DNA of 64,000 nucleotides from an uncultured Anaerolineae bacterium (GTDB lineage: Bacteria > Chloroflexota > Anaerolineae > Anaerolineales > Villigracilaceae), in NCBI GenBank assembly GCA_903875215.1, contig CAIQVH010000016.1:124001-188000 (forward strand), given 5' to 3'. Numbering within the stretch: the stretch's first letter is position 1; the number at the start of each line of letters is the position of its first letter. Below, piece after piece: positions 1 to 64,000 of the stretch. The position numbers and the translations under genes are program-made. A model generated the notes under the pieces. The model did no database searches. It saw only the letters and a program-made list of their open reading frames with translations, and was not told the origin of the DNA.

Positions 1-2
1 CG

Positions 3-1202
3 CCGGTTTCTGTAGCGCCTGGCAAGCCGGCCGGTGAAGTGGATCTGCTGCTCCTGCTGGTAATGCTCATCTTCCTGGTTTTTGGGCTGTTGATGGTTTA
101 TTCCGCTTCGACGGATTTCTCGATGCTGATTTATAAGGCGCCGATGCATATGTTCAACCGCCAGGTCATCTGGCTTGGTCTTGGGCTTGTGGCTGCTTAT
201 ATTTTGTCACGCACAGATTATCACTACTGGCGCAAACTTTCGGTGCCGCTGATGTTGGGAACCATTACCCTGCTGGCGGTGGTGCTGTTTGTCAATGAAA
301 TTCGTAACGGGGCGGTACGCACCCTGCTCGGCGGCTCCATCCAGCCCTCGGAACTGGCAAAGGTGGTCACAATCATCTATCTCTCGGTCTGGATGCATTC
401 CAAGCGCGAGCAAATGCACGAGCTCCAGTGGGGACTCTTCCCGCTGGGCATTATCCTGGGGATTGTCGGCGGTCTCATCTATATTCAACCAGATCTTTCA
501 GCCGCCGCGACCGTGTTTGCGCTGGGCGGGCTGCTCTTCTTCCTGGCAGGCGGCGATCTGCGTCAAATCATCTTTCTGTTGATCCTGGCCATCATCGTTG
601 GCATGATCGTCGTCCAGATCAGCTCAACCGGTCACCAGCGTGTCAACGATTACCTGGAAGGCCTGAAAGATCCGACCATGGCCTCCTACCATGTGCGCCG
701 CGCTTTCGAAGCAATCGTCAAGGGTGGCTGGTTTGGTCGCGGTTTGGGTAACGCCACCACCAAGCTTACCGGCCTGCCGGTACCACCCACCGATAGCATT
801 TTCGCCGTCATCGCCGAAGAACTTGGCTGGGTCGGCGCCAGCGCAACGGTATTGCTCTACGTCCTGCTGGCCTGGCGCGGTCTGCGCATTGCCGAAAAAG
901 CGCCCGATATGCTGGGCAGTCTGCTGGCATCCGGCCTGACGTTCTGGCTGGCGATGGAAGCCGTCATCAATATGCTCGTCATGGTCGGCCTGATGCCCTT
1001 CGCCGGGAATGCCCTGCCCTTCATCAGCGCTGGTGGCTCGAACATGCTCGCCTCGCTGACGGCCATCGGCATCCTGCTCAATATTTCCCGGCAAGCGGAT
1101 GCCGGGACGGAAACAACCAACGAATGGAGAAACCTTGGTGCGACTGTTGATCTGCGCGGGCGGAACCGGCGGCGGAGTTTACCCCGCCTTGTCCGTTCAT
1201 AG
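3..1202 (+). CDS. ftsW: FtsW-type peptidoglycan glycosyltransferase (5' end probably outside window)
   Basis: SEDS-family polytopic membrane protein that polymerises lipid II at the division septum with a partner class B PBP. The reading frame is open from the first bases of the window, so the true start may lie upstream; the first in-frame start visible is GTG at 39. About ten hydrophobic segments are seen, with the family motifs QPSELAK (about residue 100 from the GTG) and LPFISAGGSNM near the C-terminus. The last 65 bases overlap murG and encode a basic tail. It heads a tightly packed division/cell-wall cluster. FtsW rather than RodA is inferred from this context. Confidence 0.9.
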   Translation, partial: PVSVAPGKPAGEVDLLLLLVMLIFLVFGLLMVYSASTDFSMLIYKAPMHMFNRQVIWLGLGLVAAYILSRTDYHYWRKLSVPLMLGTITLLAVVLFVNEIRNGAVRTLLGGSIQPSELAKVVTIIYLSVWMHSKREQMHELQWGLFPLGIILGIVGGLIYIQPDLSAAATVFALGGLLFFLAGGDLRQIIFLLILAIIVGMIVVQISSTGHQRVNDYLEGLKDPTMASYHVRRAFEAIVKGGWFGRGLGNATTKLTGLPVPPTDSIFAVIAEELGWVGASATVLLYVLLAWRGLRIAEKAPDMLGSLLASGLTFWLAMEAVINMLVMVGLMPFAGNALPFISAGGSNMLASLTAIGILLNISRQADAGTETTNEWRNLGATVDLRGRNRRRSLPRLVRS

Positions 1203-2238
1203 TGCGCTGAAAAGCCTCCATCCACAAATGGAAACCCTGTGGGTGGGCGGCGAAGGCGGCATGGAAGCCAGGCTCGTGGAACGGGCCGGACTTCCCTTTA
1301 AAGCCATTCCCGCGGCGGGATTGCATGGCGTCGGCCTGCAGCGCCTGCCGGGCAACCTGGCGGCGATTTTGCGCGGCATCTTCAGAGCACATTCCATCCT
1401 GGCCCACTTCAAACCCGATGTTCTATTCTTTACCGGCGGCTACGTCGCCATTCCACTCGCCCTGGCTGGCTGGCGCATTCCATCCCTGCTGTATGTGCCC
1501 GATATCGAACCGGGTCTGGCGCTCAAAGTTCTTTCCCATTTTGCCCGCCAGATCACCCTCACCTCGCTTGATTCCCGCCAGTACTTCTCCACCCGCGCCG
1601 ATCTGCAGGTGACCGGCTACCCGGTGCGACCCGAACTGGCGCGCTGGACCAAGGCCCTCGGCCGCCAGCATTTACGCATCAGCGGCGACCGGCCCGTTTT
1701 ACTGGTCTTCGGCGGCAGCCTGGGCGCACGCTCCATCAACCTGGCCGCGCTCGCCCACCTTGATACCCTGCTGGATAAAGCGGAAATCATCCATCTGAGC
1801 GGCGAACTCGACTGGCCAGCCGTTGAAGCGGCCCGCCAGACTCTACCCGCCGACAAGGCCTCCCGTTACCATGCCTTCCCCTATCTGCATGAAGATATGG
1901 GGGCCGCGCTGGCCGCCGCCGACCTGGTTCTGTGTCGTGCCGGTGCCTCCACGCTCGGAGAACTACCGCTCTTTGGGCTGCCGGCCATCCTCGTCCCGTA
2001 TCCGCACGCCTGGCGCTACCAGAAAATCAACGCCGAATCGCTCACCCGCCGCGGCGCAGCCCTGCTGCTCAGCGATGCCCGGCTGAACAGTGACCTGCTT
2101 CCGACCATTACCGCGCTTCTGGAAACCCCCGCCACACTGAACGAGATGCGCGCCGCCATGACATCCCTGCATACCCCCCAGGCCGCGCAGCAAATCGCCC
2201 GCCACCTGCTCCACCTGGCAGGAGTCCAACATGATTAG
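1138..2238 (+). CDS. murG: UDP-GlcNAc:lipid I N-acetylglucosaminyltransferase MurG
   Basis: Converts lipid I to lipid II on the inner face of the membrane. The N-terminal glycine-rich loop reads CAGGTGGGVYPALSV and the C-terminal GT-B donor site reads CRAGASTLGELPLFGLPAILVP, both typical of MurG (366 aa). A longer frame opens at ATG 1099, but GTG 1138 is preferred: GGAGA lies seven bases upstream (1126-1130) and the protein then starts VRLLICAGGTGG, as MurG proteins do. Overlaps ftsW by 65 bp and the next gene by 8 bp, indicating translational coupling. Confidence 0.93.
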   Translation: MRLLICAGGTGGGVYPALSVHSALKSLHPQMETLWVGGEGGMEARLVERAGLPFKAIPAAGLHGVGLQRLPGNLAAILRGIFRAHSILAHFKPDVLFFTGGYVAIPLALAGWRIPSLLYVPDIEPGLALKVLSHFARQITLTSLDSRQYFSTRADLQVTGYPVRPELARWTKALGRQHLRISGDRPVLLVFGGSLGARSINLAALAHLDTLLDKAEIIHLSGELDWPAVEAARQTLPADKASRYHAFPYLHEDMGAALAAADLVLCRAGASTLGELPLFGLPAILVPYPHAWRYQKINAESLTRRGAALLLSDARLNSDLLPTITALLETPATLNEMRAAMTSLHTPQAAQQIARHLLHLAGVQHD

Positions 2239-2758
2239 CCTGATTTTCGCCTTCTGGTTGCTGGTGGTCTTCTTCGGCCTGATCGGCGTCTTTCGCGGCT
2301 GGGCCAAGGAACTGCTCGTCACCTTCAGCATCATCCTGGCCCTGGCCTTCAATCACCTGCTCCAGAGTTATGTCCCCGGTGTCAAGACCCTCGACCCGAC
2401 TGACATCACCCTGTACTGGATCCGCGTCCTCATCGTCTTTACCCTGGTCTTTTTCGGGTACCAGACCGTGGCATTGCCGCGCTTTGCCTCCAAGGCCGCG
2501 CGCGAAAAACTGCAAGACAGCCTGCTCGGCTTTGTGCTTGGCGCGCTGAATGGATACTTCATCATGGGCGCCGTCTGGTTTTACATGGCCGAAGCCCAGT
2601 ACCCATTCTCTTACATCACCGCCCCCGACCCCAACACCGAAGTCGGGCGGGCCGCACTCAACCTGCTGCCCTATCTCTCGCCGCATCTGCTCGGCGTCCC
2701 TGCAATTTACTTCGCAGTCATGCTGGCGTTCATTTTCGTTCTGGTGGTCTTTATCTAA
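2231..2758 (+). CDS. CvpA-family membrane protein
   Basis: A 175-aa polytopic protein with four or five hydrophobic segments. The N-terminal pattern (hydrophobic segment, then GLIGVFRGWAKELL, then a second segment) matches the CvpA/colicin V production family, whose biochemical role is not settled. The ATG overlaps the murG stop by 8 bp and has GGAG at 2221-2224. murC starts two bases after its stop. Its position inside a mur/fts operon suggests an envelope role, which is inference. Confidence 0.75.
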   Translation: MISLIFAFWLLVVFFGLIGVFRGWAKELLVTFSIILALAFNHLLQSYVPGVKTLDPTDITLYWIRVLIVFTLVFFGYQTVALPRFASKAAREKLQDSLLGFVLGALNGYFIMGAVWFYMAEAQYPFSYITAPDPNTEVGRAALNLLPYLSPHLLGVPAIYFAVMLAFIFVLVVFI

Positions 2759-2760
2759 CC

Positions 2761-4167
2761 ATGACACACGTTCACTTCGTCGGAATTGGAGGCAGCGGAC
2801 TTTCCGCCATCGCCCGGCTCTTGTTCGAGCAGGGCTACACGGTGACGGGCTCCGACCGGATTCTCTCTCCGCTGGCAGCCGATCTCCAAAAAGCCGGAAT
2901 CACCATCTACGCCGGCCACGCCGCCGAAAACATCCGCGGCGCCGATTGGCTGGTGCGCTCCTCGGCCGTGCCCGACCACAACCCGGAAGTTGTCGCCGCG
3001 CTCGCCGCCGGTCTGCCGGTCTACAAGCGTGCCGACTTTTTGGGCCGCTTGATGGAAGACAAAATCGGCATTGCCGTGGCTGGCACGCACGGGAAAACCA
3101 CCACGACCGGCATGTTGGCCTGGGTACTGACTGCCCTCGGCGGCGATCCATCCTTCATCGTCGGTGGAGTTTTGCAGAATCTGGGCGTCAATGCCCGCGC
3201 CGGGCGCGGTGAGACTTTCGTCATCGAAGCCGACGAGTACGATCGGATGTTTCTCGGCCTGAAACCGCGCTACGCCGTGGTCACCAACGTGGAACACGAT
3301 CACCCCGATTGTTACCCGACCCCCGCCGAGTTTCGGGCCGCCTTTGAGAGTTTTGCGCAGCTTGTCCCGGCGCAGGGTGCCTTGGTGGCCTGCGCCGACG
3401 ATCCGGGCGCCTACGACCTGCTGGACGCGGCCCGTCAGCGTGGCCAGCGCGTCATCCCTTACCGTTTGGGCCAGCCGGATGCCGCCGAAAGCGAATGGGC
3501 TTGCGCGTTGAATCCGGTCTCCAATGAGCGGGGCGGTTTCAGCTTTGAGTTCCGCCTGCAACTGGCAGAGCGGGCGCCGCTGACGGTTCAGGTGCGGCTG
3601 AGCGTGCCAGGCTTGCACAATGTCCGCAATGCGCTGGCGGTGTTGACCGTGATCGGCTTGTTGAATCTCGACCTGGTGAAAGCAGCTCAGGCCCTGGGCG
3701 ATTTTTGCGGTACCGGGCGGCGCTTCGAAGTGAAAGGTGAATCCGGCGGCGTGAGCATCATCGACGATTATGCTCATCACCCGACCGAAATCCGCGCCAC
3801 ACTGTCTGCCGCCCGCGCCCGTTACCCATCCCGGCGCATCTGGGCTGTCTGGCAGCCGCATACGTATTCGCGCACGCAGACGCTGTTTGACGAGTTCATC
3901 ACGGCTTTTTCTGGCGCCGATGAAGTCATTGTCAGCGAAATTTATGCGGCGCGCGAACCTAAACAGGATTTTTCTGCCCGGCAGGTTGTGGAGGCGATGC
4001 CGCATGATTCGGCGCGCTTTATCCCTGCCCTGGCTGAAATCAGCGAATTTCTGATTTCTCATCTTCTCCCCGGTGACGTTGTGCTGGTGCTATCTGCCGG
4101 CGACGCCGATCAGGTCAGCGCGCAGGTGCTGGCCCATCTGAAGGAAAGCGAGGCAAATCATGGCTGA
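2761..4167 (+). CDS. murC: UDP-N-acetylmuramate--L-alanine ligase MurC
   Basis: ATP-dependent cytoplasmic ligase adding L-Ala to UDP-MurNAc, the first step of stem-peptide synthesis (468 aa). Visible motifs: the Rossmann loop VGIGGSGLSAIARL at the N-terminus, the Mur-ligase P-loop GTHGKTTTTGM near residue 110, EADEYDRMF near 155, and DDYAHHPTEI near 340. Length is normal for the family. Its last 8 bp overlap the start of a 59-aa ORF. Confidence 0.95.
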   Translation: MTHVHFVGIGGSGLSAIARLLFEQGYTVTGSDRILSPLAADLQKAGITIYAGHAAENIRGADWLVRSSAVPDHNPEVVAALAAGLPVYKRADFLGRLMEDKIGIAVAGTHGKTTTTGMLAWVLTALGGDPSFIVGGVLQNLGVNARAGRGETFVIEADEYDRMFLGLKPRYAVVTNVEHDHPDCYPTPAEFRAAFESFAQLVPAQGALVACADDPGAYDLLDAARQRGQRVIPYRLGQPDAAESEWACALNPVSNERGGFSFEFRLQLAERAPLTVQVRLSVPGLHNVRNALAVLTVIGLLNLDLVKAAQALGDFCGTGRRFEVKGESGGVSIIDDYAHHPTEIRATLSAARARYPSRRIWAVWQPHTYSRTQTLFDEFITAFSGADEVIVSEIYAAREPKQDFSARQVVEAMPHDSARFIPALAEISEFLISHLLPGDVVLVLSAGDADQVSAQVLAHLKESEANHG

Positions 4168-4339
4168 AAAGAAACAGGCTTACCAGGTGGATACAATCGC
4201 GCTCCCACCGCTTAAACTGGTGCTGGGAGAGTTGCCCGAGCCGGATCCTGGTCAGCGTCCTGGCGAGACGCGCGGCGGCCAGGCGGAAGTCCGCAGTGTT
4301 GTGCAGAAGTTGATTGTTCATATCAAGGATAAGAAATAA
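4160..4339 (+). CDS. Small hypothetical protein (59 aa) between murC and murB
   Basis: ATG at 4160 overlaps the murC stop (ATGGCTGA), and the frame runs to TAA 4337-4339, three bases before the murB ATG. The purine-rich AAGGAAAGCGAGG just upstream can serve as ribosome binding site. The protein is soluble and charged: an N-terminal MAEKKQAYQVDT, a proline-rich middle (PPLK...PEPDPG) and a C-terminal VVQKLIVHIKDKK. No family was recognised. The overlap/spacing pattern is the same as for real genes of this operon, so it is probably translated. Confidence 0.6.
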   Translation: MAEKKQAYQVDTIALPPLKLVLGELPEPDPGQRPGETRGGQAEVRSVVQKLIVHIKDKK

Positions 4340-4342
4340 CCC

Positions 4343-5260
4343 ATGAGTCTCCCGGCCGGGTTGGCGGAGTTGCGCGCCGTTTTTGGCGGACAGGTGCAGG
4401 AGCAGGTGCTGCTTGCGCCTTATACGTCTGCGCGCATTGGCGGCCCGGCTGAGGTGCTGGTCACCGTTCGGAGTGTGGATGAACTGGCGCAGGCGCTGCA
4501 GGTGTGCTGGCAGTTGGGTCTCACTTTCCATCTGCTGGGGGCGGGATCAAATTTATTGGTCAGCGACAAAGGCGTCCGGGGCGTGGTGATTTTGAACAAG
4601 GCCCGGGAGGCGGAGTTTGTCGAAGGGTCGCAGCCGCATGTGGTGGCGGCATCCGGGGTGATATTCTCTAATCTGGCCCGCCGCGCGGCAACGCTGGGAT
4701 TGGCTGGCCTCGAATGGGCGGCGACGGTTCCTGGCACGGTGGGTGGCGCTGTCTATGGTAATGCCGGGGCCTTTGGCGGCGATGTGGCGCATGATTTGTT
4801 GCGCGCCGAGGTGTTGACGGTCTCTGGGCGTGAATGGTGGCCGGTGGAGCAGATGGAGTATGGCTACCGCAGCAGTGTTTTGAAGCGCGGTGCGAAGCAG
4901 GCATTCATCCTTTCGGCTGATTTTAGGTTAAAAAATGACCAGTCTGGGCTGATACAGGCTAGAATTGATCAATTAAGCGCTCGCCGCAAAGCGACTCAAC
5001 CGCCCGGAGCCAGTATGGGTTCGATGTTCAAGAATCCGCCCGGAGATTTTGCGGGCCGTTTGATTGAAGCAGCCGGGCTGAAAGGGACGCGCATTGGCGC
5101 GGCTGAGATCAGCACGGTGCATGGTAATTTTTTCGTCAACACGGGCGAGACGCGCGCCGAGGATGTGCGGGCGCTGGTCGAACTGGCGCGGCAGGCCGTC
5201 CGCGAGCAATTTGGTGTTGAACTCGAATTGGAAGTGGAACTGATGGGTGAATGGGAATGA
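4343..5260 (+). CDS. murB: UDP-N-acetylenolpyruvoylglucosamine reductase MurB
   Basis: FAD/NADPH-dependent reductase that forms UDP-MurNAc (305 aa). FAD-binding motifs are visible: SARIGGPAEVLV near residue 30, GAGSNLLVSDKGVRGVVI near 68 and TVPGTVGGAVYGNAGAFGG near 130. The catalytic serine region GSMFKNP is near 230 and the C-terminal VHGNFFVN is present. The GYRSS core follows the type II/IIb pattern. It is followed by ddl with a 4-bp ATGA overlap. Confidence 0.94.
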   Translation: MSLPAGLAELRAVFGGQVQEQVLLAPYTSARIGGPAEVLVTVRSVDELAQALQVCWQLGLTFHLLGAGSNLLVSDKGVRGVVILNKAREAEFVEGSQPHVVAASGVIFSNLARRAATLGLAGLEWAATVPGTVGGAVYGNAGAFGGDVAHDLLRAEVLTVSGREWWPVEQMEYGYRSSVLKRGAKQAFILSADFRLKNDQSGLIQARIDQLSARRKATQPPGASMGSMFKNPPGDFAGRLIEAAGLKGTRIGAAEISTVHGNFFVNTGETRAEDVRALVELARQAVREQFGVELELEVELMGEWE

Positions 5261-6384
5261 AACAATCGACAGGCAAGCTCACCATTGCGGTGCTGTTTGG
5301 TGGCCGCTCGGGCGAACATGAGGTTTCGCTGATGTCCGCTCGTTCGGTGCTGTCGGTATTGGATCGTGCGCGGTATGAGGTGATCGAAGTGGGCATCACC
5401 CAGGCTGGCGCGTGGCTGACCGGGGAGAATGTGCTGGCGGCCTTTGAGCAGGGCAAAGTGGCAGCGTTGCTGCCGGTCTGCCTGCATCCGGATCCGTCCA
5501 AGCCGGGTTTGTATGGCATTCGTTCCAGTGGTGTGGGTGAAGTGTTGGAGAAGCTGGCCGAGGTGGATGTCTACTTTCCGGTTCTGCATGGCAGTTATGG
5601 CGAGGACGGCACCCTGCAAGGCTTGTTCGAGCTGGCCGATGTGTCCTATGTTGGGGCGGGGGTGGTCGGTTCTGCCGTTGGGATGGATAAGGGCGTGTTT
5701 AAGGATGTGATGCGCGCGCACGGCATTCCGGTGGTTGAGTCGGTGCTGGCACTGCGCTCTGAGATCGAGACTGACCTGGAGGCCGTTATTCGGTCTGCAG
5801 AGGCGGTCAGCGCGTATCCGTTGTTTGTCAAGCCAGCCAACCTGGGTTCTTCCGTGGGCGTGACGAAGTGTCGTTCGCGGGCTGACCTGGCGGAAGGATT
5901 GTTGGAAGCCGCCCAGTATGACCGGCGGGTGTTGATCGAGCGGGGCATCCCAGATCCGCGTGAGATTGAAATCGCGGTGTTGGGAAATGCGGCTCCGCAG
6001 GTTTCGGTGCCGGGCGAGGTGGTGCCGGGCGCTGATTTTTACTCGTATGATGCCAAGTATGTGCTGGACAATTCTGCGTTGAACATTCCGGCGGTGTTGA
6101 ACGCGGCGCAGGAGGCGCAGATCCGGGATGTGGCTGAACGTGCTTTCAGGGCTGTGGATGCAGCCGGTATGGCGCGAGTCGATTTTCTGATCAGCCGATC
6201 TGGGGAAGTGTTTCTGAATGAGATCAATACCATTCCCGGATTTACCCGCATCAGTATGTATCCCAAACTTTGGGAGGCCAGCGGCCTGCCGTATCCTGAA
6301 CTTGTCAATCGTCTGGTTGAACTGGCGCTCGAACGTAAAGCGGAGCGTGATCGTACCGTTCATCAGTACCGGAGGAATGCATGA
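5257..6384 (+). CDS. ddl: D-alanine--D-alanine ligase
   Basis: ATP-grasp ligase making the D-Ala-D-Ala dipeptide of the cell wall. Motifs: LFGGRSGEHEVS at the N-terminus, HGSYGEDGTLQG near residue 110, FVKPANLGSSVGV in the ATP-grasp core, FYSYDAKY, and LNEINTIPGFT near the C-terminus. Two starts are possible, ATG 5251 and ATG 5257. The second is preferred because GGTGA lies six bases upstream and it gives the ATGA stop/start overlap also seen at the next junction. Confidence 0.94.
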   Translation: MKQSTGKLTIAVLFGGRSGEHEVSLMSARSVLSVLDRARYEVIEVGITQAGAWLTGENVLAAFEQGKVAALLPVCLHPDPSKPGLYGIRSSGVGEVLEKLAEVDVYFPVLHGSYGEDGTLQGLFELADVSYVGAGVVGSAVGMDKGVFKDVMRAHGIPVVESVLALRSEIETDLEAVIRSAEAVSAYPLFVKPANLGSSVGVTKCRSRADLAEGLLEAAQYDRRVLIERGIPDPREIEIAVLGNAAPQVSVPGEVVPGADFYSYDAKYVLDNSALNIPAVLNAAQEAQIRDVAERAFRAVDAAGMARVDFLISRSGEVFLNEINTIPGFTRISMYPKLWEASGLPYPELVNRLVELALERKAERDRTVHQYRRNA

Positions 6385-7385
6385 GCCCCGATCGTCTTTC
6401 GTTGACCCGATCTGAAGCCATCCGCCGCCGCAAGGAAGAAGATGAGCAACGCATTGAAAAAATGAAGCAAAAGCGCGTCAGCACGCCCAAGCCTGTCCGG
6501 GCGGCTGCTACGCCGAAGCCGGCCCGCAGTTCTTCCGCCCGGCTTTCATCAGTTATGTCGCGCAGCCAGTTGCGTGCGCGATATGATGTCTCAATGAACC
6601 CGACCCGTGGGCAGGTGCGCGCCAATGACTGGCAGTCGCCCACCTTTTCGTTGCCGCAAATCGAGTTTGGCCCACGCTGGTTTTCTTTCGGTCTGGTGCT
6701 GATTTGCGTGGTGCTGATATATTTTTATCTCAATGAAGCGGCATTTTTGGCCCAGGAAGCCACCATTCAAGGGAATCAACGTCTGACGGGCCAGGAAGTC
6801 AACCGGGTATTAGGAATAGCGAACCAGCCGGCGGCGCTCCTCAATCCGGCTCAAATCGAATACAATATTCGTGCAGCTTTCCCGGAAGTTTATGGTACTT
6901 ATGTCCAGGTCGATTTTCCCGCCAAGGTGACCATCACGATTGCTGAACGGCAGCCGGTGGCGGCCTGGGTGCAGGATGGTCAGACTGTCTGGGTGGATGC
7001 GCAGGGATATGCGTTCCCGGTGCGCGGGCAGGTGCCCGGGCTGGTGGCGGTGACTGCGGCAGGCGCACCCCCTACGCCTGCCAGTTATGACCCTACCCAG
7101 CTGATCGGAGCGCGGCCTTTTCTGACTGACGAATTATCGGCGGCGATTACTGCGCTTTCTCCGCATGTGCCCGAAGGCGCTGCGCTGGTCTACGATCCAC
7201 ATTATGGCTTGGGTTGGGCGGATCCGCGCGGTTGGCAGGCTTATTTTGGCCATAACAACGGTGACATGGACATGAAGTTTACGGTTTATCAAGCCATGGT
7301 GGATACGCTGTTGGCGCGCGGCATTCAGCCGCAACTCATCAGTGTGGAATATCCGAACTCTCCGTTCTATCGCGTAAGAGAATGA
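6381..7385 (+). CDS. ftsQ: FtsQ/DivIB-type division protein with POTRA domain
   Basis: Bitopic divisome protein of 334 aa. The N-terminal cytoplasmic part is long (about 95 residues), basic and Ser/Pro-rich, followed by one membrane span around residues 95-118 (FSFGLVLICVVLIYFYL). A POTRA-like domain follows (EATIQGNQRLTGQEVNRVL), then the FtsQ-like RQPVAAWVQDG and WVDAQGYAFP. The ATGA overlaps the ddl stop. Assignment uses both domain pattern and position between ddl and ftsA. Confidence 0.85.
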   Translation: MSPDRLSLTRSEAIRRRKEEDEQRIEKMKQKRVSTPKPVRAAATPKPARSSSARLSSVMSRSQLRARYDVSMNPTRGQVRANDWQSPTFSLPQIEFGPRWFSFGLVLICVVLIYFYLNEAAFLAQEATIQGNQRLTGQEVNRVLGIANQPAALLNPAQIEYNIRAAFPEVYGTYVQVDFPAKVTITIAERQPVAAWVQDGQTVWVDAQGYAFPVRGQVPGLVAVTAAGAPPTPASYDPTQLIGARPFLTDELSAAITALSPHVPEGAALVYDPHYGLGWADPRGWQAYFGHNNGDMDMKFTVYQAMVDTLLARGIQPQLISVEYPNSPFYRVRE

Positions 7386-7394
7386 TGAGTCAGT

Positions 7395-8633
7395 ATGGAA
7401 AATATCGTTGTTGGAATTGATGTTGGTACCACAAAAATCTGCACTCTGGTGGCGCGAGTGGAGGAAGACGAACGCCTGCGCATTATGGGCGTCGGTATCG
7501 AGCCATCGGAAGGCATCCGCAAGGGTGTGATTGTGGATTTGACCGCCGCTTCTCAGGCGATTGCCCGGTCGGCGGCGCAAGCCGAGCAGACTTCGGGACT
7601 GAAGATTGATTCGGCCCTGATCAGCCTGGCCGGTGCGCACGTCTCTTCGGTGAATAGCCGGGGCGTGGTGGCAGTGGCCGGGCATACGGTCGATGAGATG
7701 GACGTGGAACGGGCAATGGATTCGGCCCGTAGCGTGGCTATTCCTTCCAGCCGGGAGGTCATTCATGTCATCCAGCGTGGATTCAGCCTGGATGGTGAGG
7801 ATGGCATCCACCAGCCGATTGGAATGCACGGGTATCGCCTCGAGGTGGAAGCGCACGTTATTACCGCCGCTTCTGCCACGGTGGAGAATATCCGCCAGGC
7901 GGTGGCCGTGGCCGGGGTTGAGACCGTGCAATTCGTTCTCAATCCGCTGGCTTCAGCCGAGGTGGTGCTGACTGAAAGTGAACGCAACATGGGCGCGGTG
8001 GTCTGCGACATTGGCGGCGGGACGACCGATATGGCTATCTATGTGAATGGCGATGTCTGGCATACGATGGTGTTGGCCGTGGGAGGCAACCACATCACCC
8101 AGGATATTGCGCATGGGCTGCGCCTGCCGATTCCGCAGGCTGAAGAAGTCAAAAAAACGCATGGCTATGCTTTCCAATCGGAGATTGGGTTGGACGAGGT
8201 TTTTACCATGCGACCCTTTGGTGAAGAACAGCCTGTGCGCATGAGTCGCCGCGACCTGTCTCATATCATTGAAGCGCGCGTGGCGGAGATGTTCGATTTG
8301 ACTCTACAAGAAATCAAACGTTCCGGTTACGACGGTCTATTGCCGGCCGGAATGGTGTTGACTGGCGGCACCAGCCTGCTGCCGGGCATTCGCCAGCTGG
8401 CTTCCAGGGTGCTTGGAATGCCTGTGCGCACTGCCCAACCCGAAAAATTGCTTGGGCTGGCTGACAAGCTCTATTCTCCGGCTTATTCGACCAGTGTGGG
8501 ATTGCTCACCTGGGCGGCCGCCTTGCAGTCGCTATCTTACTCCGACGCGGGCCGGCCAGACCACAGAAAGCAGAAAGGAGATGATCAAAATTGGAACGCG
8601 ATCAAAGGCTTGTTCTCACGTCTGCTACCTTAG
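7395..8633 (+). CDS. ftsA: Cell division protein FtsA
   Basis: Actin-fold ATPase that tethers FtsZ to the membrane (412 aa). Phosphate-binding motifs are visible: VGIDVGTTKICTLV at the N-terminus, VCDIGGGTTDMAIY near residue 200 and LTGGTSLLPG near 320. The last residues (WNAIKGLFSRLLP) form an amphipathic helix of the kind FtsA uses for membrane binding. It lies 9 bp after ftsQ and 60 bp before ftsZ. Confidence 0.95.
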   Translation: MENIVVGIDVGTTKICTLVARVEEDERLRIMGVGIEPSEGIRKGVIVDLTAASQAIARSAAQAEQTSGLKIDSALISLAGAHVSSVNSRGVVAVAGHTVDEMDVERAMDSARSVAIPSSREVIHVIQRGFSLDGEDGIHQPIGMHGYRLEVEAHVITAASATVENIRQAVAVAGVETVQFVLNPLASAEVVLTESERNMGAVVCDIGGGTTDMAIYVNGDVWHTMVLAVGGNHITQDIAHGLRLPIPQAEEVKKTHGYAFQSEIGLDEVFTMRPFGEEQPVRMSRRDLSHIIEARVAEMFDLTLQEIKRSGYDGLLPAGMVLTGGTSLLPGIRQLASRVLGMPVRTAQPEKLLGLADKLYSPAYSTSVGLLTWAAALQSLSYSDAGRPDHRKQKGDDQNWNAIKGLFSRLLP

Positions 8634-8693
8634 CCGATCACTTGGTCAAAAAACTTTTACTTCTAACCGGTATTCATTTTCAGGAGGAGCAAG

Positions 8694-9896
8694 ATGGAAT
8701 CAAATAAAAATGCGGAAGCCTTTGCCCGAATCAAGGTTGTTGGCGTTGGCGGCGGTGGCACCAATGCTGTCAACCGCATGATTCAGGAGGGCATTCAGGG
8801 AGTCGATTTTGTGGCTGTCAATACAGATGCCCAGGCTCTTCTGTTATCCAAAGCCCCCACCAAAGTCCAGATCGGCGACAAATTGACGCGCGGTCTGGGG
8901 GCTGGAGGCAATCCCGAGATTGGCCGCAAGTCTGCCGAGGAAACTTCCGACGACCTGTATTCTGTCCTGAAAGGCTCAGACATGGTCTTCGTCACCGCTG
9001 GTTTGGGCGGCGGCACCGGCACTGGCGCTGCTCCGATCGTGGCCCAGATCGCCAAGGAATGCGGCGCTCTGACCATTGGGGTCGTCACCCGGCCGTTCAC
9101 ATTTGAAGGCGCCAAGCGTATGCAATCGGCAGAATCGGGCATGGATCAGCTCAAGGATCATGCCGATACGCTGATCGTCATTCCCAATGATCGCCTGCTC
9201 CAAATTGTGGACAAGAAAGCCAGCCTGCAGGATGCCTTCCGCCAGGCGGACGATGTGTTGCGCCAGGGCATCCAGGGTATTTCGGAATTGATTACCGTTC
9301 CCGGCTTGATCAACCTCGACTTCGCCGATGTGAAGGCGATCATGTCTGAGGGGGGTGCCGCGCTGATGGCGGTGGGCCATGCCTCGGGTGAAGACCGCGC
9401 CCGCCTGGCTGCCGAGCAAGCCATTTCCAGCCAGCTGCTGGACATCACCATTGATGGCGCGCGCGGCGTGCTGTTCAACGTCACCGGCGGCCCGAACATG
9501 ACCCTGTTCGAAGTCAACCAGGCGGCGGCCATCATCCGAGAGACTTCGCACCCGGATGTGAACATGATCTTCGGCGCAGTCATCGACCCGAACATGGGCG
9601 ACGAAATCCGCATCACGGTGATCGCGACGGGCTTTGAACGAGCCGGTATTCCGCGCCGCACAATTCCTCCGCTGCGCAACGAATCGCGTGTGGATCATCG
9701 CGCCGAACAGCCGCGCCAGCAGCCGGCTTTCCATCAAAGTGTGCCGGTGGAACGCCCGGCAGAATCAGTCAGCGTCACGGCGGTGCCGGTTCCTTCGCCT
9801 GCACCTGCGCCGACGGTCAAGGCGCCTGAATTCAAACCGCAGAGTTCGTACCAGGAAGATCTGGATATTCCGACCTTCCTGCGAAATCGCCGCTAG
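8694..9896 (+). CDS. ftsZ: Cell division protein FtsZ
   Basis: Tubulin-like GTPase forming the Z-ring (400 aa). The N-terminal nucleotide loop [15 protein letters not shown] and the tubulin signature [12 protein letters not shown] (near residue 105) are intact. A Pro/Val-rich linker (about 320-385) leads to the conserved C-terminal peptide [12 protein letters not shown], the FtsA-binding tail. AGGAGG at 8682-8687 is the strongest ribosome binding site of the cluster, consistent with high expression. Confidence 0.97.
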
Positions 9897-9931
9897 ATTA
9901 CCCGGCCGGGCATGCTGGTGCGTGCCCGGCT

Positions 9932-10519
9932 GTGATGACTATGACCGCTTTACCACCTCTTTCGCCTGATGAGATTCTGACGGCCGAATATGAATACCTG
10001 TCTGCGACCGCGTTCCAGGCCAACGAAGACCGTGCGCGCGTGGCGTCGTTTTATCTCGTCACGTTTGGCAGTTTTATTGCTGCCCTGGTTTCGGCGCAGC
10101 TCGAGGTTACGCCCGATCAGCTGACCTGGGTGCAGTGGGGTTTTTCCGGTCTGTTCCTGGCGCTGGCGTTGATGGCATTGAGCACTATTTTACAGCTGGC
10201 GCGCCTGCGCGTGGCCTGGTTTGAAAGTGTGCAGGCGTTAAACGCCATCAAGGAATATTATATTGCCCGCCATCCAGACCTGAAACAGGCCATCAAGTGG
10301 CGCAGTATTTCCAATTTTATGCCAGCCCGCTTCAAGCTGAATAGTGTTGGTTTTTTACTGGTGCTCCAGGTGGCGCTGCTCGGAGGCGCGTCGCTGGGGG
10401 CTGCGCTTTTCTTTGGGCTGCTGGCGCAATCTGGCGGCCTGCTCTTTTTACCGGCGCTGGCCTCAGGGTGGGGATTCTTCTTTATTTTGCTGATCGCCTA
10501 CCGGTGGGCTTTGAACTGA
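9932..10519 (+). CDS. Unrecognised membrane protein downstream of ftsZ
   Basis: A 195-aa protein with a polar N-terminus containing EYEYLSATAFQANEDRARVASFY, then four hydrophobic segments (about 40-58, 68-90, 137-160 and 168-190) separated by a soluble stretch (about 95-135). No family was assigned with confidence. A GC hairpin (9905-9912 with 9923-9930) sits directly before the start; no good ribosome binding site is seen and ATG 9941 is an alternative start. A bidirectional terminator follows. Cotranscription with ftsZ is possible. Confidence 0.7.
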   Translation: MMTMTALPPLSPDEILTAEYEYLSATAFQANEDRARVASFYLVTFGSFIAALVSAQLEVTPDQLTWVQWGFSGLFLALALMALSTILQLARLRVAWFESVQALNAIKEYYIARHPDLKQAIKWRSISNFMPARFKLNSVGFLLVLQVALLGGASLGAALFFGLLAQSGGLLFLPALASGWGFFFILLIAYRWALN

Positions 10520-10547
10520 TCCGGGACAGGTAACTGCCATTGAGACG

Positions 10548-10587
10548 AAAAACACTGGAGCCCTCATCGGGATCTCCAGTGTTTTTT
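10548..10587. terminator. Bidirectional intrinsic terminator
   Basis: Perfect 13-bp stem AAAAACACTGGAG (10548-10560) with CTCCAGTGTTTTT (10574-10586), so each strand ends in a U-run. It separates the converging + strand membrane gene and - strand obgE. Confidence 0.88.
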
Positions 10588-10617
10588 ATCAGAAAAAAGT
10601 GTTCGCTGCCGGGTCGG

Positions 10618-11886
10618 CTATTCCTGCCACTCCAGTTCGAATTCGCCAATCAGGACTGTTTCGCCATCATGAATGCCGGCTTTGCGCAGGGCAGCTTCCA
10701 CGCCCAGGGTTTCCATCATGCGCTGGAAGCGGCGCAGGGAACCGGCATGTTCAAAGTAGGTCATCTTGGCGGCGCGCTCGATGGCTGCGCCGGATACGCG
10801 CCAGTCGCCATTGTCTTCGCGGTGGATGCTGAATTCGTTGGGATCGTCTTTGGGTTTGTAGACAGGCAGGGGGATATCTGCTGAGTCGCTGGCGGGGGTT
10901 GTGGCCAGTTTTTGGAAGGCGGCCAGCAGTACTTCGCGCAGGTTGGTGCGCGCCATGGCCGAGATGTGGATGAACTCTGTGACGCCGCGTTTTTTTAGTT
11001 CTTTTTTAAGCCTGGGGAGCAGTTCTTGCACTTCGGGCTGGTCAATTTTGTTGATGGCGACAATTTGCGGCTTTTGGGAGAGATGCGGGTCAAAGAGCGC
11101 CATTTCGGCGTTAATCTGGCTGAAATCGGCGACCGGGTCGGGGGAAAGCCCGTCGAGCAGGTGGATGAGTACGCGCGTACGCTGCACATGCCGCAGGAAC
11201 TCAAAGCCGAGACCGGCTCCCTGGCTGGCGCCTTCGATCAGGCCGGGAATGTCGGCTAGGACGACGGTGGTGTCTCCGTCAATTTCTGCCACGCCCAGGT
11301 TCGGTTCGAGTGTGGTGAATGGGTAGGGGGCGATTTTGGGCCGGGCGTTGGTGAGGGCCGCGAGCAGGGTTGATTTTCCAGCGTTGGGCACGCCAATGAT
11401 GCCGATATCTGCAATCAGCTTGAGCTCGAAGCGCAGGTTGCGTTCTTCGAACGGTTCGCCTTTTTCGGCAGTGCGGGGCGCCTGGTTGCGCGAGGTGGCA
11501 AAGTGCTGGCTGCCGCGCCCGCCGCGCCCGCCTTTGCAAATGATCAGGCGCTGACCGGCACTGGTCAGATCGCCGAGCAGGTCGCCGGTTTGGGCATCGA
11601 ACACTACGGTACCTGGCGGAACAAAAACCACCAGGTCTGGGCCATTTCTGCCGGACATGTTGTTGGGGCCGCCGCCTTTGCCATCTTCGGCCACATAGCG
11701 TTCTTTGTGGCGGAAAGCGGCCAGAGTGTTGAGAGTCGCTTTGACTTCGAGAACGATATCGCCGCCCTTGCCGCCATCGCCGCCATCCGGCCCGCCGCGC
11801 GGGACGAATTTTTCACGGTGAAAATGCACCATGCCGTCGCCACCTTTGCCGGAGCGGACGTAAATTTCTGCTTGATCGATAAACAT
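10618..11886 (-). CDS. obgE: GTPase Obg
   Basis: Essential ribosome-associated GTPase linked to 50S maturation and stress control (422 aa from this start). The N-terminal glycine-rich Obg fold has repeated GGxGG runs (GGPDGGDGGKGGD). The G domain has G1 GVPNAGKSTLL, switch FTTLEPNLG, DIPGLIEGASQGAGLG and NKID. The C-terminus carries an OCT-like domain (FSIHREDNGDWRVSG). An upstream extension to 11952 is open but crosses the terminator of the preceding gene, so ATG 11886 (MFIDQAEIYV) is preferred. Confidence 0.93.
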   Translation of the reverse strand: MFIDQAEIYVRSGKGGDGMVHFHREKFVPRGGPDGGDGGKGGDIVLEVKATLNTLAAFRHKERYVAEDGKGGGPNNMSGRNGPDLVVFVPPGTVVFDAQTGDLLGDLTSAGQRLIICKGGRGGRGSQHFATSRNQAPRTAEKGEPFEERNLRFELKLIADIGIIGVPNAGKSTLLAALTNARPKIAPYPFTTLEPNLGVAEIDGDTTVVLADIPGLIEGASQGAGLGFEFLRHVQRTRVLIHLLDGLSPDPVADFSQINAEMALFDPHLSQKPQIVAINKIDQPEVQELLPRLKKELKKRGVTEFIHISAMARTNLREVLLAAFQKLATTPASDSADIPLPVYKPKDDPNEFSIHREDNGDWRVSGAAIERAAKMTYFEHAGSLRRFQRMMETLGVEAALRKAGIHDGETVLIGEFELEWQE

Positions 11887-11913
11887 ACTGTCTCTTTCAA
11901 CCTGCACTTGCGG

Positions 11914-11943
11914 ATAAAAAAGGACTGGCAGCCCAGTCCTTTT
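11914..11943 (-). terminator. Intrinsic terminator of the cPG-synthetase-like gene
   Basis: Stem of 11 bp (11918-11928 with 11933-11943, loop 11929-11932). Read on the minus strand it ends in a six-U run. It lies between the upstream gene and obgE, so obgE probably has its own promoter. Confidence 0.8.
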
Positions 11944-12006
11944 ATTGTACAACGAAACACACTTCCGCTCTATTTTACCAGCTTTCAGGCCTGGTGAGCC
12001 CGCCTG

Positions 12007-13329
12007 CTATTTCTTCCCAAACTTTTGCTTCAGGATGTCTTCCAGCGTGGGCTGGCCAATTTCTTGCAACTCATAGCGTACGCGCTGGTAGGGTTTGTTG
12101 ATGTTGATGATGCGGGTCAGGTCAATTGGGGTGCCGATGACGACCATGTCGACATCCATGGCGTTGATGGTGGCTTCCAGGTCGCGGGTCTGCGCTGCGC
12201 CGTAGCCCATGGCTGGCAGGATCGGGCCGGTTTTGGGGTACTTGGCGTACGTTGCGGCGATGGATTTGACGGCGAAGGGGCGCGGGTCGACGATTTCTTT
12301 TGCGCCAAAGCGGCGGGCGGCGACGTAACCGGCGCCGTAGGCCATTTCGCCGTGGGTCAGGGTTGGGCCGTCTTCGACGACCAGCACGCGCTTGTCCTGG
12401 ATGGCGGCGGGGTCATCCACAAAGAGCGGGGAGGCGCCTTCGATGACGATCGCGTTCGGGTTCATGGCGCGCAGGTTCTCGCGGACTTTGATGACTTTCT
12501 CGGGGTCGGCGGTGTCGACTTTGTTGATGACGAAGACATCTGCGGCGCGAACGTTGGTCTCGCCGGGGTGGTAGCTGGCTTCGTGACCGGCGCGGTGCGG
12601 GTCAGCGACGACAATCTGCAGGTCGGAGACGTAGAAGGGGAAGTCGTTGTTGCCGCCATCCCACAGGATGATGTCGACTTCTTTTTCGGCGGCGCGCAGG
12701 ATTTTCTCATAATCCACGCCGGCATAGACGATGACGCCGTTATCGAGGTGCGGTTCGTATTCCTCGCGCTCTTCGATGGTGCATTCGTGTTCGTCCAGGT
12801 CGTCGTAATCGGCGAAGCGCTGGACTTCCTGGCGGACGAGGTTGCCGTAGGGCATCGGGTGGCGGATGGCGGCGACTTTGTAGCCCATTTCGCGCAAAAT
12901 CAGCGAGACGCGGCGGGTGGTCTGGCTTTTGCCGGAGCCGGTGCGCACGGCGCAGACGCTGACGACCGGTTTGACGGATTTGACCTGGGTGAGATGCGTG
13001 CCCATTAAACGGAAATCGGCGCCGAGGGCGTTGACCAGCGAGGCTTTGTGCATCACGTACTCGTGCGGCACATCCGAATAGGCGAAGATGACCTGTTCTA
13101 CGTTGTGCTTTTTGATCAGTTCGGGCAGGTCCGATTCGGCATAGATCGGGATCCCGGCGGGATACAGCTCACCGGCGAGTTCCTTGGGGTATTGGCGGCC
13201 TTCGATATCGGGGATCTGGGTGGCGGTGAAGGCAACAACTTCGTAATCCTTGTTCCCGCGGAAGAAGGTGTTGAAGTTGTGGAAGTCGCGGCCGGCGGCT
13301 CCCATGATGAGGGTTTTGATGGGGGACAT
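12007..13329 (-). CDS. Cyclic 2,3-diphosphoglycerate synthetase-like P-loop protein
   Basis: A 440-aa protein resembling the archaeal cyclic 2,3-diphosphoglycerate synthetase family. The N-terminus is Rossmann-like (KTLIMGAAGRDFHNFN). A P-loop RTGSGKSQT sits near residues 129-137, followed by RHPMPYGNL, WDGGNNDFPF, NKVDTAD and a C-terminal GTPIDLTRIININKP. The archaeal enzyme makes an intramolecular phosphoanhydride from 2,3-DPG; whether bacterial homologues do so is uncertain. The gene stands alone between two terminators with a 240-nt leader, so regulation at RNA level is plausible. Confidence 0.78.
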   Translation of the reverse strand: MSPIKTLIMGAAGRDFHNFNTFFRGNKDYEVVAFTATQIPDIEGRQYPKELAGELYPAGIPIYAESDLPELIKKHNVEQVIFAYSDVPHEYVMHKASLVNALGADFRLMGTHLTQVKSVKPVVSVCAVRTGSGKSQTTRRVSLILREMGYKVAAIRHPMPYGNLVRQEVQRFADYDDLDEHECTIEEREEYEPHLDNGVIVYAGVDYEKILRAAEKEVDIILWDGGNNDFPFYVSDLQIVVADPHRAGHEASYHPGETNVRAADVFVINKVDTADPEKVIKVRENLRAMNPNAIVIEGASPLFVDDPAAIQDKRVLVVEDGPTLTHGEMAYGAGYVAARRFGAKEIVDPRPFAVKSIAATYAKYPKTGPILPAMGYGAAQTRDLEATINAMDVDMVVIGTPIDLTRIININKPYQRVRYELQEIGQPTLEDILKQKFGKK

Positions 13330-13585
13330 GCAGGTTCTCCTGAACAGAAAAGATGAATTTCAGCGTGGTCTTTTCATTGCCGCCGGGGTTCATCTTTTTT
13401 AAATAAAAGATGACAAAGACCCTCCTGCGCTTCAAAGGAGACTCTTTGCCTGGTTTGGAAACCGCGGCTGAAACTGACCTTGCTGATTTTCGCAGGGGCC
13501 GACGGCCACTACGTCACATCACTTCTGGGGCTGTGATGCCCAAAAGCGCCAAAAGAAAGGCGGAACTGCTCTAAAAATTATAACA
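13330..13585 (-). promoter_or_regulatory. Promoter and long structured 5' leader (riboswitch or attenuator candidate)
   Basis: On the minus strand an extended -10 box (TGT TATAAT, 13577-13585) predicts a start near 13570, giving about 240 untranslated bases before the ATG. The leader can form CATCAC/GTGATG, GGCC/GGCC and GGTT/AACC hairpins. A 13-bp hairpin with one mismatch (CAAAGAGTCTCCT with AGGAGGGTCTTTG, about 13414-13448) is then followed by a U-rich stretch, as in an attenuator terminator. A second A/T-rich hairpin is at 13390-13413. No known riboswitch class was recognised. With the terminator at 13642-13683 this accounts for the gene-free stretch 13330-13708. Confidence 0.4.
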
Positions 13586-13641
13586 TTCTGGCCGTGGTGT
13601 AGCGTCATGTTTTGGAGGGTACTTTTTTCCTCAAAATCTTA

Positions 13642-13683
13642 TAAAAAAACCGGTGAGGCCTTGTTCGGAACAGGGCTCACCGG
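13642..13683 (-). terminator. Intrinsic terminator of argS
   Basis: Long stem CCGGTGAGGCCTTGTTC (13650-13666) with 13667-13683, nearly perfect, followed on the minus strand by a run of seven U. It lies 25 bp after the argS stop. Confidence 0.88.
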
Positions 13684-13708
13684 GGATGGAGATTTTCAGG
13701 CTGGTGGG

Positions 13709-15532
13709 CTACATCACTTCTGGCGCCGTGATTCCCAGTAATTTCAGGGCGTTGGAAAGGACCTGCTTGGCGGCTGCCACCAGGCGCAGTCGCGCTGCCC
13801 GCACAGCTTCCTCGCTCTGAAGCACCGGGACAGCATGGTAAAAACTGTGGAAGGCTGTCGCCAGGTCATACACGTAGGTGGCCACCACCAGCGGGCGGTA
13901 TTCGCTGGCGGCCTGCTGGACGATCTTGGGGAAGCGTGACATCTGCTCGATCAACTCGATTTCATGGGCGGTCAATTCGTAGGAAAAAGTCGAAGGTTGA
14001 AGGTCAGAACCATTCGACTTTTGACTTTCGACCTTCGACTTCCGAAGGATTGAATTGGCGCGCACATACGCATTCTGGATGTAAGGCCCGGTGCGCCCGT
14101 CAAAGCTGAGTGCTTCGTTGATATCAAAGATGATGTCCTTGTTATTGTCCACCGCCAGCATCGAATATGCCAGCGCTCCCATGCCGACCTTGCGGGCTAC
14201 ACCCGCGCGCTCGCTCTCGGGCATGCCGGGATTTTTCTCGGCGATGACAGCCAGCACGCGCTGGATGGCCTCGTCATAGACTTCTTTGAACAGCACCACC
14301 CGTCCGCGCCGCGCCGACATGGCGCCTTCTGGCAGGCTGACAAAGCCATACGCCAGGTGATAGCATTTTTCGGCCTGTTTGAAGCCCCATAGCTCCAAAA
14401 TTTTAAATGCCTGCTGGAAATGCAGACTCTGGCGGTTATCGACTACATAAATCGAACGGTCAACATGATATTCGTCGAATTTCTGCTCGGCTAACGCCAG
14501 GTCCTTGGTCAGGTACAAGGTCGTCCCATCCGAGCGTAAAATCACCGCCACGCGGTATTTTTCCTTGCTTAGCCCCAGCTTCTCGTCAATTTTGACGATC
14601 ACCGGCCCGGCCGGGCGCTCATCGCTGGCGATGCCGCGCGCAATCAATTCATCGACGATTTTTTTCGAAGGTTCGTCCACCTCGCTTTCATAGAACCAGA
14701 CATCAATCTTGACATCCATCATCTCCAGGATGTCACGCAGCTCCACCAGACTCCATTCGCGCGTTTCCTGCCATAACTGCCGCACCGCCGGGTCGCCGGC
14801 ATCCCATTTGCGGTACAGGTCGCGCCGTTCCGTTTCGTAGGTCTCGCGCTGGGCTTTTTCCTCGGGCGTCTCCTGCTCTTTTTCTGCCAGCAAATTGGTA
14901 GCCTCGGCATAAATTTTCAGCAGCCATTGTCCACGTTCGTGGATGTCAACAGGCTCCCGACCCTTGTAAAACTTCTCATATGCCCACATAACGGTAATCA
15001 CGCCCAGCCCCAAATCGCCCGGGTACGAAGCCCGGATCGTCTCAAAGCCAGCAAATTGGACAATCCGCGCCAGGCTCTCGCCTAAAATCGTATTGCGATA
15101 ATGCCCAATATGGAAGGAGTGATGCGTATTCGGCTGGGCATACTCCACCATCACCCGTTCCTGTTTCGGACTCCCTGCCCCGAACCGTTCCCCGTCCGCC
15201 AGGGCCGAATCCACCACCCGGCGCGCCACTTCCGCAGTAGAAAAATACAGATTCAGATACCCTTTCACCGCCTCGCTGTGCGAGATAGCGGGCAGCGCAC
15301 CCAGGCTGCTGCACACCGCCTCGGCAATTTTCTGCGCCAGGGCCGGAACCGGCACCCCCTGGCTTTTCCCTGCTTTTGCAGCCGCCGCGGCCGCCGCAAA
15401 AAACGACGTGGAAATGCCCCACTCCCCGCTGAAAGGGATCGGCATCCATTTTATTTCGGCCAGCGTAATCTCATTCGCCGCACAAAAGGCCTGAATCTGC
15501 GCCTCAACAGTTTGTTGCTCTTTTTCAAACAT
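13709..15532 (-). CDS. argS: Arginyl-tRNA synthetase
   Basis: Class I aminoacyl-tRNA synthetase charging tRNA-Arg (607 aa). The N-terminal Arg-tRNA additional domain precedes the HIGH-type motif (ANTHHSFHIGH variant: QPNTHHSFHIGH, about residues 133-144). The C-terminal part carries the anticodon-binding DALR-like domain (YVYDLATAFHSFYHAVPV). A KMSKS site is represented by the region SARRGRVV (MSARRG), as often in ArgRS. Residues of about 497-515 are encoded by a palindromic repeat insert (see repeat at 13987), at the junction before the DALR domain. AAGGTGA precedes the ATG. Confidence 0.95.
   Translation of the reverse strand: MFEKEQQTVEAQIQAFCAANEITLAEIKWMPIPFSGEWGISTSFFAAAAAAAKAGKSQGVPVPALAQKIAEAVCSSLGALPAISHSEAVKGYLNLYFSTAEVARRVVDSALADGERFGAGSPKQERVMVEYAQPNTHHSFHIGHYRNTILGESLARIVQFAGFETIRASYPGDLGLGVITVMWAYEKFYKGREPVDIHERGQWLLKIYAEATNLLAEKEQETPEEKAQRETYETERRDLYRKWDAGDPAVRQLWQETREWSLVELRDILEMMDVKIDVWFYESEVDEPSKKIVDELIARGIASDERPAGPVIVKIDEKLGLSKEKYRVAVILRSDGTTLYLTKDLALAEQKFDEYHVDRSIYVVDNRQSLHFQQAFKILELWGFKQAEKCYHLAYGFVSLPEGAMSARRGRVVLFKEVYDEAIQRVLAVIAEKNPGMPESERAGVARKVGMGALAYSMLAVDNNKDIIFDINEALSFDGRTGPYIQNAYVRANSILRKSKVESQKSNGSDLQPSTFSYELTAHEIELIEQMSRFPKIVQQAASEYRPLVVATYVYDLATAFHSFYHAVPVLQSEEAVRAARLRLVAAAKQVLSNALKLLGITAPEVM
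13987..14041. repeat. Palindromic GTCRAAN-heptad element inside argS
   Basis: Arms 13987-14005 and 14023-14041 are inverted copies (17 of 19 match). Read on the minus strand the element is a chain of heptads (GTCGAAG, GTCGAAA, GTCAAAA, GTCGAAT) followed by the inverted copy. It is in frame within argS and encodes KVESQKSN...DLQPSTF. The same heptads and peptide occur in uvrA at 19841-19921. Confidence 0.85.
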
Positions 15533-15550
15533 GCTTCACCTTGACAAAAG

Positions 15551-15587
15551 AAAATAGCGTTGGCGGATTATACCATTCCAACGCTAT
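15551..15587 (-). terminator. Probable terminator of the rubrerythrin gene
   Basis: Perfect 10-bp stem ATAGCGTTGG (15554-15563) with 15578-15587. On the minus strand it is followed by TTTTCTTTTG. The loop holds TATAAT on the minus strand, so the same segment may also be the -10 region for argS. A further small GC hairpin (15608-15624) directly follows the rubrerythrin stop. Confidence 0.6.
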
Positions 15588-15626
15588 CTGGCTTTTGGTG
15601 CCGCGCAGGGCCTTCCGCCCTGGCTC

Positions 15627-16124
15627 TTACTCCACTTTCAGAAATTTCTCGCCGGGAGTATTGCAGACCGGGCACTTGCCCTCGAATTTGCCGGCGTGAG
15701 TATACCCACAGATTGGGCAGACGTAATATTCCACCGCCGGGGCATTCGGGTCCATGTGTTCCAGCGCATATCGGTAAAGCGCCTCGTGGACTTTTTCCAC
15801 TTCAAAGGCCCACTTGAAGCTGGTATTGGCTTTCTTCTCACCCTCGGCTTCCGAATCGGCGATCATGCCGGGATACATGGTGGTGACTTCGTAGTTTTCG
15901 CCTGCGATGGCGGTTTTCAGGTTTTCCATCGTGGTGCCCACTCCACCCAGCGCTTTCAGGTGGTTGATGGCATGGATCGATTCGGCCATGGCAGCAGCGC
16001 GGAATAATTTGGCAATTTGAGGATATCCTTCTTCTTCGGCTTTCTTGGCAAAAGCGGTGTACTTGCGGCCAGCCTGTGATTCACCGGCAAAAGCCTCTTT
16101 GAGATCAACGGTTGTCTTGGACAT
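15627..16124 (-). CDS. rbr: Rubrerythrin
   Basis: Non-haem di-iron peroxidase protecting anaerobes from hydrogen peroxide (165 aa). The N-terminal ferritin-like domain has AFAGESQAGRKY (E14), AESIHAINH (E48, H51), AGENYEV (E77) and the fourth helix EVEKVHEALY. The C-terminal rubredoxin-like domain has CPICGYTH...CPVC (residues 136-154). An upstream extension to 16169 is open, but AGGAGG directly before ATG 16124 decides the start. Expected to receive electrons from rubredoxin or an NADH reductase not present here. Confidence 0.94.
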   Translation of the reverse strand: MSKTTVDLKEAFAGESQAGRKYTAFAKKAEEEGYPQIAKLFRAAAMAESIHAINHLKALGGVGTTMENLKTAIAGENYEVTTMYPGMIADSEAEGEKKANTSFKWAFEVEKVHEALYRYALEHMDPNAPAVEYYVCPICGYTHAGKFEGKCPVCNTPGEKFLKVE

Positions 16125-16170
16125 TTTGTCCTCCTTGAAAATGATTACGTTAATTAAATCACAGACCAAT

Positions 16171-16199
16171 TGAATACCTAGTGAAGAACATCACAACAA
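16171..16199 (-). promoter_or_regulatory. Rubrerythrin promoter with CRP/FNR-like palindrome
   Basis: Minus-strand -35 TTGTTG (16194-16199) and -10 TATTCA (16171-16176) have a 17-bp spacer. The spacer contains AGTGA-N6-TCACA (16180-16195), which matches the TGTGA-N6-TCACA architecture of CRP/FNR-family sites. Its position between -35 and -10 would suit repression. The site is inferred from sequence only. Confidence 0.45.
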
Positions 16200-16270
16200 A
16201 TCCGTGACAGAGTGTTGAATTTATTATGTGGAAGGGCTATTGAAGCTTCTGGGATTCCCCGTTCAGATGC

Positions 16271-16304
16271 ACAAAAGCGGGAGCACCATTTGGCGCTCCC
16301 GCTT
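16271..16304 (-). terminator. Intrinsic terminator of rpsT
   Basis: Ten-bp stem AAGCGGGAGC (16275-16284) with GCTCCCGCTT (16295-16304). On the minus strand it is followed by a short U-run. It lies 23 bp after the rpsT stop. Confidence 0.8.
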
Positions 16305-16326
16305 GATGCCTAACTCACAAGCCGGG

Positions 16327-16590
16327 TTACTTTGTTTCGGCCGCAGCCAGAGCCTTCATCAGGCGGCTTTTGCGGCGGGCGGCATTATTCTTGTGGATGA
16401 CGCCTTTTTCAGCGGCCTTGTCCAGGCGGCTGATCGCTTCCAGCACTGCAGCCTTGTCGGGTTTGCCGGCGTCAATGGTTGCGCGGGCTTCGCGTACAGC
16501 GGCGCGGGCTGAACCACGGAATTTGCGATTGCGCAGGCGGCGCGATTCGTTCTGGCGATTGCGTTTGATCTGGGACTTAATGTTAGCCAA
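16327..16590 (-). CDS. rpsT: 30S ribosomal protein S20
   Basis: Primary 16S rRNA-binding protein of the small subunit (87 aa), highly basic, starting [18 protein letters not shown] and ending with the helical [15 protein letters not shown] typical of S20. The start codon is TTG at 16590, with GGAGG seven bases upstream. Escherichia coli rpsT also uses UUG and is autoregulated at translation. It has its own promoter and terminator. Confidence 0.95.
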
Positions 16591-16633
16591 GGTACTTCCT
16601 CCGAGAATACTATCCTTTTTACAGCGGGTTTGG

Positions 16634-16662
16634 ATTTTACCCGATGCATCTGGTTTTGTCCA
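16634..16662 (-). promoter_or_regulatory. rpsT promoter
   Basis: Minus-strand -35 TGGACA (16657-16662), a 17-bp spacer and -10 TAAAAT (16634-16639), about 40 bp before the TTG start. A good match to the housekeeping sigma consensus. Confidence 0.6.
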
Positions 16663-16670
16663 GTCCGATT

Positions 16671-17579
16671 TTAGGGCGTCGGGGTCAGCGACGGGGCTTC
16701 CAGGGCCGGCGCGCTGGGTGTGACTGTGGCTCCCGGGGTAATGGTCGGGGCGCTGGTTACCGTGGGGGTGACCAGATTGACGCGCACGATGATTTCCTGG
16801 CCGATAAAGATCGTATTCGCATCGGTCAATTTGTTCTTTGCGATGATGTCTTCTTCTGTGCTGTTAAATTGGGAAGCGATTCCTGCCAGTGTGTCACCTG
16901 CCTGGATGGTGTAGGTGATTTCTTTGCCGCGTGAGAGCGTGGTCAGATCAATTGGGGTGGGGGTCGGGCAGATCAGGCCGGGGTTGGGTAGGGTGATTTT
17001 TTGGCCGGGGGAAATGTTGTTGATGTCCAGATTCGGATTGAGGGCGGCAATGGTGCACAGGAAATCGTCTGCCAGACTGTATTTTTCTTTCAACGCGTAT
17101 AACGTGTCGCCGCTCTGAATCTCGTAGAGGAAGGGCGCCGATGCGGTGGGGGTCAGGGTGACGGTGGGCGTGGGCGTTTCGGTGGCTGTGCTGGTGGCAG
17201 TTGGACTGCTGGTGGGGGTGTAGGTCAGGGTGGGCGTGGGGGTGTCTGTGGCCAGCAGGGCAAGCAGGGGGCTGCCCTGGCTGAATATCCAGGTAATCAG
17301 GATGATGAGGCCGCCGACAATCAGCAGCGCAACCAGGCCCCAGATGATGAATGGGCCAATTTGCTGGCGTTTGCGATAGCTGGAAATCATCTGGGTGGGC
17401 GGTCGCTGGTGGATATAGGCGGGCGGCGCGGTTTTAGGCTGGGGTTTGGGTTCTTCCACCTCGGGTTTCGGCGGTTCGGGTTCGATCATTGCCTGGATAT
17501 CTGGAATGGCTTCTGCCGGCGGAGGCGGAGCGGGGGGTGTTTCCGCGTTATTTTTGCTGAGTGGTTTCTTCTGCAACAT
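16671..17579 (-). CDS. Membrane-anchored protein with two LysM domains
   Basis: A 302-aa bitopic protein. A Pro/Glu-rich cytoplasmic part (1-72) is followed by one membrane span (about 75-100, [19 protein letters not shown]) and a Thr/Pro-rich TPTxTxTP linker typical of Chloroflexota exported proteins. Two LysM repeats follow: [18 protein letters not shown] and [17 protein letters not shown], each ending in PGQKITLP- or GQEIIV-type segments. LysM binds GlcNAc-containing glycans, so a peptidoglycan contact outside the membrane is expected. AAGGAAG precedes the ATG. No enzymatic domain is visible. Confidence 0.85.
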
Positions 17580-17710
17580 GACAGCTTCCTTTTCGGTAGG
17601 GCGGCTGAAGGCCAGCTTCGCCGTGGATATATTTATTCTACCTGAAAAATGAATGTTTTTTTCATAAGAAATGTGCCCTGCCGTTCGGCTAAGCTGCGTT
17701 CCAGTTGGCT

Positions 17711-20659
17711 TTATGACAGGTGCGCGGCGTGGATTTTCAAGAAATGCCCGGTGTGACTGCGCTCGATCTGCATCACGTCTTCGGGAGTGCCTTCTGCGAT
17801 CAACTCTCCGCCCCGGTCGCCTCCCTCGGGACCCAGGTCAATGATCCAGTCGGCGACTTTGATGATGTCCAGGTTGTGTTCGATGATCAGCACCGAGTTC
17901 CCGGTATCCACCAGGCGTTGAATCACTTCGATCAGTTTATGCACATCGGCGGCATGCAGCCCCACCGAGGGTTCATCCAGCACGTACAGCGTGCGCCCGG
18001 TGGCGCGGCGCGAGAGTTCCTTCGAGAGTTTGACGCGTTGGGCTTCTCCGCCGCTCAGGGTGGTGGAGGGCTGCCCGATTTTGACGTAACCCAGCCCAAC
18101 TTCCTGCAACAGCCGCAGTTTGTTCATCATGGCCGGGAAGGCGCTGAAGAGCTCCAGCCCCTCCTCGACGGTCATATCGAGCACGTCGGCGATCGACTTG
18201 CCCTTGAAATGCACCTGCAGCGTCTCGCGGTTGAAGCGCGTGCCGTGGCAGATATCGCACGGGACGTAAATATCGGGCAGGAATTGCATTTCGATGCGCA
18301 GCATGCCCTGGCCCTGGCAGGCTTCGCAGCGCCCGCCATGCACATTAAACGAGAAACGTCCGGGCTTGTAGCCGCGTACCTTGCTTTCGGGCAGTTCCGC
18401 AAACAGTTTGCGGATCTCATCCCACATGCCGGTATAGGTGGCCGGGTTGGAGCGCGGTGACCGGCCAATGGGCGACTGATCGATTTCGATGATTTTATCC
18501 AGGTTGTCCACGCCGTCGAGGCGCTCGTGTTCGGCTGGCTGGGCGCGGGCGCCATTCAGTTGGGCGGCCAGCGCAGTGTAGAGAATATCGGTCATCAGGG
18601 TGGATTTACCGGAGCCGCTCACGCCGGTGATGCAGACCAGCTCTCCGAGCGGGATCTTGACGGTGAGATTTTTCAGGTTGTTTGCCCGCGCCCCGACAAT
18701 GGTCAGCGTTTTCCCGTTGCCCTTGCGCCGCTGATTGGGCACCGGCACCGAGAGTCGCCCCGATAAATAGGCGCCCGTCAGCGATTGGGGGTGGTTCAAA
18801 ATCGTTTCCGGGGTGCCCTCGGCGATGATTTCGCCGCCATGTGCCCCTGCCGCCGGGCCCAGGTCGATGATCCAGTCGGCGGTGCGGATGGTTTCGTCGT
18901 CGTGTTCGACCACCAGGACGGTGTTGCCCAGGTCGCGCAGCCCTTTCAGGGTTGCCAGCAGCCGGTCATTATCGCGCGGGTGCAGGCCAATGGACGGTTC
19001 ATCCAGCACGTAGAGCACGCCCACCAGCCGCGAACCGACCTGGGTGGCGAGACGAATTCTCTGGGCTTCGCCGCCGCTCAACGAAGCGGCAGAGCGGCGC
19101 AGGGTCAGGTAATCGAGACCGACATTGACGAGAAAGCCCAACCGGGCGACGATTTCCTTCAAAATCCGCTCGGAGATGGCCTGCTGGCGCGCGTTGAGCG
19201 GGGTTGCGGCTCCGGCCAGCTGCTCGGCCCATTCCAGCGAGCGGTTGATTGGCCACCCGGTCACCTCCAGGATATTCACGTCGCTGACGGTGACGGCCAG
19301 CGCTTCGGGGCGCAGGCGTTTCCCCAGGCAGACCGGGCAGGGCCGGTCGGTCATGTATTCGCTGATCTTGGATCGGATGTATTCCGAATTGGTTTCGCGG
19401 TAGCGCCGCTCCAGGTTGCCAATGATGCCTTCAAAAGCGGCGTCGAAGTTGGCGGTGCGGCCCTCGCGGTTGCGGTAGTGAACGCGCACGCGTTCACCCT
19501 TCGTCCCGCGCAGAACCACTTCCTGCTGCGCGGCGGTCAGTTCCTTGAAGGGCTTGTTTAAATCAATGTGATAGTGATGCGCCATTGCCTCGAGCATTTG
19601 CCAGTAATAGCCGGGATTGCCGTCCTCGCGGACGTTGCTCCACTCCATCGCGATCAGCGCCCCGTCGGTCAGTGACTTTTCCGGGTCGATCACCCGCTCC
19701 GGGTCAATTTCCAGCTTCGAGCCCAGTCCCTGGCACTCGGGGCAGGCGCCTTGCGGCGTGTTGAACGAAAACGTGCGCGGCTCAATTTCTGTTAACGAGA
19801 CGCCGTGCTCGGGGCAGGAGAGATTTTCAGAGAATAACATGTCAAAAGTCGAAGGTCGAATGTCTTTTTCCTGGTTGACGTTTGACTTTTGACCTTCGAC
19901 GCTGCTTTTTGGGCCTTCGACAATTGACACCGTGACATACCCCTCCCCAAACTTCAACGCCGTCTCCACCGAATCCGTCAACCGCGTCCGGGCCTGATTC
20001 TCGTCCTCGCTGGATTCCGGGCGGCTGATGACGAGACGATCCACCACGGCGTCGATGTTGTGCTGTTTATAGCGATCCAGCTCGATTTCATCATCCAGGC
20101 TGACAACTTTGCCATCCACCCGGGCGCGGACAAACCCGGCTTTGCGGATTTCCTCGAAAACAGCCTGGTAGGTGCCTTTGCGTCCGCGCACCACCGGCGC
20201 CAGGATCAGGATGCGCGTGCCAGTCTCCAGCTTTTCAATCGCTTCGACAATCTCCTGCGCCGATTGCTTGACCACCTCCCGGCCGCAGACCGGGCAGTGC
20301 GGCGTGCCGACGCGCGCGTATAAAAGCCGCAGATAGTCGTAGATTTCGGTAACGGTGCCTACTGTCGAGCGTGGGTTGTGGCTGGTTGATTTCTGGTCGA
20401 TCGAAACAGCGGGAGAAAGCCCCTCGATGTAATCCACATCCGGTTTTTCCATCTGCCCGATGAATTGGCGAGCGTAGGCCGAGAGCGATTCGACGTAGCG
20501 GCGCTGGCCCTCGGCGAAGATGGTGTCGAAAGCGAGCGAAGACTTTCCGGAGCCGGAAAGGCCGGTGATGACGACAAATTTATCGCGCGGGATTTCAACG
20601 GTGATGTTCTTCAGGTTATGCTGGCGGGCGCCAACGACACGGATCACATTTTGGGGCAT
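17711..20659 (-). CDS. uvrA: UvrABC excinuclease subunit A
   Basis: Damage-recognition ATPase of nucleotide excision repair (982 aa, about 40 longer than usual). There are two ABC ATPase halves: Walker [13 protein letters not shown] near residue 33 and [11 protein letters not shown] near 650, each with an LSGGEAQR signature. Zinc motifs are CPEHG...CPECQG and CEACQGQG...CDICHG; the first has His in place of one Cys. Part of the extra length (about residues 246-274) comes from a palindromic repeat insert shared with argS. Confidence 0.96.
19841..19921. repeat. Palindromic GTCRAAN-heptad element inside uvrA
   Basis: Left arm 19841-19864 (GTCAAAA, GTCGAAG, GTCGAAT, GTC) and right arm 19877-19900, whose complement is GTCGAAG, GTCAAAA, GTCAAAC, GTC. 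All six arm mismatches are transitions. Degenerate further copies run to 19921. In frame it encodes SVEGQKSN...DIRPSTFD, matching the peptide encoded by the argS element. The insert lies just before the first zinc motif of UvrA. Confidence 0.82.
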
Positions 20660-20703
20660 AAAAACACCTATTATGGGTAAAGGGCTGATTATCAGGACTT
20701 TGA

Positions 20704-20712
20704 ATTATAGCA
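20704..20712 (-). promoter_or_regulatory. uvrA promoter (extended -10)
   Basis: Minus-strand TGC TATAAT (TATAAT at 20704-20709, TGC at 20710-20712), 45 bp before the uvrA ATG. No -35 at standard spacing. No SOS-type operator was recognised. Confidence 0.5.
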
Positions 20713-20790
20713 CATACGTTTTATGTTTTGCGCAAATAGTTACCGGGGCATGCAAAGTCAGGGGTTTTGTTGTAATTATTGAATATAAAA

Positions 20791-20818
20791 TTGACAATCT
20801 TGAATGGATGGCTATAAT
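20791..20818 (+). promoter_or_regulatory. Promoter of the MFS transporter gene
   Basis: Near-consensus TTGACA (20791-20796), a 16-bp spacer and TATAAT (20813-20818). One of the strongest promoters in the window, about 85 bp before the start codon at 20903 and divergent from uvrA. Confidence 0.8.
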
Positions 20819-20902
20819 AAATGAAAATACACAAAAATAAACTTCTGTTTTTTGATCGCCTGGCTCAGGCGTCAGGCTGGGAAATTCACTAAAGGAAAAC
20901 GA

Positions 20903-22129
20903 ATGCAAACCAAAACTCCCTTGCTGACCAGAACCCTGGTTGTGCTGCTGGTCAGCATGATTGCGGCGAATATTGGCGGGCAAATGTATGGGCCGCTCCT
21001 GCCGCTCTACGTCCAGCAGCTGGGCGCAGATATGAACCAGATTGGCCTGTTCTTCACGCTATCCATGATTGCCCCGTTGTTGTTCCAGATCCTTGGCGGC
21101 TGGCTTTCCGATTCTATTGGGCGCGTCCAGGCCATGGCGATTGGCAGTGTGGCGGGGCTGGCTGGTTATGTTATTTTTGTCATTGCTCCCAATTGGGGCT
21201 GGCTGCTGCTTGCCATGATCGGTTTGTCGGTGGCGACCTCTTTCGTCGGCCCCAGCTTTCAGGCCCTGATTGCCGAGGAAGCTCCGCCAGAATCGCGCGG
21301 AAAAGTCTTCGGTATTGTCCAGGGCCTTTTTTTGGTGGTGGGCGTGATCGGCGCGCCGCTTGGCGGCTGGCTGGCCGATGGCTATGGCTTTCGCAAGATG
21401 TTCATCGTTGCCACCCTTCTCTATGGCATTGCCACCATCATCCGGTTGTGGATGGCCCGCAAAATCCGCAGCGAACAAGCCCATTCCGTTGAAAAACCCT
21501 CCTTTGCCCAGCTGAAAATGACCATCGCCACCATCACCGGGCTGTTGGTGGCGGGCGGCATAGTGACCTGGATTTTCATCACAGATGGCGTCAGCGATGT
21601 CACTTTCAGCATGGTTGGCAACCTGTTTCCGCTTTACTTGAACAATATCGTCGGCATTTCCAAAACCCAGCTTGGCATCCTTGGCGCTATCACCTCGATT
21701 GCAGCCATGATCTTCATGATGCCCGGCGGGATGCTCTCGGACAAATATGGCGAGCGCGTGGGCATCATCCTTGGCAACCTTTTGGCCGGCGGTGCAATCT
21801 TCCTCATGCTAAACGTCCAGAGTTTTATCTATTTTATTGCCGCCTGGGCCTTGCTCGGCATTGGGCAGGCCTTCACAGGTCCGGCCTACAGTGCCCTGAT
21901 TACCCGCGCCATTCCCAACAAAGTGCGCGGCACTGCCTTTGGGCTGTTTTCCACCAGCCTGGGAATCATCTCGCTGCCCGCGCCTTATATCGGCGTCATG
22001 CTCTGGGAGCAATTTGGGCCGCGCGTGCCCTTCTACATTCCGCTCGCTGCCATGCTGCTGATGTTGCCCATCATCTGGGTCAAATTCTACTTACCCAGGG
22101 ACGAAAAAGCAGCAAGCGTGGAAAGCTGA
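20903..22129 (+). CDS. Major facilitator superfamily transporter
   Basis: A 408-aa integral membrane protein with 12 predicted helices in two halves. MFS loop motifs are GGWLSDSIGRVQAM after helix 2 and GGMLSDKYGERVG in the second half. Substrate is not evident; multidrug or sugar efflux types look like this. The frame is open from 20852, but AAGGA (20892-20896) supports ATG 20903 (MQTKTPL). It has its own strong promoter, and no convincing terminator follows. Confidence 0.85.
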   Translation: MQTKTPLLTRTLVVLLVSMIAANIGGQMYGPLLPLYVQQLGADMNQIGLFFTLSMIAPLLFQILGGWLSDSIGRVQAMAIGSVAGLAGYVIFVIAPNWGWLLLAMIGLSVATSFVGPSFQALIAEEAPPESRGKVFGIVQGLFLVVGVIGAPLGGWLADGYGFRKMFIVATLLYGIATIIRLWMARKIRSEQAHSVEKPSFAQLKMTIATITGLLVAGGIVTWIFITDGVSDVTFSMVGNLFPLYLNNIVGISKTQLGILGAITSIAAMIFMMPGGMLSDKYGERVGIILGNLLAGGAIFLMLNVQSFIYFIAAWALLGIGQAFTGPAYSALITRAIPNKVRGTAFGLFSTSLGIISLPAPYIGVMLWEQFGPRVPFYIPLAAMLLMLPIIWVKFYLPRDEKAASVES

Positions 22130-22251
22130 AATCTCAACAGGATCCACCCGTTTCAGCGGCAATTCTCCAGGGGCCAGGGCGAAAAATGGAAAGCGGGCAG
22201 GGAACACCTGCGCCGGGGCCGGACAATGTTCCGGGGCCGTTTGACTGCGCG

Positions 22252-22260
22252 TGATATACT
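22252..22260 (+). promoter_or_regulatory. Possible extended -10 promoter of the sigma-factor operon
   Basis: TGA TATACT at 22252-22260, about 70 bp before the sigma gene. No -35 at the usual distance. The rest of 22130-22328 holds only weak inverted repeats. Confidence 0.4.
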
Positions 22261-22328
22261 CGGAAAATTCTAGAAACTTCTAAAATCCGGCGGGGTTACT
22301 ATTTTCAACCGCCGGTAGGATTTTTGTC

Positions 22329-22889
22329 TTGGCTGAATTTCAGAATGACGATGAAATCCTGGCGCTGGCGGCCCAGGGAGACCGCGAGGCCTTTGGCTGG
22401 TTGTACGAGCGGTATATAGACCGGATTTTTAATTACGTCTATTATCGTACCGGCAATGTCAGCGACGCGGAAGATTTAACGGCGCGTGTGTTTCAGCGGG
22501 CCATGAATCACATTGTCAATTATGCCGATCGGGGTGTGCCGTTTTCTGCCTGGTTGTACCGGATTGCCCACAACCTGGTTGCCAACTGGCACCGTGATCG
22601 CAGCCGCCGGCAGGAAATCCCGCTTTCGGATGCGCCGCTCGTGGCGCGGGGCGATCATCCGGAAAGCAACCTGGTGCATACCCAGCAGCAGGAATCTTTA
22701 CTCAAGCTGATTCGTTCTTTGCCGGCTGAGCGGCAGACCCTGTTGATTTTGAAGTTTGTGGAACACCTTTCTAATGCGGAGATCGGCGAGATCATGGGTC
22801 GCAGTGAAGGCGCAGTGAAAAGCCTTTATCATCGGACGTTGCTGGCGATGCGCGATCAAATCGGTGATGTGGAAGAATATTCTGATTAG
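22329..22889 (+). CDS. ECF-type RNA polymerase sigma factor
   Basis: A 186-aa sigma-70 family protein. Region 2 (FGWLYERYIDRIFNYVYYRTGNVSDAEDLTARVF, about 23-56) has the DAEDLT core motif, and region 4 (LPAERQTLLILKFVEHLSNAEIGEIMGRSEGAVKSLYHRTL) has the helix-turn-helix. The start is TTG at 22329, eight bases after AGGA; the first ATG is far inside region 2. It shares an operon with a DegV protein and a small one-TM protein. No canonical anti-sigma gene with a zinc motif is adjacent. Confidence 0.9.
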   Translation: MAEFQNDDEILALAAQGDREAFGWLYERYIDRIFNYVYYRTGNVSDAEDLTARVFQRAMNHIVNYADRGVPFSAWLYRIAHNLVANWHRDRSRRQEIPLSDAPLVARGDHPESNLVHTQQQESLLKLIRSLPAERQTLLILKFVEHLSNAEIGEIMGRSEGAVKSLYHRTLLAMRDQIGDVEEYSD

Positions 22890-22900
22890 GAGACAGGCTT

Positions 22901-23743
22901 ATGTTACGAATTGTGACCGACGGTGCCGCAGATTTGCCAGTTAGCTGGCTCACGGAATACGATATCCAGATGATACCGGTCAACATTCATTTTGGCGAGA
23001 AAACATACCTCCAAAATGTCGAGTTGGATAATGCCGGGTTTTATCGCCTGGTGGATGAAACCAGGAAAGTCCCGAAGACTTCGCAGCCCTCGCCGCACCA
23101 GTTTACCGAGTTTTACAAGAAAATCGCCAACCCGGGGGATACCATTCTTTCCATCCATGTCACCAGCAAGCTCTCGGGCACTTATGCTTCGGCGGTGGCG
23201 GCGGGCCGGGAATTGACCGATACCTTCAACGTTATCCCGTTTGATTCGATGACCGGCTCGGCGGCGATCGGGATTCTGTGCCGTGAAGCCCGCCTGCTGG
23301 AACGCGCTGGTCAGCCCATTGAACAGATCTTGCATAAGCTGGAGCAGATGCGCGCCCACAGTGGTGTGATTCTAGCCCTGGACACATTGGAATACGCCCG
23401 CATGAGCGGCCGTGTGGGTACTTTGCAGGCTGCGCTGGCTTCTGCGCTTAACGTCAAGCCGATCGCGGTACTAAAAGATGGCGCACTCAATATGGTCGAG
23501 AAAATTCGCACGCGCAAAGGTTCGCTGGACAGAATCCTGGAAATGGTCAAGGAAGAAGTTGGCGACCGTGAAGTATTGATGTCGGTGGTGCATGCTCGTG
23601 ATCCGCAAGCTGGCGCTGACCTGTTGGAGCGTGTCCGGGCCACCTTCAACACCCGCGATTTGTTCCTGACGGATTTATCGATTTCCGTGGCCGCCAACCT
23701 TGGCCCGGGAACAGTGGGAATCATCTTTTTCCCTGTGGAGTGA
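22901..23743 (+). CDS. DegV family fatty-acid-binding protein
   Basis: Soluble 280-aa lipid-binding protein of the DegV/FakB family. These proteins hold a fatty acid for phosphorylation by a FakA-type kinase (not in this window). Typical features: IVTDGAADLP at the N-terminus, PKTSQPSPHQFTEFY near residue 60 (TSQPS fatty-acid carboxylate site), ISVHVTSKLSGTY (here SIHVTSKLSGTYAS) and LDTLEYARMSGRVG near 155. GGAGA precedes ATG 22901. Start and stop are 11 bp from the sigma gene and next to the following gene. A second paralogue is at 59527. Confidence 0.9.
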   Translation: MLRIVTDGAADLPVSWLTEYDIQMIPVNIHFGEKTYLQNVELDNAGFYRLVDETRKVPKTSQPSPHQFTEFYKKIANPGDTILSIHVTSKLSGTYASAVAAGRELTDTFNVIPFDSMTGSAAIGILCREARLLERAGQPIEQILHKLEQMRAHSGVILALDTLEYARMSGRVGTLQAALASALNVKPIAVLKDGALNMVEKIRTRKGSLDRILEMVKEEVGDREVLMSVVHARDPQAGADLLERVRATFNTRDLFLTDLSISVAANLGPGTVGIIFFPVE

Positions 23744-23748
23744 GTTTC

Positions 23749-24012
23749 ATGATGGCATCTCTTAAGCCGGCGGAAACAGCTGAATCTTTTGAAGAGGAGT
23801 TGCAGGCCATCCTGCGACCTGTTCGCCCCTCTCGAAAATTTGTCCAGACGGTGCGCCAACGGATCCATTTTACGCCGCCCGTCAGGCTGGCGGTCAAACC
23901 GCCTGAATCACGCCGCTATTTGCTGATTCTGGGCGGGGTGCTTTCGGTCAGCCTGCTCTTGATAACAACCGTCCGCGCTGTTTTTTACCTGGTCAATCGT
24001 TCAAGAGTCTAA
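23749..24012 (+). CDS. Small single-pass membrane protein (87 aa)
   Basis: Cytoplasmic N-terminal part of about 55 residues (AETAESFEEELQAILRPVRPSRKFVQTVRQRI), one membrane span (about 60-80, LLILGGVLSVSLLLITTV) and a short basic tail. ATG 23749 is chosen because GGAG lies eight bases upstream; GTG 23740 is a poorer option. It closes the sigma-DegV operon. Topology resembles a minimal membrane-bound regulator, so a role as sigma-factor partner is conceivable but not shown by any motif. Confidence 0.65.
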   Translation: MMASLKPAETAESFEEELQAILRPVRPSRKFVQTVRQRIHFTPPVRLAVKPPESRRYLLILGGVLSVSLLLITTVRAVFYLVNRSRV

Positions 24013-24015
24013 ATC

Positions 24016-24052
24016 AAACCTCCGCGTTCTGTGAAGAACGCGGAGGTTTTTT
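24016..24052. terminator. Bidirectional intrinsic terminator
   Basis: Perfect 12-bp stem CCTCCGCGTTCT (24019-24030) with 24035-24046 and loop GTGA, followed by six T on the plus strand and by AAA on the other side. It serves the sigma operon and the converging ppk. Confidence 0.92.
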
Positions 24053-24053
24053 C

Positions 24054-26171
24054 TCAAGCCTTTTTGCCCTGGCGGTAGTTCATTAACCAATCCTGCACAT
24101 CCACCTGCTCATCCTGCGGTTTCAGGCGGGTGTAGGTGCCATCGGGTTTCATCAGGCGTGTGCGCAGGTTATCCTTCAGATACGTGGCCAGCACATTGTC
24201 CCGGATGTGGCGGATATGGTCGGGTTTTTCGAGCGGAAAAACCACCTCCACGCGATGATCGAGGTTGCGGGGCATAAGATCTGCGCTGCCCAGGTAGATT
24301 TCTTCTTTCCCGTTATTGTGAAAATAATAAATGCGGCTGTGTTCGAGATAGCGCCCGACCACACTCGCCACGCGGATGTTTTCGCTGACGCCTTTTACGC
24401 CCGGGCGCAGGCAGCAAATTCCCCGCACCAGCAGATCTACCTTGACGCCAGCCTGTGAAGCCTGGTACAGCAGCTGGATCATGGCCGAATCAGCCACCGA
24501 GTTGACCTTGAAAATGAGATGCGCTTTCAGCCCGGCTCGCGCGTGATCCATCTCTCGTTCGATCAGCGCTTCCAGCCGCTGGCGCAGGTTCACCGGCGCG
24601 ATCAGCAGTTTTTTGTAATCCTGCTTGGTCGAATAACCGGTCAGATAGTTGAACAGGTCGGTCGCGTCGGCGCCGGTATCTTCGTCGCAGGTGAAAATGC
24701 CCACATCTTCGTAAATGCGCGCGGTGGAGGGGTTGTAATTCCCGGTGGCAAGATGCAAATAGCGGCGGATGCCTTCCCCTTCTTTGCGCACCACCATGGC
24801 GATCTTACTGTGCGTTTTCAGGCCCACCAGCCCGTAGACGACGTGCACCCCGGCCTGTTCCAGCGTCCGCGCCCAGCCGATGTTGCTCTCCTCGTCGAAG
24901 CGCGCTTTCAACTCGACCAGCACCGCCACCTGTTTGCCACGTTCCGAGGCCTCGAGCAGCGCTTCCACCACGGGAGAGTTTTGCCCAACCCGGTAGAGCG
25001 TCTGCTTGATGGCCAGCACCTGCGGGTCGCGGGCGGCGGCATTCAAAAAGTCAATCACGGGCGCAAAAGAGTCGTAGGGGTGGTGCAGCAGGATGTTTTC
25101 CTGCCGGATGGCGTCAAACAAATCGCCCGGCGCTGTCACCTGCCGGAATTGCGGAGGAATGAACGGTTTCTGTGAAGCGTACTTCAGGTCGTGCAATTCC
25201 ACATGATTGTAGATCTGCCACAGGCTGACCAGTCCCAGCGGGCTGTTTTGCACATACAGGTCGGCTGCGCGTACTTCAAGGTTGTCCAACAGCAGCTCAC
25301 GGATTTCGGCGGGCATCTGCTCATAGATGGCCACCTGCACCACCGAGCCAAATTTGCGCCGCCGGATGCTGGCTTGCATGCTCTCCAACAGGTCATCCGC
25401 TTCCAGTTCCTGGATCTCCACATCCGCGTCGCGGATGATGCGGAAGGGGTGCGCCGAGACGATTTCCATGCCGGGGAAGAGCAGCCCCAGGTTGGCGATG
25501 ATGATCTGCTCCAGCCAGACGAAGTAATGCTGGCGCGGTATGGTGCCATCACGGCGCTCTCCGCCTGAGGAGCGTTTGAGCGGCACCAGGCGCGGCAGGG
25601 TATCGGGCACTTTCAGGCGGGCGAACTTTTCGTTCCCCTTGCGGTCGCGGATGACAATGGCCAGGTTCAGGCTCAGGTTCGAGATGTGTGGAAAAGGATG
25701 CCCGGGGTCGAGCGCCAGCGGCGTCAGCACCGGGAAAACCACCTCGCGAAAATACAGATCCAGTTTTTCCTGCTGACTGCGGTTCAGTTTGGCATAATCC
25801 AGAACATGGACTCCCGATTTTTCCAGCCTGGGCAGGAGTTTCTGGTGCAGGCAGTGCTGGGCAGCGTTGTACAGTTCGTTGGCTTGCTTGCGAATGGCGG
25901 CCAGCACATCGCGCGGCATCAGACCGTCGGCGGTCACATCCAGGATATGGGCTTCCACCTGCTTCCGGATGCCGGAAACGCGCACCATGAAGAATTCATC
26001 CATGTTTGAGCCAAAGATGGCCAGGAACTTGATGCGCTCAAGCAGTGGATTATGCTCATCCTGCGCTTCCTCCAGCACGCGGCGCTGGAATTCGAGCAGG
26101 CTCAGCTCACGATTAATATATAAAACTGGGTCAGAAAGTGTCAGAGACGGGTCATTGGGGGGCAGCACCAT
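24054..26171 (-). CDS. ppk: Polyphosphate kinase 1
   Basis: Transfers the gamma-phosphate of ATP reversibly to polyphosphate (705 aa). Features: N-terminal YINRELSLLEFQRRVLEEA and FGSNMDEFFMVRVSG, middle GHPFPHISNLSLNL, and the phospholipase-D-like catalytic half with GLKTHSKIAMV (His454 is the expected phosphohistidine), LATGNYNPSTARIYEDVG and a second motif SADLMPRNLDHRVEV. AGGTGA precedes the ATG. The stop lies directly at a bidirectional terminator. A CHAD protein gene lies 78 bp upstream on the same strand. Confidence 0.95.
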   Translation of the reverse strand: MVLPPNDPSLTLSDPVLYINRELSLLEFQRRVLEEAQDEHNPLLERIKFLAIFGSNMDEFFMVRVSGIRKQVEAHILDVTADGLMPRDVLAAIRKQANELYNAAQHCLHQKLLPRLEKSGVHVLDYAKLNRSQQEKLDLYFREVVFPVLTPLALDPGHPFPHISNLSLNLAIVIRDRKGNEKFARLKVPDTLPRLVPLKRSSGGERRDGTIPRQHYFVWLEQIIIANLGLLFPGMEIVSAHPFRIIRDADVEIQELEADDLLESMQASIRRRKFGSVVQVAIYEQMPAEIRELLLDNLEVRAADLYVQNSPLGLVSLWQIYNHVELHDLKYASQKPFIPPQFRQVTAPGDLFDAIRQENILLHHPYDSFAPVIDFLNAAARDPQVLAIKQTLYRVGQNSPVVEALLEASERGKQVAVLVELKARFDEESNIGWARTLEQAGVHVVYGLVGLKTHSKIAMVVRKEGEGIRRYLHLATGNYNPSTARIYEDVGIFTCDEDTGADATDLFNYLTGYSTKQDYKKLLIAPVNLRQRLEALIEREMDHARAGLKAHLIFKVNSVADSAMIQLLYQASQAGVKVDLLVRGICCLRPGVKGVSENIRVASVVGRYLEHSRIYYFHNNGKEEIYLGSADLMPRNLDHRVEVVFPLEKPDHIRHIRDNVLATYLKDNLRTRLMKPDGTYTRLKPQDEQVDVQDWLMNYRQGKKA

Positions 26172-26249
26172 ACTTCACCTGGAAAAGAAAATGGAAAACT
26201 CCGCGCAGAATCCAATCTTATCACCAAACCACGAAACCTACCTGCTTAG

Positions 26250-27104
26250 TCAGATTTGAGCCTGCCAGGGAAACGCCTGGGTGGCGGCGCCCCGCCAAAA
26301 AGACACAATCTCGCCCTTTTCCTGTATGAACGCGGAAATGACTTCGGCGTGCCGCGCCTGGTAAAACGCGCGCACCGGCTGTGGGTCGTAGGCGGTTTCT
26401 TGGGTGGCAAACTCGGCCAGGTTGTGCAACAGCACCTCCACATCCTGAATGTCTCCCATCGCCGTCTGGTACGCTTGCATTTGTTTGAATTGCGCTTCAG
26501 GAAAATCGGGCAGCAGCGGGTGAACGATTTCGACCATGTAACGGAATTTCTTAAAGGCAATCCGCATACGGTGAATCGTCACAGGCTGGGCCGGATTGAT
26601 CCACCCGTGGCGCTGTACTACCGTTAAATAAGCATCATCCACCGCCTGGAAGATCTGACCGATAAATGCCGGGCTGGCCGGCAGTTCCGATAAACTCGCG
26701 CGCACCTTGCCCAGGCGGGTGGACAATCCGCCCAGTTTTAGCATCTCCACCAGGTACTCGGCCTCGCGCAGCAGACGCTTTTCACGGTGTTTTAACTGGT
26801 CCTGAAAAAGTTTCAGCGCCGGCAGGCTTTCCAGCCGGGCCGAGATTTCATCCAGCATCATTTGCGTATCGCGCAGTTCATCAAACTCATCCAGCTGGCG
26901 CTTCAGCGACTGGCGGATCTTCTTCAAGCGTGGATGCGGGGACACGTCGCGGATCAGATCGATCAGTGCCAGCAGGCGGCGCGTCGCCACCCGCAGGTCA
27001 TGGATCGATTTTTCAGAATATTCGCGCCGGCAAATTTTCAGCTGTTCCTGGTATATTCCCCAGCGCTGATCCAGCGCTTCTACTAATAAAGTGGGTGCAT
27101 CCAT
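26250..27104 (-). CDS. CHAD-domain protein
   Basis: A 284-aa all-helical protein with conserved histidines and basic residues: SIHDLRVATRRLLAL (residues 33-47) and IHRMRIAFKKFRYMVEIV (about 180-197), the two repeat cores of the CHAD domain. CHAD proteins bind inorganic polyphosphate, and here the gene lies directly upstream of ppk, which supports a polyphosphate-granule role. GGGGAG precedes ATG 27104. No CYTH domain is fused. Confidence 0.9.
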   Translation of the reverse strand: MDAPTLLVEALDQRWGIYQEQLKICRREYSEKSIHDLRVATRRLLALIDLIRDVSPHPRLKKIRQSLKRQLDEFDELRDTQMMLDEISARLESLPALKLFQDQLKHREKRLLREAEYLVEMLKLGGLSTRLGKVRASLSELPASPAFIGQIFQAVDDAYLTVVQRHGWINPAQPVTIHRMRIAFKKFRYMVEIVHPLLPDFPEAQFKQMQAYQTAMGDIQDVEVLLHNLAEFATQETAYDPQPVRAFYQARHAEVISAFIQEKGEIVSFWRGAATQAFPWQAQI

Positions 27105-27128
27105 TAACTCCCCTTTGTCTTTAATATC

Positions 27129-30023
27129 TCAGGAATGCGCCGGGGTGCTGGCGCGTTCCACCAGATAAATAATCCCCAGGTAGTTCCTGCCGGTTGCCTC
27201 CGACAGGCCCATTTCGCAGGGGATGTTGCTTGAATAATAGCCGCCGTAGTCGCGCTGGTTGGTTTCGGCGGCTTCCATTTCGGTGGCCGAGGCGGTCAGT
27301 TCGGGGAAGAGCAATCCGCGGTCGCCGGCAAAGGCGCAGCAGCCCAGGTTGAGCGGGACGGTGGCGGAGCGGGCGCATTGTTGGGCAATGGCGAGCATTT
27401 TGCCTTCCAGCCCAAGCTTGCGGGCTGAGCAGTTGGGGTGCAATACCACGTCTGCGTCAAGCGGATGGATTTCCAGGCGCGGCAGGAGCGTGTCGTGGAT
27501 GAATTCCAGGCTGTCGAGCAGGGTCAGCTGTTGATAGAGGGCCAGGTCGTCAGGGCTGAGGGCCTCCTGGCAGGTGCGGAGCGATTGGAGGCAGGAGGTG
27601 GTGTCTATGACGATGGGAACTTCCCCGTGCCCGCTCCATTCCCAGAATTTGGCCAGGGTGTTGTGCAATGTGGCTTTGTAGGCGGCGGTATAGCCCTTGG
27701 AGCCAAAGGGCATGCCGCAGCAGATGCCTTCGATGTCGGCTGGGATGGCGAGGGTGAGTTTGGCGCGTTGGGCGACGGTGATGAGGGCCTCCGCAAGTGC
27801 CAGGTGCGGGGTGTCCGGGGTAGGGTGCGGGAGGCCGAGTTGGCGGGAGATGCAGGATGGGAAGTAGACAAAATCTTTTTGGGCACGGATTACACGGATA
27901 TTTTTGGGAACATGGGGGATGGAGTGATTCCACTTGGGCAGGGTTAATCCTGTGATTTTTTCGGTGACGGTGGATAGGGATTTGACGCCGTCTGCGCCGA
28001 TGACTTTTTCGGCGAGATGAGCGGCGCTGACGCCGAGGCCGAGCGTTTTTTCAACAGCCGCAAAGTTGTCGGCGATCCAACCGGCTGCTTTGTCGCTTTT
28101 TACCTGCCGGGCTCTGAGCTTTTTGGTCAGGTCGCCGGTGTTGATGGAAACGGGGCAGGCGCTGGCGCACAGGCCGTCGACGGCGCAGGTTTCGAGACCA
28201 TCATAGAGAAAAGATGATGAGAGAGAAGTGAGCAGTTCTTTCTCCTCGTCTCCGATCCCTTTATCTTCGTAACTCTTCAACCGCGAAATTTCGCGTTGGA
28301 CGACAATGCGCTGGCGCGGGGTCAGGGTCAGGCGTCGGCTTGGACATTTTGATTCGCAGTAGCCGCATTCGATACATTTATCTACCAGCGGATCAACGGC
28401 GGCGCTGCCTTTGAGCGCGGTGATGTGGGCCTGCGGGTCGGGGTTGATCATCACACCGGGGCTGAGAAAGCCCTCGGGGTCGAACAGGGATTTGATATCG
28501 CGCATCAGGGCGTAGCCTTCGGCACCCCATTCGGTCTCCACAAAGGGGGCCATGTTGCGGCCCGTGCCGTGCTCGGCTTTGAGCGCGCCGTCGTATTTGC
28601 CGCTGACAATGGCGACCATTTTGCGGATGAAGCCATCGAAGTGGCGGATTTGTTCGGGGGTGTCGAAGGCCTGGTTGACCAGGAAATGCAGGTTGCCGTC
28701 TTTGGCGTGGCCAAAAATGACCCCTGCGGCGTAGCCGTGATCATCGAACAGGGCGCGCAGGTCGGCGACGGCCTCGGCCAGGTACTGGAAGGGAAAGGCG
28801 ACATCCTCGTTGACGGAAGTGGTGCCGGGCGGTCGCATGGCTCCTACCGAGGCGATGATGCCTTTGCGCGGCTTCCACAGCGCGGCCTGGCGGACGGGGT
28901 CTGCGGTAAATTCGGGGTCGTGGGCCATGCGCAGGGTTTTGAGCACACTTTGGACATTTGTTTTGAACCCTTGGAGCGTTTCCGCTTCGGCGGCCTGGTA
29001 TTCGACCAGGATGGCGGCCGCCCCGGCGGGCAGTTCCCGTAAAATGGGCGGCACTCCCGGCTGATTCTCCACCGAGCGCAGCGAAGCGCGATCCATTACT
29101 TCGATGGCGCGCGCGCCCGAATCGCGCAGTGGCGCGACGGCGCTGGCGGCATCCACCACGCTCTGGAAGTACAGCATGCCGGTGTAACGGCGCGAGAGCT
29201 CGGGCAGGGTTTTGAGCGCCGCCTCGGCGATGAAACCAAGCGTGCCTTCCGAGCCGATCATCAGGTGATTCAGGATTTCGAGCGGGGAGTCGAAGTCGAG
29301 GAAGGCGTTCAGGGCGTAGCCGTTGGTATTTTTCATCTGGTAACGGCGTTTGACCCGTTCCGCCAGGGTTTCTTTTTTCTTTCCACTTTCAACCGCAAAG
29401 CTAGCCTCACTGGCTGATAAAAGCCTTTCCCGCAACTCCATCAGCCCTTTTTCAATCTCCGGAGCGCCCTCATGGAGCTGCCTGGCCGCATCTGGCGCGC
29501 CAGTATCGAGCACAAAGCCATTGGGGAAAACCAACGTCATAGACTGGATGGTTTTGTACGAGTTTTCGCTCACACCGCAGCACATGCCGCTGGAGTTGTT
29601 GGCCAGGATGCCGCCCAACATGCAGGCGTCAATCGAGGCTGGGTCGGGGCCGAGGCGGCGCTGGTAAGGCTTGAGCACTGCATTCAGAAAACCGCCGACG
29701 ATGCCCGGCTGGGCGCGCAGCAATTCCCCGTCATTTTCCACCCGGTAGGAGCCCCAATGCTTCGAGATATCCACCAGTATTCCATCGGTGACGGCCTGCC
29801 CGGAGAGACTGGTCCCTGCGGCGCGGAAGGTGAGCGGCAGGTGGTTTTGCCGGCTGAAGCGGAACAAGGCCTGGATTTCGGAGAGGGAATTGGGCTGGAC
29901 GACCACCTGCGGCACCAGGTGAAAGTACGAGGCATCATTGGCGTAGGCAATCCGATCAATGGGGCGGGCTTTGATGCGCCCGGATGGGAGCAGGTTGGAA
30001 AGTTGGCGTGTCAGAGTGTCCAT
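27129..30023 (-). CDS. FAD- and Fe-S-containing D-lactate/glycolate dehydrogenase-like protein
   Basis: A 964-aa fusion. The N-terminal PCMH-type FAD domain has RAAGTSLSGQAVTDGILVDIS and DPASIDACMLGGILANNSSG. The FAD-oxidase C-terminal domain has FGHAKDGNLHFLV. Two [4Fe-4S] motifs follow (CIECGYCESKCP, CAVDGLCASACP), then a CCG-type domain with CCGMPFGSKG and CCAFAGDRG. This architecture suits oxidation of D-lactate or another 2-hydroxyacid to the quinone or electron-carrier pool; the substrate is not determined. The link before the CCG domain is encoded by short repeats (27803-27899). No clear ribosome binding site. Confidence 0.88.
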   Translation of the reverse strand: MDTLTRQLSNLLPSGRIKARPIDRIAYANDASYFHLVPQVVVQPNSLSEIQALFRFSRQNHLPLTFRAAGTSLSGQAVTDGILVDISKHWGSYRVENDGELLRAQPGIVGGFLNAVLKPYQRRLGPDPASIDACMLGGILANNSSGMCCGVSENSYKTIQSMTLVFPNGFVLDTGAPDAARQLHEGAPEIEKGLMELRERLLSASEASFAVESGKKKETLAERVKRRYQMKNTNGYALNAFLDFDSPLEILNHLMIGSEGTLGFIAEAALKTLPELSRRYTGMLYFQSVVDAASAVAPLRDSGARAIEVMDRASLRSVENQPGVPPILRELPAGAAAILVEYQAAEAETLQGFKTNVQSVLKTLRMAHDPEFTADPVRQAALWKPRKGIIASVGAMRPPGTTSVNEDVAFPFQYLAEAVADLRALFDDHGYAAGVIFGHAKDGNLHFLVNQAFDTPEQIRHFDGFIRKMVAIVSGKYDGALKAEHGTGRNMAPFVETEWGAEGYALMRDIKSLFDPEGFLSPGVMINPDPQAHITALKGSAAVDPLVDKCIECGYCESKCPSRRLTLTPRQRIVVQREISRLKSYEDKGIGDEEKELLTSLSSSFLYDGLETCAVDGLCASACPVSINTGDLTKKLRARQVKSDKAAGWIADNFAAVEKTLGLGVSAAHLAEKVIGADGVKSLSTVTEKITGLTLPKWNHSIPHVPKNIRVIRAQKDFVYFPSCISRQLGLPHPTPDTPHLALAEALITVAQRAKLTLAIPADIEGICCGMPFGSKGYTAAYKATLHNTLAKFWEWSGHGEVPIVIDTTSCLQSLRTCQEALSPDDLALYQQLTLLDSLEFIHDTLLPRLEIHPLDADVVLHPNCSARKLGLEGKMLAIAQQCARSATVPLNLGCCAFAGDRGLLFPELTASATEMEAAETNQRDYGGYYSSNIPCEMGLSEATGRNYLGIIYLVERASTPAHS
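27803..27899. repeat. Two short-repeat segments inside the FAD/Fe-S gene
   Basis: Segment A (27803-27830) is built of degenerate heptads GGTGCGG, GGTGTCC, GGGGTAG, GGTGCGG and encodes PHPTPDTPHL. Segment B (27884-27899) is CACGGAT-TA-CACGGAT, flanked on both sides by T-runs plus GGG, and encodes IRVIRAQ. Both lie on either side of the FVYFPSCISR start of the CCG region and keep the frame. Confidence 0.6.
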
Positions 30024-30057
30024 GGCAATGGGTTTCCGTTTTTAAGGCATTTATTTC

Positions 30058-30066
30058 AGTATAGCA
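30058..30066 (-). promoter_or_regulatory. Promoter of the FAD/Fe-S dehydrogenase gene (extended -10)
   Basis: Minus-strand TGC TATACT (30058-30066), about 35 bp before ATG 30023. No -35 of good quality. Confidence 0.45.
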
Positions 30067-30097
30067 AAAAAAACGGCTGGCTGCGCAAGTCACCCAA

Positions 30098-30131
30098 AAT
30101 AAAAACCCCGGGCATGGGTTTCCCGGGGTTT
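30098..30131 (-). terminator. Intrinsic terminator of the 116-aa membrane protein gene
   Basis: Ten-bp stem AAACCCCGGG (30103-30112) with 30122-30131. On the minus strand it is followed by TTTTTATTTT. It lies 19 bp after the stop of the gene at 30150. Confidence 0.85.
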
Positions 30132-30149
30132 CTGGTTGAGGGGCGGCGC

Positions 30150-30500
30150 TTAAGCGCCGTTTGGAGTCTGGCGTGATTGCCGGCGGTTGAACAGGTTTTG
30201 GATGAAGAGCACCAGCACCACGATCACGGTCAGCTTGAGCAGGCTGCCCAGCAGCCCGAACATGCCACGGAACAGATTCGGGCCGCGATTGCCGCGTTCG
30301 TGATTTTCGAAGCCCTCTCCGCCGCGGAAGTTGGACTCTGCGCCTGGCTGGCCGGGCAGGGTGCGGCCTTCAAAATGCTCGCCGCGGGTGGGCATGGACA
30401 GGATGTTATAGTGAACGGCGGCATACAGCGCGCCCGAGATGAAACCCGCAACCAGCAGGATAAGTATGATTTGGCCGGCGATTTTTAAGATTGTTTTCAT
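30150..30500 (-). CDS. Small two-TM membrane protein, unknown function
   Basis: A 116-aa protein with hydrophobic segments at about 7-28 (AGQIILILLVAGFISGALYAA) and 80-102 (FGLLGSLLKLTVIVVLVLFI), separated by a Gly/Arg/Glu-rich loop (residues 36-75). The C-terminus is basic. No family was recognised. It lies 33 bp downstream of the DUF4405-type gene, probably in the same transcript, and ends at a strong terminator. Confidence 0.7.
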   Translation of the reverse strand: MKTILKIAGQIILILLVAGFISGALYAAVHYNILSMPTRGEHFEGRTLPGQPGAESNFRGGEGFENHERGNRGPNLFRGMFGLLGSLLKLTVIVVLVLFIQNLFNRRQSRQTPNGA

Positions 30501-30533
30501 GGGAAACCTGTTTCACATCTTGTTATTCAGAGA

Positions 30534-31040
30534 TTATTTATCCACTGCCAGGTTGCCGGGCCGGATGTCCTGGCTGGGGCGCCTGACCAGGCTCAGCAGC
30601 GGGGCCAGCATGTAGCGGTTGACGGCGTTGGCGATCCACTTCCAATGCAGCGCAAAGTGCAGGCCGAGCATCAGCATGGTCAGATCGGTGCTGAGCGAGT
30701 GCAGCGAGCGCCAGGGCGAATTTTCGGGCATTTCAATGCCGAAGAGCGGCAGGACGGCGCGCGAAATCATGATGCCCGTGAACATTGCAATCGTCATCCC
30801 GATGAAGAACAGGCTGTCCACTACAAAATTCAGGCGCGATTCGTGGAACAGCTTCTTGAAGAATTGCCCGCCAATGGTCAGAATCCATTTCCAGTGGAAG
30901 AGCAGGTGCGTGATCAGGGTGGCGATAAAGGCCAGCGAGAGCCATTCGTGGATGGCAATCCCGGTCAGGCCGGGTTCGAAGGCAATCAGGAAGGCCACAA
31001 AAATGGTCGTATCCAGGATCAGGTTGGTTTTGGTGGACAT
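30534..31040 (-). CDS. DUF4405-type histidine-rich membrane protein
   Basis: A 168-aa protein with four membrane segments. Two similar modules are visible: H45-x3-HWKW (THLLFHWKW) and H128-x3-HWKW (LHFALHWKW), plus HEW at 31 and H114. This resembles DUF4405 and cytochrome b-like membrane proteins in which paired histidines ligate haem; haem binding is inference. The frame is open to 31403 but that region is antisense to the kinase gene; ATG 31040 with upstream AAGGA is the start. It follows the two-component operon and shares its operator. Confidence 0.8.
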   Translation of the reverse strand: MSTKTNLILDTTIFVAFLIAFEPGLTGIAIHEWLSLAFIATLITHLLFHWKWILTIGGQFFKKLFHESRLNFVVDSLFFIGMTIAMFTGIMISRAVLPLFGIEMPENSPWRSLHSLSTDLTMLMLGLHFALHWKWIANAVNRYMLAPLLSLVRRPSQDIRPGNLAVDK

Positions 31041-31068
31041 TTGTAGATAATTCCTTTTAGAGAATGGC

Positions 31069-31101
31069 ATTATAGAAGCCCAAGATGACGGGAGAATGAA
31101 A
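31069..31101 (-). promoter_or_regulatory. Promoter and putative response-regulator site of the DUF4405-type gene
   Basis: Minus-strand -10 TATAAT (31069-31074) lies three bases from a 24-bp block (31078-31101) that recurs with one change before the response-regulator gene (33292-33315). On the minus strand the block contains TTCATTCTCCC followed by GTCATCTTGGG, an 11-bp direct repeat like sites of OmpR/PhoB-type regulators. No -35 is seen, as expected for an activated promoter. Confidence 0.72.
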
Positions 31102-31124
31102 AAACCGCCCGGCAAACCGGGCGG
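31098..31124 (-). terminator. Intrinsic terminator of the two-component operon
   Basis: Perfect 8-bp GC stem CCGCCCGG (31105-31112) with 31117-31124 and loop CAAA, followed by a U-run on the minus strand. The U-run overlaps the operator block of the next gene. Confidence 0.85.
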
Positions 31125-31131
31125 GACAGGT

Positions 31132-32571
31132 TTAATCTGGCTGTAGGGGTGGAAAATGGATTTCAAAGACTGTCCCGGTGTTTTCGGCGCTTTGCACCTC
31201 GATCTGGCCGCCGTGCGCCTGCACAATGGACTGAGCGATGGCCAGCCCCAGCCCGGTGCCGCCGGGCGTCTCGCCGCTTTCATCGCGCGCGCGGGCTGTA
31301 TCGGCGCGATAAAAACGATGAAAGAGATGCGGCAGGTGTTCGGCCGGGATGCCGCGCCCGTTATCGCGTACGCGCAGGCAGATCTGTGCGCTGCGCAGTT
31401 CAATTTCCAGACGCACGAATTTCTCAGTTCCGCTGGAATATTTGATCCCGTTCTCGAGCAGGTTGCTGACCAGTTGCAGGATCAGCTGCCGGTTGCCGTT
31501 GATCGGCGCTTCGGGCAGATCGCCAGCCTCGAGCCGGACGTGATGCCGCTCGGCCAGGCTTTCCAGGCGTTCCAGGGCTTCCAGGGCCACATCGCTCAGA
31601 TCGAGCGGGGCGGTTTCGAAGGCGGTCTGGGTGTTATCCATACGCGCCAGTGTCAGCAGGTCGTTGACCAGGTTGGTCATCAGTTCATTTTCGCTCTGGA
31701 TGATGCCCAGGGCGCGCTGATATTCGACCGTGGAGCGTTTGGCAGCCAGGGCGCGGCTGGTTTGCAGGTTGACAATGGTCAGCGGGGTGCGTAGTTCGTG
31801 GCTGGCATCGGCGATAAACTGGCGTTGACGTTGAAAGGCCGCTTCGAGACGTGCCAGCATGGCATCGAAAGTCTGGGCCAGTTCGCCGATTTCGTCCTGG
31901 CCCTGAATGTTGAGCCGGTGGCTGAGATCGGTCTCGCTGATGGTGCGCGCTGTTTGGGTGATGGTGTGCACCGGGCGCATGGCGCGATCGGCCAGCCAGA
32001 AACCGCCCGCAATGGCGATGGCCAGTGTCAGCGCATTACCGAGCAGCAGGGTTAGCGTCAGACGTCCAATCAGGTCGTAGGCGTCAAAGGGCGTGCCAAG
32101 AATGGCGGTGAAGGATTGCCCGAGCAGGTCGGTGGCGCGGCCCGTGATCAGGGCATAGGAGCCGTAAGGGCTGAGCGTGCCAACCAGCATGGGCCGGGTG
32201 TCATCCTGATCTGGGTCGGGGGAAGCGGCCTGCTTGGTCGAGAGCAGTGCAATGACCGGCTCGGCAGGGATCTTTCCGGTGCTGGCCAGGATTTTTCGGT
32301 TGGTATCCATCAGCACCAGCACATCATTTTTTCCTATCAGCCCGTCGGGGAGCAGGATGGTTCCGTTGATAATCTGGGCGTAGCGCAGCACATATTCCAG
32401 CTTTTGTTCCAGCCGGTAGCTGGCTTCGCCGCGAATGTCTTTCAGCAGGCGGATGTAGATCAGCCCGCTGAAGACGAACAGGATCAGCGCCAGGATGAGG
32501 GTGAACCACATCACCAGCCGGAAGCGGATGCTGTGGGTGAATTGGGCGAAGCGCTGCCAGGCGGTTTTCAT
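31132..32571 (-). CDS. Membrane sensor histidine kinase
   Basis: A 479-aa kinase: TM1 about 20-40, an extracytoplasmic sensor of about 130 residues with no recognised fold, TM2 about 168-192, HAMP (ADRAMRPVHTITQTARTISETDLSHR), HisKA with ADASHELRTPLT (H258), and HATPase with NLLENGIKYS, RDNGRGIP and GTGLGLAIAQ. It overlaps the response-regulator stop by 4 bp. Signal unknown; the regulated membrane protein next door suggests envelope or redox sensing, which is inference. Confidence 0.94.
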   Translation of the reverse strand: MKTAWQRFAQFTHSIRFRLVMWFTLILALILFVFSGLIYIRLLKDIRGEASYRLEQKLEYVLRYAQIINGTILLPDGLIGKNDVLVLMDTNRKILASTGKIPAEPVIALLSTKQAASPDPDQDDTRPMLVGTLSPYGSYALITGRATDLLGQSFTAILGTPFDAYDLIGRLTLTLLLGNALTLAIAIAGGFWLADRAMRPVHTITQTARTISETDLSHRLNIQGQDEIGELAQTFDAMLARLEAAFQRQRQFIADASHELRTPLTIVNLQTSRALAAKRSTVEYQRALGIIQSENELMTNLVNDLLTLARMDNTQTAFETAPLDLSDVALEALERLESLAERHHVRLEAGDLPEAPINGNRQLILQLVSNLLENGIKYSSGTEKFVRLEIELRSAQICLRVRDNGRGIPAEHLPHLFHRFYRADTARARDESGETPGGTGLGLAIAQSIVQAHGGQIEVQSAENTGTVFEIHFPPLQPD

Positions 32572-33251
32572 GGCTTTTCCTGGGGGTTGCGCAGACGGTA
32601 GCCCGTGCCGCGCAGGGTTTCGAGCAGTTTGCTTTCGTGGTCGTCGTCAATTTTGCGGCGCAGGCGGCGGATGTAGACATCGACGACGTTGGAAGCCACC
32701 AGTTGGTCGTAGCTCCACAGGTGGGTTTCGGCCATTTCGCGGGTGATGACGCGGTTGGGGTGGCGCATCAGGTATTCGAGCAGGGCAAATTCTTTGGCGG
32801 TTAATTCGATTGGGATTCCGGCGCGGCTGACGGCATGAGTGGCCGGGTTGAGCAGCAGATCGCCGGCCTGTAACAGGCCCGATTTGTCGCTGGATTCGCG
32901 CCGCAGCAGGGCGCGCAGGCGGGCGCGCAGTTCGTCAATCTCAAAGGGTTTCACCAGGTAATCGTCAGCGCCGCTATCCAGCCCGCTGATGCGGTCGGTC
33001 AGAGCGTCGCGCGCGGTCAGCATTAAGATTGGTGTGCGGACGCGCTGGTTGCGCAGGGCGCGGCAGACTTCAAACCCGTCTTTGCCGGGCAGCATTAAAT
33101 CCAGGATGATGATATCGTAGCTGGGAGTGCGCCCCATTTCTTCGCCGTCCAGCCCGTCGTAGGCGGTATCCACGGCGTAGCCGTCATCCTGCAGGTTCAG
33201 GCGCAGCGAATCGCTCAGGCGGCGATTATCTTCCACGATCAAAATACGCAT
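32568..33251 (-). CDS. OmpR/PhoB-family response regulator
   Basis: A 227-aa regulator. Receiver domain: MRILIVEDNRRL with acidic pair, phosphoacceptor D51 in IILDLMLPGKDG, T in MLTARD, and K in YLVKPF. C-terminal winged helix: ELTAKEFALLEYLMRHPNRVITRE...VDVYIRRLRRKID...LRGTGYRL. The open frame extends to 33347, but GGGAGAAG before ATG 33251 and the receiver start decide. Its promoter carries the same site as the DUF4405-type gene, indicating autoregulation. Confidence 0.95.
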   Translation of the reverse strand: MRILIVEDNRRLSDSLRLNLQDDGYAVDTAYDGLDGEEMGRTPSYDIIILDLMLPGKDGFEVCRALRNQRVRTPILMLTARDALTDRISGLDSGADDYLVKPFEIDELRARLRALLRRESSDKSGLLQAGDLLLNPATHAVSRAGIPIELTAKEFALLEYLMRHPNRVITREMAETHLWSYDQLVASNVVDVYIRRLRRKIDDDHESKLLETLRGTGYRLRNPQEKP

Positions 33252-33282
33252 GGCGGAACTTCTCCCAGAGTCAGATGTCCCC

Positions 33283-33315
33283 ATTCTACCCGCCCAAAAT
33301 GACGGGAGAATGAAA
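33283..33315 (-). promoter_or_regulatory. Promoter and putative autoregulatory site of the response-regulator operon
   Basis: Minus-strand -10 TAGAAT (33283-33288), then three bases, then a 24-bp block (33292-33315) identical at 23 positions to 31078-31101. On the minus strand it reads TTCATTCTCCC then GTCATTTTGGG, an 11-bp direct repeat. The same spacing to -10 at both places argues for one regulator. Confidence 0.72.
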
Positions 33316-33378
33316 CCCAGGCGCATGCCCTGCGCAGGGTGATCCATCTATGTTCCCTTCCCCGGCGTGAGGGCCGGC

Positions 33379-34803
33379 TCAGGCTACCTGGCGGCCCTTG
33401 GGCGGGGCTTTGCGCTCTATGGAAAAGGCTGTTTCGAGCGCTTCGTACACTGAGCGCGATTCGATGATCTGAATGTTTTCGGGCCAGGGTTCGGCTTTGC
33501 GCAGGCGCTTGGGGACGATGGCGGTCTTGAAGCCCAGTTTTTGGGCTTCGCGCAGGCGGGTTTGCATTTGGGAAGGCAGGCGCAGCTCTCCGGCCAGGCC
33601 AATTTCCCCAATCAACACGGCATCGGCGCGCACCGATAAATCTTTCATGGACGAGGTCACCGCGGCGGCAATCGCCAGGTCGGCGGCGGGTTCGTCTATT
33701 TTCATCCCGCCTACCACGTTGACGAAAATGTCCTGCTCCACCAGCTTGATGCCCACCCGGCGCGTCAGCACGGCGGCCAGCATCATCAGGCGGTTGTAAT
33801 CCACGCCGTTGGGGGTGCGGCGGGCGTTGCCAAACTGTGTCGGCGAGGTCAGGCCTTGGATCTCGACCAGCAACGGGCGGGTGCCTTCCATTGTTACGGC
33901 AATGGCCGAGCCGGGGACGTTGATCATGCGCTCGGCCAGGAACACTTCGGAGGGGTTGGGCACTTCCACCAGGCCGTTTTCGCGCATTTCGAACACGCCC
34001 ACTTCGGCGGTGGCGCCAAATCTGTTTTTAACGGAACGCAGCAGCCGGTAGGCCTGGAAGCGGTCGCCTTCCAGGTAGAGCACCGTGTCGACGATGTGTT
34101 CCAAGACACGCGGGCCGGCAATCGCTCCCTCTTTGGTGACATGCCCGATGACGAACACGCTGACGCCTTGCGCTTTGGCCAGCTCGCGCAGCTGCGAAGA
34201 ACATTCGCGCACCTGCGAGACCGACCCGGCGCTTGAATCCAGTTCGGGCTGGTAAACGGTCTGGATCGAATCGACGATCAGCAGGTCGGGTTTGACTTCA
34301 CGGACGTGTTCCAGGATGGTTTGCAGGTTGGTTTCGGTGACGAGAAACAGGTCTTCGGGGAAGTGGGCGTTTTTTTCCTGCAAACGGTCGGCCCGCATTT
34401 TGATCTGGCGCTCCGATTCTTCGCCGGAGACGTAGAGCACGCGCTTTTTGCCGGCCATGGCCAGGGTCATCTGCAACATGAGCGTGGATTTGCCGATGCC
34501 GGGATCGCCGCCGACCAGGATGATGGAGCCCGGTACGATCCCGCCACCCAGGACGCGCGAGAATTCGCCGATCGGAACGTGGATGCGCGGCTCGGCTTCC
34601 ACGCTGATATCGCCGATTTTGCGCGGGGAGGTGCGCCCGCCCAGGCCGCGCGCTGTGCTGTTGGTGTATTTGGCCGGGCCTTCATCGTGGACAATTTCCT
34701 CGACCATGCTGTTGAACGAGTTGCATTGCGGGCATTTGCCCATATACGAGGCGGCCACGCGGCCGCATTGCTGGCAGACATAACGGGTGAGGGTTTTGGG
34801 CAT
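33379..34803 (-). CDS. radA: DNA repair protein RadA
   Basis: RecA-like branch-migration helicase for recombination intermediates (474 aa). N-terminal zinc finger CQQCGRVAASYMGKCPQC (residues 9-26), Walker A GGDPGIGKST near 90, the RadA-specific KNRFG motif (LLRSVKNRFGATAEVG) near 255, and a C-terminal Lon-protease-like domain (VNVVGGMKIDEPAADLAIAAA). GGGAG precedes the ATG. Confidence 0.95.
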   Translation of the reverse strand: MPKTLTRYVCQQCGRVAASYMGKCPQCNSFNSMVEEIVHDEGPAKYTNSTARGLGGRTSPRKIGDISVEAEPRIHVPIGEFSRVLGGGIVPGSIILVGGDPGIGKSTLMLQMTLAMAGKKRVLYVSGEESERQIKMRADRLQEKNAHFPEDLFLVTETNLQTILEHVREVKPDLLIVDSIQTVYQPELDSSAGSVSQVRECSSQLRELAKAQGVSVFVIGHVTKEGAIAGPRVLEHIVDTVLYLEGDRFQAYRLLRSVKNRFGATAEVGVFEMRENGLVEVPNPSEVFLAERMINVPGSAIAVTMEGTRPLLVEIQGLTSPTQFGNARRTPNGVDYNRLMMLAAVLTRRVGIKLVEQDIFVNVVGGMKIDEPAADLAIAAAVTSSMKDLSVRADAVLIGEIGLAGELRLPSQMQTRLREAQKLGFKTAIVPKRLRKAEPWPENIQIIESRSVYEALETAFSIERKAPPKGRQVA

Positions 34804-34866
34804 ACATGACTCCCTGAAAGAATAGGCGGGCCGGATTGGGTTCAGTATAACGTGAGTTGGGGCTTT

Positions 34867-35001
34867 TTACACCACCGGGTCATCGGGGTGCTGGCTATTC
34901 CAGCGCTCCACCAGCTCGGCGGAGGTTTTACCGATTTTGTTGCGGATGGCAGTGATGTTTGAAGCCAAGGAAACTTCCCAGCGCAGGCAGGAAAAATCCA
35001 T
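34867..35001 (-). pseudogene. Short ORF or gene remnant (44 aa)
   Basis: The frame reads protein-like at its C-terminal part (ASNITAIRNKIGKTSAELV, then RWNSQHPDDPVV) before TAA. The ATG at 35001 lacks a ribosome binding site and has an in-frame stop nine bases upstream, while the neighbouring frame continues upstream. This could be the 3' end of a truncated or frameshifted gene. No family was recognised. A repeat-like segment follows at 35018-35082. Confidence 0.35.
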
Positions 35002-35017
35002 GCTCGATCATGATATC

Positions 35018-35082
35018 AAAAAATCTCGGCGAGAAATGGAATTTTCCCGCCTGGATATTAAATTTCGCTGGCGAGATTTTTG
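35018..35082. repeat. Imperfect inverted repeat in the radA-SDR intergenic region
   Basis: AAAATCTCGGCGAGAAAT (about 35019-35036) faces ATTTCGCTGGCGAGATTTTT (35062-35081) around an A/T-rich loop. It may be a relic of a small mobile element or an RNA hairpin. Apart from this, the remnant ORF and a TATAAT box at 35217-35222 before the next gene, nothing else is seen in 34804-35241. Confidence 0.45.
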
Positions 35083-35241
35083 GCTTTTCAGCTGCTGGCA
35101 GGCTGGAAAGGCTTGGGGAGGATTGGGGCCGCCTGCTGGGCTTTTCTTCTTGATCAGGAAATTTGGAATTGCTGTTTTGCAAATGGGATGGTCGGGAAGG
35201 GCGGCCAACAATGCGCTATAATCTGGTAAACAGGAGTTGAG

Positions 35242-36087
35242 ATGTCGGTTTCGATGCAAGGAAAAATTGTCTTGGTCACCGGCGCCACGGCGGGGATTGG
35301 CCTGGCAACGGCCCGCGAGCTGGCCCGCAAAGGTGCCCAGGTGACCCTGGTGGGGCGCAACCCTGCCAGGCTGGCTGCAGTGATTGCGCAGATCAGTTCT
35401 CAGACCGGGAACCCCCACCTGGAATCCATCTCCGCCGATCTTTCCACGCGGGCTGGGGTGCAGTTGGTGGCGCACGAATTTAAAAAACGCCACACCTGCC
35501 TGGATGTGCTGATCAATAATGCCGGGGCCTTTTTTAATTCGCGCCAGCTTTCTGTTGATGGCCTGGAGATGACCTTCGCGCTTAATCACCTGAATTATTT
35601 TCACCTGACCAACCTGCTGCTGGATGTGTTGCAAGCCAGTTCCCCGGCGCGCATTGTCAACGTGGCTTCGGATGCGCACCGCGGGCAAACACTGGATTTT
35701 GGCAATTTGCAGCTCGAAAAGGGCTATTCCGGCAGGTTGGCTTATGGCCGTTCGAAACTGATGAATGTGCTCTTTACCTACGAACTGGCCCGGCGGCTGG
35801 AAGGCCGGGGGGTGACCGCTAATGCTCTGCACCCTGGTTTTGTGGCCACGCAGATGGGTATGAACAACGGCCGCCTGATGCAACTGGTGATGAAGCTGGT
35901 TGCGCCGCTCGCCAGGTCGCCGGAGGAGGGCGCATCCACCAGCCTGTATCTGGCCGTTTCGCAGGAAGTGGAAGGCGTCAGCGGCCGGTATTATGTCGAT
36001 AAATATCCTGTCCAGTCGGATCCCGCTTCGTATGATCTGGCTGCTGCCCAAAAATTGTGGGACGCCAGCCTGGAATTGATGGCCTGA
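35242..36087 (+). CDS. Short-chain dehydrogenase/reductase
   Basis: A 281-aa NAD(P)-dependent oxidoreductase. Motifs: cofactor loop TGATAGIG (residues 13-20), NNAG near 93, catalytic Ser region IVNVASDAH and Y-x3-K in YGRSK near 170. The cofactor-proximal GRNPARL suggests NADPH. The pattern resembles retinol-dehydrogenase-like SDRs; substrate unknown. AGGAG (35232-35236) precedes the ATG and TATAAT lies at 35217-35222. Confidence 0.88.
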   Translation: MSVSMQGKIVLVTGATAGIGLATARELARKGAQVTLVGRNPARLAAVIAQISSQTGNPHLESISADLSTRAGVQLVAHEFKKRHTCLDVLINNAGAFFNSRQLSVDGLEMTFALNHLNYFHLTNLLLDVLQASSPARIVNVASDAHRGQTLDFGNLQLEKGYSGRLAYGRSKLMNVLFTYELARRLEGRGVTANALHPGFVATQMGMNNGRLMQLVMKLVAPLARSPEEGASTSLYLAVSQEVEGVSGRYYVDKYPVQSDPASYDLAAAQKLWDASLELMA

Positions 36088-36211
36088 CCCCGCACTCTGT
36101 ATCTCCGCCCATCCGCCCCGGAACCTGAAAACCGTTCAACCGCCTGCGCTTTTCCTGGCTCTGGTCTAGAGAGGGGCGAAGCTGTCTATGATTTTCTGAG
36201 TGAGTTGATTG

Positions 36212-37996
36212 ATGAGTATCCTTTCTGCCAAGTCTGCTGCTGAATTTACCCTGCCACGCCCCTGGTTCAATCGCTCGGATGCGGCGCGCTGGATTGCCTC
36301 GCATGCCGGGCGGCATTGGAGCATTATACTAATGCTTTTTGTGGGCGCTTTTGGAAATGCCGCGCTGGCTGCCGTGGTGCCGTTGCTGGTGGGGGATGCG
36401 TTTAATGCCATGCTGCGCCCCGCGCCCGATACGAGCGTGTTGCTGCCGCTGGCCCTGCTGATTGGCGGCACGCAGATTTTGCGCGGTGTGCTGCAACTGG
36501 GACGCAATTTTGGCGCCGAGTTGCTGGGTCAACGGCTGGAGCGCGAGATCCGCGACGAGTTGTATATCTCATTGCTGGGCAAGAGCATGACCTTTCACAG
36601 CCTGCAGCCGGTGGGCGATACAATGGCGCGCGCCACCAACGACGTGCGCGAGGTCAACTTTATGTTCAGCCCCGGCATTAACCTGGTAATCGGTTCGTTT
36701 TTCTTCCTGGTAATGCCGATTGTCTTTGCGCCACGCTATCATCTCTCGCTGTTGGCCACCCCGGCGGTCTTCATGGTTTGCTATTTCATCGCCCTGGTGC
36801 GTTATCTGCGCAACCTGTCGCCCATCAGCGATGAGGTGCGCAGCAGTTTCGGTGAGATGAATACGCATTTATCGGAATCACTGGACGGCGTGGAAACGGT
36901 TAAAAGTGCGGCGCAGGAATCGGCCGAGGTGGAGCGGTTTGTCGTCAACGCCAGGAGAGTCCGCGATGCGTTTGTGCGGCAGGGGGATACCGAAGCGCGT
37001 TTTATTGCCTTCCTGTTATATGGCGTTGCGATTGCGGCGGGCCTGACGCATGCCCTGTTGCTCTTTCGGGCCGGGCTTCTCAACACTGGCCAGGTGATTG
37101 GCTATTTTGGCCTGCTGCGCATGCTCGATTTTCCCACGTTTACCTCCTCATGGGCTTACACCCAGGTTTCGCTCGGCTTTTCGAGCGCGCGGCGCATTTT
37201 GGAGTTGATGAACCGCGAAACGAACCTCGATCAGAACGCCGCGGGGTTTAGCGGCGCGATGCGCGGCGAAATCGAGTTCCGCGATGTCAGTTTTGGGTAT
37301 GACCAGCTGAACGAGGGCGCAGCCGGGTCGGCGGTGCTGGAAAGGCTCTCGTTCAAAGTCCGGCCCGGGCAGACGGTGGCAATCGTCGGGCAGACCGGGG
37401 CGGGGAAGACTTCGCTGGTGCGGCTGGTGAATCGTACCTATGATACTTCTGCCGGGCAGGTGCTGGTGGATGGCGTGGACGTGCGCGATTGGAACCTGGC
37501 CGCGCTGCGATCGCAGATTTCGATGATTGAGCAGGATATTTTCCTGTTTTCGCGCAGTATCAGTGAAAATATTGCCTTTGGCAAGCCGGGTTCGACGCAG
37601 GAAGTGGTGGAGCAGGCCGCCGGGGCAGCTCAGGCGCACGAGTTCATCCAGACCTTTGAGCAGGGCTATGAAACGGTGATCGGCGAACGCGGGGTGACGC
37701 TTTCGGGTGGCCAGCGTCAGCGCCTGGCCCTGGCGCGTGCTTTTCTCACCGATCCGCGGATTCTCATCCTGGATGATTCAACCAGCGCGATTGATTCGGC
37801 TACCGAAGATAAGATTCAACGCGCCATATCTGCCGCCGCCAAAGGCCGCACCACCCTGTTGATTACTCACCGCCTGAGCCAGATTCGCTGGGCCGACCTG
37901 ATCCTGGTTCTGCGCCAGGGGCGCATCGTGGCGATGGGTACGCACGACGAGCTGATGAGAAGCTCTGAAGCCTACGGACGCATTTTTCGGGAATAA
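36212..37996 (+). CDS. ABC exporter half-transporter, degenerate-site subunit
   Basis: A 594-aa TMD-NBD half-transporter. Six helices lie in about 25-320, and the NBD starts near 345. Walker A GQTGAGKTS and signature LSGGQ are canonical, but Walker B reads LILDDSTSAID: D522 replaces the catalytic Glu. This is the hallmark of the non-catalytic subunit in heterodimeric exporters (TM287/288, BmrCD type). The partner is probably the second half-transporter at 39818. TTG 36209 is an alternative start directly before ATG 36212. A 124-bp gap follows the SDR. Confidence 0.9.
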   Translation: MSILSAKSAAEFTLPRPWFNRSDAARWIASHAGRHWSIILMLFVGAFGNAALAAVVPLLVGDAFNAMLRPAPDTSVLLPLALLIGGTQILRGVLQLGRNFGAELLGQRLEREIRDELYISLLGKSMTFHSLQPVGDTMARATNDVREVNFMFSPGINLVIGSFFFLVMPIVFAPRYHLSLLATPAVFMVCYFIALVRYLRNLSPISDEVRSSFGEMNTHLSESLDGVETVKSAAQESAEVERFVVNARRVRDAFVRQGDTEARFIAFLLYGVAIAAGLTHALLLFRAGLLNTGQVIGYFGLLRMLDFPTFTSSWAYTQVSLGFSSARRILELMNRETNLDQNAAGFSGAMRGEIEFRDVSFGYDQLNEGAAGSAVLERLSFKVRPGQTVAIVGQTGAGKTSLVRLVNRTYDTSAGQVLVDGVDVRDWNLAALRSQISMIEQDIFLFSRSISENIAFGKPGSTQEVVEQAAGAAQAHEFIQTFEQGYETVIGERGVTLSGGQRQRLALARAFLTDPRILILDDSTSAIDSATEDKIQRAISAAAKGRTTLLITHRLSQIRWADLILVLRQGRIVAMGTHDELMRSSEAYGRIFRE

Positions 37997-38034
37997 TTTC
38001 TCGCCACATCCATCCAATACTCAAGGAACCCAGC

Positions 38035-39756
38035 ATGAAAAAGAATAATGCTTTTCGTCTATTGGTCGTCTTTTTTATTCTCAGCCTGGTCCTGGCAGCC
38101 TGCGGCGCAGCCGATGAGAGTGATTCGGACCTGGGCAGCCTGCCGGATGATTCTGCGGTGGATGCCCAGCCGGCCGAAATTGTTCAACCCACGGAAATGC
38201 CTCAGCCCACGGAGCAATCGGCCAGCGAAGCGGCTGCGCCGGATGGCGCGGTGTTCGATCTGGGCTTTCGCCCTGCCGAAAACGGCTTCAGCTTCAGCAA
38301 CTACGGCGACGATCTCGAAGTCACCAACCTGACCGAAGCCGAACTGCGCCGCATGTTCGGCGACCAGGTCTGCGCTCGGCTGGAAGGGGATCAATGCACG
38401 CTGACTCCGCCTGCCCAGCAGTGGATGGAACAGCTAAACGGCGATATGGCCGGCGGACACTGCGAAGGCATGGCCGCTCTAAGCTTGTTGATGTACACTG
38501 ACCAGGTATCGGAGGCGGATTTCGGCGGCGCGCAGGCCAGCCAGCTGGATATCAACGACCCCGGCTTGCAGCGTGAAATTGCGTACTGGTGGGCCACCCA
38601 GGCGGTGGATCCTACCTATGCCAGTGTCATCAAAGGCACGCCGGTTGAAATCCTGCAAACTGTTGAGAAAATGCAAGCCACAGGCGAAACCTACACCCTC
38701 GGGATTTACAAGGAAGATGGTTCGGGTGGGCACGCCATTACGCCCTTTGGCGTGCAGGATAAGGGCGATGGGCTGTTTGCCATCCTGGTTTATGATAACA
38801 ACTATCCGGGTGAAACGCGCGAATTGCTGGTGGATACCCGCGACAACAGCTGGGTGTATGAAGCCTCCATTAATCCGCAGGTCGAATCGGAACTCTACAC
38901 TGGCAACGCCGATACCATGACCCTCGACCTGACGCCCACTTCGGCGCGCCTTGGCCGGCAGCAGTGCCCCTTCTGTGAAGGCAGTACCGCATTGCTGGCC
39001 GGCGGCAAGCTGGCCGATGCCGCCCAACAATTCAACCAGGTCTTCCTGGATGGGGAAGGTCACCTGCTCATCACCGATGATGACGGGCATCGTCTGGGCT
39101 ATGTGGATGGCAAACTGGTCAATGAAATCCCCGGTGCGCAGTACAGCTTGTATCGTATGGGAGAGGGTCTCAACGCCCCCGAGCCGCTCTACTGGCTGCC
39201 CGCCGGGCTGAATGTCACCATTACCATTGACGGCAGCACCCTGACGGAAGAATCCGTCACCGACCTGGTGATGATTGGCTCCGGCTTCAGCATTGGCGTG
39301 GAAGGCATCAGCCTGGCCCCCGGGCAGGTGGACAGCGCTTACTTCTACCCGGCGGATGAGATGATCTCCTACGAAACCAGCGCCGACGAATCGCCGAACA
39401 TCGTCCTCGGCGTGGAGCGGCCCGGCAGTGCCGCGGACTATTCCTTTGAAGCGCAGGGCACCGACATGGTCGGCGGGGGCACGCTCACCCTTTCGCTCGA
39501 CAGCAAGGCCGGCGATCTGCTGATCAACACCGAAAAGCTGAACAACCCCGGCTCATTCGACTTTTACATGACTCGCATCACCGACGACCTGGAAGATGAA
39601 TTCTCCGCCGAGCAGATTGCGTTGCAGGAGGGTGCGCTGGTCTACATCAACTATGCAGAATGGAATAGCGCCAACCCCACCGGCATCTACTTCGGCGTGG
39701 ACCTGAACGGCGACGGCACGATTGATGATGAATATGTAGTGGACGACTCGCAATAA
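38035..39756 (+). CDS. Large lipoprotein with Cys-His-Asp pattern between two ABC half-transporters
   Basis: A 573-aa protein. The signal peptide ends in a lipobox LAAC (C23), followed by a Pro/Glu-rich linker to about 70. A conserved-looking block has GGHCEGMAALS (C143), GGHAITPFGV (H233) and LVYDNNYPG (D254), the order and spacing of a papain-like or transglutaminase-like active site. The C-terminal half (about 300-573) is beta-rich with a CPFC pair near 315 and ends in an EF-hand-like DLNGDGTIDDEY. AAGGA precedes the ATG. No family was assigned; peptidase activity is inference. Confidence 0.8.
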   Translation: MKKNNAFRLLVVFFILSLVLAACGAADESDSDLGSLPDDSAVDAQPAEIVQPTEMPQPTEQSASEAAAPDGAVFDLGFRPAENGFSFSNYGDDLEVTNLTEAELRRMFGDQVCARLEGDQCTLTPPAQQWMEQLNGDMAGGHCEGMAALSLLMYTDQVSEADFGGAQASQLDINDPGLQREIAYWWATQAVDPTYASVIKGTPVEILQTVEKMQATGETYTLGIYKEDGSGGHAITPFGVQDKGDGLFAILVYDNNYPGETRELLVDTRDNSWVYEASINPQVESELYTGNADTMTLDLTPTSARLGRQQCPFCEGSTALLAGGKLADAAQQFNQVFLDGEGHLLITDDDGHRLGYVDGKLVNEIPGAQYSLYRMGEGLNAPEPLYWLPAGLNVTITIDGSTLTEESVTDLVMIGSGFSIGVEGISLAPGQVDSAYFYPADEMISYETSADESPNIVLGVERPGSAADYSFEAQGTDMVGGGTLTLSLDSKAGDLLINTEKLNNPGSFDFYMTRITDDLEDEFSAEQIALQEGALVYINYAEWNSANPTGIYFGVDLNGDGTIDDEYVVDDSQ

Positions 39757-39817
39757 GAACCTGGGCAGGGAGAGGCAGCGCGCTGTTTCTTGCTCTCTCC
39801 CTGCCAGATGAGGATGT

Positions 39818-41629
39818 ATGGGCTTTTTTGCCGGATTGAACAACGAAAAATATGACCGTCAATACAGCGACCGCGAACTGGTGCGGCGCATGTTGGGCTA
39901 TTTTGCCCCGCAGAAACCGCGCATCACCGGCATTGTCACGCTGGTGATCGGGATGGCCGGCCTGGGCGCGGCCCTGCCGGTCATCGTCAGCCGCATCATG
40001 GATCTGCTTAAGAGCCAGCCCACGCCGCAAGCCATTGCGCTGGTCGGCGCCGGGATGACGGTCATTGCCCTGCTCAATTACGGGCTGAACTGGCTGCGGC
40101 GCGCGCTGACCGTGCGCGCCGTCGGCGACGTGGTGCTGGAACTGCGCGTGAAAGCCTTTGCAGCCGCCGCCGAACACGACCTGTCGTTCTATGATCAATT
40201 CTCCAGCGGGCGTATCGTCAGCCGCATTACCTCCGACACCAACGATTTTGGGCAACTGGTGGTCATCGTGACCGACGTGGCCTCGCAAATCGTTCAGACG
40301 GTCATCCTTGGCGTTGTTTTAGCCCGCACCGAATGGCGGCTGTTCCTGGTCATGCTGGCCTTCATGCCGGTTGTCTTCGCCATTGCCATGGGTTTTCGCC
40401 AGCTGGCGCGCCTGGTCACACGGCGCGGCATGCAGGCCATGGCCGATGTCAACGCCGCCATCAAAGAAACCGTCAGCGGAATTGCCGTCGCCAAGAACTT
40501 TCGCCAGGAACACAGCATCTTCTCCACCTTCGATGCCGCCAACCAGCAATCGTACAAGGTCAACGTCCGGCGCGGTTTCGTGCTCTCACTGGTCTTCCCC
40601 ACGCTCAACGCCGTCAGCGGCATCTTCGTCGGTGTGCTGGTGTATGCGGGCGGCTGGAGCGCGGCGGTGGGGATTGTCACCGTCGGCGCCTGGTATTTGT
40701 TCATCAACTCGCTCGACTACTTCATGTTCCCCATCCTCAACCTGACCTCGTTTTGGGCGCAAATCCAGAGCGGCCTTTCGGCTGCCGAGCGCGCTTTTGC
40801 GCTGATCGACGCCGATCCCAACGTCCGGCAGGTGGAAGAAGGCGACGTGCCCCCGTTAAAAGGGGAAATCCACTTCGACGGGCTGCAATTCCGTTATACC
40901 GACAATGAACCCATTCTGCATGACTTCAACCTGCATATTCAGCCCGGAGAAAATCTGGCCCTGGTGGGTCATACCGGCGCTGGGAAATCCTCCATTGCCA
41001 AGCTGATCGCCCGCTTTTACGAATTTCAGGGCGGAGAACTGCGCATTGATGGCCGCGACATCCGTACTTTAGATTTGCAGCAATACCGCAAACAACTGGG
41101 GATCGTCTCGCAGGTGCCGTTCCTGTTCTCGGGCACGGTGGCCGAGAATATCCGCTATGCTGCTCCCGGCGCAACGGAGGCCGAAATAACGGCCATGGCC
41201 CGTCGCATCGGCGGGGGCGAATGGTTGGAGACTCTGCCCAATGGCCTGGAGACCGAAGTGGGGGAGCGCGGCGGGAGATTAAGCATGGGCCAGCGGCAGC
41301 TGGTCGCGCTGATGCGAGTGCTGGTGCAGAAACCGGCCATCTTTATCCTGGATGAAGCCACCGCCAGTATCGATCCGTTCACCGAATGGCAGATCCAGCA
41401 GGCGTTGGAGTTGATTTTGCAGAATTCCACCAGTATTTTGATCGCGCACCGCCTGTCCACCGTCAAGGCCGCCGACCGGATCGTGGTGATGCGGCAGGGC
41501 GCCATCATCGAGCAGGGCAGTCATACCGGGTTGCTGCAAGCGGGCGGGCATTATGCCGAGTTGTACAACACCTATTTCCGGCATCAGAGCCTGGCCTATA
41601 TTGAACAGGCCAAAACGCTGGCCGGGTAG
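39818..41629 (+). CDS. ABC exporter half-transporter, catalytic-site subunit
   Basis: A 603-aa TMD-NBD protein. Walker A GHTGAGKSS and Walker B IFILDEATASID (Glu513) are intact, but the signature is LSMGQ (Met490 for Gly). In a heterodimer this signature would face the Walker B-defective site of the first half-transporter, so the two degenerate motifs fall in the same composite site. GAGGA precedes the ATG. Substrate unknown. Confidence 0.9.
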   Translation: MGFFAGLNNEKYDRQYSDRELVRRMLGYFAPQKPRITGIVTLVIGMAGLGAALPVIVSRIMDLLKSQPTPQAIALVGAGMTVIALLNYGLNWLRRALTVRAVGDVVLELRVKAFAAAAEHDLSFYDQFSSGRIVSRITSDTNDFGQLVVIVTDVASQIVQTVILGVVLARTEWRLFLVMLAFMPVVFAIAMGFRQLARLVTRRGMQAMADVNAAIKETVSGIAVAKNFRQEHSIFSTFDAANQQSYKVNVRRGFVLSLVFPTLNAVSGIFVGVLVYAGGWSAAVGIVTVGAWYLFINSLDYFMFPILNLTSFWAQIQSGLSAAERAFALIDADPNVRQVEEGDVPPLKGEIHFDGLQFRYTDNEPILHDFNLHIQPGENLALVGHTGAGKSSIAKLIARFYEFQGGELRIDGRDIRTLDLQQYRKQLGIVSQVPFLFSGTVAENIRYAAPGATEAEITAMARRIGGGEWLETLPNGLETEVGERGGRLSMGQRQLVALMRVLVQKPAIFILDEATASIDPFTEWQIQQALELILQNSTSILIAHRLSTVKAADRIVVMRQGAIIEQGSHTGLLQAGGHYAELYNTYFRHQSLAYIEQAKTLAG

Positions 41630-41661
41630 ATGCTCGCAGCCCGGCCCGGCGGGCTTTTGGT

Positions 41662-41667
41662 TATAAT
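41662..41667 (+). promoter_or_regulatory. -10 box for a probably leaderless transcript
   Basis: TATAAT ends six bases before ATG 41674, so transcription would start at or next to the start codon. No ribosome binding site is present and no clear -35. Confidence 0.5.
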
Positions 41668-41673
41668 CACCCC

Positions 41674-42939
41674 ATGTCTCCCTCCCTGGCCGATAAACTG
41701 AAAACGCTGGGCGTCAAAGTGGGAACCGGCGAGATTCAGCCGCCGCCCCCCAGGCCGCGGCGCGATTCAGCGCTGGAACATGCGCTGGAGGGGCGCTGGA
41801 TTGAAACCCGGCGCGGTTTCGCGTTTGTCGTCGAACAGGTTTTTCCGGGCGGTTATCGGCACGGCGCAACGCCCATCCGCCTGGCCGCCGGGCTTGAAAC
41901 GCTGGCTGCCTGGGCCGGCGATGAGCGCCTGGCGAGTCTGCCGGTTTCCAAACTGGCCTTTCTCGATACCGAAACTTCTGGTCTGGCGGGCGGCACGGGC
42001 ACCTACGCCTTCATGGTGGGCCTGGGCCGTTTTGTGGAAGATGAATTTCACCTGGCCCAGTTTTTTATGCCCGACCCGGCGGATGAAGCCGCCCTGCTCG
42101 AGGCCCTGGCCGACTTCCTGGCTCCGTGCGCCGCGCTGGTGACCTTTAACGGGAAAGCCTTCGATGCCCCGCTGCTGCGCACGCGCTACACTCTCAACCA
42201 GAGTCCCTGCCCATTGGATGGCTTCGCCCACCTCGACCTGCTGCCGCTGGCGCGCCGCCTGTGGCGCGATCGGCTGCCCAGCCGCGCACTTAAATACCTC
42301 GAAGAACACATTCTGCAAGCCCCGCGCAGTGCCGAGGAAGTGCCCGGCTACGAAATTCCCTGGCTGTACTTCGATTTTCTACGCACCGGTGACGCCGCCC
42401 CGCTGAAAGGCGTTTTTTACCACAACGCCATGGACATCGTCGCCATGGCCGCCCTGCTCAGCCTGACGGCGCGTATGCTGGCTGATCCGCACGCCTTTGA
42501 ACTGGAACACGGCCTGGATGTGATTGCCCTGGCTAAACTGTTTGAAGACCTGAACCGTTGGGAAGATGCCGCCCTGCTCTACGAACGCGGCCTGCAAACC
42601 GCCCGCGCCAACGGCGCGCCCCTCTCGGAGCAGGCCCTCTCCGAGCCGGATTTTTGGCAGGCCGTCCGCCGCCTGGCGGTGCTTCAAAAACGGCGCGGCG
42701 ATCTCGACGTGGCCCTGCGGCTGTGGGAAAAGTCCGCTGCCGAGGGTCACATCTACGCCCATGTGGAACTGGCCAAATATTACGAACATACCCGCAAAGA
42801 GCCAGCCGCCGCCTTGCAGTGGACGGTTTCTGCCATGGCGCACGTGCGCGCCGATTTGTTCATGCCCGCTTACATGAAAAATCACTGGCTTTCTGAATTG
42901 GAACACCGCCAAAAACGCCTGGAAGGAAAACTCAAGTGA
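41674..42939 (+). CDS. YprB-like RNase H-fold exonuclease with TPR-like C-terminus
   Basis: A 421-aa protein. The DEDD-type nuclease fold has FLDTETSGLAGG (D98, E100), VTFNGKAFDAPLL (D164) and YHNAMDIVAMAAL as the last motif (about 248). This matches the RNase_H_2/YprB-like group. The C-terminal 150 residues are helical with TPR-like repeats (LYERGLQTA..., LRLWEKSAAEGHIYAHVELAKYYEH). Substrate not known. Start as ATG 41674, without ribosome binding site. Confidence 0.82.
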   Translation: MSPSLADKLKTLGVKVGTGEIQPPPPRPRRDSALEHALEGRWIETRRGFAFVVEQVFPGGYRHGATPIRLAAGLETLAAWAGDERLASLPVSKLAFLDTETSGLAGGTGTYAFMVGLGRFVEDEFHLAQFFMPDPADEAALLEALADFLAPCAALVTFNGKAFDAPLLRTRYTLNQSPCPLDGFAHLDLLPLARRLWRDRLPSRALKYLEEHILQAPRSAEEVPGYEIPWLYFDFLRTGDAAPLKGVFYHNAMDIVAMAALLSLTARMLADPHAFELEHGLDVIALAKLFEDLNRWEDAALLYERGLQTARANGAPLSEQALSEPDFWQAVRRLAVLQKRRGDLDVALRLWEKSAAEGHIYAHVELAKYYEHTRKEPAAALQWTVSAMAHVRADLFMPAYMKNHWLSELEHRQKRLEGKLK

Positions 42940-43886
42940 AACAACCTGGCTCCCGCAAAGTCACCGGCGTCATCCTGATCTCCATTTCCGCCGCCTGTTT
43001 TGGGACTCTGGCCATTTTTGGCCACTACGCCTACGCTGACGGAATGGACACCTTCACCACCCTGTTTCTGCGCTTTGGCTTTGCAGCCCTGCTGATGGGC
43101 GCGCTGCTGGCCTGGCGGCGCGAACCGCTGCCACGCGGCAAAACCCTGCTGCAACTGATCGGCATGGGGGCGCTGGGATACGTCGGGCAGTCATTCGCCT
43201 ACCTGACCGCCACCAAGTACGCCTCTCCCGGGCTGGTGGCCCTGCTCCTTTACCTGTATCCAACCTTTGTTGCCATCCTCTCGGCGATCTTTCTCAAGGA
43301 ACACATTTCGCGCCTGAAAATCCTGGCCTTGCTGCTGGCGCTGACCGGCACCGCCCTGACAGTGGATCCGCGCGGCGGGGAATTGCCCGGCGTGCTGATG
43401 GCCATCAGCGCCGCCACCATTTACTCGGTCTACATCCTGGTCGGCACAAACGTCATGCGCCAGGTCACCGTCGTCCAGTCTTCGACGGTTATCTTCACCG
43501 CGGCGGGAGCAGTCTTCGGCATGCTGACATTTTCCTCGGGGCCTCACTTCCCGGCCAGCTCGTTCGGATGGGCCGCCGTGGCTGCCATCGTGCTGATCGC
43601 CACCGTCATCCCAGTGGTCACCTTTCTCGCCGGGCTGGAACGCATCGGCCCGACCAATGCCGCCATGCTCTCCACGCTCGAGCCGGTGGTCACCGTTTTG
43701 ATGGCCGCGCTGCTGCTCGGCGAAACCCTGCGCCTGGTGACGCTGATCGGCGGGCTGCTGATCCTGACCTCCGTCTTCCTGCTGACGCGCGGAGAATTTC
43801 AGCCTCCAGCCTCCGCCCATTCGCCCGAACCCGATCTTGCCCTGCAATCCACCCCCGTTCCCCCCCAAGAAAGCGAGAACCCATGA
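42936..43886 (+). CDS. EamA-family (DMT) transporter
   Basis: A 316-aa protein with ten membrane helices in two EamA repeats: ISAACFGTLAIFGHYAY...RFGFAALLM and SAATIYSVYILVG...LSTLEPVVTVLMAALLLGE, the latter holding the typical EP-x-V motif. Substrate unknown; family members export metabolites. The start is GTG 42936, overlapping the previous stop by 4 bp with AAGGAAAA upstream. Confidence 0.88.
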   Translation: MKQPGSRKVTGVILISISAACFGTLAIFGHYAYADGMDTFTTLFLRFGFAALLMGALLAWRREPLPRGKTLLQLIGMGALGYVGQSFAYLTATKYASPGLVALLLYLYPTFVAILSAIFLKEHISRLKILALLLALTGTALTVDPRGGELPGVLMAISAATIYSVYILVGTNVMRQVTVVQSSTVIFTAAGAVFGMLTFSSGPHFPASSFGWAAVAAIVLIATVIPVVTFLAGLERIGPTNAAMLSTLEPVVTVLMAALLLGETLRLVTLIGGLLILTSVFLLTRGEFQPPASAHSPEPDLALQSTPVPPQESENP

Positions 43887-45373
43887 GCACCTTCCCCGAA
43901 TATTCTCAGTATGATGGTCTCGGCCTGGCAGACCTGGTGCGCAAAAAAGAGATCAGCCCCTCCGAACTGGTCGAATCTGCCATTGAACGCATCGAGAAAT
44001 TCAACCCGGCGTTGAATGCCGTCATCCACAAGATGTACGACTCTGCCAGGGAGACCGCCAAAATGCCCCTGCCCGACGGGCCTTTTGCAGGCGTACCCAT
44101 GCTCCTCAAAGACCTGATCGCCACTGTGGCCGGCGTGCCCACCAGCAACGGCAACAAACTCTGGAAGAATCTCCCCGCCGGGCAGGATTCTGAACTGGTG
44201 CGGCGCTGGAAGAATGCTGGAGTGCTCCTCCTCGGCAAGACCAACACCCCCGAATTTGGCCTGACCCCCTACACCGAACCGCTTACCTTTGGCCCGACCC
44301 GCAACCCGTGGGACACCTCGCGCATCACCGGGGGTTCCAGCGGCGGTTCGGCGGCAGCCGTGGCGGCGCGCATGGTGCCGATCGCTTCCGGCGGAGATGG
44401 CGGCGGTTCGATCCGCATTCCGGCGGCGGCCTGTGGTTTGTTCGGGCTGAAGCCCACTCGCGGACGCACACCCACCGGCCCGGTGCTGGGGGAGGCCTGG
44501 CACGGATTCGCCATCGAACACGTACTGACACGCTCCGTGCGCGATTCGGCGGCCATGCTCAATGCCACCCAGGGTGCGGATATTGGCGCGCCCTACTTCG
44601 CGCCTCCCGCGGCAGACTATCTCGAAGCGGTGAAGCAGGCTCCGGGCCGGTTACGAATCGCTTTTTCGGGGCAGCCCATGCTCGGCAAAAAAGTCAGCGC
44701 CGAAGTGCTGACGGCGCTCGAGACAACGGTCAAATTATTGCAGGATTTGGGGCATGAAGTAGTGGAGGCCGCTCCTCGGCTGGATGGCGAAGCGTTTTCG
44801 CTGGCGTTTGTAACCATCCTGGCGGCGGAACTGCGCGCCGACATCAAAGAAGCGGCGCGCGTGGCCGGGAAAAAGATCTCGGTCAGCGATTTTGACCCTT
44901 CCAGCTTTGGGCTGGGGATGCTGGGCAAGGCTCTCAGCGCCGAAGACTACGCCAGCGCGGCGCGCTATTTACAGTCGTCGGCGCGTGAAATTTCGCGTTT
45001 CTTTGAAAGCTGTGATGTTTTGCTGACGCCCACGCTGGCGCAGCCGCCCGTGCCGGTGGGCGCGCTCCAGCCATCTGCCAGTGAAAAAACGCTGATCCAG
45101 CTGATTGGCAGTTTTGACGGCGGGAACTTGCTGAAAAGCCTCGGCATCATCAAGCCGCTGGCGGCTGCAACCTTCGAGTTTATTCCGTGGACGCCGGTCT
45201 TTAATGTCACCGGGCAGCCGGCCATGTCGGTGCCGCTGGCCTGGACGGAAAGCGGTCTGCCGGTTGGGATGCACTTTGTCGGGCGGTTTGGCGATGAAGC
45301 CACGCTTTTCCGTCTGGCCGGGCAGCTCGAGCAGGCTCAACCCTGGGCGCAGAAAACCCCGCCCGGATTTTAG
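43883..45373 (+). CDS. Amidase signature family enzyme
   Basis: A 496-aa hydrolase with the Ser-cisSer-Lys triad: K76 in [21 protein letters not shown] (about 150-161) with the cis-Ser, and nucleophile S176 in [13 protein letters not shown]. Related to GatA and aliphatic or peptide amidases; no gatB or gatC lies nearby, so a tRNA role is unlikely. ATG 43883 forms an ATGA overlap with the transporter stop; the open frame further upstream is antisense-like filler. Confidence 0.9.
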
Positions 45374-45459
45374 GATGTGCCGGGGCTGATATCTGCGGCA
45401 GCGCAACTTTTTGGAGTGGAATGCATCCAAACACATATTCCACTTTACCAGAGGACAGC

Positions 45460-45915
45460 ATGCCCAAGAAAACAACCCGCCGCCCCAGCCGCACTCCCGT
45501 TTCAACATTTTTCCGCCGCCCCGGCATCCAGATTGGCCTGGTGGCGCTGGTCGCCATCGTGATCGCGCTCCTCGTTCTGACGAGCGGCCAATCGTCCGGC
45601 GGTTTGCCCGCCGAAATTGACTCGGCCCGGGCCTACGACCTGTATCAGCAAAAAGGCGCCTTCTTTGTGGATGTGCGCGAACAGTCCGAATGGGATTCTT
45701 TTCACATTCCCGAAACCACGCTCATCCCGCTCGGTGAGCTGCCCAACCGCCTGAATGAAATCCCCCGAGATCAGCCGATCGTGGTAGTTTGCCGCAGTGG
45801 AAATCGCAGCGCTTCCGGCCGCGACATTTTGAAACAGGCTGGTTTCACCAACGTCACCAGCATGGCTGGCGGCGTGACGAATTGGAAGGCGCAAGGCTAT
45901 CCAATTCAGCCATAA
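45460..45915 (+). CDS. Membrane-anchored rhodanese-domain protein
   Basis: A 151-aa protein with one N-terminal span (about 23-43, IQIGLVALVAIVIALLVLT) and an external rhodanese domain (residues 60-150) with FVDVREQSEWDSFHIP and active-site loop VVVCRSGNRS. It likely handles sulfur transfer or persulfides outside the membrane. GAGGA (45451-45455) supports ATG 45460 over the open ATG at 45421. Confidence 0.88.
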   Translation: MPKKTTRRPSRTPVSTFFRRPGIQIGLVALVAIVIALLVLTSGQSSGGLPAEIDSARAYDLYQQKGAFFVDVREQSEWDSFHIPETTLIPLGELPNRLNEIPRDQPIVVVCRSGNRSASGRDILKQAGFTNVTSMAGGVTNWKAQGYPIQP

Positions 45916-45952
45916 AACGAAGCGGGCGGCCCATCGGCCGCCCGCTTCGTTT
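45915..45952. terminator. Strong bidirectional terminator
   Basis: Perfect 17-bp stem from 45915-45931 with 45936-45952, loop CATC, flanked by A-run and T-run. It separates converging rhodanese and SCO1 genes and overlaps the last codons of the latter. Confidence 0.92.
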
Positions 45953-46544
45953 ATTTTCGGATCAGCACTTTCAGATCATCCAGCATTTCATCTCCCGTCA
46001 GGCCGTAGGGCCAGACCATCACCAGGTTACCCTGGCGGTCGAGGATTTGCTGGCTGGCGGTGTGATCGACGGTGTAATAGCCGTTTTCATCGGGAGGATT
46101 GAGCTGATAATGAATGCCAAAAGCCTGCGTGGCGGTATCCATTTCGGCCTGGCTGCCGCCCAGGCCGATGAAGTCGGGGCGAAAAGCGCTCAGGTAAGCG
46201 GCAACCCGTTCGGGGGTATCCCGTTTCCAGTCGACTGCGATGAATAGTACCTGTACCTGGCTGGCAGATTCGCCCAGGCCATTCAACGCCTGGCGCAGCG
46301 CGGCCAATGTGGTCGGGCAGACATCCGGACAACCGGTATAGCCGAAGTAGAGTACCACGATTTTGCCGCGAAAATCTGTCAGCGAGACCGGCCCGCGGGT
46401 AGAAGTCAGGGTGAAATCGGGCATCGGCTTGGGCGGTTCGATCACCGAACCATGCAAAAGCGGGGGCAGGGTGTACTGGTAGAGCCCAATGCCGATCAGC
46501 AGTAGCCCGACGAGCACGGCGAACAGGATTTTCTGGCGATTCAT
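45951..46544 (-). CDS. SCO1/SenC-family copper protein
   Basis: A 197-aa membrane-anchored thioredoxin-fold protein. N-terminal span about 7-23; copper site C72-PDV-C76 in GYTGCPDVCPTTL and H161 in YYTVDHTAS. It delivers copper to the CuA centre of cytochrome c oxidase or controls its thiols. It lies 7 bp after the PCu(A)C gene in one operon, the usual partner for CuA assembly. The oxidase itself is not in this window. Confidence 0.93.
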   Translation of the reverse strand: MNRQKILFAVLVGLLLIGIGLYQYTLPPLLHGSVIEPPKPMPDFTLTSTRGPVSLTDFRGKIVVLYFGYTGCPDVCPTTLAALRQALNGLGESASQVQVLFIAVDWKRDTPERVAAYLSAFRPDFIGLGGSQAEMDTATQAFGIHYQLNPPDENGYYTVDHTASQQILDRQGNLVMVWPYGLTGDEMLDDLKVLIRK

Positions 46545-46551
46545 GCAACTC

Positions 46552-47004
46552 CTAGCGTTTCATTACCAGGGCCGAAACAGTGACCGGACCAGCTTTTTCA
46601 AATTGTAACGTAAGGGTGACCTTCTCACCAGCTTTCACTTCCTGCTTCAGATCCATCAACATGACGTGGTAGCTGCCGTGCTTGAGCTCCAGAATCTGCC
46701 CGGCGGGAATTTCGACAGCTTCGACTTGCTGCATTTTCATGGTATCACCGTCCATGATGGTTTCGTGCACCTGGGCCATGCCAGCCAACTCGCAGGTGGC
46801 GCCAACCAGACGGTCGGTTTCGGCGCCGGTGTTCTTGATTTGCATAAAGGCGCCGGTTGTTTCGCCGCTGCCTGCGGACATCATCACCGGATTGGAAATC
46901 TCAATCCCGTTTTGCGAGGTGACGGATTGGCCGCTCATGCCCATTGAACTGCACGCCGTCAGCAGGGCCAGCATCAGAAATGGAACCAGAAGCAGTTTTT
47001 TCAT
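46552..47004 (-). CDS. PCu(A)C-type copper chaperone lipoprotein
   Basis: A 150-aa protein with lipobox LLTAC (C18). The copper motif fits H-x10-M-x21-H-x-M exactly: H80, M91, H113, M115. Such proteins bind Cu(I) outside the membrane and load cytochrome oxidase together with SCO1, encoded directly downstream. Divergent from the HTH regulator, with a palindromic operator between. Confidence 0.92.
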   Translation of the reverse strand: MKKLLLVPFLMLALLTACSSMGMSGQSVTSQNGIEISNPVMMSAGSGETTGAFMQIKNTGAETDRLVGATCELAGMAQVHETIMDGDTMKMQQVEAVEIPAGQILELKHGSYHVMLMDLKQEVKAGEKVTLTLQFEKAGPVTVSALVMKR

Positions 47005-47037
47005 AAATTACTCCTTGACAAGTGGGAAGAATGTGAG

Positions 47038-47063
47038 AATATTTGATAAAATAATCAAATATT
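47038..47063. promoter_or_regulatory. Palindromic operator between copper operon and regulator
   Basis: Perfect 10-bp arms AATATTTGAT (47038-47047) and ATCAAATATT (47054-47063) with 6-bp centre. For the regulator, -35 TTGATA (47043-47048) and -10 TATTTT (47067-47072) with 18-bp spacer overlap the palindrome, so binding would repress. It is positioned to control both divergent units. Confidence 0.72.
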
Positions 47064-47095
47064 GCCTATTTTATCACAAACCAAGGAGGACGCAG

Positions 47096-47644
47096 ATGAA
47101 AAGCCCATCCCCCCGCCAGAGGGAAATCCTGGCTGTACTTAACCAAAAGGGCTTTGTGGCGGTGGAAGAAATCTGCCGGGTGGCGGATATTTCGCAGGCC
47201 AGCGCGTACCGTGAGATCCAGGCTCTGATTCGAATGGGGCTGGCGGTCAAAATCCCTGGTGGAATTGGCCAGGTGGAGCAGCCGCTTTCGGGTTGTTTGC
47301 AGTGCGGACGTGCGGCCAGTGCCCGGCTGGCTTTCTTCATCGAGCGCAAGGAGGCCGCGCAGCAGGTGGCTTGCTGCGCGCACTGCGGCCTGCTGGCGCT
47401 GGCGGAGGGGGCCGACGTCCAGAGCGCCATGACGAGCGATTTTCTGTACGGGGTTTTGCTGCCAGCCCGGCAGGCGTGGTATGTGTTGGATAGTTCCGTC
47501 AGCCCGTGTTGCCGCCCATCGGTGTTGTGTTTTTCGGATCAACGGTCAGCCGGGCAGTTTGCGCAGGGGTTTGGCGGCAGGGTGGTGGATTTTGCCGGGG
47601 CTGTGGCGGGTTTGCGGGCGTTGATGAATTTTTATCAGCCTTGA
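47096..47644 (+). CDS. HTH regulator with Cys-rich NosL-like domain
   Basis: A 182-aa protein. The N-terminal DeoR-like winged helix is SPRQREILAVLNQKGFVAVEEICRVADISQASAYREIQ (residues 4-42). A Cys-rich ribbon follows (C67-x2-C70, C93-C94-x2-C97). The C-terminus reads PARQAWYVLDSSVSPCCRPSVLCF with a Gly-rich end, resembling the copper-binding NosL fold. A metal-sensing repressor of the divergent SCO1/PCu(A)C operon is the natural reading. AAGGAGG supports ATG 47096 over the longer open frame. Confidence 0.7.
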   Translation: MKSPSPRQREILAVLNQKGFVAVEEICRVADISQASAYREIQALIRMGLAVKIPGGIGQVEQPLSGCLQCGRAASARLAFFIERKEAAQQVACCAHCGLLALAEGADVQSAMTSDFLYGVLLPARQAWYVLDSSVSPCCRPSVLCFSDQRSAGQFAQGFGGRVVDFAGAVAGLRALMNFYQP

Positions 47645-47735
47645 GCAGGGTCAATTTAACGGGTGCCTGGTTGCAGCCCGGCACGGAGCGGCTGGCCGGG
47701 GGCGGTTTGACCCTTAAACGAGCCGTTTCTCAGCC

Positions 47736-47778
47736 TTGACCCGTGTCCGTTTCCCCTCTATAATGAAAACGATTTTCA
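47736..47778 (+). promoter_or_regulatory. Promoter with Fur/Zur-like box
   Basis: TTGACC (47736-47741), 17-bp spacer, TATAAT (47759-47764). Directly overlapping the -10 end is TGAAAA-CGA-TTTTCA (47764-47778), a 15-bp palindrome of the Fur/Zur type placed to block the transcription start. Upstream 47645-47735 shows nothing else. Confidence 0.78.
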
Positions 47779-47792
47779 GTAAAGAGGATTTT

Positions 47793-48209
47793 ATGTTGGC
47801 AGAAACCTGGCTGAAAGCTTTGCAGGAACATGGCTACCGCCTGACGGATGCGCGCCGGGCGGTGGTGGAGATTGTGGCGCTGGCCTGGCGTGCGTTGACG
47901 CCGCTGGAAGTGTTTGACCAGGCGCGCGCGAAGTATCCTGAGCTGGGGCTGGTGACGGTTTATCGTACCCTGGAAAAGCTGGAGGAGCTGCACCTGATTC
48001 AGCGGGTGCATCAGCCGGAGGGCTGCCAGGCCTTCATCACGGCCAGCCAGGGGCACCAACACCTGTTGTTGTGTCAGAATTGTGGGCAGGTGATGTTCTT
48101 TGAGGGCGATGACCTGGATACGCTGCTGGCGAGTATTGCGGCGAAGACGGGCTACGCCATCCGTGAGCACTGGCTGCAGTTGTTCGGGTTGTGCCGGAAT
48201 TGTCAATAA
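47793..48209 (+). CDS. Fur-family metalloregulator (Zur-like)
   Basis: A 138-aa Fur-fold repressor. Winged helix GYRLTDARRAVVEIVA...ALTPLEVF...LGLVTVYRTLEKLEELHLI. Dimerisation domain GHQHLLLCQNCGQV with C94-x2-C97 and a second C134-x2-C137 forming the structural zinc site. The following ABC transporter genes are of the ZnuC/ZnuB or Mn type, so zinc (Zur) is favoured over iron. AGAGGA precedes ATG 47793; a box in its own promoter suggests autoregulation. Confidence 0.88.
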   Translation: MLAETWLKALQEHGYRLTDARRAVVEIVALAWRALTPLEVFDQARAKYPELGLVTVYRTLEKLEELHLIQRVHQPEGCQAFITASQGHQHLLLCQNCGQVMFFEGDDLDTLLASIAAKTGYAIREHWLQLFGLCRNCQ

Positions 48210-48225
48210 GTGCAAAGGAGTTTCC

Positions 48226-48411
48226 ATGTGCATGTTTTGTGCTGCCATCCCCGCGGCGGGCGCGCTGGGTGCGAAGTTGAATGCGGAACAGAAACGCAGG
48301 CGGGCGGCGGGTGAGAGGAAGAGTGAGAAGCCGATCGCGGCTGTTACGATGGGTGTGATTGTTTTACTGGCGGCTGGTTCGGTGGTGGTGCACACTGTGG
48401 TGACTTCGTGA
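48226..48411 (+). CDS. Small CxxC membrane protein (61 aa)
   Basis: Starts MCMFCAAIPAAGALGAKLN, with a CMFC pair at residues 2-5, a basic middle (EQKRRRAAGERKSEK) and one C-terminal membrane span (about 38-58). AAAGGAG lies five bases before ATG 48226, and the gene is wedged between the Fur-type regulator and the ABC ATPase in the same operon. No family was recognised; metal binding by the CxxC pair is inference. Confidence 0.68.
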   Translation: MCMFCAAIPAAGALGAKLNAEQKRRRAAGERKSEKPIAAVTMGVIVLLAAGSVVVHTVVTS

Positions 48412-48415
48412 GGGT

Positions 48416-49240
48416 ATGTTGACTCAAACTCCCCACCGGCTCGAAATCGAGAATATCAGTATTGCCTATGGCGAGAAAACGATCCTGAAAAATGTCAGTT
48501 TTCAGGTGCCGCATGGCGGGCGCGTGGCTGTCGTTGGCCCAAATGGTGCGGGGAAATCGACGTTGTTCAAGGCGCTGGTCGGGCTGCTGCCGTTTACCGG
48601 CGGGCAGATTCTGATCCATGGTTTGCCGCTTGGGCACCACCAGGATTGCGTGGCCTATATTCCCCAGCGCGAGGAAGTGGATTGGCGTTTCCCGGTGACG
48701 GTTCGCGATGTGGTTGCGATGGGACGTTATGGCAAGCAGGGCTGGTTTCGCCGCCTGGCGCGCGCCGACCGCGAGGCGGTGGATCGCAGCCTGGCGGAGA
48801 TGCAAATTTCCAATCTGGCGGGTGCCTCGATCAGCGATCTTTCGGGCGGGCAGCAGCAGCGTGTTTTCCTGGCGCGCGCCCTGGCGCAGGACCCGCACAT
48901 CCTGCTGATGGATGAACCTTTTACGGGCGTGGATTTGACCACGCAGGAGGCGACTTTTAACCTGCTCGATACTCTGCGCGCGCGGGAAGTGACGGCCATC
49001 ATCTCGACGCATGATCTTAACCTGGCAGCCACCCGCTTCGACCTGGTTTTGCTGCTCAACAAGGGCGTGGTCTCGTATGGCGAACCGCAGGAGGTTTTGA
49101 AGCAGGAAAATCTTAAGCGCGCTTTCGGTAGTTCGCTGTTGGTGACCGAAAACGGGGCGCTGCTGGTGGATGAGTGCTGCCCACCGGATGCAGATCATCC
49201 TCACGAACATCACACCGAAGCGGAGGAGTTGTATGATTGA
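48416..49240 (+). CDS. Metal ABC transporter ATP-binding protein
   Basis: A 274-aa ABC ATPase: Walker A GPNGAGKSTLFKAL, Q-loop IPQREEVDWRFPVTV, signature LSGGQQQR, Walker B ILLMDEPFTGVD and the H-loop STHD. The IPQREEVDW Q-loop is typical of Zn/Mn uptake ATPases (ZnuC/MntB/TroB). A His-rich tail (DADHPHEHHTEAEEL) may bind metal. Translationally coupled to the permease by an 8-bp overlap. Confidence 0.92.
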   Translation: MLTQTPHRLEIENISIAYGEKTILKNVSFQVPHGGRVAVVGPNGAGKSTLFKALVGLLPFTGGQILIHGLPLGHHQDCVAYIPQREEVDWRFPVTVRDVVAMGRYGKQGWFRRLARADREAVDRSLAEMQISNLAGASISDLSGGQQQRVFLARALAQDPHILLMDEPFTGVDLTTQEATFNLLDTLRAREVTAIISTHDLNLAATRFDLVLLLNKGVVSYGEPQEVLKQENLKRAFGSSLLVTENGALLVDECCPPDADHPHEHHTEAEELYD

Positions 49241-50048
49241 GTTTCTGCTCCAGCCGCTTACTTACGCTTTCATCCAGCGCGGCTTGCTGGCGGCGGTGAT
49301 TGTGGGGGTGTTGTGCGCGGTAATGGGCACGTATGTCGTTTTGCGCGGCATGGCGTTTCTTGGTGATGCGCTGGCGCACGCCATTCTGCCCGGCGTGGCG
49401 ATTGCCTACCTGGCTGGTGGTAATCTGCTGCTTGGCGCGCTGACAACGGCTATCCTGGTGGCATTGGGAATTGGTTATTTTTCACGGCAGGGCACGATCA
49501 AGGAAGATACTGCCATCGGAATCCTGTTTGCCGCGGCACTGGCGCTTGGCGTGGCCTTAATCTCCTCCATTCGCACCTACGCGGTTGATTTGAGTCACAT
49601 CTTGTTCGGTAACGTCTTGGGCGTATCCATTGCCGACCTGTGGCTGACCGCTGCTCTCGGGTTGCTGATCCTCGTCACCGTGGCGCTGCTGTACCGGCCA
49701 TTCCTGATCATCTCCTTTGACCCGGTCCTGGCGGCGACCATGCGCCTGCCTGCCGAATTATTGCGTAGCGTGATGCTGATTTTGCTCGCGCTGACAGTGG
49801 TTATTTCGCTTCAGACGGTCGGCGTTGGCCTGGCGGCGGCCATGCTTGTCACCCCGGCTGCGACAGCCTACCTGCTTACCCGCCGTCTGCTGCCGATGAT
49901 GCTGGTTTCGGCGTTGATCGGGGCATTCTCGTCGCTGGCCGGATTGTATCTCAGCTATTATCTCAACGTTGTTTCCGGCTCGGCCATCGTGCTGACGGCC
50001 ACAGCCATCTTTCTGGTCGTTTTTCTGCTCAAGCGCGGAAAAAGATAA
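49233..50048 (+). CDS. Metal ABC transporter permease (ZnuB/MntC family)
   Basis: A 271-aa permease with eight or nine helices of the ABC-3 family: FIQRGLLAAVIVGVLCAVMGTYVVLRGMAFLGDALAHAILPGVAI at the N-terminus and VGVGLAAAMLVTPAATAYLLT near 200. GGAGGAG supports ATG 49233. No substrate-binding lipoprotein (ZnuA type) follows in this window; two peptidase lipoproteins come next. Confidence 0.92.
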   Translation: MIEFLLQPLTYAFIQRGLLAAVIVGVLCAVMGTYVVLRGMAFLGDALAHAILPGVAIAYLAGGNLLLGALTTAILVALGIGYFSRQGTIKEDTAIGILFAAALALGVALISSIRTYAVDLSHILFGNVLGVSIADLWLTAALGLLILVTVALLYRPFLIISFDPVLAATMRLPAELLRSVMLILLALTVVISLQTVGVGLAAAMLVTPAATAYLLTRRLLPMMLVSALIGAFSSLAGLYLSYYLNVVSGSAIVLTATAIFLVVFLLKRGKR

Positions 50049-50069
50049 TCTTTCCGGCCAGGTTTCCCT

Positions 50070-51695
50070 GTGCAGCCAGACATGCCATCGTCCCGTCGCC
50101 GCTCCGCCGCCCTGCTCATTTTCCCGTGCCTGTTCCTGCTCGCGGCTTGTTTGTCTGCCTCCCCGGCCTCCACCTCCACCGACCCGCGCCAGGCGGGAGC
50201 CTATGTGCTGGTGACGGGCAATCCGCAGGCTTCGCCGACGCCATTCCAACCCTCGTCGCTGGCTGCGGCGCCGTTTCTGACGGCGCTGCCCACGCTGACG
50301 CTGACGGCTGCGCCGGTGCCCGCCGCCGCCACGTTGACCAGCGTTCCCCTGGCGGCCTCCCCGCTGCCGACTGATCTGCCGCTGCCGGTCGCCCCGCCGA
50401 TTTCCATCACCGCCGCAGACAAACCCAGCTACAGTCTGGCCGCCGTTATGGATTATGCCAATCATCTGGTGACGGTCAACGAAACCGTCATTTACCCCAA
50501 CCAGAGCGCGGAAGCGCTTCCCAGCCTGGTGTTGGCCGTCAATCCCAATCTGTGGAATGGGGTTTTCTTCTTGCAAAACCTGACGGTGAACGATGCCCCG
50601 GGTAATTACAGCCTGAATGGTCAGTGGCTGATCGTCAATTTTGCGACGGCGTTGCAGCCGGGAGCAGCCGTCAAACTCGGGATCAGCTATCAGCTGGTGT
50701 TGCCCTACAGCGCGGCAAAGTTTGAAAATTTTGGCTACACTTACCGGCAGGCCAATCTGATCGACTGGTATCCGTTCGTGGTGCCGTATGCCGGCGGCGG
50801 GGCCTGGATTCTACGCGATCCCTATCCCTATGGCGAAAATCTCGTCTACCCGCTGGCCGATTTTCAGGTGCGGCTTTCTTTTGTCGACCAGAGCCCGCCG
50901 GTGGTGGCCGCCTCGGCGCCTGCCATGCTGGAGAACGGCACGCTCGTTTACAACCTGCCCAACGCGCGCAATCTTACGCTGTCTGCCAGCCCCGATTACC
51001 TGCTGGGCAGCGCCGACGCGGGCGGCATCACAATCTACAATTATTATTTTGCCGAACACGCCACCGCCGCCGCGCAGGTGCTGGAACTGTCCCGTGAAGC
51101 CGTGCTGACGTACAGTCAGGTCTATGGCTCTTACCCTCACGCGGCGTTGAGTGTGGTCGAAACCGACTTGAACGACGGTCTTGAAACGGATGGGTTGTAC
51201 TTCCTGGCCGCCAACTTCTACGCCACCTATGATGGAACGGTGCGCAACAACCTTTCGCTCATTGCCGTCCATGAAACCGCCCACCAGTGGTGGTATGGCG
51301 CCGTCGCCAGCGACCAGGCCCTGGAACCCTGGCTCGATGAAGCCCTGTGCACTTACAGTGAGCGCATTTTTTACGAGAAAAATTACCCCGATTCCCTTAA
51401 CTGGTGGTGGAACTTCCGCATTTATTATTACAGCCCGAGCGGTTACGTCGACTCGCACCTGTATGACACCGGCACTTTCCGCGCCTACGTCAACGCTGTT
51501 TACTTTCAGGGCGCGAAATTCATCGAGGGCTTGCGCAGCCGGATTGGCGACAGCGCGTTTTTTGCTTTTCTGCAGGATTACTACGCCAGCAACCGCGGAC
51601 GCATCGTCAGCGGGAATGACTTTTTCGCCGCTGTCAGCGCTCATTCCAACGTCGACATCGGTGACCTGATTCGCACCTATTTTCTCTACCGATGA
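50070..51695 (+). CDS. M1-like zinc metallopeptidase lipoprotein (copy 1)
   Basis: A 541-aa exported protein. Lipobox LLAAC ends the signal, followed by a Pro/Ala/Thr-rich linker to about 120, a beta-sandwich region, and the gluzincin site HETAHQWW (H401, E402, H405) with the third ligand Glu 18 residues after in WLDEA. The exopeptidase GxMEN motif of classical M1 is replaced by LNDGLETDGLYFL. GTG 50070 is the start used; ATG 50082 is also possible. It overlaps copy 2 by 4 bp (ATGA). Confidence 0.83.
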   Translation: MQPDMPSSRRRSAALLIFPCLFLLAACLSASPASTSTDPRQAGAYVLVTGNPQASPTPFQPSSLAAAPFLTALPTLTLTAAPVPAAATLTSVPLAASPLPTDLPLPVAPPISITAADKPSYSLAAVMDYANHLVTVNETVIYPNQSAEALPSLVLAVNPNLWNGVFFLQNLTVNDAPGNYSLNGQWLIVNFATALQPGAAVKLGISYQLVLPYSAAKFENFGYTYRQANLIDWYPFVVPYAGGGAWILRDPYPYGENLVYPLADFQVRLSFVDQSPPVVAASAPAMLENGTLVYNLPNARNLTLSASPDYLLGSADAGGITIYNYYFAEHATAAAQVLELSREAVLTYSQVYGSYPHAALSVVETDLNDGLETDGLYFLAANFYATYDGTVRNNLSLIAVHETAHQWWYGAVASDQALEPWLDEALCTYSERIFYEKNYPDSLNWWWNFRIYYYSPSGYVDSHLYDTGTFRAYVNAVYFQGAKFIEGLRSRIGDSAFFAFLQDYYASNRGRIVSGNDFFAAVSAHSNVDIGDLIRTYFLYR

Positions 51696-53176
51696 AAAAT
51701 AACTTCCATCTCCTGCTCATGATTCTGTGGATGTGCGCATCCTGCGCGCCGGGTGTTTCCACCATTGCCCCCACGGTTTCTGTTGCTGGATCTGCAATCT
51801 CCACCCCGTCTCCAGCTCCGTCTCCGACTGATCTACCCAGCCCCACCCCCACTCCGTCTGCTCCCAAACGGGAAACGATCGCCTACTCCCTCGACGTGAA
51901 CATGGATTACGACGCCAAAACGCTTGCTGTCCGTCAGCAAACCACCTTTGCCAACAACACCGCAATCGCCATCCCCGCCATTGTTTTTGCGGTTCAACCC
52001 AACCGGATCCCCGGCGTTTTCACCTTGCAAAGCCTGAGCGCGGATGGCGTGCCGATCAGCGCCTACAGCCTGGAGGGTCAGCGGCTCCAGTTTACCCTGC
52101 CAGCGCCTCTGCTCTCCGGCCAGACCATTGTAGTAGACCTTGAATACAGCCTCAGCCTGCCGCGCATTGCCCAGGGCGATCCCAACCAAATCCGCCCGCA
52201 GATTTTTGGCTTTACCGATCGCCAGGTCAACCTGACGGATTGGTACCCCATGCTGGTGCCATTCAGCCCGGAAACCGGCTGGCAGCTGGCCGACCCGTGG
52301 TATTACGGCGAACATCTCGTTTACCCGCTGGCTGATTTTGACGTCATCTTGCGCTTCACCGACCCGGCCAGCCTCCCGCAGATCGCCGCCAGCGCTGCCG
52401 CCGGGCCGATCGAGTCTGGTTTTTCCTACCGATTATTGCGTGCGCGCACCTTTTCCCTGGCCATGGGCCGCCAGCTCCAGGTGATTTCCGCCGAAGCCAA
52501 CGGTGTGACGGTCAATTCCTACTTCTACCCCGGCTTCGAAACCGCCGGCCAGGCCGTGCTCGATGCCACGCTGCAGGCAGTGAAAACCTACGCTGAATTG
52601 TTTGGCCCGTATCCGCACACCACACTCGCCGCCGTGCAAGGCGATTTCAACGACGGCATGGAATTTGACGGTCTGTACTACCTGAGCAACGCCTTCTATA
52701 ATCTTTACGACGGTACCCGGCAAAATTACCTCGTCATGGTCGCCGCACATGAGACCTGCCACCAATGGTGGTTTGGCGCCGTTGCCAGCGATCAGGCCAA
52801 TCACCCCTGGCTGGATGAATCCATTGCCACATATTGTGAGCGACTGTTCTACGAAAAGAATGATCCCGAAGCCCTGTCCTGGTGGTGGGCCTATCGCATT
52901 GATTATTACCAGCCCGACGGGAAAATGGATGGCACGGTGCCGTCTTATGGCGGTTTCACGCCCTATACAAACGCCACCTATCGTCAGGGCGCGCGTTTTT
53001 ACGAGGAATTGCGCCAGGTCATCGGCGACCAGGCTTTTTTTGCCTTTTTGAAAGATTACTACGCCGTGATGAATGGGAAAATTGCCACGCCGGAAGCATT
53101 CTTCACCATTCTGCGGGCGCATACCAGTGCCGATCTTTCCCCTCTGCTGGCGAAATATTTCCAAAAAGCCGAGTAG
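51692..53176 (+). CDS. M1-like zinc metallopeptidase lipoprotein (copy 2)
   Basis: A 494-aa paralogue of the preceding gene. Signal with Cys at the lipobox (CASCAP), a Thr/Pro/Ser linker, then the same order of blocks: DWYPMLVPF, YGEHLVYPLADF, FNDGMEFDGLYYLS and HETCHQWW (H353, E354, H357) with WLDES. The tandem arrangement points to gene duplication followed by divergence. Likely cleaves peptides outside the membrane. Confidence 0.83.
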   Translation: MKNNFHLLLMILWMCASCAPGVSTIAPTVSVAGSAISTPSPAPSPTDLPSPTPTPSAPKRETIAYSLDVNMDYDAKTLAVRQQTTFANNTAIAIPAIVFAVQPNRIPGVFTLQSLSADGVPISAYSLEGQRLQFTLPAPLLSGQTIVVDLEYSLSLPRIAQGDPNQIRPQIFGFTDRQVNLTDWYPMLVPFSPETGWQLADPWYYGEHLVYPLADFDVILRFTDPASLPQIAASAAAGPIESGFSYRLLRARTFSLAMGRQLQVISAEANGVTVNSYFYPGFETAGQAVLDATLQAVKTYAELFGPYPHTTLAAVQGDFNDGMEFDGLYYLSNAFYNLYDGTRQNYLVMVAAHETCHQWWFGAVASDQANHPWLDESIATYCERLFYEKNDPEALSWWWAYRIDYYQPDGKMDGTVPSYGGFTPYTNATYRQGARFYEELRQVIGDQAFFAFLKDYYAVMNGKIATPEAFFTILRAHTSADLSPLLAKYFQKAE

Positions 53177-53217
53177 CTGACCCGGCTGAAACATCCATCT
53201 GTGCCCGCACAGACTCA

Positions 53218-53258
53218 AACAACAGCTCCCGGCTGAACTCTGGCCGGGAGCTGTTGTT
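53218..53258. terminator. Bidirectional terminator between convergent genes
   Basis: Perfect 16-bp stem AACAACAGCTCCCGGC (53218-53233) with 53243-53258. T-runs are short and interrupted on both sides, but the stem is strong. Confidence 0.72.
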
Positions 53259-53278
53259 TAAGGGGTGGTGATAGGTCG

Positions 53279-56200
53279 TTACGGGATAACCTGGATTGCG
53301 TCGATATTGATCAAACGGTTGCCGGAACTGACATTCTTGATTGTCACGGTGTGGGCGCTGCTGTCGGTAAAGGCCGGGCTGGTGTATTTGCTCTGCCAGA
53401 GGATGCGGGTGCTGTAGGCGTTGAGGGTGGTGAGGGGAACGCCATCGACCAGAACCTGGATATTGCCCTGGTCTGCCATGCTGGCATAGGTCAGGACAAA
53501 TTTCCCGGGTGACTGGAAGACGAAGCTGGCGGTGGCTTCGCTGGAAGGAGTATAGTGCAGGGTATTTGCGTAGGCTGCCCGGTTGCTGTAGGTGACCCAT
53601 TGGCCCGCGTAAACCCAGCTGGCGTTCATGTCGTCATAGGTTCCCAGGCCGGAGGCTGTCGGAGCTTTGCTGACAGCCGATAGGGTGGTGCCGATGGGAA
53701 GTCCGCCGAGGTTGGGTTCTTCATCCTGGGCGCGAATGGCGATGTAATACGTCAGACCTGGGATCAGGCCGGTAATGCGCAAGGTTTGGGCTGTGCCGGC
53801 ATTGGCAGGTGCCGGGATACCGCTGTTAATTGCCGTGGCGGCATTCCAGCTGGCTTCGTCGCTGATGGGGGACAGGCTGTAACGTGCCAGGTAGGAGGTG
53901 GCTTTGCCGGAGTTCAGGTCGTCGCCGGGTGCCGTCCAGCGCAGGTCAATGCTGCCATTAGCAGAACCGCTAGTTGCAGCCAGGTTGGTGATTGCGGCCG
54001 GGGCAATCAGATCGGGCGGCGGCAGGATTTGGATTGCATCGACGCTGATCTGGCGGTTGCCGGTGCTGACGTTTTTGATCGTGACGATATGGGGAGTTGT
54101 ATCGGTGTAGGCGGGGCTGGTGTACTTATTCTGCCAGACGATCCGGGAGCTGTAGGCGTTAATGGTGGTGAGTAACACTCCGTCCACCAGCACCTGGAAG
54201 CTGCCATGATCGGGCATGGTGGCATAGCTGAGGGCAAATTTACCGGGCGCCTGGAAGGTGATGCTGGCCGAGGCCTCGCTGGCAGACGTGACATGCAGTG
54301 TGTTGGCGTACGCGCCAGATATTCGGACGATGCGCCATCCGCTGGTGTATCTCCAGGCAGCCTGGGTGTCATCGTAGGTTCCCACACCAACCGGGGTCGG
54401 CGTAAAGGTGGGGCTGGGTGTGATGGTGTTGGTGCGCGTCTGCGTTGGAGTTCTGGTGATGGTGGGCGTGCGCGTTGGGCTGGGGGTGAGGGTGGCGGTT
54501 TTGGTTTTGGTGGGTGTCAGCGTTTTGGTGCTGGTGAGCGTGGATGTGGCGGTTTTAGATGGCGTCGAAGTTTTGGACGGCGTGGATGTGCGGGAGGGGG
54601 TAAGTGTCAGGGTGTTGGTGGGTGTGTTGGTGGAGGTAGGAGGTAGAGTGTTGGTGGGTGTATTGGTGGGCAGGCTGGTGGCAGTGAAAGTGGCCGTTTC
54701 GGTGGGGGTGGAGGTGGCGGTGGATGTGGCCGTTTCGGTGGGGGTGGAGGTGGCGGTGGATGTGGCCGTTTGAGTCGGGGTGGCAGTCATCAGGGAGGCG
54801 CAGTCAACGATCGGGTTGAGCGGGGTGGTGCCGTCAGGGACGATCAATAACGCCAGGGAATTGAATAATTTTCCGGCGGTGTTGTAAGCGTATTGAATGC
54901 CCCGGGTGCCGCCGGCATATTCCATGCCGATGGTGGCGGAGCCCCCGGTTGCTGCGCTGCCGCTCAGGGTTTGGTATTGATAGACAATCTCGTTGGTGCC
55001 TTCGGTCAGGATGGCTTCGAAAGTCAATGCGCCGCCAAAGGAGTATACCGGGACATTATTCCATTCCACCACGAACTGCCGGTTGGGGGCGCTGCCGAAG
55101 GTGGCATAGTAGATGGTGCCGGCTACGGATGGATCCAGGTCATCCCAGAAGGGGGCCAGCATTTCATTGGGGCGCCCGGTGTTGGGGATGGATTGGTTCA
55201 GGTATTTGGTGCCGTTCTCGTCGAAGGAGAGATAGCCATTGCTGGAGATGGTCAGGCTGGTTTGGTCAAGGTTATTGTATTTGAAGGTGAAAGGCAGGGT
55301 GACGTTCAGGCTGCTGTCATCCATGTTGAGCGAGGTGTTGGTGCCCGTCGCGGCGTTGAGCCATTGGTATTGGGTGCAGGACAGGCTGTAATTTTGGGGC
55401 GCCTGGGTGGGGGTTGCCGTGGGCGCGGCTGCCGAGACGCGCACCTCGTCAATGGCATAGCCGTCATCAGGGATGGGGTAATTATCGTAGAACTGGAATT
55501 TGATCTGAAATTGATTGTTAAAAGCCAGCCCGTTGGCGGCGGCGGCCTGGGCGAGATTGATGACCGTATACTGGTAGCTGCTCAGTCCGTCGTTGAAAGA
55601 AAATATCTGGAACCAGTTCAGGCCGTCGGCGCTGATGAAGACGCCATCTTCGGCGTGGTTTTCGTCGTTAAAATCGCGCCACCAGAATTCCAGATCGGCG
55701 CTGCTCTGGCCGCTCAGGTCGAGCTTGAGCGTGGCCGAGGCGATGGAGTAGGCGCCGCCAGCCAGACTGTCATCGAGCAGCAGGTTGTAACTCCCGGCTT
55801 TGGGGTAGGTTGAATCTACCCGGATGCGGCCTTCGGCGGTGGAGGCAGTTGTCCACTCGCTGCCCAGGCTGCCGCTTTCGAAGCCGGTATAGTAGGGGAA
55901 GCTGGCAGGCAGGGCCGAAGTTGCGGATGGTATGGGGGTTGCGGAAGCCGCGGGGGTATAGGTGGCGGTGGGCGCCAGGGTGACGGTGGGGGTGTCGGTG
56001 GCGGGCAGGTTGCCAGGGTTGGACACCAAGGCATTTCGGGCCTGAATCAGCCCGTAGCCATAATATTGGTCCCAGCCGGCGCTGCCCAGGTCGAGGGCGG
56101 TTGATTCAATGGCGGCGCGGATTTTGGCGGGCGTATCGTATTGAGGCAGAGAAGCCAGTAGTGCAGCCACGCCGGTCACATGCGGAGTGGCCATCGAGGT

Positions 56201-57388
56201 GCCGCTCAGGGTGGCGTAGCCGCCTCCCAGCCAGGTGGCGTAAATGTTCGAGCCCGGCGCGGCAATATCGACAAACGAGCCATACGTCGAGAAGGAGGAG
56301 CGGGTGTTGTTGATATCAGTGGAAGCGACGGCGATGGCATTGGTATAAGCCCCCGGATAATTGGGGGTGGCATCGCCGCTATTCCCGGCGGCAGCGACCA
56401 CTACCACGCCATGAGAATAGGCATAGTTGACGGCATTTTCCAGCACCGTGGCAGGTGAACTGCCGCCCAGGCTCATGTTGATGACCCTGGCTCCGTGATC
56501 GACAGCCCACAGGATTCCGGCGGCAACCTGATCATACGAGCCCGAGCCGCTCGCATCGAGCACTTTCACCGGCATGATGCGTGCCCCCCAGGCGATCCCG
56601 GTAATGCCGACGCCGTTATTGGCGCTGGCAGCTGCGATCCCTGCCACATGGGTGCCGTGCCCGTTGTCATCCTGGGCGGATGTGTCGTTGTTGACAAAGT
56701 CATACCCGGCGACGACTTTTGCGCTCAAGTCGGGGTGTGTCAAGTCTACACCGGTATCAATGATGGCAATCGTGACGTTGCTGGAACCCGTGGTGATATC
56801 CCAGGCCAGCGGCGCCTGGATGTTGTTGGGGCCGTACTGGTTTTTCCAGTTCGGGTCGGTGGGAATGGTCTCCAGCGAGTTGGCAATGTAGTTGGGCTCG
56901 GCATAATCGACCACCGGGGCGGCATCCAGACCGTTGACGACCTGGGGGACTGTTCCGGTGGGGACTTTTAGAATTTTGACGCCCAACTCGGGCAGCTGGC
57001 CATCAACGCTGGCATTGTACGCGCTGATTACTTGATTCTGCACCGTGCCGGAGACCCCGGCCTTGAATTTGACCACCACCTCGTTGCTGACGTATTCGCT
57101 GGAAAAGGCGGGCAGGGTGGCGGTATAAACAGGCGCCGGGGTGACGGTGGAGGTGGCTGTCCAGGTTTGGGTTGGAGAGGCGGTTTCAGTGGAGGTGGAA
57201 GGCTGCGTGGGCACATCCGCAGGCAGGCTGGTTTCGGTGGCGGTAGGGGTCGCCGTTGCAGTTTCCGAAATTTCCTGGGCGAAAGCCGGTGAGATGGCTG
57301 GCGAAAGCTGAAAAACCAGGGTTGCGATGATTATTGTTGCGGCGAAAAAGCGCCAAAGGACAGGGGCATTATTCAGATTTCTTTGCAT
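53279..57388 (-). CDS. Large secreted subtilisin-like protease (S8) with C-terminal repeat modules
   Basis: A 1369-aa exported protein. Signal peptide ends SPAFA-Q (about 37); a Thr/Pro linker is followed by an inhibitor-I9-like propeptide (about 98-167) and the catalytic domain with D211 (AIIDTGVD), H244 (GHGTHVAG) and S398 (GTSMATPH). After about 460 come beta-rich modules, a long TxTP linker (about 890-990), and two 120-aa repeats starting GTYDD and ending TIKNVS, with a fibronectin-III-like module between them. ATG 57388 is supported by GGGAGG ten bases upstream; TTG 57397 is too close to it. Probably degrades extracellular protein. Confidence 0.92.
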   Translation of the reverse strand: MQRNLNNAPVLWRFFAATIIIATLVFQLSPAISPAFAQEISETATATPTATETSLPADVPTQPSTSTETASPTQTWTATSTVTPAPVYTATLPAFSSEYVSNEVVVKFKAGVSGTVQNQVISAYNASVDGQLPELGVKILKVPTGTVPQVVNGLDAAPVVDYAEPNYIANSLETIPTDPNWKNQYGPNNIQAPLAWDITTGSSNVTIAIIDTGVDLTHPDLSAKVVAGYDFVNNDTSAQDDNGHGTHVAGIAAASANNGVGITGIAWGARIMPVKVLDASGSGSYDQVAAGILWAVDHGARVINMSLGGSSPATVLENAVNYAYSHGVVVVAAAGNSGDATPNYPGAYTNAIAVASTDINNTRSSFSTYGSFVDIAAPGSNIYATWLGGGYATLSGTSMATPHVTGVAALLASLPQYDTPAKIRAAIESTALDLGSAGWDQYYGYGLIQARNALVSNPGNLPATDTPTVTLAPTATYTPAASATPIPSATSALPASFPYYTGFESGSLGSEWTTASTAEGRIRVDSTYPKAGSYNLLLDDSLAGGAYSIASATLKLDLSGQSSADLEFWWRDFNDENHAEDGVFISADGLNWFQIFSFNDGLSSYQYTVINLAQAAAANGLAFNNQFQIKFQFYDNYPIPDDGYAIDEVRVSAAAPTATPTQAPQNYSLSCTQYQWLNAATGTNTSLNMDDSSLNVTLPFTFKYNNLDQTSLTISSNGYLSFDENGTKYLNQSIPNTGRPNEMLAPFWDDLDPSVAGTIYYATFGSAPNRQFVVEWNNVPVYSFGGALTFEAILTEGTNEIVYQYQTLSGSAATGGSATIGMEYAGGTRGIQYAYNTAGKLFNSLALLIVPDGTTPLNPIVDCASLMTATPTQTATSTATSTPTETATSTATSTPTETATFTATSLPTNTPTNTLPPTSTNTPTNTLTLTPSRTSTPSKTSTPSKTATSTLTSTKTLTPTKTKTATLTPSPTRTPTITRTPTQTRTNTITPSPTFTPTPVGVGTYDDTQAAWRYTSGWRIVRISGAYANTLHVTSASEASASITFQAPGKFALSYATMPDHGSFQVLVDGVLLTTINAYSSRIVWQNKYTSPAYTDTTPHIVTIKNVSTGNRQISVDAIQILPPPDLIAPAAITNLAATSGSANGSIDLRWTAPGDDLNSGKATSYLARYSLSPISDEASWNAATAINSGIPAPANAGTAQTLRITGLIPGLTYYIAIRAQDEEPNLGGLPIGTTLSAVSKAPTASGLGTYDDMNASWVYAGQWVTYSNRAAYANTLHYTPSSEATASFVFQSPGKFVLTYASMADQGNIQVLVDGVPLTTLNAYSTRILWQSKYTSPAFTDSSAHTVTIKNVSSGNRLINIDAIQVIP
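54691..54771. repeat. 36-bp tandem repeat in the protease linker
   Basis: A 36-bp unit starts at 54691, 54727 and 54763 (two full copies plus a partial one), encoding Thr/Ser/Ala/Pro-rich linker repeats. The multiple of three keeps the frame, so copy number can vary. Confidence 0.8.
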
Positions 57389-57426
57389 TTCGTTCAAGCC
57401 TCCCGAAAACCAGCTTTGATATTATG

Positions 57427-57450
57427 GGGAGGTTGTTCAGGCAACTTCCC
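57427..57450. other. Inverted repeat between divergent protease and MFS genes
   Basis: GGGAGGTTG (57427-57435) faces CAACTTCCC (57442-57450), 8 of 9 pairs. It may be an operator for either gene or an mRNA hairpin in the protease leader. The rest of 57389-57629 shows no clear promoter. Confidence 0.35.
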
Positions 57451-57629
57451 GGATGAGAAGCAGTATACCGGATGTGAGCAGTCCGGATTAGAACTTTTCC
57501 AAACTGTAATAAAACAGAAAACATTCCACTCAAAAGTTATAAAAAATGCAAACTATCTGTTCCCTGCTACTGGCAAACTGCCGGCATTTGATGTACACTT
57601 TTTGTAAATTCCGAGCTGGGAGGCTGACA

Positions 57630-58919
57630 ATGTCTAAAGAAAAAGCATCACGTTACCGTTGGGTTGTTGTGGTTATTTTCTTCTTCTTCATGCTCCTGCA
57701 CCAGACCGACCGCCTGATGATTGGCTCGATGCAGGAACCGGTGATGAAAGAGTTCATGCTCACCGATTTTCAGTGGGGGCTGATCAACACCGGGGCGTTG
57801 GTTGTCAGCACGGTATTGTATCCGATCTGGGGCTATCTCTACGATCGCTACGCGCGTGCCAAGCTGCTGGCGCTGGCCTCGTTCATTTGGGGCGCCACCA
57901 CCTGGTTGAGCGCCATCGTCCGCACCTATCCACAGTTCCTGGTCACCCGCGCTTCGACCGGCATTGACGATTCGTCTTACCCCGGCCTGTACTCATTAAT
58001 TGCAGATTATTTCGGCCCCGAACTGCGCGGCAAGATCTACGGAATTTTACAGCTGGCCCAGCCGATTGGCTACCTGCTCGGCATGATTTTGGCCCTGATG
58101 ATTGCCCCGTTGTTGGGCGGCTGGCGCAGCGTCTTCTATCTCACCGGAACGCTGGGCCTCGTCATCGCGGTGCTGATCTATTTCGGCGTCAAGGAAATGC
58201 CGCGCGGCAAGGCCGAACCCGAGTTCGCCGGGATGGATGAAGTCGGCCAGTTCCACTTTAACTGGCACGAAGCACGCGAAATCTTCAAGAAAAAGACCAT
58301 GTGGTTCGTCTTTTTGCAGGGATTTGCCGGTGTTTTCCCGTGGAACGTCATCACCTATTTTTTCTTCGGCTACCTGATGCGCGAGCGCTTCTATGATAAC
58401 AATTCGGTCTTGCTGACCATGGCCCCGGTCATTCTCATCCTGGCTTCCGGCTATTTTATCGGCGGCTCCATTGGCGACTGGTTCTTCAAACGCACCAACA
58501 AGGGCCGCATCATCGTCTCCAGCGCGGGCGTCATCCTGGGCGCCATCTTCCTGTTTTTGGCCATCAACACCCCGGTGGAAGCGCGCACCCAATTCTTCGT
58601 CCTGATGTGTATCACCGCTATCTTCATGCCGCTGTCCTCCCCGAACGTCATCGCCACCGTCTACGATGTGACCGTGCCTGAAGTCCGCTCCACTGCCCAG
58701 GCCGTGGAATACTTTGTCGAAAACTTTGGCGCCGCCGCAGCTCCCGCCCTGGCCGGATACATTGCCACCGTCTATAACTTGCAAACCGCCATCCTGTGGA
58801 TCTGCATCTCCGCCTGGATCTTGTGTTTCTTCTTCTACCTGGGCGCAATTTTCACGATCGACCACGACGTTCACAGCCTGCGCGCGCAAATGCAGGCCCG
58901 CGCCGATGCGTTGAAATAA
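57630..58919 (+). CDS. MFS transporter (anion:cation symporter-like)
   Basis: A 429-aa protein with 12 helices. MFS features: DRLMIGSMQEPVMKEF in the first loop, PIWGYLYDRYARAKLLALASFIWG as the A motif, and a middle cytoplasmic loop (about 190-225). The pattern with DRL after helix 1 resembles hexuronate/phthalate-type symporters; substrate unknown. The frame is open from 57546, but GGGAGG (57618-57623) fixes ATG 57630. Confidence 0.85.
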   Translation: MSKEKASRYRWVVVVIFFFFMLLHQTDRLMIGSMQEPVMKEFMLTDFQWGLINTGALVVSTVLYPIWGYLYDRYARAKLLALASFIWGATTWLSAIVRTYPQFLVTRASTGIDDSSYPGLYSLIADYFGPELRGKIYGILQLAQPIGYLLGMILALMIAPLLGGWRSVFYLTGTLGLVIAVLIYFGVKEMPRGKAEPEFAGMDEVGQFHFNWHEAREIFKKKTMWFVFLQGFAGVFPWNVITYFFFGYLMRERFYDNNSVLLTMAPVILILASGYFIGGSIGDWFFKRTNKGRIIVSSAGVILGAIFLFLAINTPVEARTQFFVLMCITAIFMPLSSPNVIATVYDVTVPEVRSTAQAVEYFVENFGAAAAPALAGYIATVYNLQTAILWICISAWILCFFFYLGAIFTIDHDVHSLRAQMQARADALK

Positions 58920-58929
58920 GAATTCTCTG

Positions 58930-58965
58930 GCCGGGGTCAGCCTTTGCCGACCCCGGCAAACTTTT
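58930..58965 (+). terminator. Hairpin after MFS gene, possible terminator
   Basis: Nine-bp stem GCCGGGGTC (58930-58938) with 58949-58957, followed by AAACTTTT. The U-run is short. It ends 11 bp before the next start codon. Confidence 0.5.
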
Positions 58966-58968
58966 ACT

Positions 58969-59517
58969 ATGGATGATTCTACCGGGAAACTTCTGCACGC
59001 TGTCCACTTCTCTGCCAGCAAACATCGCGACCAGCGCCGCAAGGATCAACCGCGCTCTCCCTACATCAACCACCCCATCCGCGTGGCCGAAATCCTCTGG
59101 ACGGTGGGTGCTGTTCGCGACGAAGCCACCCTGCTGGCCGCCATTCTGCACGACGTCATCGAAGACACCCAAACCACACCGGCAGAAATCCAAACCGAAT
59201 TTGGAGAAATAGTTCTCCGCCTGGTGCTCGAAGTCACCGACGACAAGGATCTGCCCAAACAGCAGCGCAAACGCCGCCAGATTGAACACGCCCCCCACCT
59301 CTCTCACCCCGCCCAGCTGATCCGCCTGGCCGACAAAATCAGCAACCTCCACGACCTGCTTTACTCCCCGCCGCAACGCTGGTCTTTACAACGCCGGCAG
59401 GACTATGTGCGCTGGACTGAGAAAGTCGTCGCCGGATTGCGGGGAGCCAGTCCGGCCATGGAACAGAATTACGATCACCTCCTCAAGGAAGGAAAACAAA
59501 TTCTGCAGATTGAATAG
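58969..59517 (+). CDS. MESH1-like single-domain HD hydrolase
   Basis: A 182-aa protein of the RelA/SpoT hydrolase fold without synthetase, ACT or TGS domains, the same size as MESH1. Metal ligands: H35 in YINHPIRVA, H61-D62 in AAILHDVIEDT and D122 in RLADKISNL. Predicted to cleave (p)ppGpp or a related pyrophosphorylated nucleotide. No clear ribosome binding site before ATG 58969. It probably shares a transcript with the DegV gene 9 bp downstream. Confidence 0.87.
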   Translation: MDDSTGKLLHAVHFSASKHRDQRRKDQPRSPYINHPIRVAEILWTVGAVRDEATLLAAILHDVIEDTQTTPAEIQTEFGEIVLRLVLEVTDDKDLPKQQRKRRQIEHAPHLSHPAQLIRLADKISNLHDLLYSPPQRWSLQRRQDYVRWTEKVVAGLRGASPAMEQNYDHLLKEGKQILQIE

Positions 59518-59526
59518 GAGACTCAC

Positions 59527-60363
59527 ATGCTGAAAATCCTCACAGACACGCTGACAGGCTTTCCACCCGAAATCATGCGCCAGCGCGGCATCCCGATCCT
59601 GCCGCAAATCGTCATCTTCGGCGAAACCGCCTACCGCGACGACAACGAAATTGATACCGCCACATTCCTGAACAAGTTGGCTGGCTCGAAAACACTTCCC
59701 AAAACAGCTGCGCCGCCCCCGCACCTCTACACCCCAATCTTTGAATCAGCCGTGCAAAATGGCGATACCCTCCTCATCCTGGCTCCCTCCGCCAAATTGA
59801 GCGGTACCCTGCGCTCGGCAGAAACCGCCAAAACCGAATTCCCCACCGCCGATATCCGCATCCTTGATACTCAAACGATTGCCTGCAACCAGGGCACACT
59901 GACCCTGCTCGCCGACGACCTGCGCCAACAGGGCCTCAGTGCCGACGAAATCGAGGTCAAAATTCGGGCGCTGCTGCCGCGTGGGCATATTTACTTTGTT
60001 CTCGATACGCTTGAATATCTCAAGCGTGGCGGACGGATTGGCGCGGCGCGCGCCCTGTTGGGCGAAATGTTGCAAGTCAAACCGATTTTACAACTGCTCG
60101 ATGGCCAGATCGCCCCTTTTGACCAGGAACGCACCAAAAAGCGCGCCATTGCCCGCTTGATCGAAATTGTCAGTGAGCAGGTGAAAGGAGTCGCCGAGCC
60201 GTATTTATGCGTGGTGCATATCGATGCCGAGGCAGAAGCCATTGCCCTGCGCGACGAACTTTCCACCCGCACCGGGTTGAGAGAAATCCCCATCTACCTG
60301 CTGCCGCCCGCCATCGTGGTGCACGCCGGCCCAAAGGCGCTGGGAGCCGGGTTCTTTGCCTGA
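59527..60363 (+). CDS. DegV family fatty-acid-binding protein (second copy)
   Basis: A 278-aa paralogue of the protein at 22901. Motifs: ILTDTLTGFP at the N-terminus, PKTAAPPPHLY in the fatty-acid site (the TSQPS of the other copy is TAAPP here), LAPSAKLSGTLRSAE, and VLDTLEYLKRGGRIGAARA near 160. The different fatty-acid site suggests another lipid preference. AGGAGA precedes the ATG. Confidence 0.88.
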   Translation: MLKILTDTLTGFPPEIMRQRGIPILPQIVIFGETAYRDDNEIDTATFLNKLAGSKTLPKTAAPPPHLYTPIFESAVQNGDTLLILAPSAKLSGTLRSAETAKTEFPTADIRILDTQTIACNQGTLTLLADDLRQQGLSADEIEVKIRALLPRGHIYFVLDTLEYLKRGGRIGAARALLGEMLQVKPILQLLDGQIAPFDQERTKKRAIARLIEIVSEQVKGVAEPYLCVVHIDAEAEAIALRDELSTRTGLREIPIYLLPPAIVVHAGPKALGAGFFA

Positions 60364-60370
60364 AGCCCTA

Positions 60371-60379
60371 TGGTATAAT
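60371..60379 (+). promoter_or_regulatory. yebC promoter (extended -10)
   Basis: TGG TATAAT at 60371-60379, about 58 bp before ATG 60437, directly after the DegV stop. Confidence 0.6.
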
Positions 60380-60436
60380 TCTCAGGCTATTTTACTAATC
60401 CCCACAGTCGTGGTCAGTTTCGAAGGAGAAAGATTT

Positions 60437-61192
60437 ATGTCTGGACATAGCCATTGGGCAACCATTCGCCGCAAAAAAGGGGCGGCAGACGCCAAAAGGG
60501 GCGCAGTATTCACCCGTTTGGCGCGAGAAATTGTGATGGCCGCCCGCCTGGGCGGTAGCGATATCGGCTCGAACGTGCGCCTGCAGCTGGCCGTCGAAAA
60601 AGCGCGCGCGCAGAACATGCCGAAGGATAATATCGAACGCGCCATCCGGCGCGGCGCTGGCGAAGATAAAGACGCGGCCACGATTGAAGAACTCACCATG
60701 GAAGGTTATGGCCCGCACGGCTCCGCCCTGATGGTCGAGTGTATGACCGACAATCGCAACCGCACAGTTGCCGATATGCGCCATGCCTTTAGCAAGAACG
60801 GCGGCAACATGGCCGAACCCGGTTCGGTCGGCTGGCAGTTTGAGCGCAAAGCCTACTTCTCCTTCCCCGGCAGCCAGCTTTCCTATGATAAAGCCTTTGA
60901 ATTGGCCATCGAAGCCGGCGCCGACGATGTGCAGGAAGATGGCGAAAATGTCGAAATCATTGGCCCGGTGGAAGCCTTCAAAACCATCACCGACGCCCTG
61001 CATACCGTCAAGGTCAGCCCGGAAGAAGCCGGCCTGCGCCTGATCGCCAAACAGGATCTTGAACTTGGTGTCGAAGAAACCCTGCAAGTTCTCCGCTTTG
61101 TGGAAGCCATCGAAGAACTCGATGACGTGCAGAACGTTTTCCATAACCTGAAACTTTCCGAGGAAGCCCTGGCTGCCCTCGAAGAAGAATAA
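60437..61192 (+). CDS. YebC/PmpR family protein
   Basis: A 251-aa protein starting MSGHSHWATIRRKKGAADAKRGAVFTRLAREI, diagnostic of the family, with PKDNIERAIRRG near residue 57 and the acidic C-terminal EIIGPVEAF region. Members act as transcriptional regulators (PmpR) or as factors relieving ribosome stalling at proline stretches. AAGGAGA before ATG 60437 decides the start. It precedes ruvC-ruvA, the classic yebC-ruvCAB order. Confidence 0.95.
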   Translation: MSGHSHWATIRRKKGAADAKRGAVFTRLAREIVMAARLGGSDIGSNVRLQLAVEKARAQNMPKDNIERAIRRGAGEDKDAATIEELTMEGYGPHGSALMVECMTDNRNRTVADMRHAFSKNGGNMAEPGSVGWQFERKAYFSFPGSQLSYDKAFELAIEAGADDVQEDGENVEIIGPVEAFKTITDALHTVKVSPEEAGLRLIAKQDLELGVEETLQVLRFVEAIEELDDVQNVFHNLKLSEEALAALEEE

Positions 61193-61205
61193 ATCTTCCG
61201 AAAGG

Positions 61206-61235
61206 GCAGGGGCGTCCCCGCCGGGACGCCCCTGC
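61206..61235 (+). other. Strong hairpin directly upstream of ruvC
   Basis: Perfect 13-bp stem GCAGGGGCGTCCC (61206-61218) with 61223-61235, ending eight bases before the ruvC ATG. There is no U-run, and the only purine-rich ribosome-binding-like sequence (CAGGGGC) is inside the stem. Confidence 0.75.
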
Positions 61236-61243
61236 TGATTCTT

Positions 61244-61723
61244 ATGACTCTGGCGCTCGGTATCGACCCCGGCACTGCCACCACCGGCTACGGCCTCGTC
61301 CGCAGCCATCCCGATGGTTCTCTCGAAGCGGTCTCCTTTGGCGTTATCACCACGCCCAAGGAGATGCCTGCCCCCGAACGGCTGGACTTGCTCTACCAGG
61401 CACTCAACAAAATCCTGGACCAATATTCCCCCGAAACCTGCGCGGTGGAAAAGTTGTTCTTCCAGAAAAATGTTTCCACCGCCATTGCCGTTGGCCAGGC
61501 CCGCGGAGTCCTGTTGCTGGCCCTGGCCCAGAAAGGTCTGGACGTGGCCGAATACACTCCCAACGAGGTCAAGCAGGCCGTTGCCGGGTATGGCTCTGCC
61601 GAAAAGCGCCAGGTGCAGGAAATGGTGCGGATTCTGCTGGTGCTTCCCGAAATTCCCCGGCCGGATGACGCTGCTGACGCGCTTGCAATCGCCATCTGTC
61701 ACCTGAACACCCACCGCTATTAG
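61244..61723 (+). CDS. ruvC: Holliday junction resolvase RuvC
   Basis: A 159-aa RNase-H-fold endonuclease. Catalytic acidic motifs: GIDPGTATTGYG at the N-terminus, CAVEKLFFQKN near residue 67 and RPDDAADALAIAICH at the C-terminus. The NEVKQAVAGYGSAEKRQVQEMV segment is typical. No free ribosome binding site is visible; the start is eight bases after a strong hairpin. Confidence 0.95.
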   Translation: MTLALGIDPGTATTGYGLVRSHPDGSLEAVSFGVITTPKEMPAPERLDLLYQALNKILDQYSPETCAVEKLFFQKNVSTAIAVGQARGVLLLALAQKGLDVAEYTPNEVKQAVAGYGSAEKRQVQEMVRILLVLPEIPRPDDAADALAIAICHLNTHRY

Positions 61724-61737
61724 CGTTCCGAGCACCC

Positions 61738-62064
61738 ATGAAACCCAATAATCTTGCCCTTTATTTTGCAACTGCGGTCGCTTTTGCGGCTATCGGTTCG
61801 CTTGTGGCGCTCTTCTTTCAGCCGCCGAATCAAGTTCCAGCCTGGCAGCCACTCTTTGGTTACGTGTTCCCGGCGTTGGTGCTGGCCTTTTTCCTAGTCG
61901 CGCGGCCTGCCCTGGGCGTGGCGCGCTTCAGGCAATTCCTATGGAGCGCAGGCCTCCTTTCTTCCCTTCTGATTCTGATCGGCTACCTGCCAGCCGTCAC
62001 CGGCGGAGCCTTGCTGCTCAGCCTGGCCATCCTGTATAACACCCGGGGCCAGCCTGCCGCCTGA
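61738..62064 (+). CDS. Small membrane protein between ruvC and ruvA
   Basis: A 108-aa hydrophobic protein with about three or four spans (8-27, 38-56, 66-84, 86-102). No motif or family was recognised. It starts 14 bp after ruvC with no strong ribosome binding site, so it is probably translated from the same transcript. Its presence inside the ruv cluster is unusual. Confidence 0.65.
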   Translation: MKPNNLALYFATAVAFAAIGSLVALFFQPPNQVPAWQPLFGYVFPALVLAFFLVARPALGVARFRQFLWSAGLLSSLLILIGYLPAVTGGALLLSLAILYNTRGQPAA

Positions 62065-62089
62065 ATTGGCCTGCCTGGTCCCCTTTTTT

Positions 62090-62098
62090 TGATACAAT
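62090..62098 (+). promoter_or_regulatory. ruvA promoter, predicted leaderless start
   Basis: Extended -10 TGA TACAAT (62090-62098) ends six bases before the ruvA ATG (62105). Transcription would begin at the start codon, and no ribosome binding site is present. Confidence 0.5.
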
Positions 62099-62104
62099 CA
62101 AGCC

Positions 62105-62680
62105 ATGATCGCAACCTTGCGCGGCGAAATTACCCAGATCGAAGACGCAGCCCTGATCCTCGAAGTCGGCGGGGCGGGCTTGCGCGTGTTCGTGCCCAAA
62201 CCACTGCTCACCCGCTTTCAACCGGGCGAAGTCGTCTTGTTGCAGACTCACCTGATTGTGCGCGAAAATGACCTGTCTTTATATGGCTTTGAGACAGTCG
62301 CCGATCGCCAGCTTTTTCTGACCTTACTCGGCGTGGATGGAGTCGGCCCGAAGATGGCGCTGGCAGTTCTTTCCACGCTGACTCTGGATACCGTGCAACG
62401 GGCAGTCTTCAGCGAAGAGCCAGATTTGCTCAGCCGGGTTCCCGGCGTGGGGAAAAAGACCGCCCAGAAGATGCTGCTCTATCTCAAAGACCGGCTGAAA
62501 CCCGTCAGCGGACTCGAAAAAATCGTTACAATGTCTGATGCTGATTCGGAAGTGTTGGCGGCCTTGACTGCGCTCGGGTATTCCGTCATTGAGGCGCAAA
62601 CGGCGCTGCAATCCTTGCCAAAGGATGCCCCGGACAGTGTGGAAGAGAAGCTGCGACTGGCGCTGGGGTACTTCCAGTAG
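62105..62680 (+). CDS. ruvA: Holliday junction branch migration protein RuvA
   Basis: A 191-aa DNA-binding subunit. OB-fold MIATLRGEITQIEDAALILEVGGAG, domain II with two HhH motifs (LLGVDGVGPKMALAVLS and LLSRVPGVGKKTAQKMLLYL), and the C-terminal three-helix RuvB-contact domain (EVLAALTALGYSVIEAQTAL). ruvB is not in this window. Confidence 0.96.
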   Translation: MIATLRGEITQIEDAALILEVGGAGLRVFVPKPLLTRFQPGEVVLLQTHLIVRENDLSLYGFETVADRQLFLTLLGVDGVGPKMALAVLSTLTLDTVQRAVFSEEPDLLSRVPGVGKKTAQKMLLYLKDRLKPVSGLEKIVTMSDADSEVLAALTALGYSVIEAQTALQSLPKDAPDSVEEKLRLALGYFQ

Positions 62681-62715
62681 CCGGGTGGTTGGTTTAACGG
62701 CGGGCGGTTTTCAGT

Positions 62716-62740
62716 GCGGAAGCCGGGCTTCCGCTTTTTT
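62716..62740 (+). terminator. Intrinsic terminator of ruvA
   Basis: Eight-bp stem GCGGAAGC (62716-62723) with 62727-62734, followed by six T (62735-62740), 36 bp after the ruvA stop. Confidence 0.88.
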
Positions 62741-62790
62741 ATGTAGCGCTCTCCCGGTGCAGGCAAATTGTTTGGGTGTTTGGAGGCAAA

Positions 62791-63645
62791 ATGTCGAATA
62801 AAAAAATTGCTTTTGTAGGTTCCGGCGCAATGGGCGAGGCCATGATCTCTGGTCTGTTGCGCCAGGGGCTGGCGCAGCCACAGGATTTGATGACCGCGGA
62901 TGTACACGCCCGGCGGGTGGAAGAGCTGGCGGAGCGCTACGGTACCCAACCCTTCACTGATAATCGCCTGGCGACGGCCGGGGCGGATGTGGTGGTGCTT
63001 TCTGTCAAGCCGCAACGGCTGACGGAGGTTCTGCGCGGTTTGAAAGGGGCCATCTCGCCGCAGGCTTTGATTATTTCCATCGTGGCGGGGGCCCGGATTG
63101 CCAAGATCAGTCATGGCCTGGGGCATGAGGCCATTGTGCGCTCGATGCCCAATACGCCGGCGCAGATTGGCCAGGGAATTACGGTCTGGATGCCCTCGGC
63201 GGCTGTGAGTGCGGATCAGAAAGAGATTGCCCGCACGGTGATCGGGGCGCTCGGGGCGCAGGTGGAAGTGGACGATGAGAATTATCTCGATATGGCGACG
63301 GCGCTTTCGGGCACAGGCCCGGCTTATGTCTTTTTGTTTATGGAAGCGATGATTGATGCCGGGGTGCACATGGGCTTTTCACGCCAGGTTTCCGAACAGC
63401 TGGTAGTGGAGACGTTAAAGGGGTCGGTGGCGTATCTCGAGGCCCGCAATCAAAAAGACCAGGTGCATGTGGCTGCACTGCGCAACCAGGTGACTTCTCC
63501 CGGCGGGACGACTGCCCAGGCGCTCTATTACCTCGAAAAAGCCGGCTTCCGCACGGCGATTTCGCGCGCCATTTGGGCAGCGTATGAACGCTCGCTGGAG
63601 CTTGGCAAGGAAAAAACCACCCATATTCCAGGCACTGACGATTAA
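62791..63645 (+). CDS. proC: Pyrroline-5-carboxylate reductase
   Basis: Last step of proline synthesis, NAD(P)H-dependent (284 aa). N-terminal cofactor loop FVGSGAMGEAMISG, middle SVKPQ and RSMPNTPAQIGQGIT, and the C-terminal signature ALSGTGPAYVFLFMEAMIDAGVHMG with HVAALRNQVTSPGGTTAQAL. GGAGG four bases upstream supports ATG 62791 rather than ATG 62776. Confidence 0.95.
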   Translation: MSNKKIAFVGSGAMGEAMISGLLRQGLAQPQDLMTADVHARRVEELAERYGTQPFTDNRLATAGADVVVLSVKPQRLTEVLRGLKGAISPQALIISIVAGARIAKISHGLGHEAIVRSMPNTPAQIGQGITVWMPSAAVSADQKEIARTVIGALGAQVEVDDENYLDMATALSGTGPAYVFLFMEAMIDAGVHMGFSRQVSEQLVVETLKGSVAYLEARNQKDQVHVAALRNQVTSPGGTTAQALYYLEKAGFRTAISRAIWAAYERSLELGKEKTTHIPGTDD

Positions 63646-63666
63646 AGTTGTGAGGCTGAGAGGCTT

Positions 63667-64000
63667 ATGCTCACCCGTTTGAAGAAATCAAATTTTCCCG
63701 AGTATGGGTTGCTTCTGCTGATCACCGGGTTGGTGTTCGGGCCGTTTTTATTTCGGTTAACGTACTTCCGTGATGACTGGTATTACATGCTGGATAGTCT
63801 TTTGGGCGGGCCGGGCATTTTTCATGCCATGTTTGCCTCCGATCGCCCCTGGCGCGGCTATTTTTTTGAACTGTATGCCTCCTTGTTTGGGCAGAATCCG
63901 GTTTATTATCAGCTGGGTGCGTATTTCTGGCGGGTGACGGGCGCCGGGGCTTTTTTATGGCTCTTTCGCCTGATGTGGCCCTCCCGCCGGCAGGAAGCCC
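63667..64000 (+). CDS. N-terminal part of a GT-C-like membrane glycosyltransferase (runs off window)
   Basis: The first 111 codons are visible. A membrane span (about 14-32, LLLLITGLVFGPFLFRL) is followed by TYFRDDWYYMLD, a DD motif in the first external loop, as in GT-C glycosyltransferases of the dolichyl-phosphate-mannose type, and then a second hydrophobic region. ATG 63667 has GAGAGG upstream. The assignment rests on this short stretch only. Confidence 0.5.
   Translation, partial: MLTRLKKSNFPEYGLLLLITGLVFGPFLFRLTYFRDDWYYMLDSLLGGPGIFHAMFASDRPWRGYFFELYASLFGQNPVYYQLGAYFWRVTGAGAFLWLFRLMWPSRRQEA

Follow-up and report, generated by a model that had tools for sequence, protein, structure and literature searches.

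A palindrome of GTCRAAN heptads in argS, probably a member of a repeat family dispersed in an Anaerolineales lineage

Introduction

The best-known palindromes that lie in frame in genes are those of Rickettsia and the intragenic REPs, and we know of no established mover for the Rickettsia palindromic elements (RPEs). As described in PMC10969869, RPEs are short palindromes of about 150 bp, grouped in ten families, which lie in frame in unrelated genes and contribute a recurring peptide. The GTAG/CGTC REPs are small palindromes near gene ends that also occur inside DNA repair and tRNA synthetase genes, including uvrA and DNA ligase, and intragenic REPs of other bacteria are placed once at about the same recB site in two species (PMC3733652). 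Two further systems share single features with the locus described here. The TAACTGA heptamer repeats of Beggiatoaceae have a period of 7, are almost only direct repeats, carry stops in the forward orientation and are titled intergenic (PMC4679880), and PARCEL combines dyad symmetry in coding sequence with a 25-residue amphipathic tandem motif in ORFs of unassigned function, many of which carry membrane-targeting sequences (PMC2996958).

Here we analyse a palindrome of heptads in argS, the gene for arginyl-tRNA synthetase (ArgRS), within a window of 64,000 nucleotides from an uncultured bacterium of the Anaerolineales. An earlier note on this DNA had likened the palindrome to the in-frame RPEs and the likeness is supported, since here too palindromes lie in frame in unrelated genes and encode a recurring peptide, but the Anaerolineales copies are set apart by their description, being of ~50-80 bp, built of degenerate heptads, located in a different phylum and equivalent in the three frames of one arm. 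That such inserts are known from Rickettsia is correct, although repair and tRNA synthetase genes with in-frame palindromes have also been described outside that genus (PMC3733652), and the heptad copies resemble the intragenic REPs in lying within repair and tRNA synthetase genes. A literature search, with most subscription journals outside its reach, found no account of the family, in agreement with the earlier note.

Results and Discussion

The argS palindrome

The argS gene (positions 13709 to 15532, minus strand) encodes an ArgRS of 607 amino acids, assigned from the ORF, its translation, Pfam matches to tRNA-synt_1d and DALR_1, and ArgRS chains in the PDB. The palindrome spans 13987 to 14041, with no strand assigned, and consists of two arms of 23 nt each (13987-14009 and 14019-14041), which are 87% complementary at a spacing of 9 nt. 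On the plus strand it reads GTCGAAG GTTGAAG GTCAGAA, a short loop and TTCGACT TTTGACT TTCGACC TTCGACT, so that most heptads follow GTCRAAN and two deviate. The ArgRS ORF runs uninterrupted across the palindrome, as the earlier note had claimed, with no stop or frameshift in its 607 codons. The loop that holds the insert was assigned to residues 499-517, SKVESQKSNGSDLQPSTFS (13982 to 14038, minus strand), from a comparison of 95 of 96 argS loci and from the predicted structure.

The heptad pair GTCRAANGTCRAA, with at most one mismatch, has 10 matches in the window against 0.95 expected and none of 100 shuffles reaches 10; all ten are confined to argS and uvrA, 6 kb apart. In the source genome, a 20-base pattern, GTCRAANGTCRAANGTCRAA, has 11 exact matches whereas its control has none. 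A chance origin of the argS palindrome is excluded by these window and genome counts against their controls, and the genome-wide search that the earlier note had proposed places the argS insert as one copy of a dispersed family. By blastn, the argS copy has 23 matches including itself, the better of which (E below 0.001) show 77-79% identity. Folded as RNA, the argS element reaches −24.5 kcal/mol (z of −3.6), and all seven elements tested have z values from −2.5 to −6.5, consistent with the ability of RPEs to form a stable hairpin. An Rfam scan of positions 13000-21000 of the window gave no match.

Design of the heptads

In order to describe the family, we delimited 115 copies in loci that had been chosen for holding the 20-mer, and the counts therefore describe strong copies. 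Of these copies, 59 are inverted two-arm arrays and 55 have one arm by the threshold used, some of the latter being plain tandem arrays (L173, for example). The arm order is GTCRAAN, loop, NTTYGAC in 59 of 60 two-arm copies, with arms mostly of 3-4 heptads and loops of 1-49 nt. Over 416 heptads the near-fixed letters are G (403), T (415), C (390), A (385) and A (398), whereas R is G in 218 and A in 191, and N is G in 179, A in 154, C in 59 and T in 24.

The free letters are matched neither between arms nor between copies. None of six registers gave arm-to-arm agreement significantly above chance, the highest for R being 0.59 against 0.50 (sd 0.05), and for N the agreement in the outer register was below chance, 0.21 against 0.37 (sd 0.04), so that the arms as mirror copies of each other are not supported. 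Sharing of R and N between 47 copies did not exceed that of shuffled columns, and copy-and-paste from a master element was rejected for want of any surplus of common letters. Because R and N are unmatched in both comparisons, the copies obey the rule without a visible pedigree and their arms are imperfect.

Tandem arrays were counted by period in 822,530 bases (fetched loci and window), a set in which the insert sites of argS, mutS2 and uvrA are represented and some loci overlap; period 7 has 48 arrays, whereas periods 5, 6, 8, 9, 10 and 11 have 8, 10, 3, 2, 0 and 1, respectively. It is extremely improbable, in the light of these counts, that the argS segment is an ordinary hypervariable linker with codons that are repetitive by chance. 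The loop is indeed variable among relatives and mostly filled with other sequence, but the same heptads stand in non-coding spacers and in unrelated genes, their matches lie far above controls, and the dispersed copies refute a chance linker. The STRR of cyanobacteria are another heptamer repeat with period 7. Unlike the TAACTGA type, the Anaerolineales heptads are often arranged in inverted arms, are degenerate at two positions and are often coding, and by its arm order the family would for the most part differ from plain tandem heptamers. Period-7 arrays are also formed by other heptads, GTTGAAG among them.

A second type of palindrome, CCCTGAGCNNGTCGAAGGG, in exact or degenerate form, lies within or beside heptad copies at L182 (2182-2257), L187 (2200-2257), L192 (2001-2043) and the argS loop of L113, and has GTCGAAGG in common with the heptads. 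We considered it as the heptad source and rejected it; since 38 of 81 relatives, within the family and beyond, have its exact form, it was taken as a separate repeat.

Placement in genes and operon spacers

Genes were called by two codon-score scripts in place of a gene finder, which put 56 and 52 of the 115 copies inside long ORFs and agreed on 50; two copies are in the second list only (one of them, L225, lies by eye between two genes) and six in the first only. The 50 agreed copies lie in frame in unrelated genes, as RPEs do. Besides argS, which is supported by Pfam, the genes with copies include uvrA, ligA, mutS2, a fused glycyl-tRNA synthetase and lipoyl-domain acyltransferases, all named by eye, and a single peptide type, KVESQKS ... 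DLRPSTFD, recurs in them. As in PARCEL, dyad symmetry lies in coding sequence, but the family is set apart by a 7-residue cycle (read by eye) that is often found in the loops of housekeeping enzymes.

Of the copies outside ORFs, 62 of 63 could be classed, and 59 lie between co-directional genes, 2 between divergent and 1 between convergent ones, compared with 156, 15 and 20 among 191 background gene pairs (p 0.008), where the spacer count used the 52-copy list and so includes as non-genic the six copies that were coding only by the other caller. For the co-directional spacer copies, the median distance from the upstream stop to the start of the copy is 1 nt and that from its end to the next ORF start is 14 nt, both with wide scatter.

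Translation of the coding copies, and selection on the protein they encode, are suggested by the letter R, which follows the codon position in coding copies only. The ratio of G to A at R is 32:12, 9:29 and 18:18 at codon positions 1, 2 and 3 of the 50 agreed copies (p 5.5e-5) and 33:13, 11:31 and 19:19 in the 52-copy list (p 1.1e-4), compared with 154:153 in non-coding copies, while in the first arm neither A nor G at R gives a stop in any frame. The bias was little changed when L211 and L076 were excluded, two copies in ABC transporter genes, where FDLRPG may be native. In the second arm, a Y that opens a codon could yield TGA, and in coding copies all 31 such positions have C, compared with 51 of 76 in other phases; this was set aside as a sign of translation, since only open ORFs, where TGA cannot occur, were counted and the result is void by construction.

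Distribution over genomes and candidate movers

Among 81 relatives, the 20-base pattern was found in 20 of 49 genomes of the same Anaerolineales family and in none of the 32 from the other families of the order, and carrier genomes have up to 60 exact matches. In a draw of 301 genomes across the phylum, 23 have matches, 11 of 18 inside the family and 12 of 283 outside, where matches were counted irrespective of palindromy; six of these twelve belong to genus g93, one (G261) is of GTCAAAC type and the rest have 1-2 matches each. In g93, which is distant in the phylum (G111, G120, G152, G175, G182, G349), the matches listed are all GTCAAAR, with R always A.

With two mismatches allowed, sister species within one genus differ sharply, G012 having 145 matches and G036 none, G042 192 and G023 5, and G027 70 and G046 none, in genomes where control patterns give 0-3 per strand. 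Further sister sets have 220 (G045), 184 (G026) and 39 (G293) matches, and 46 (G000), none (G009) and 5 (G002). The family is thus either rapidly lost or rapidly gained, partly at the same sites.

No target-site duplication was found as exact direct repeats of at least 4 nt abutting both ends in any of 59 two-arm copies. Mobilisation by a RAYT, as a REPIN-like REP family, is quite unlikely. A Y1_Tnp match of at least 70 bits is present in 14 of 18 genomes with at least three exact matches compared with 12 of 39 others (p 0.0014, uncorrected for kinship), but none of 20 Y1_Tnp loci, three of which end at a contig end, contains two adjacent heptads, G042 has 56 matches and no such gene, and 11 genomes with the gene have no exact match. 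The GTAG tag of REPs (GTAG/CTAC) lies within 8 nt of just 2 of 118 ends, and although 21 of the 118 read CGTC, the GTC there belongs to the paired heptad. We therefore rejected a RAYT as the mover, on a weak cross-genome association, the lack of heptads at the 20 genes examined and clear counter-examples. Heptad arms, a single copy between convergent genes among 62 spacer copies and no adjoining RAYT at 20 loci also distinguish the family from GTAG/CGTC REPs. It is apparent that the family is not a MITE, by target duplication, nor a GTAG/CGTC REP, by its tags and the RAYT neighbourhoods examined, nor PARCEL, by motif length.

The ArgRS loop in relatives and in the predicted structure

The insert site could be read in 95 of 96 argS loci, of which 87 distinct rows were used. 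Outside the clade the loop mostly has 11-12 residues, often of AGxxPxxASFD type, and most of the distant ArgRS of the order are without the segment, whose presence in all distant relatives would, according to the earlier note, have marked it as ordinary protein sequence. The insert is not peculiar to the source genome, since, by the strict labelling, that codon is also occupied in eleven further relatives, scattered on the tree. Among 13 heptad-labelled rows, ten have 13-19 residues at the loop and three have 24, 33 and 63. On an ArgRS tree calculated with the loop removed, the 13 rows require 11 changes, at least 9 of them forced by well-supported branches, compared with a mean of 12.4 for shuffles that ignore kinship, and three alternative labelings of 12, 16 and 23 rows give 11, 14 and 16 changes with at least 10, 10 and 8 forced, again ignoring kinship. 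Thus, over the 87 sequences the insert is scattered and labile. It is present in 7 of 13 family genomes with at least three exact matches and in none of 32 with fewer (45 genomes in which argS was read), a count in which the argS copy itself raises the match number and in which G039, with a relic, and G043, of GTTGAA type, were scored as insert-less.

The same codon and peptide type in scattered genera could also result from transfer of argS segments between species in place of insertion, and an association with the insert does exist at synonymous sites up to 30 bp upstream (0 of 200 shuffles, kinship ignored). However, this signal is partly the G of the first heptad, no significant association was found farther upstream or anywhere downstream, and a similar pattern is seen in mutS2 and uvrA; we rejected segment transfer, which is improbable given that the association stops beyond 30 bp.

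The earlier note had placed the insert just before the anticodon-binding domain, but it falls within that domain, Pfam DALR_1 (residues 485-607), between two of its helices. In an AlphaFold model of ArgRS (mean pLDDT 76.8, pTM 0.77) the site lies in a loop that joins helices 482-502 and 522-532 and in which residues 504-509 have pLDDT below 50. A PDB alignment to the archaeal ArgRS 2zue passes through the site ungapped with a different sequence, and one to 4oby is six residues shorter there, so that on these two alignments long loops at this site also exist without heptads. The product of the insert is, according to the model, probably a longer and disordered loop in the anticodon-binding domain, and the insert is most likely tolerated rather than useful. 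Other repeats were observed in the same argS loop, arrays of 8-bp units (ACGTTCAA) in L063 and L122, which are of two genera, and a palindrome of CCCTGAGC type in L121.

Sites shared in uvrA, mutS2 and operon spacers

The second copy of the window lies at 19841 to 19928 (no strand assigned) and encodes 27 residues within uvrA (17711 to 20659, minus strand), an ORF of 982 amino acids that was named by eye and has homologues in 59 of 61 genomes; the copy was delimited from pattern matches, blastn and ORF calls. By peptide, the heptad type occupies this uvrA loop in 4 of 30 loci, that of the window included (G000, G026, G027 and G011), and several others have different repeats there. In 31 mutS2 loci, also by peptide, the heptad type is found at site 1 in at least 6 and at site 3 in at least 4, the others being unrelated and often of low complexity. 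The native TTYGAY of argS was considered as a general seed and rejected, since the peptides at unfilled mutS2 sites are without such residues. The uvrA loops of L289, L303 and L305 contain peptides of PSPxGRGxGEG type, perhaps another dispersed repeat, and this loop looks like a common landing place for several repeats.

Several operon spacers also have copies in two or three genera, although the rate of sharing is no random sample because the loci were found through their heptads. In orthologous spacers the heptad rule is kept while letters and unit numbers differ. Ten unambiguous orthologous pairs, left from 15 picked by hand after 2 were skipped and 3 were ambiguous, share R at 27 of 40 positions (background 0.49) and N at 18 of 40 (background 0.36), and these letters hint at traces of common descent with fast turnover.

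Orthologous spacers that hold the rule while letters and unit numbers shift would also be expected if the heptads were binding sites of a trans-acting DNA- or RNA-binding factor, the motif being kept by selection, with one contact per heptad that fixes GTC and AA and leaves R and N free; three heptads make 21 bp, which is two helical turns. Variation that falls mainly at R and N over 416 heptads and the sharply different match numbers of sister genomes are consistent with such a factor, and the placement in operons hints at a role in the transcript. Nevertheless, the copies in argS, mutS2 and uvrA occur in some genera but not in others, and sister genomes manage without the family, and we regard binding sites as possible but on the unlikely side.

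Proposed origin of the family

We propose that the argS palindrome is probably one copy of a non-autonomous palindromic repeat family of one Anaerolineales family, whose copies are dispersed, follow the heptad rule and one arm order, lie in genes and operon spacers, show a codon-dependent bias and are labile. Copies would arise within transcription units by a trans-acting process, and genic copies would persist where they land in flexible loops and stay readable. Readability is favoured by the design, since 7 is coprime to 3 and every frame of a GTCRAAN arm is stop-free and encodes one and the same heptapeptide cycle (VESQKSK type); the other arm would stay open given only C at every third Y. 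Copies and sites would turn over fast, and because of this the R and N letters would be largely lost between relatives while the GTC-R-AA-N rule stays. Among 47 copies, none were near-identical as would indicate recent transposition, and the sites common to several genera could be old insertions kept by descent rather than signs of mobility.

A more speculative version, which we hold to be doubtful, is that a trans-acting system writes or maintains the rule and not a sequence, namely heptads with 3+2 fixed and two free letters, inverted and within transcription units, so that copies have no pedigree and genomes gain or lose the family at once. If so, the repeated occupation of the same codon in argS, mutS2 and uvrA would reflect targeted insertion and not descent. 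Which letters of the heptad are fixed and which are free gives a measurable clue to the recogniser. The family provides a lineage other than Rickettsia with many copies, near-empty sister species and common sites in essential genes, and thus a comparative system for how such elements arise, why the same loops are occupied and whether repeats supply new loops to conserved enzymes.

Heptad matches were also observed in viral contigs, in at least 120 stretches, mostly as single matches. One contig of 8255 bases filed as viral (L358) has seven heptad matches in both orientations and is perhaps host DNA or the provirus of a carrier.
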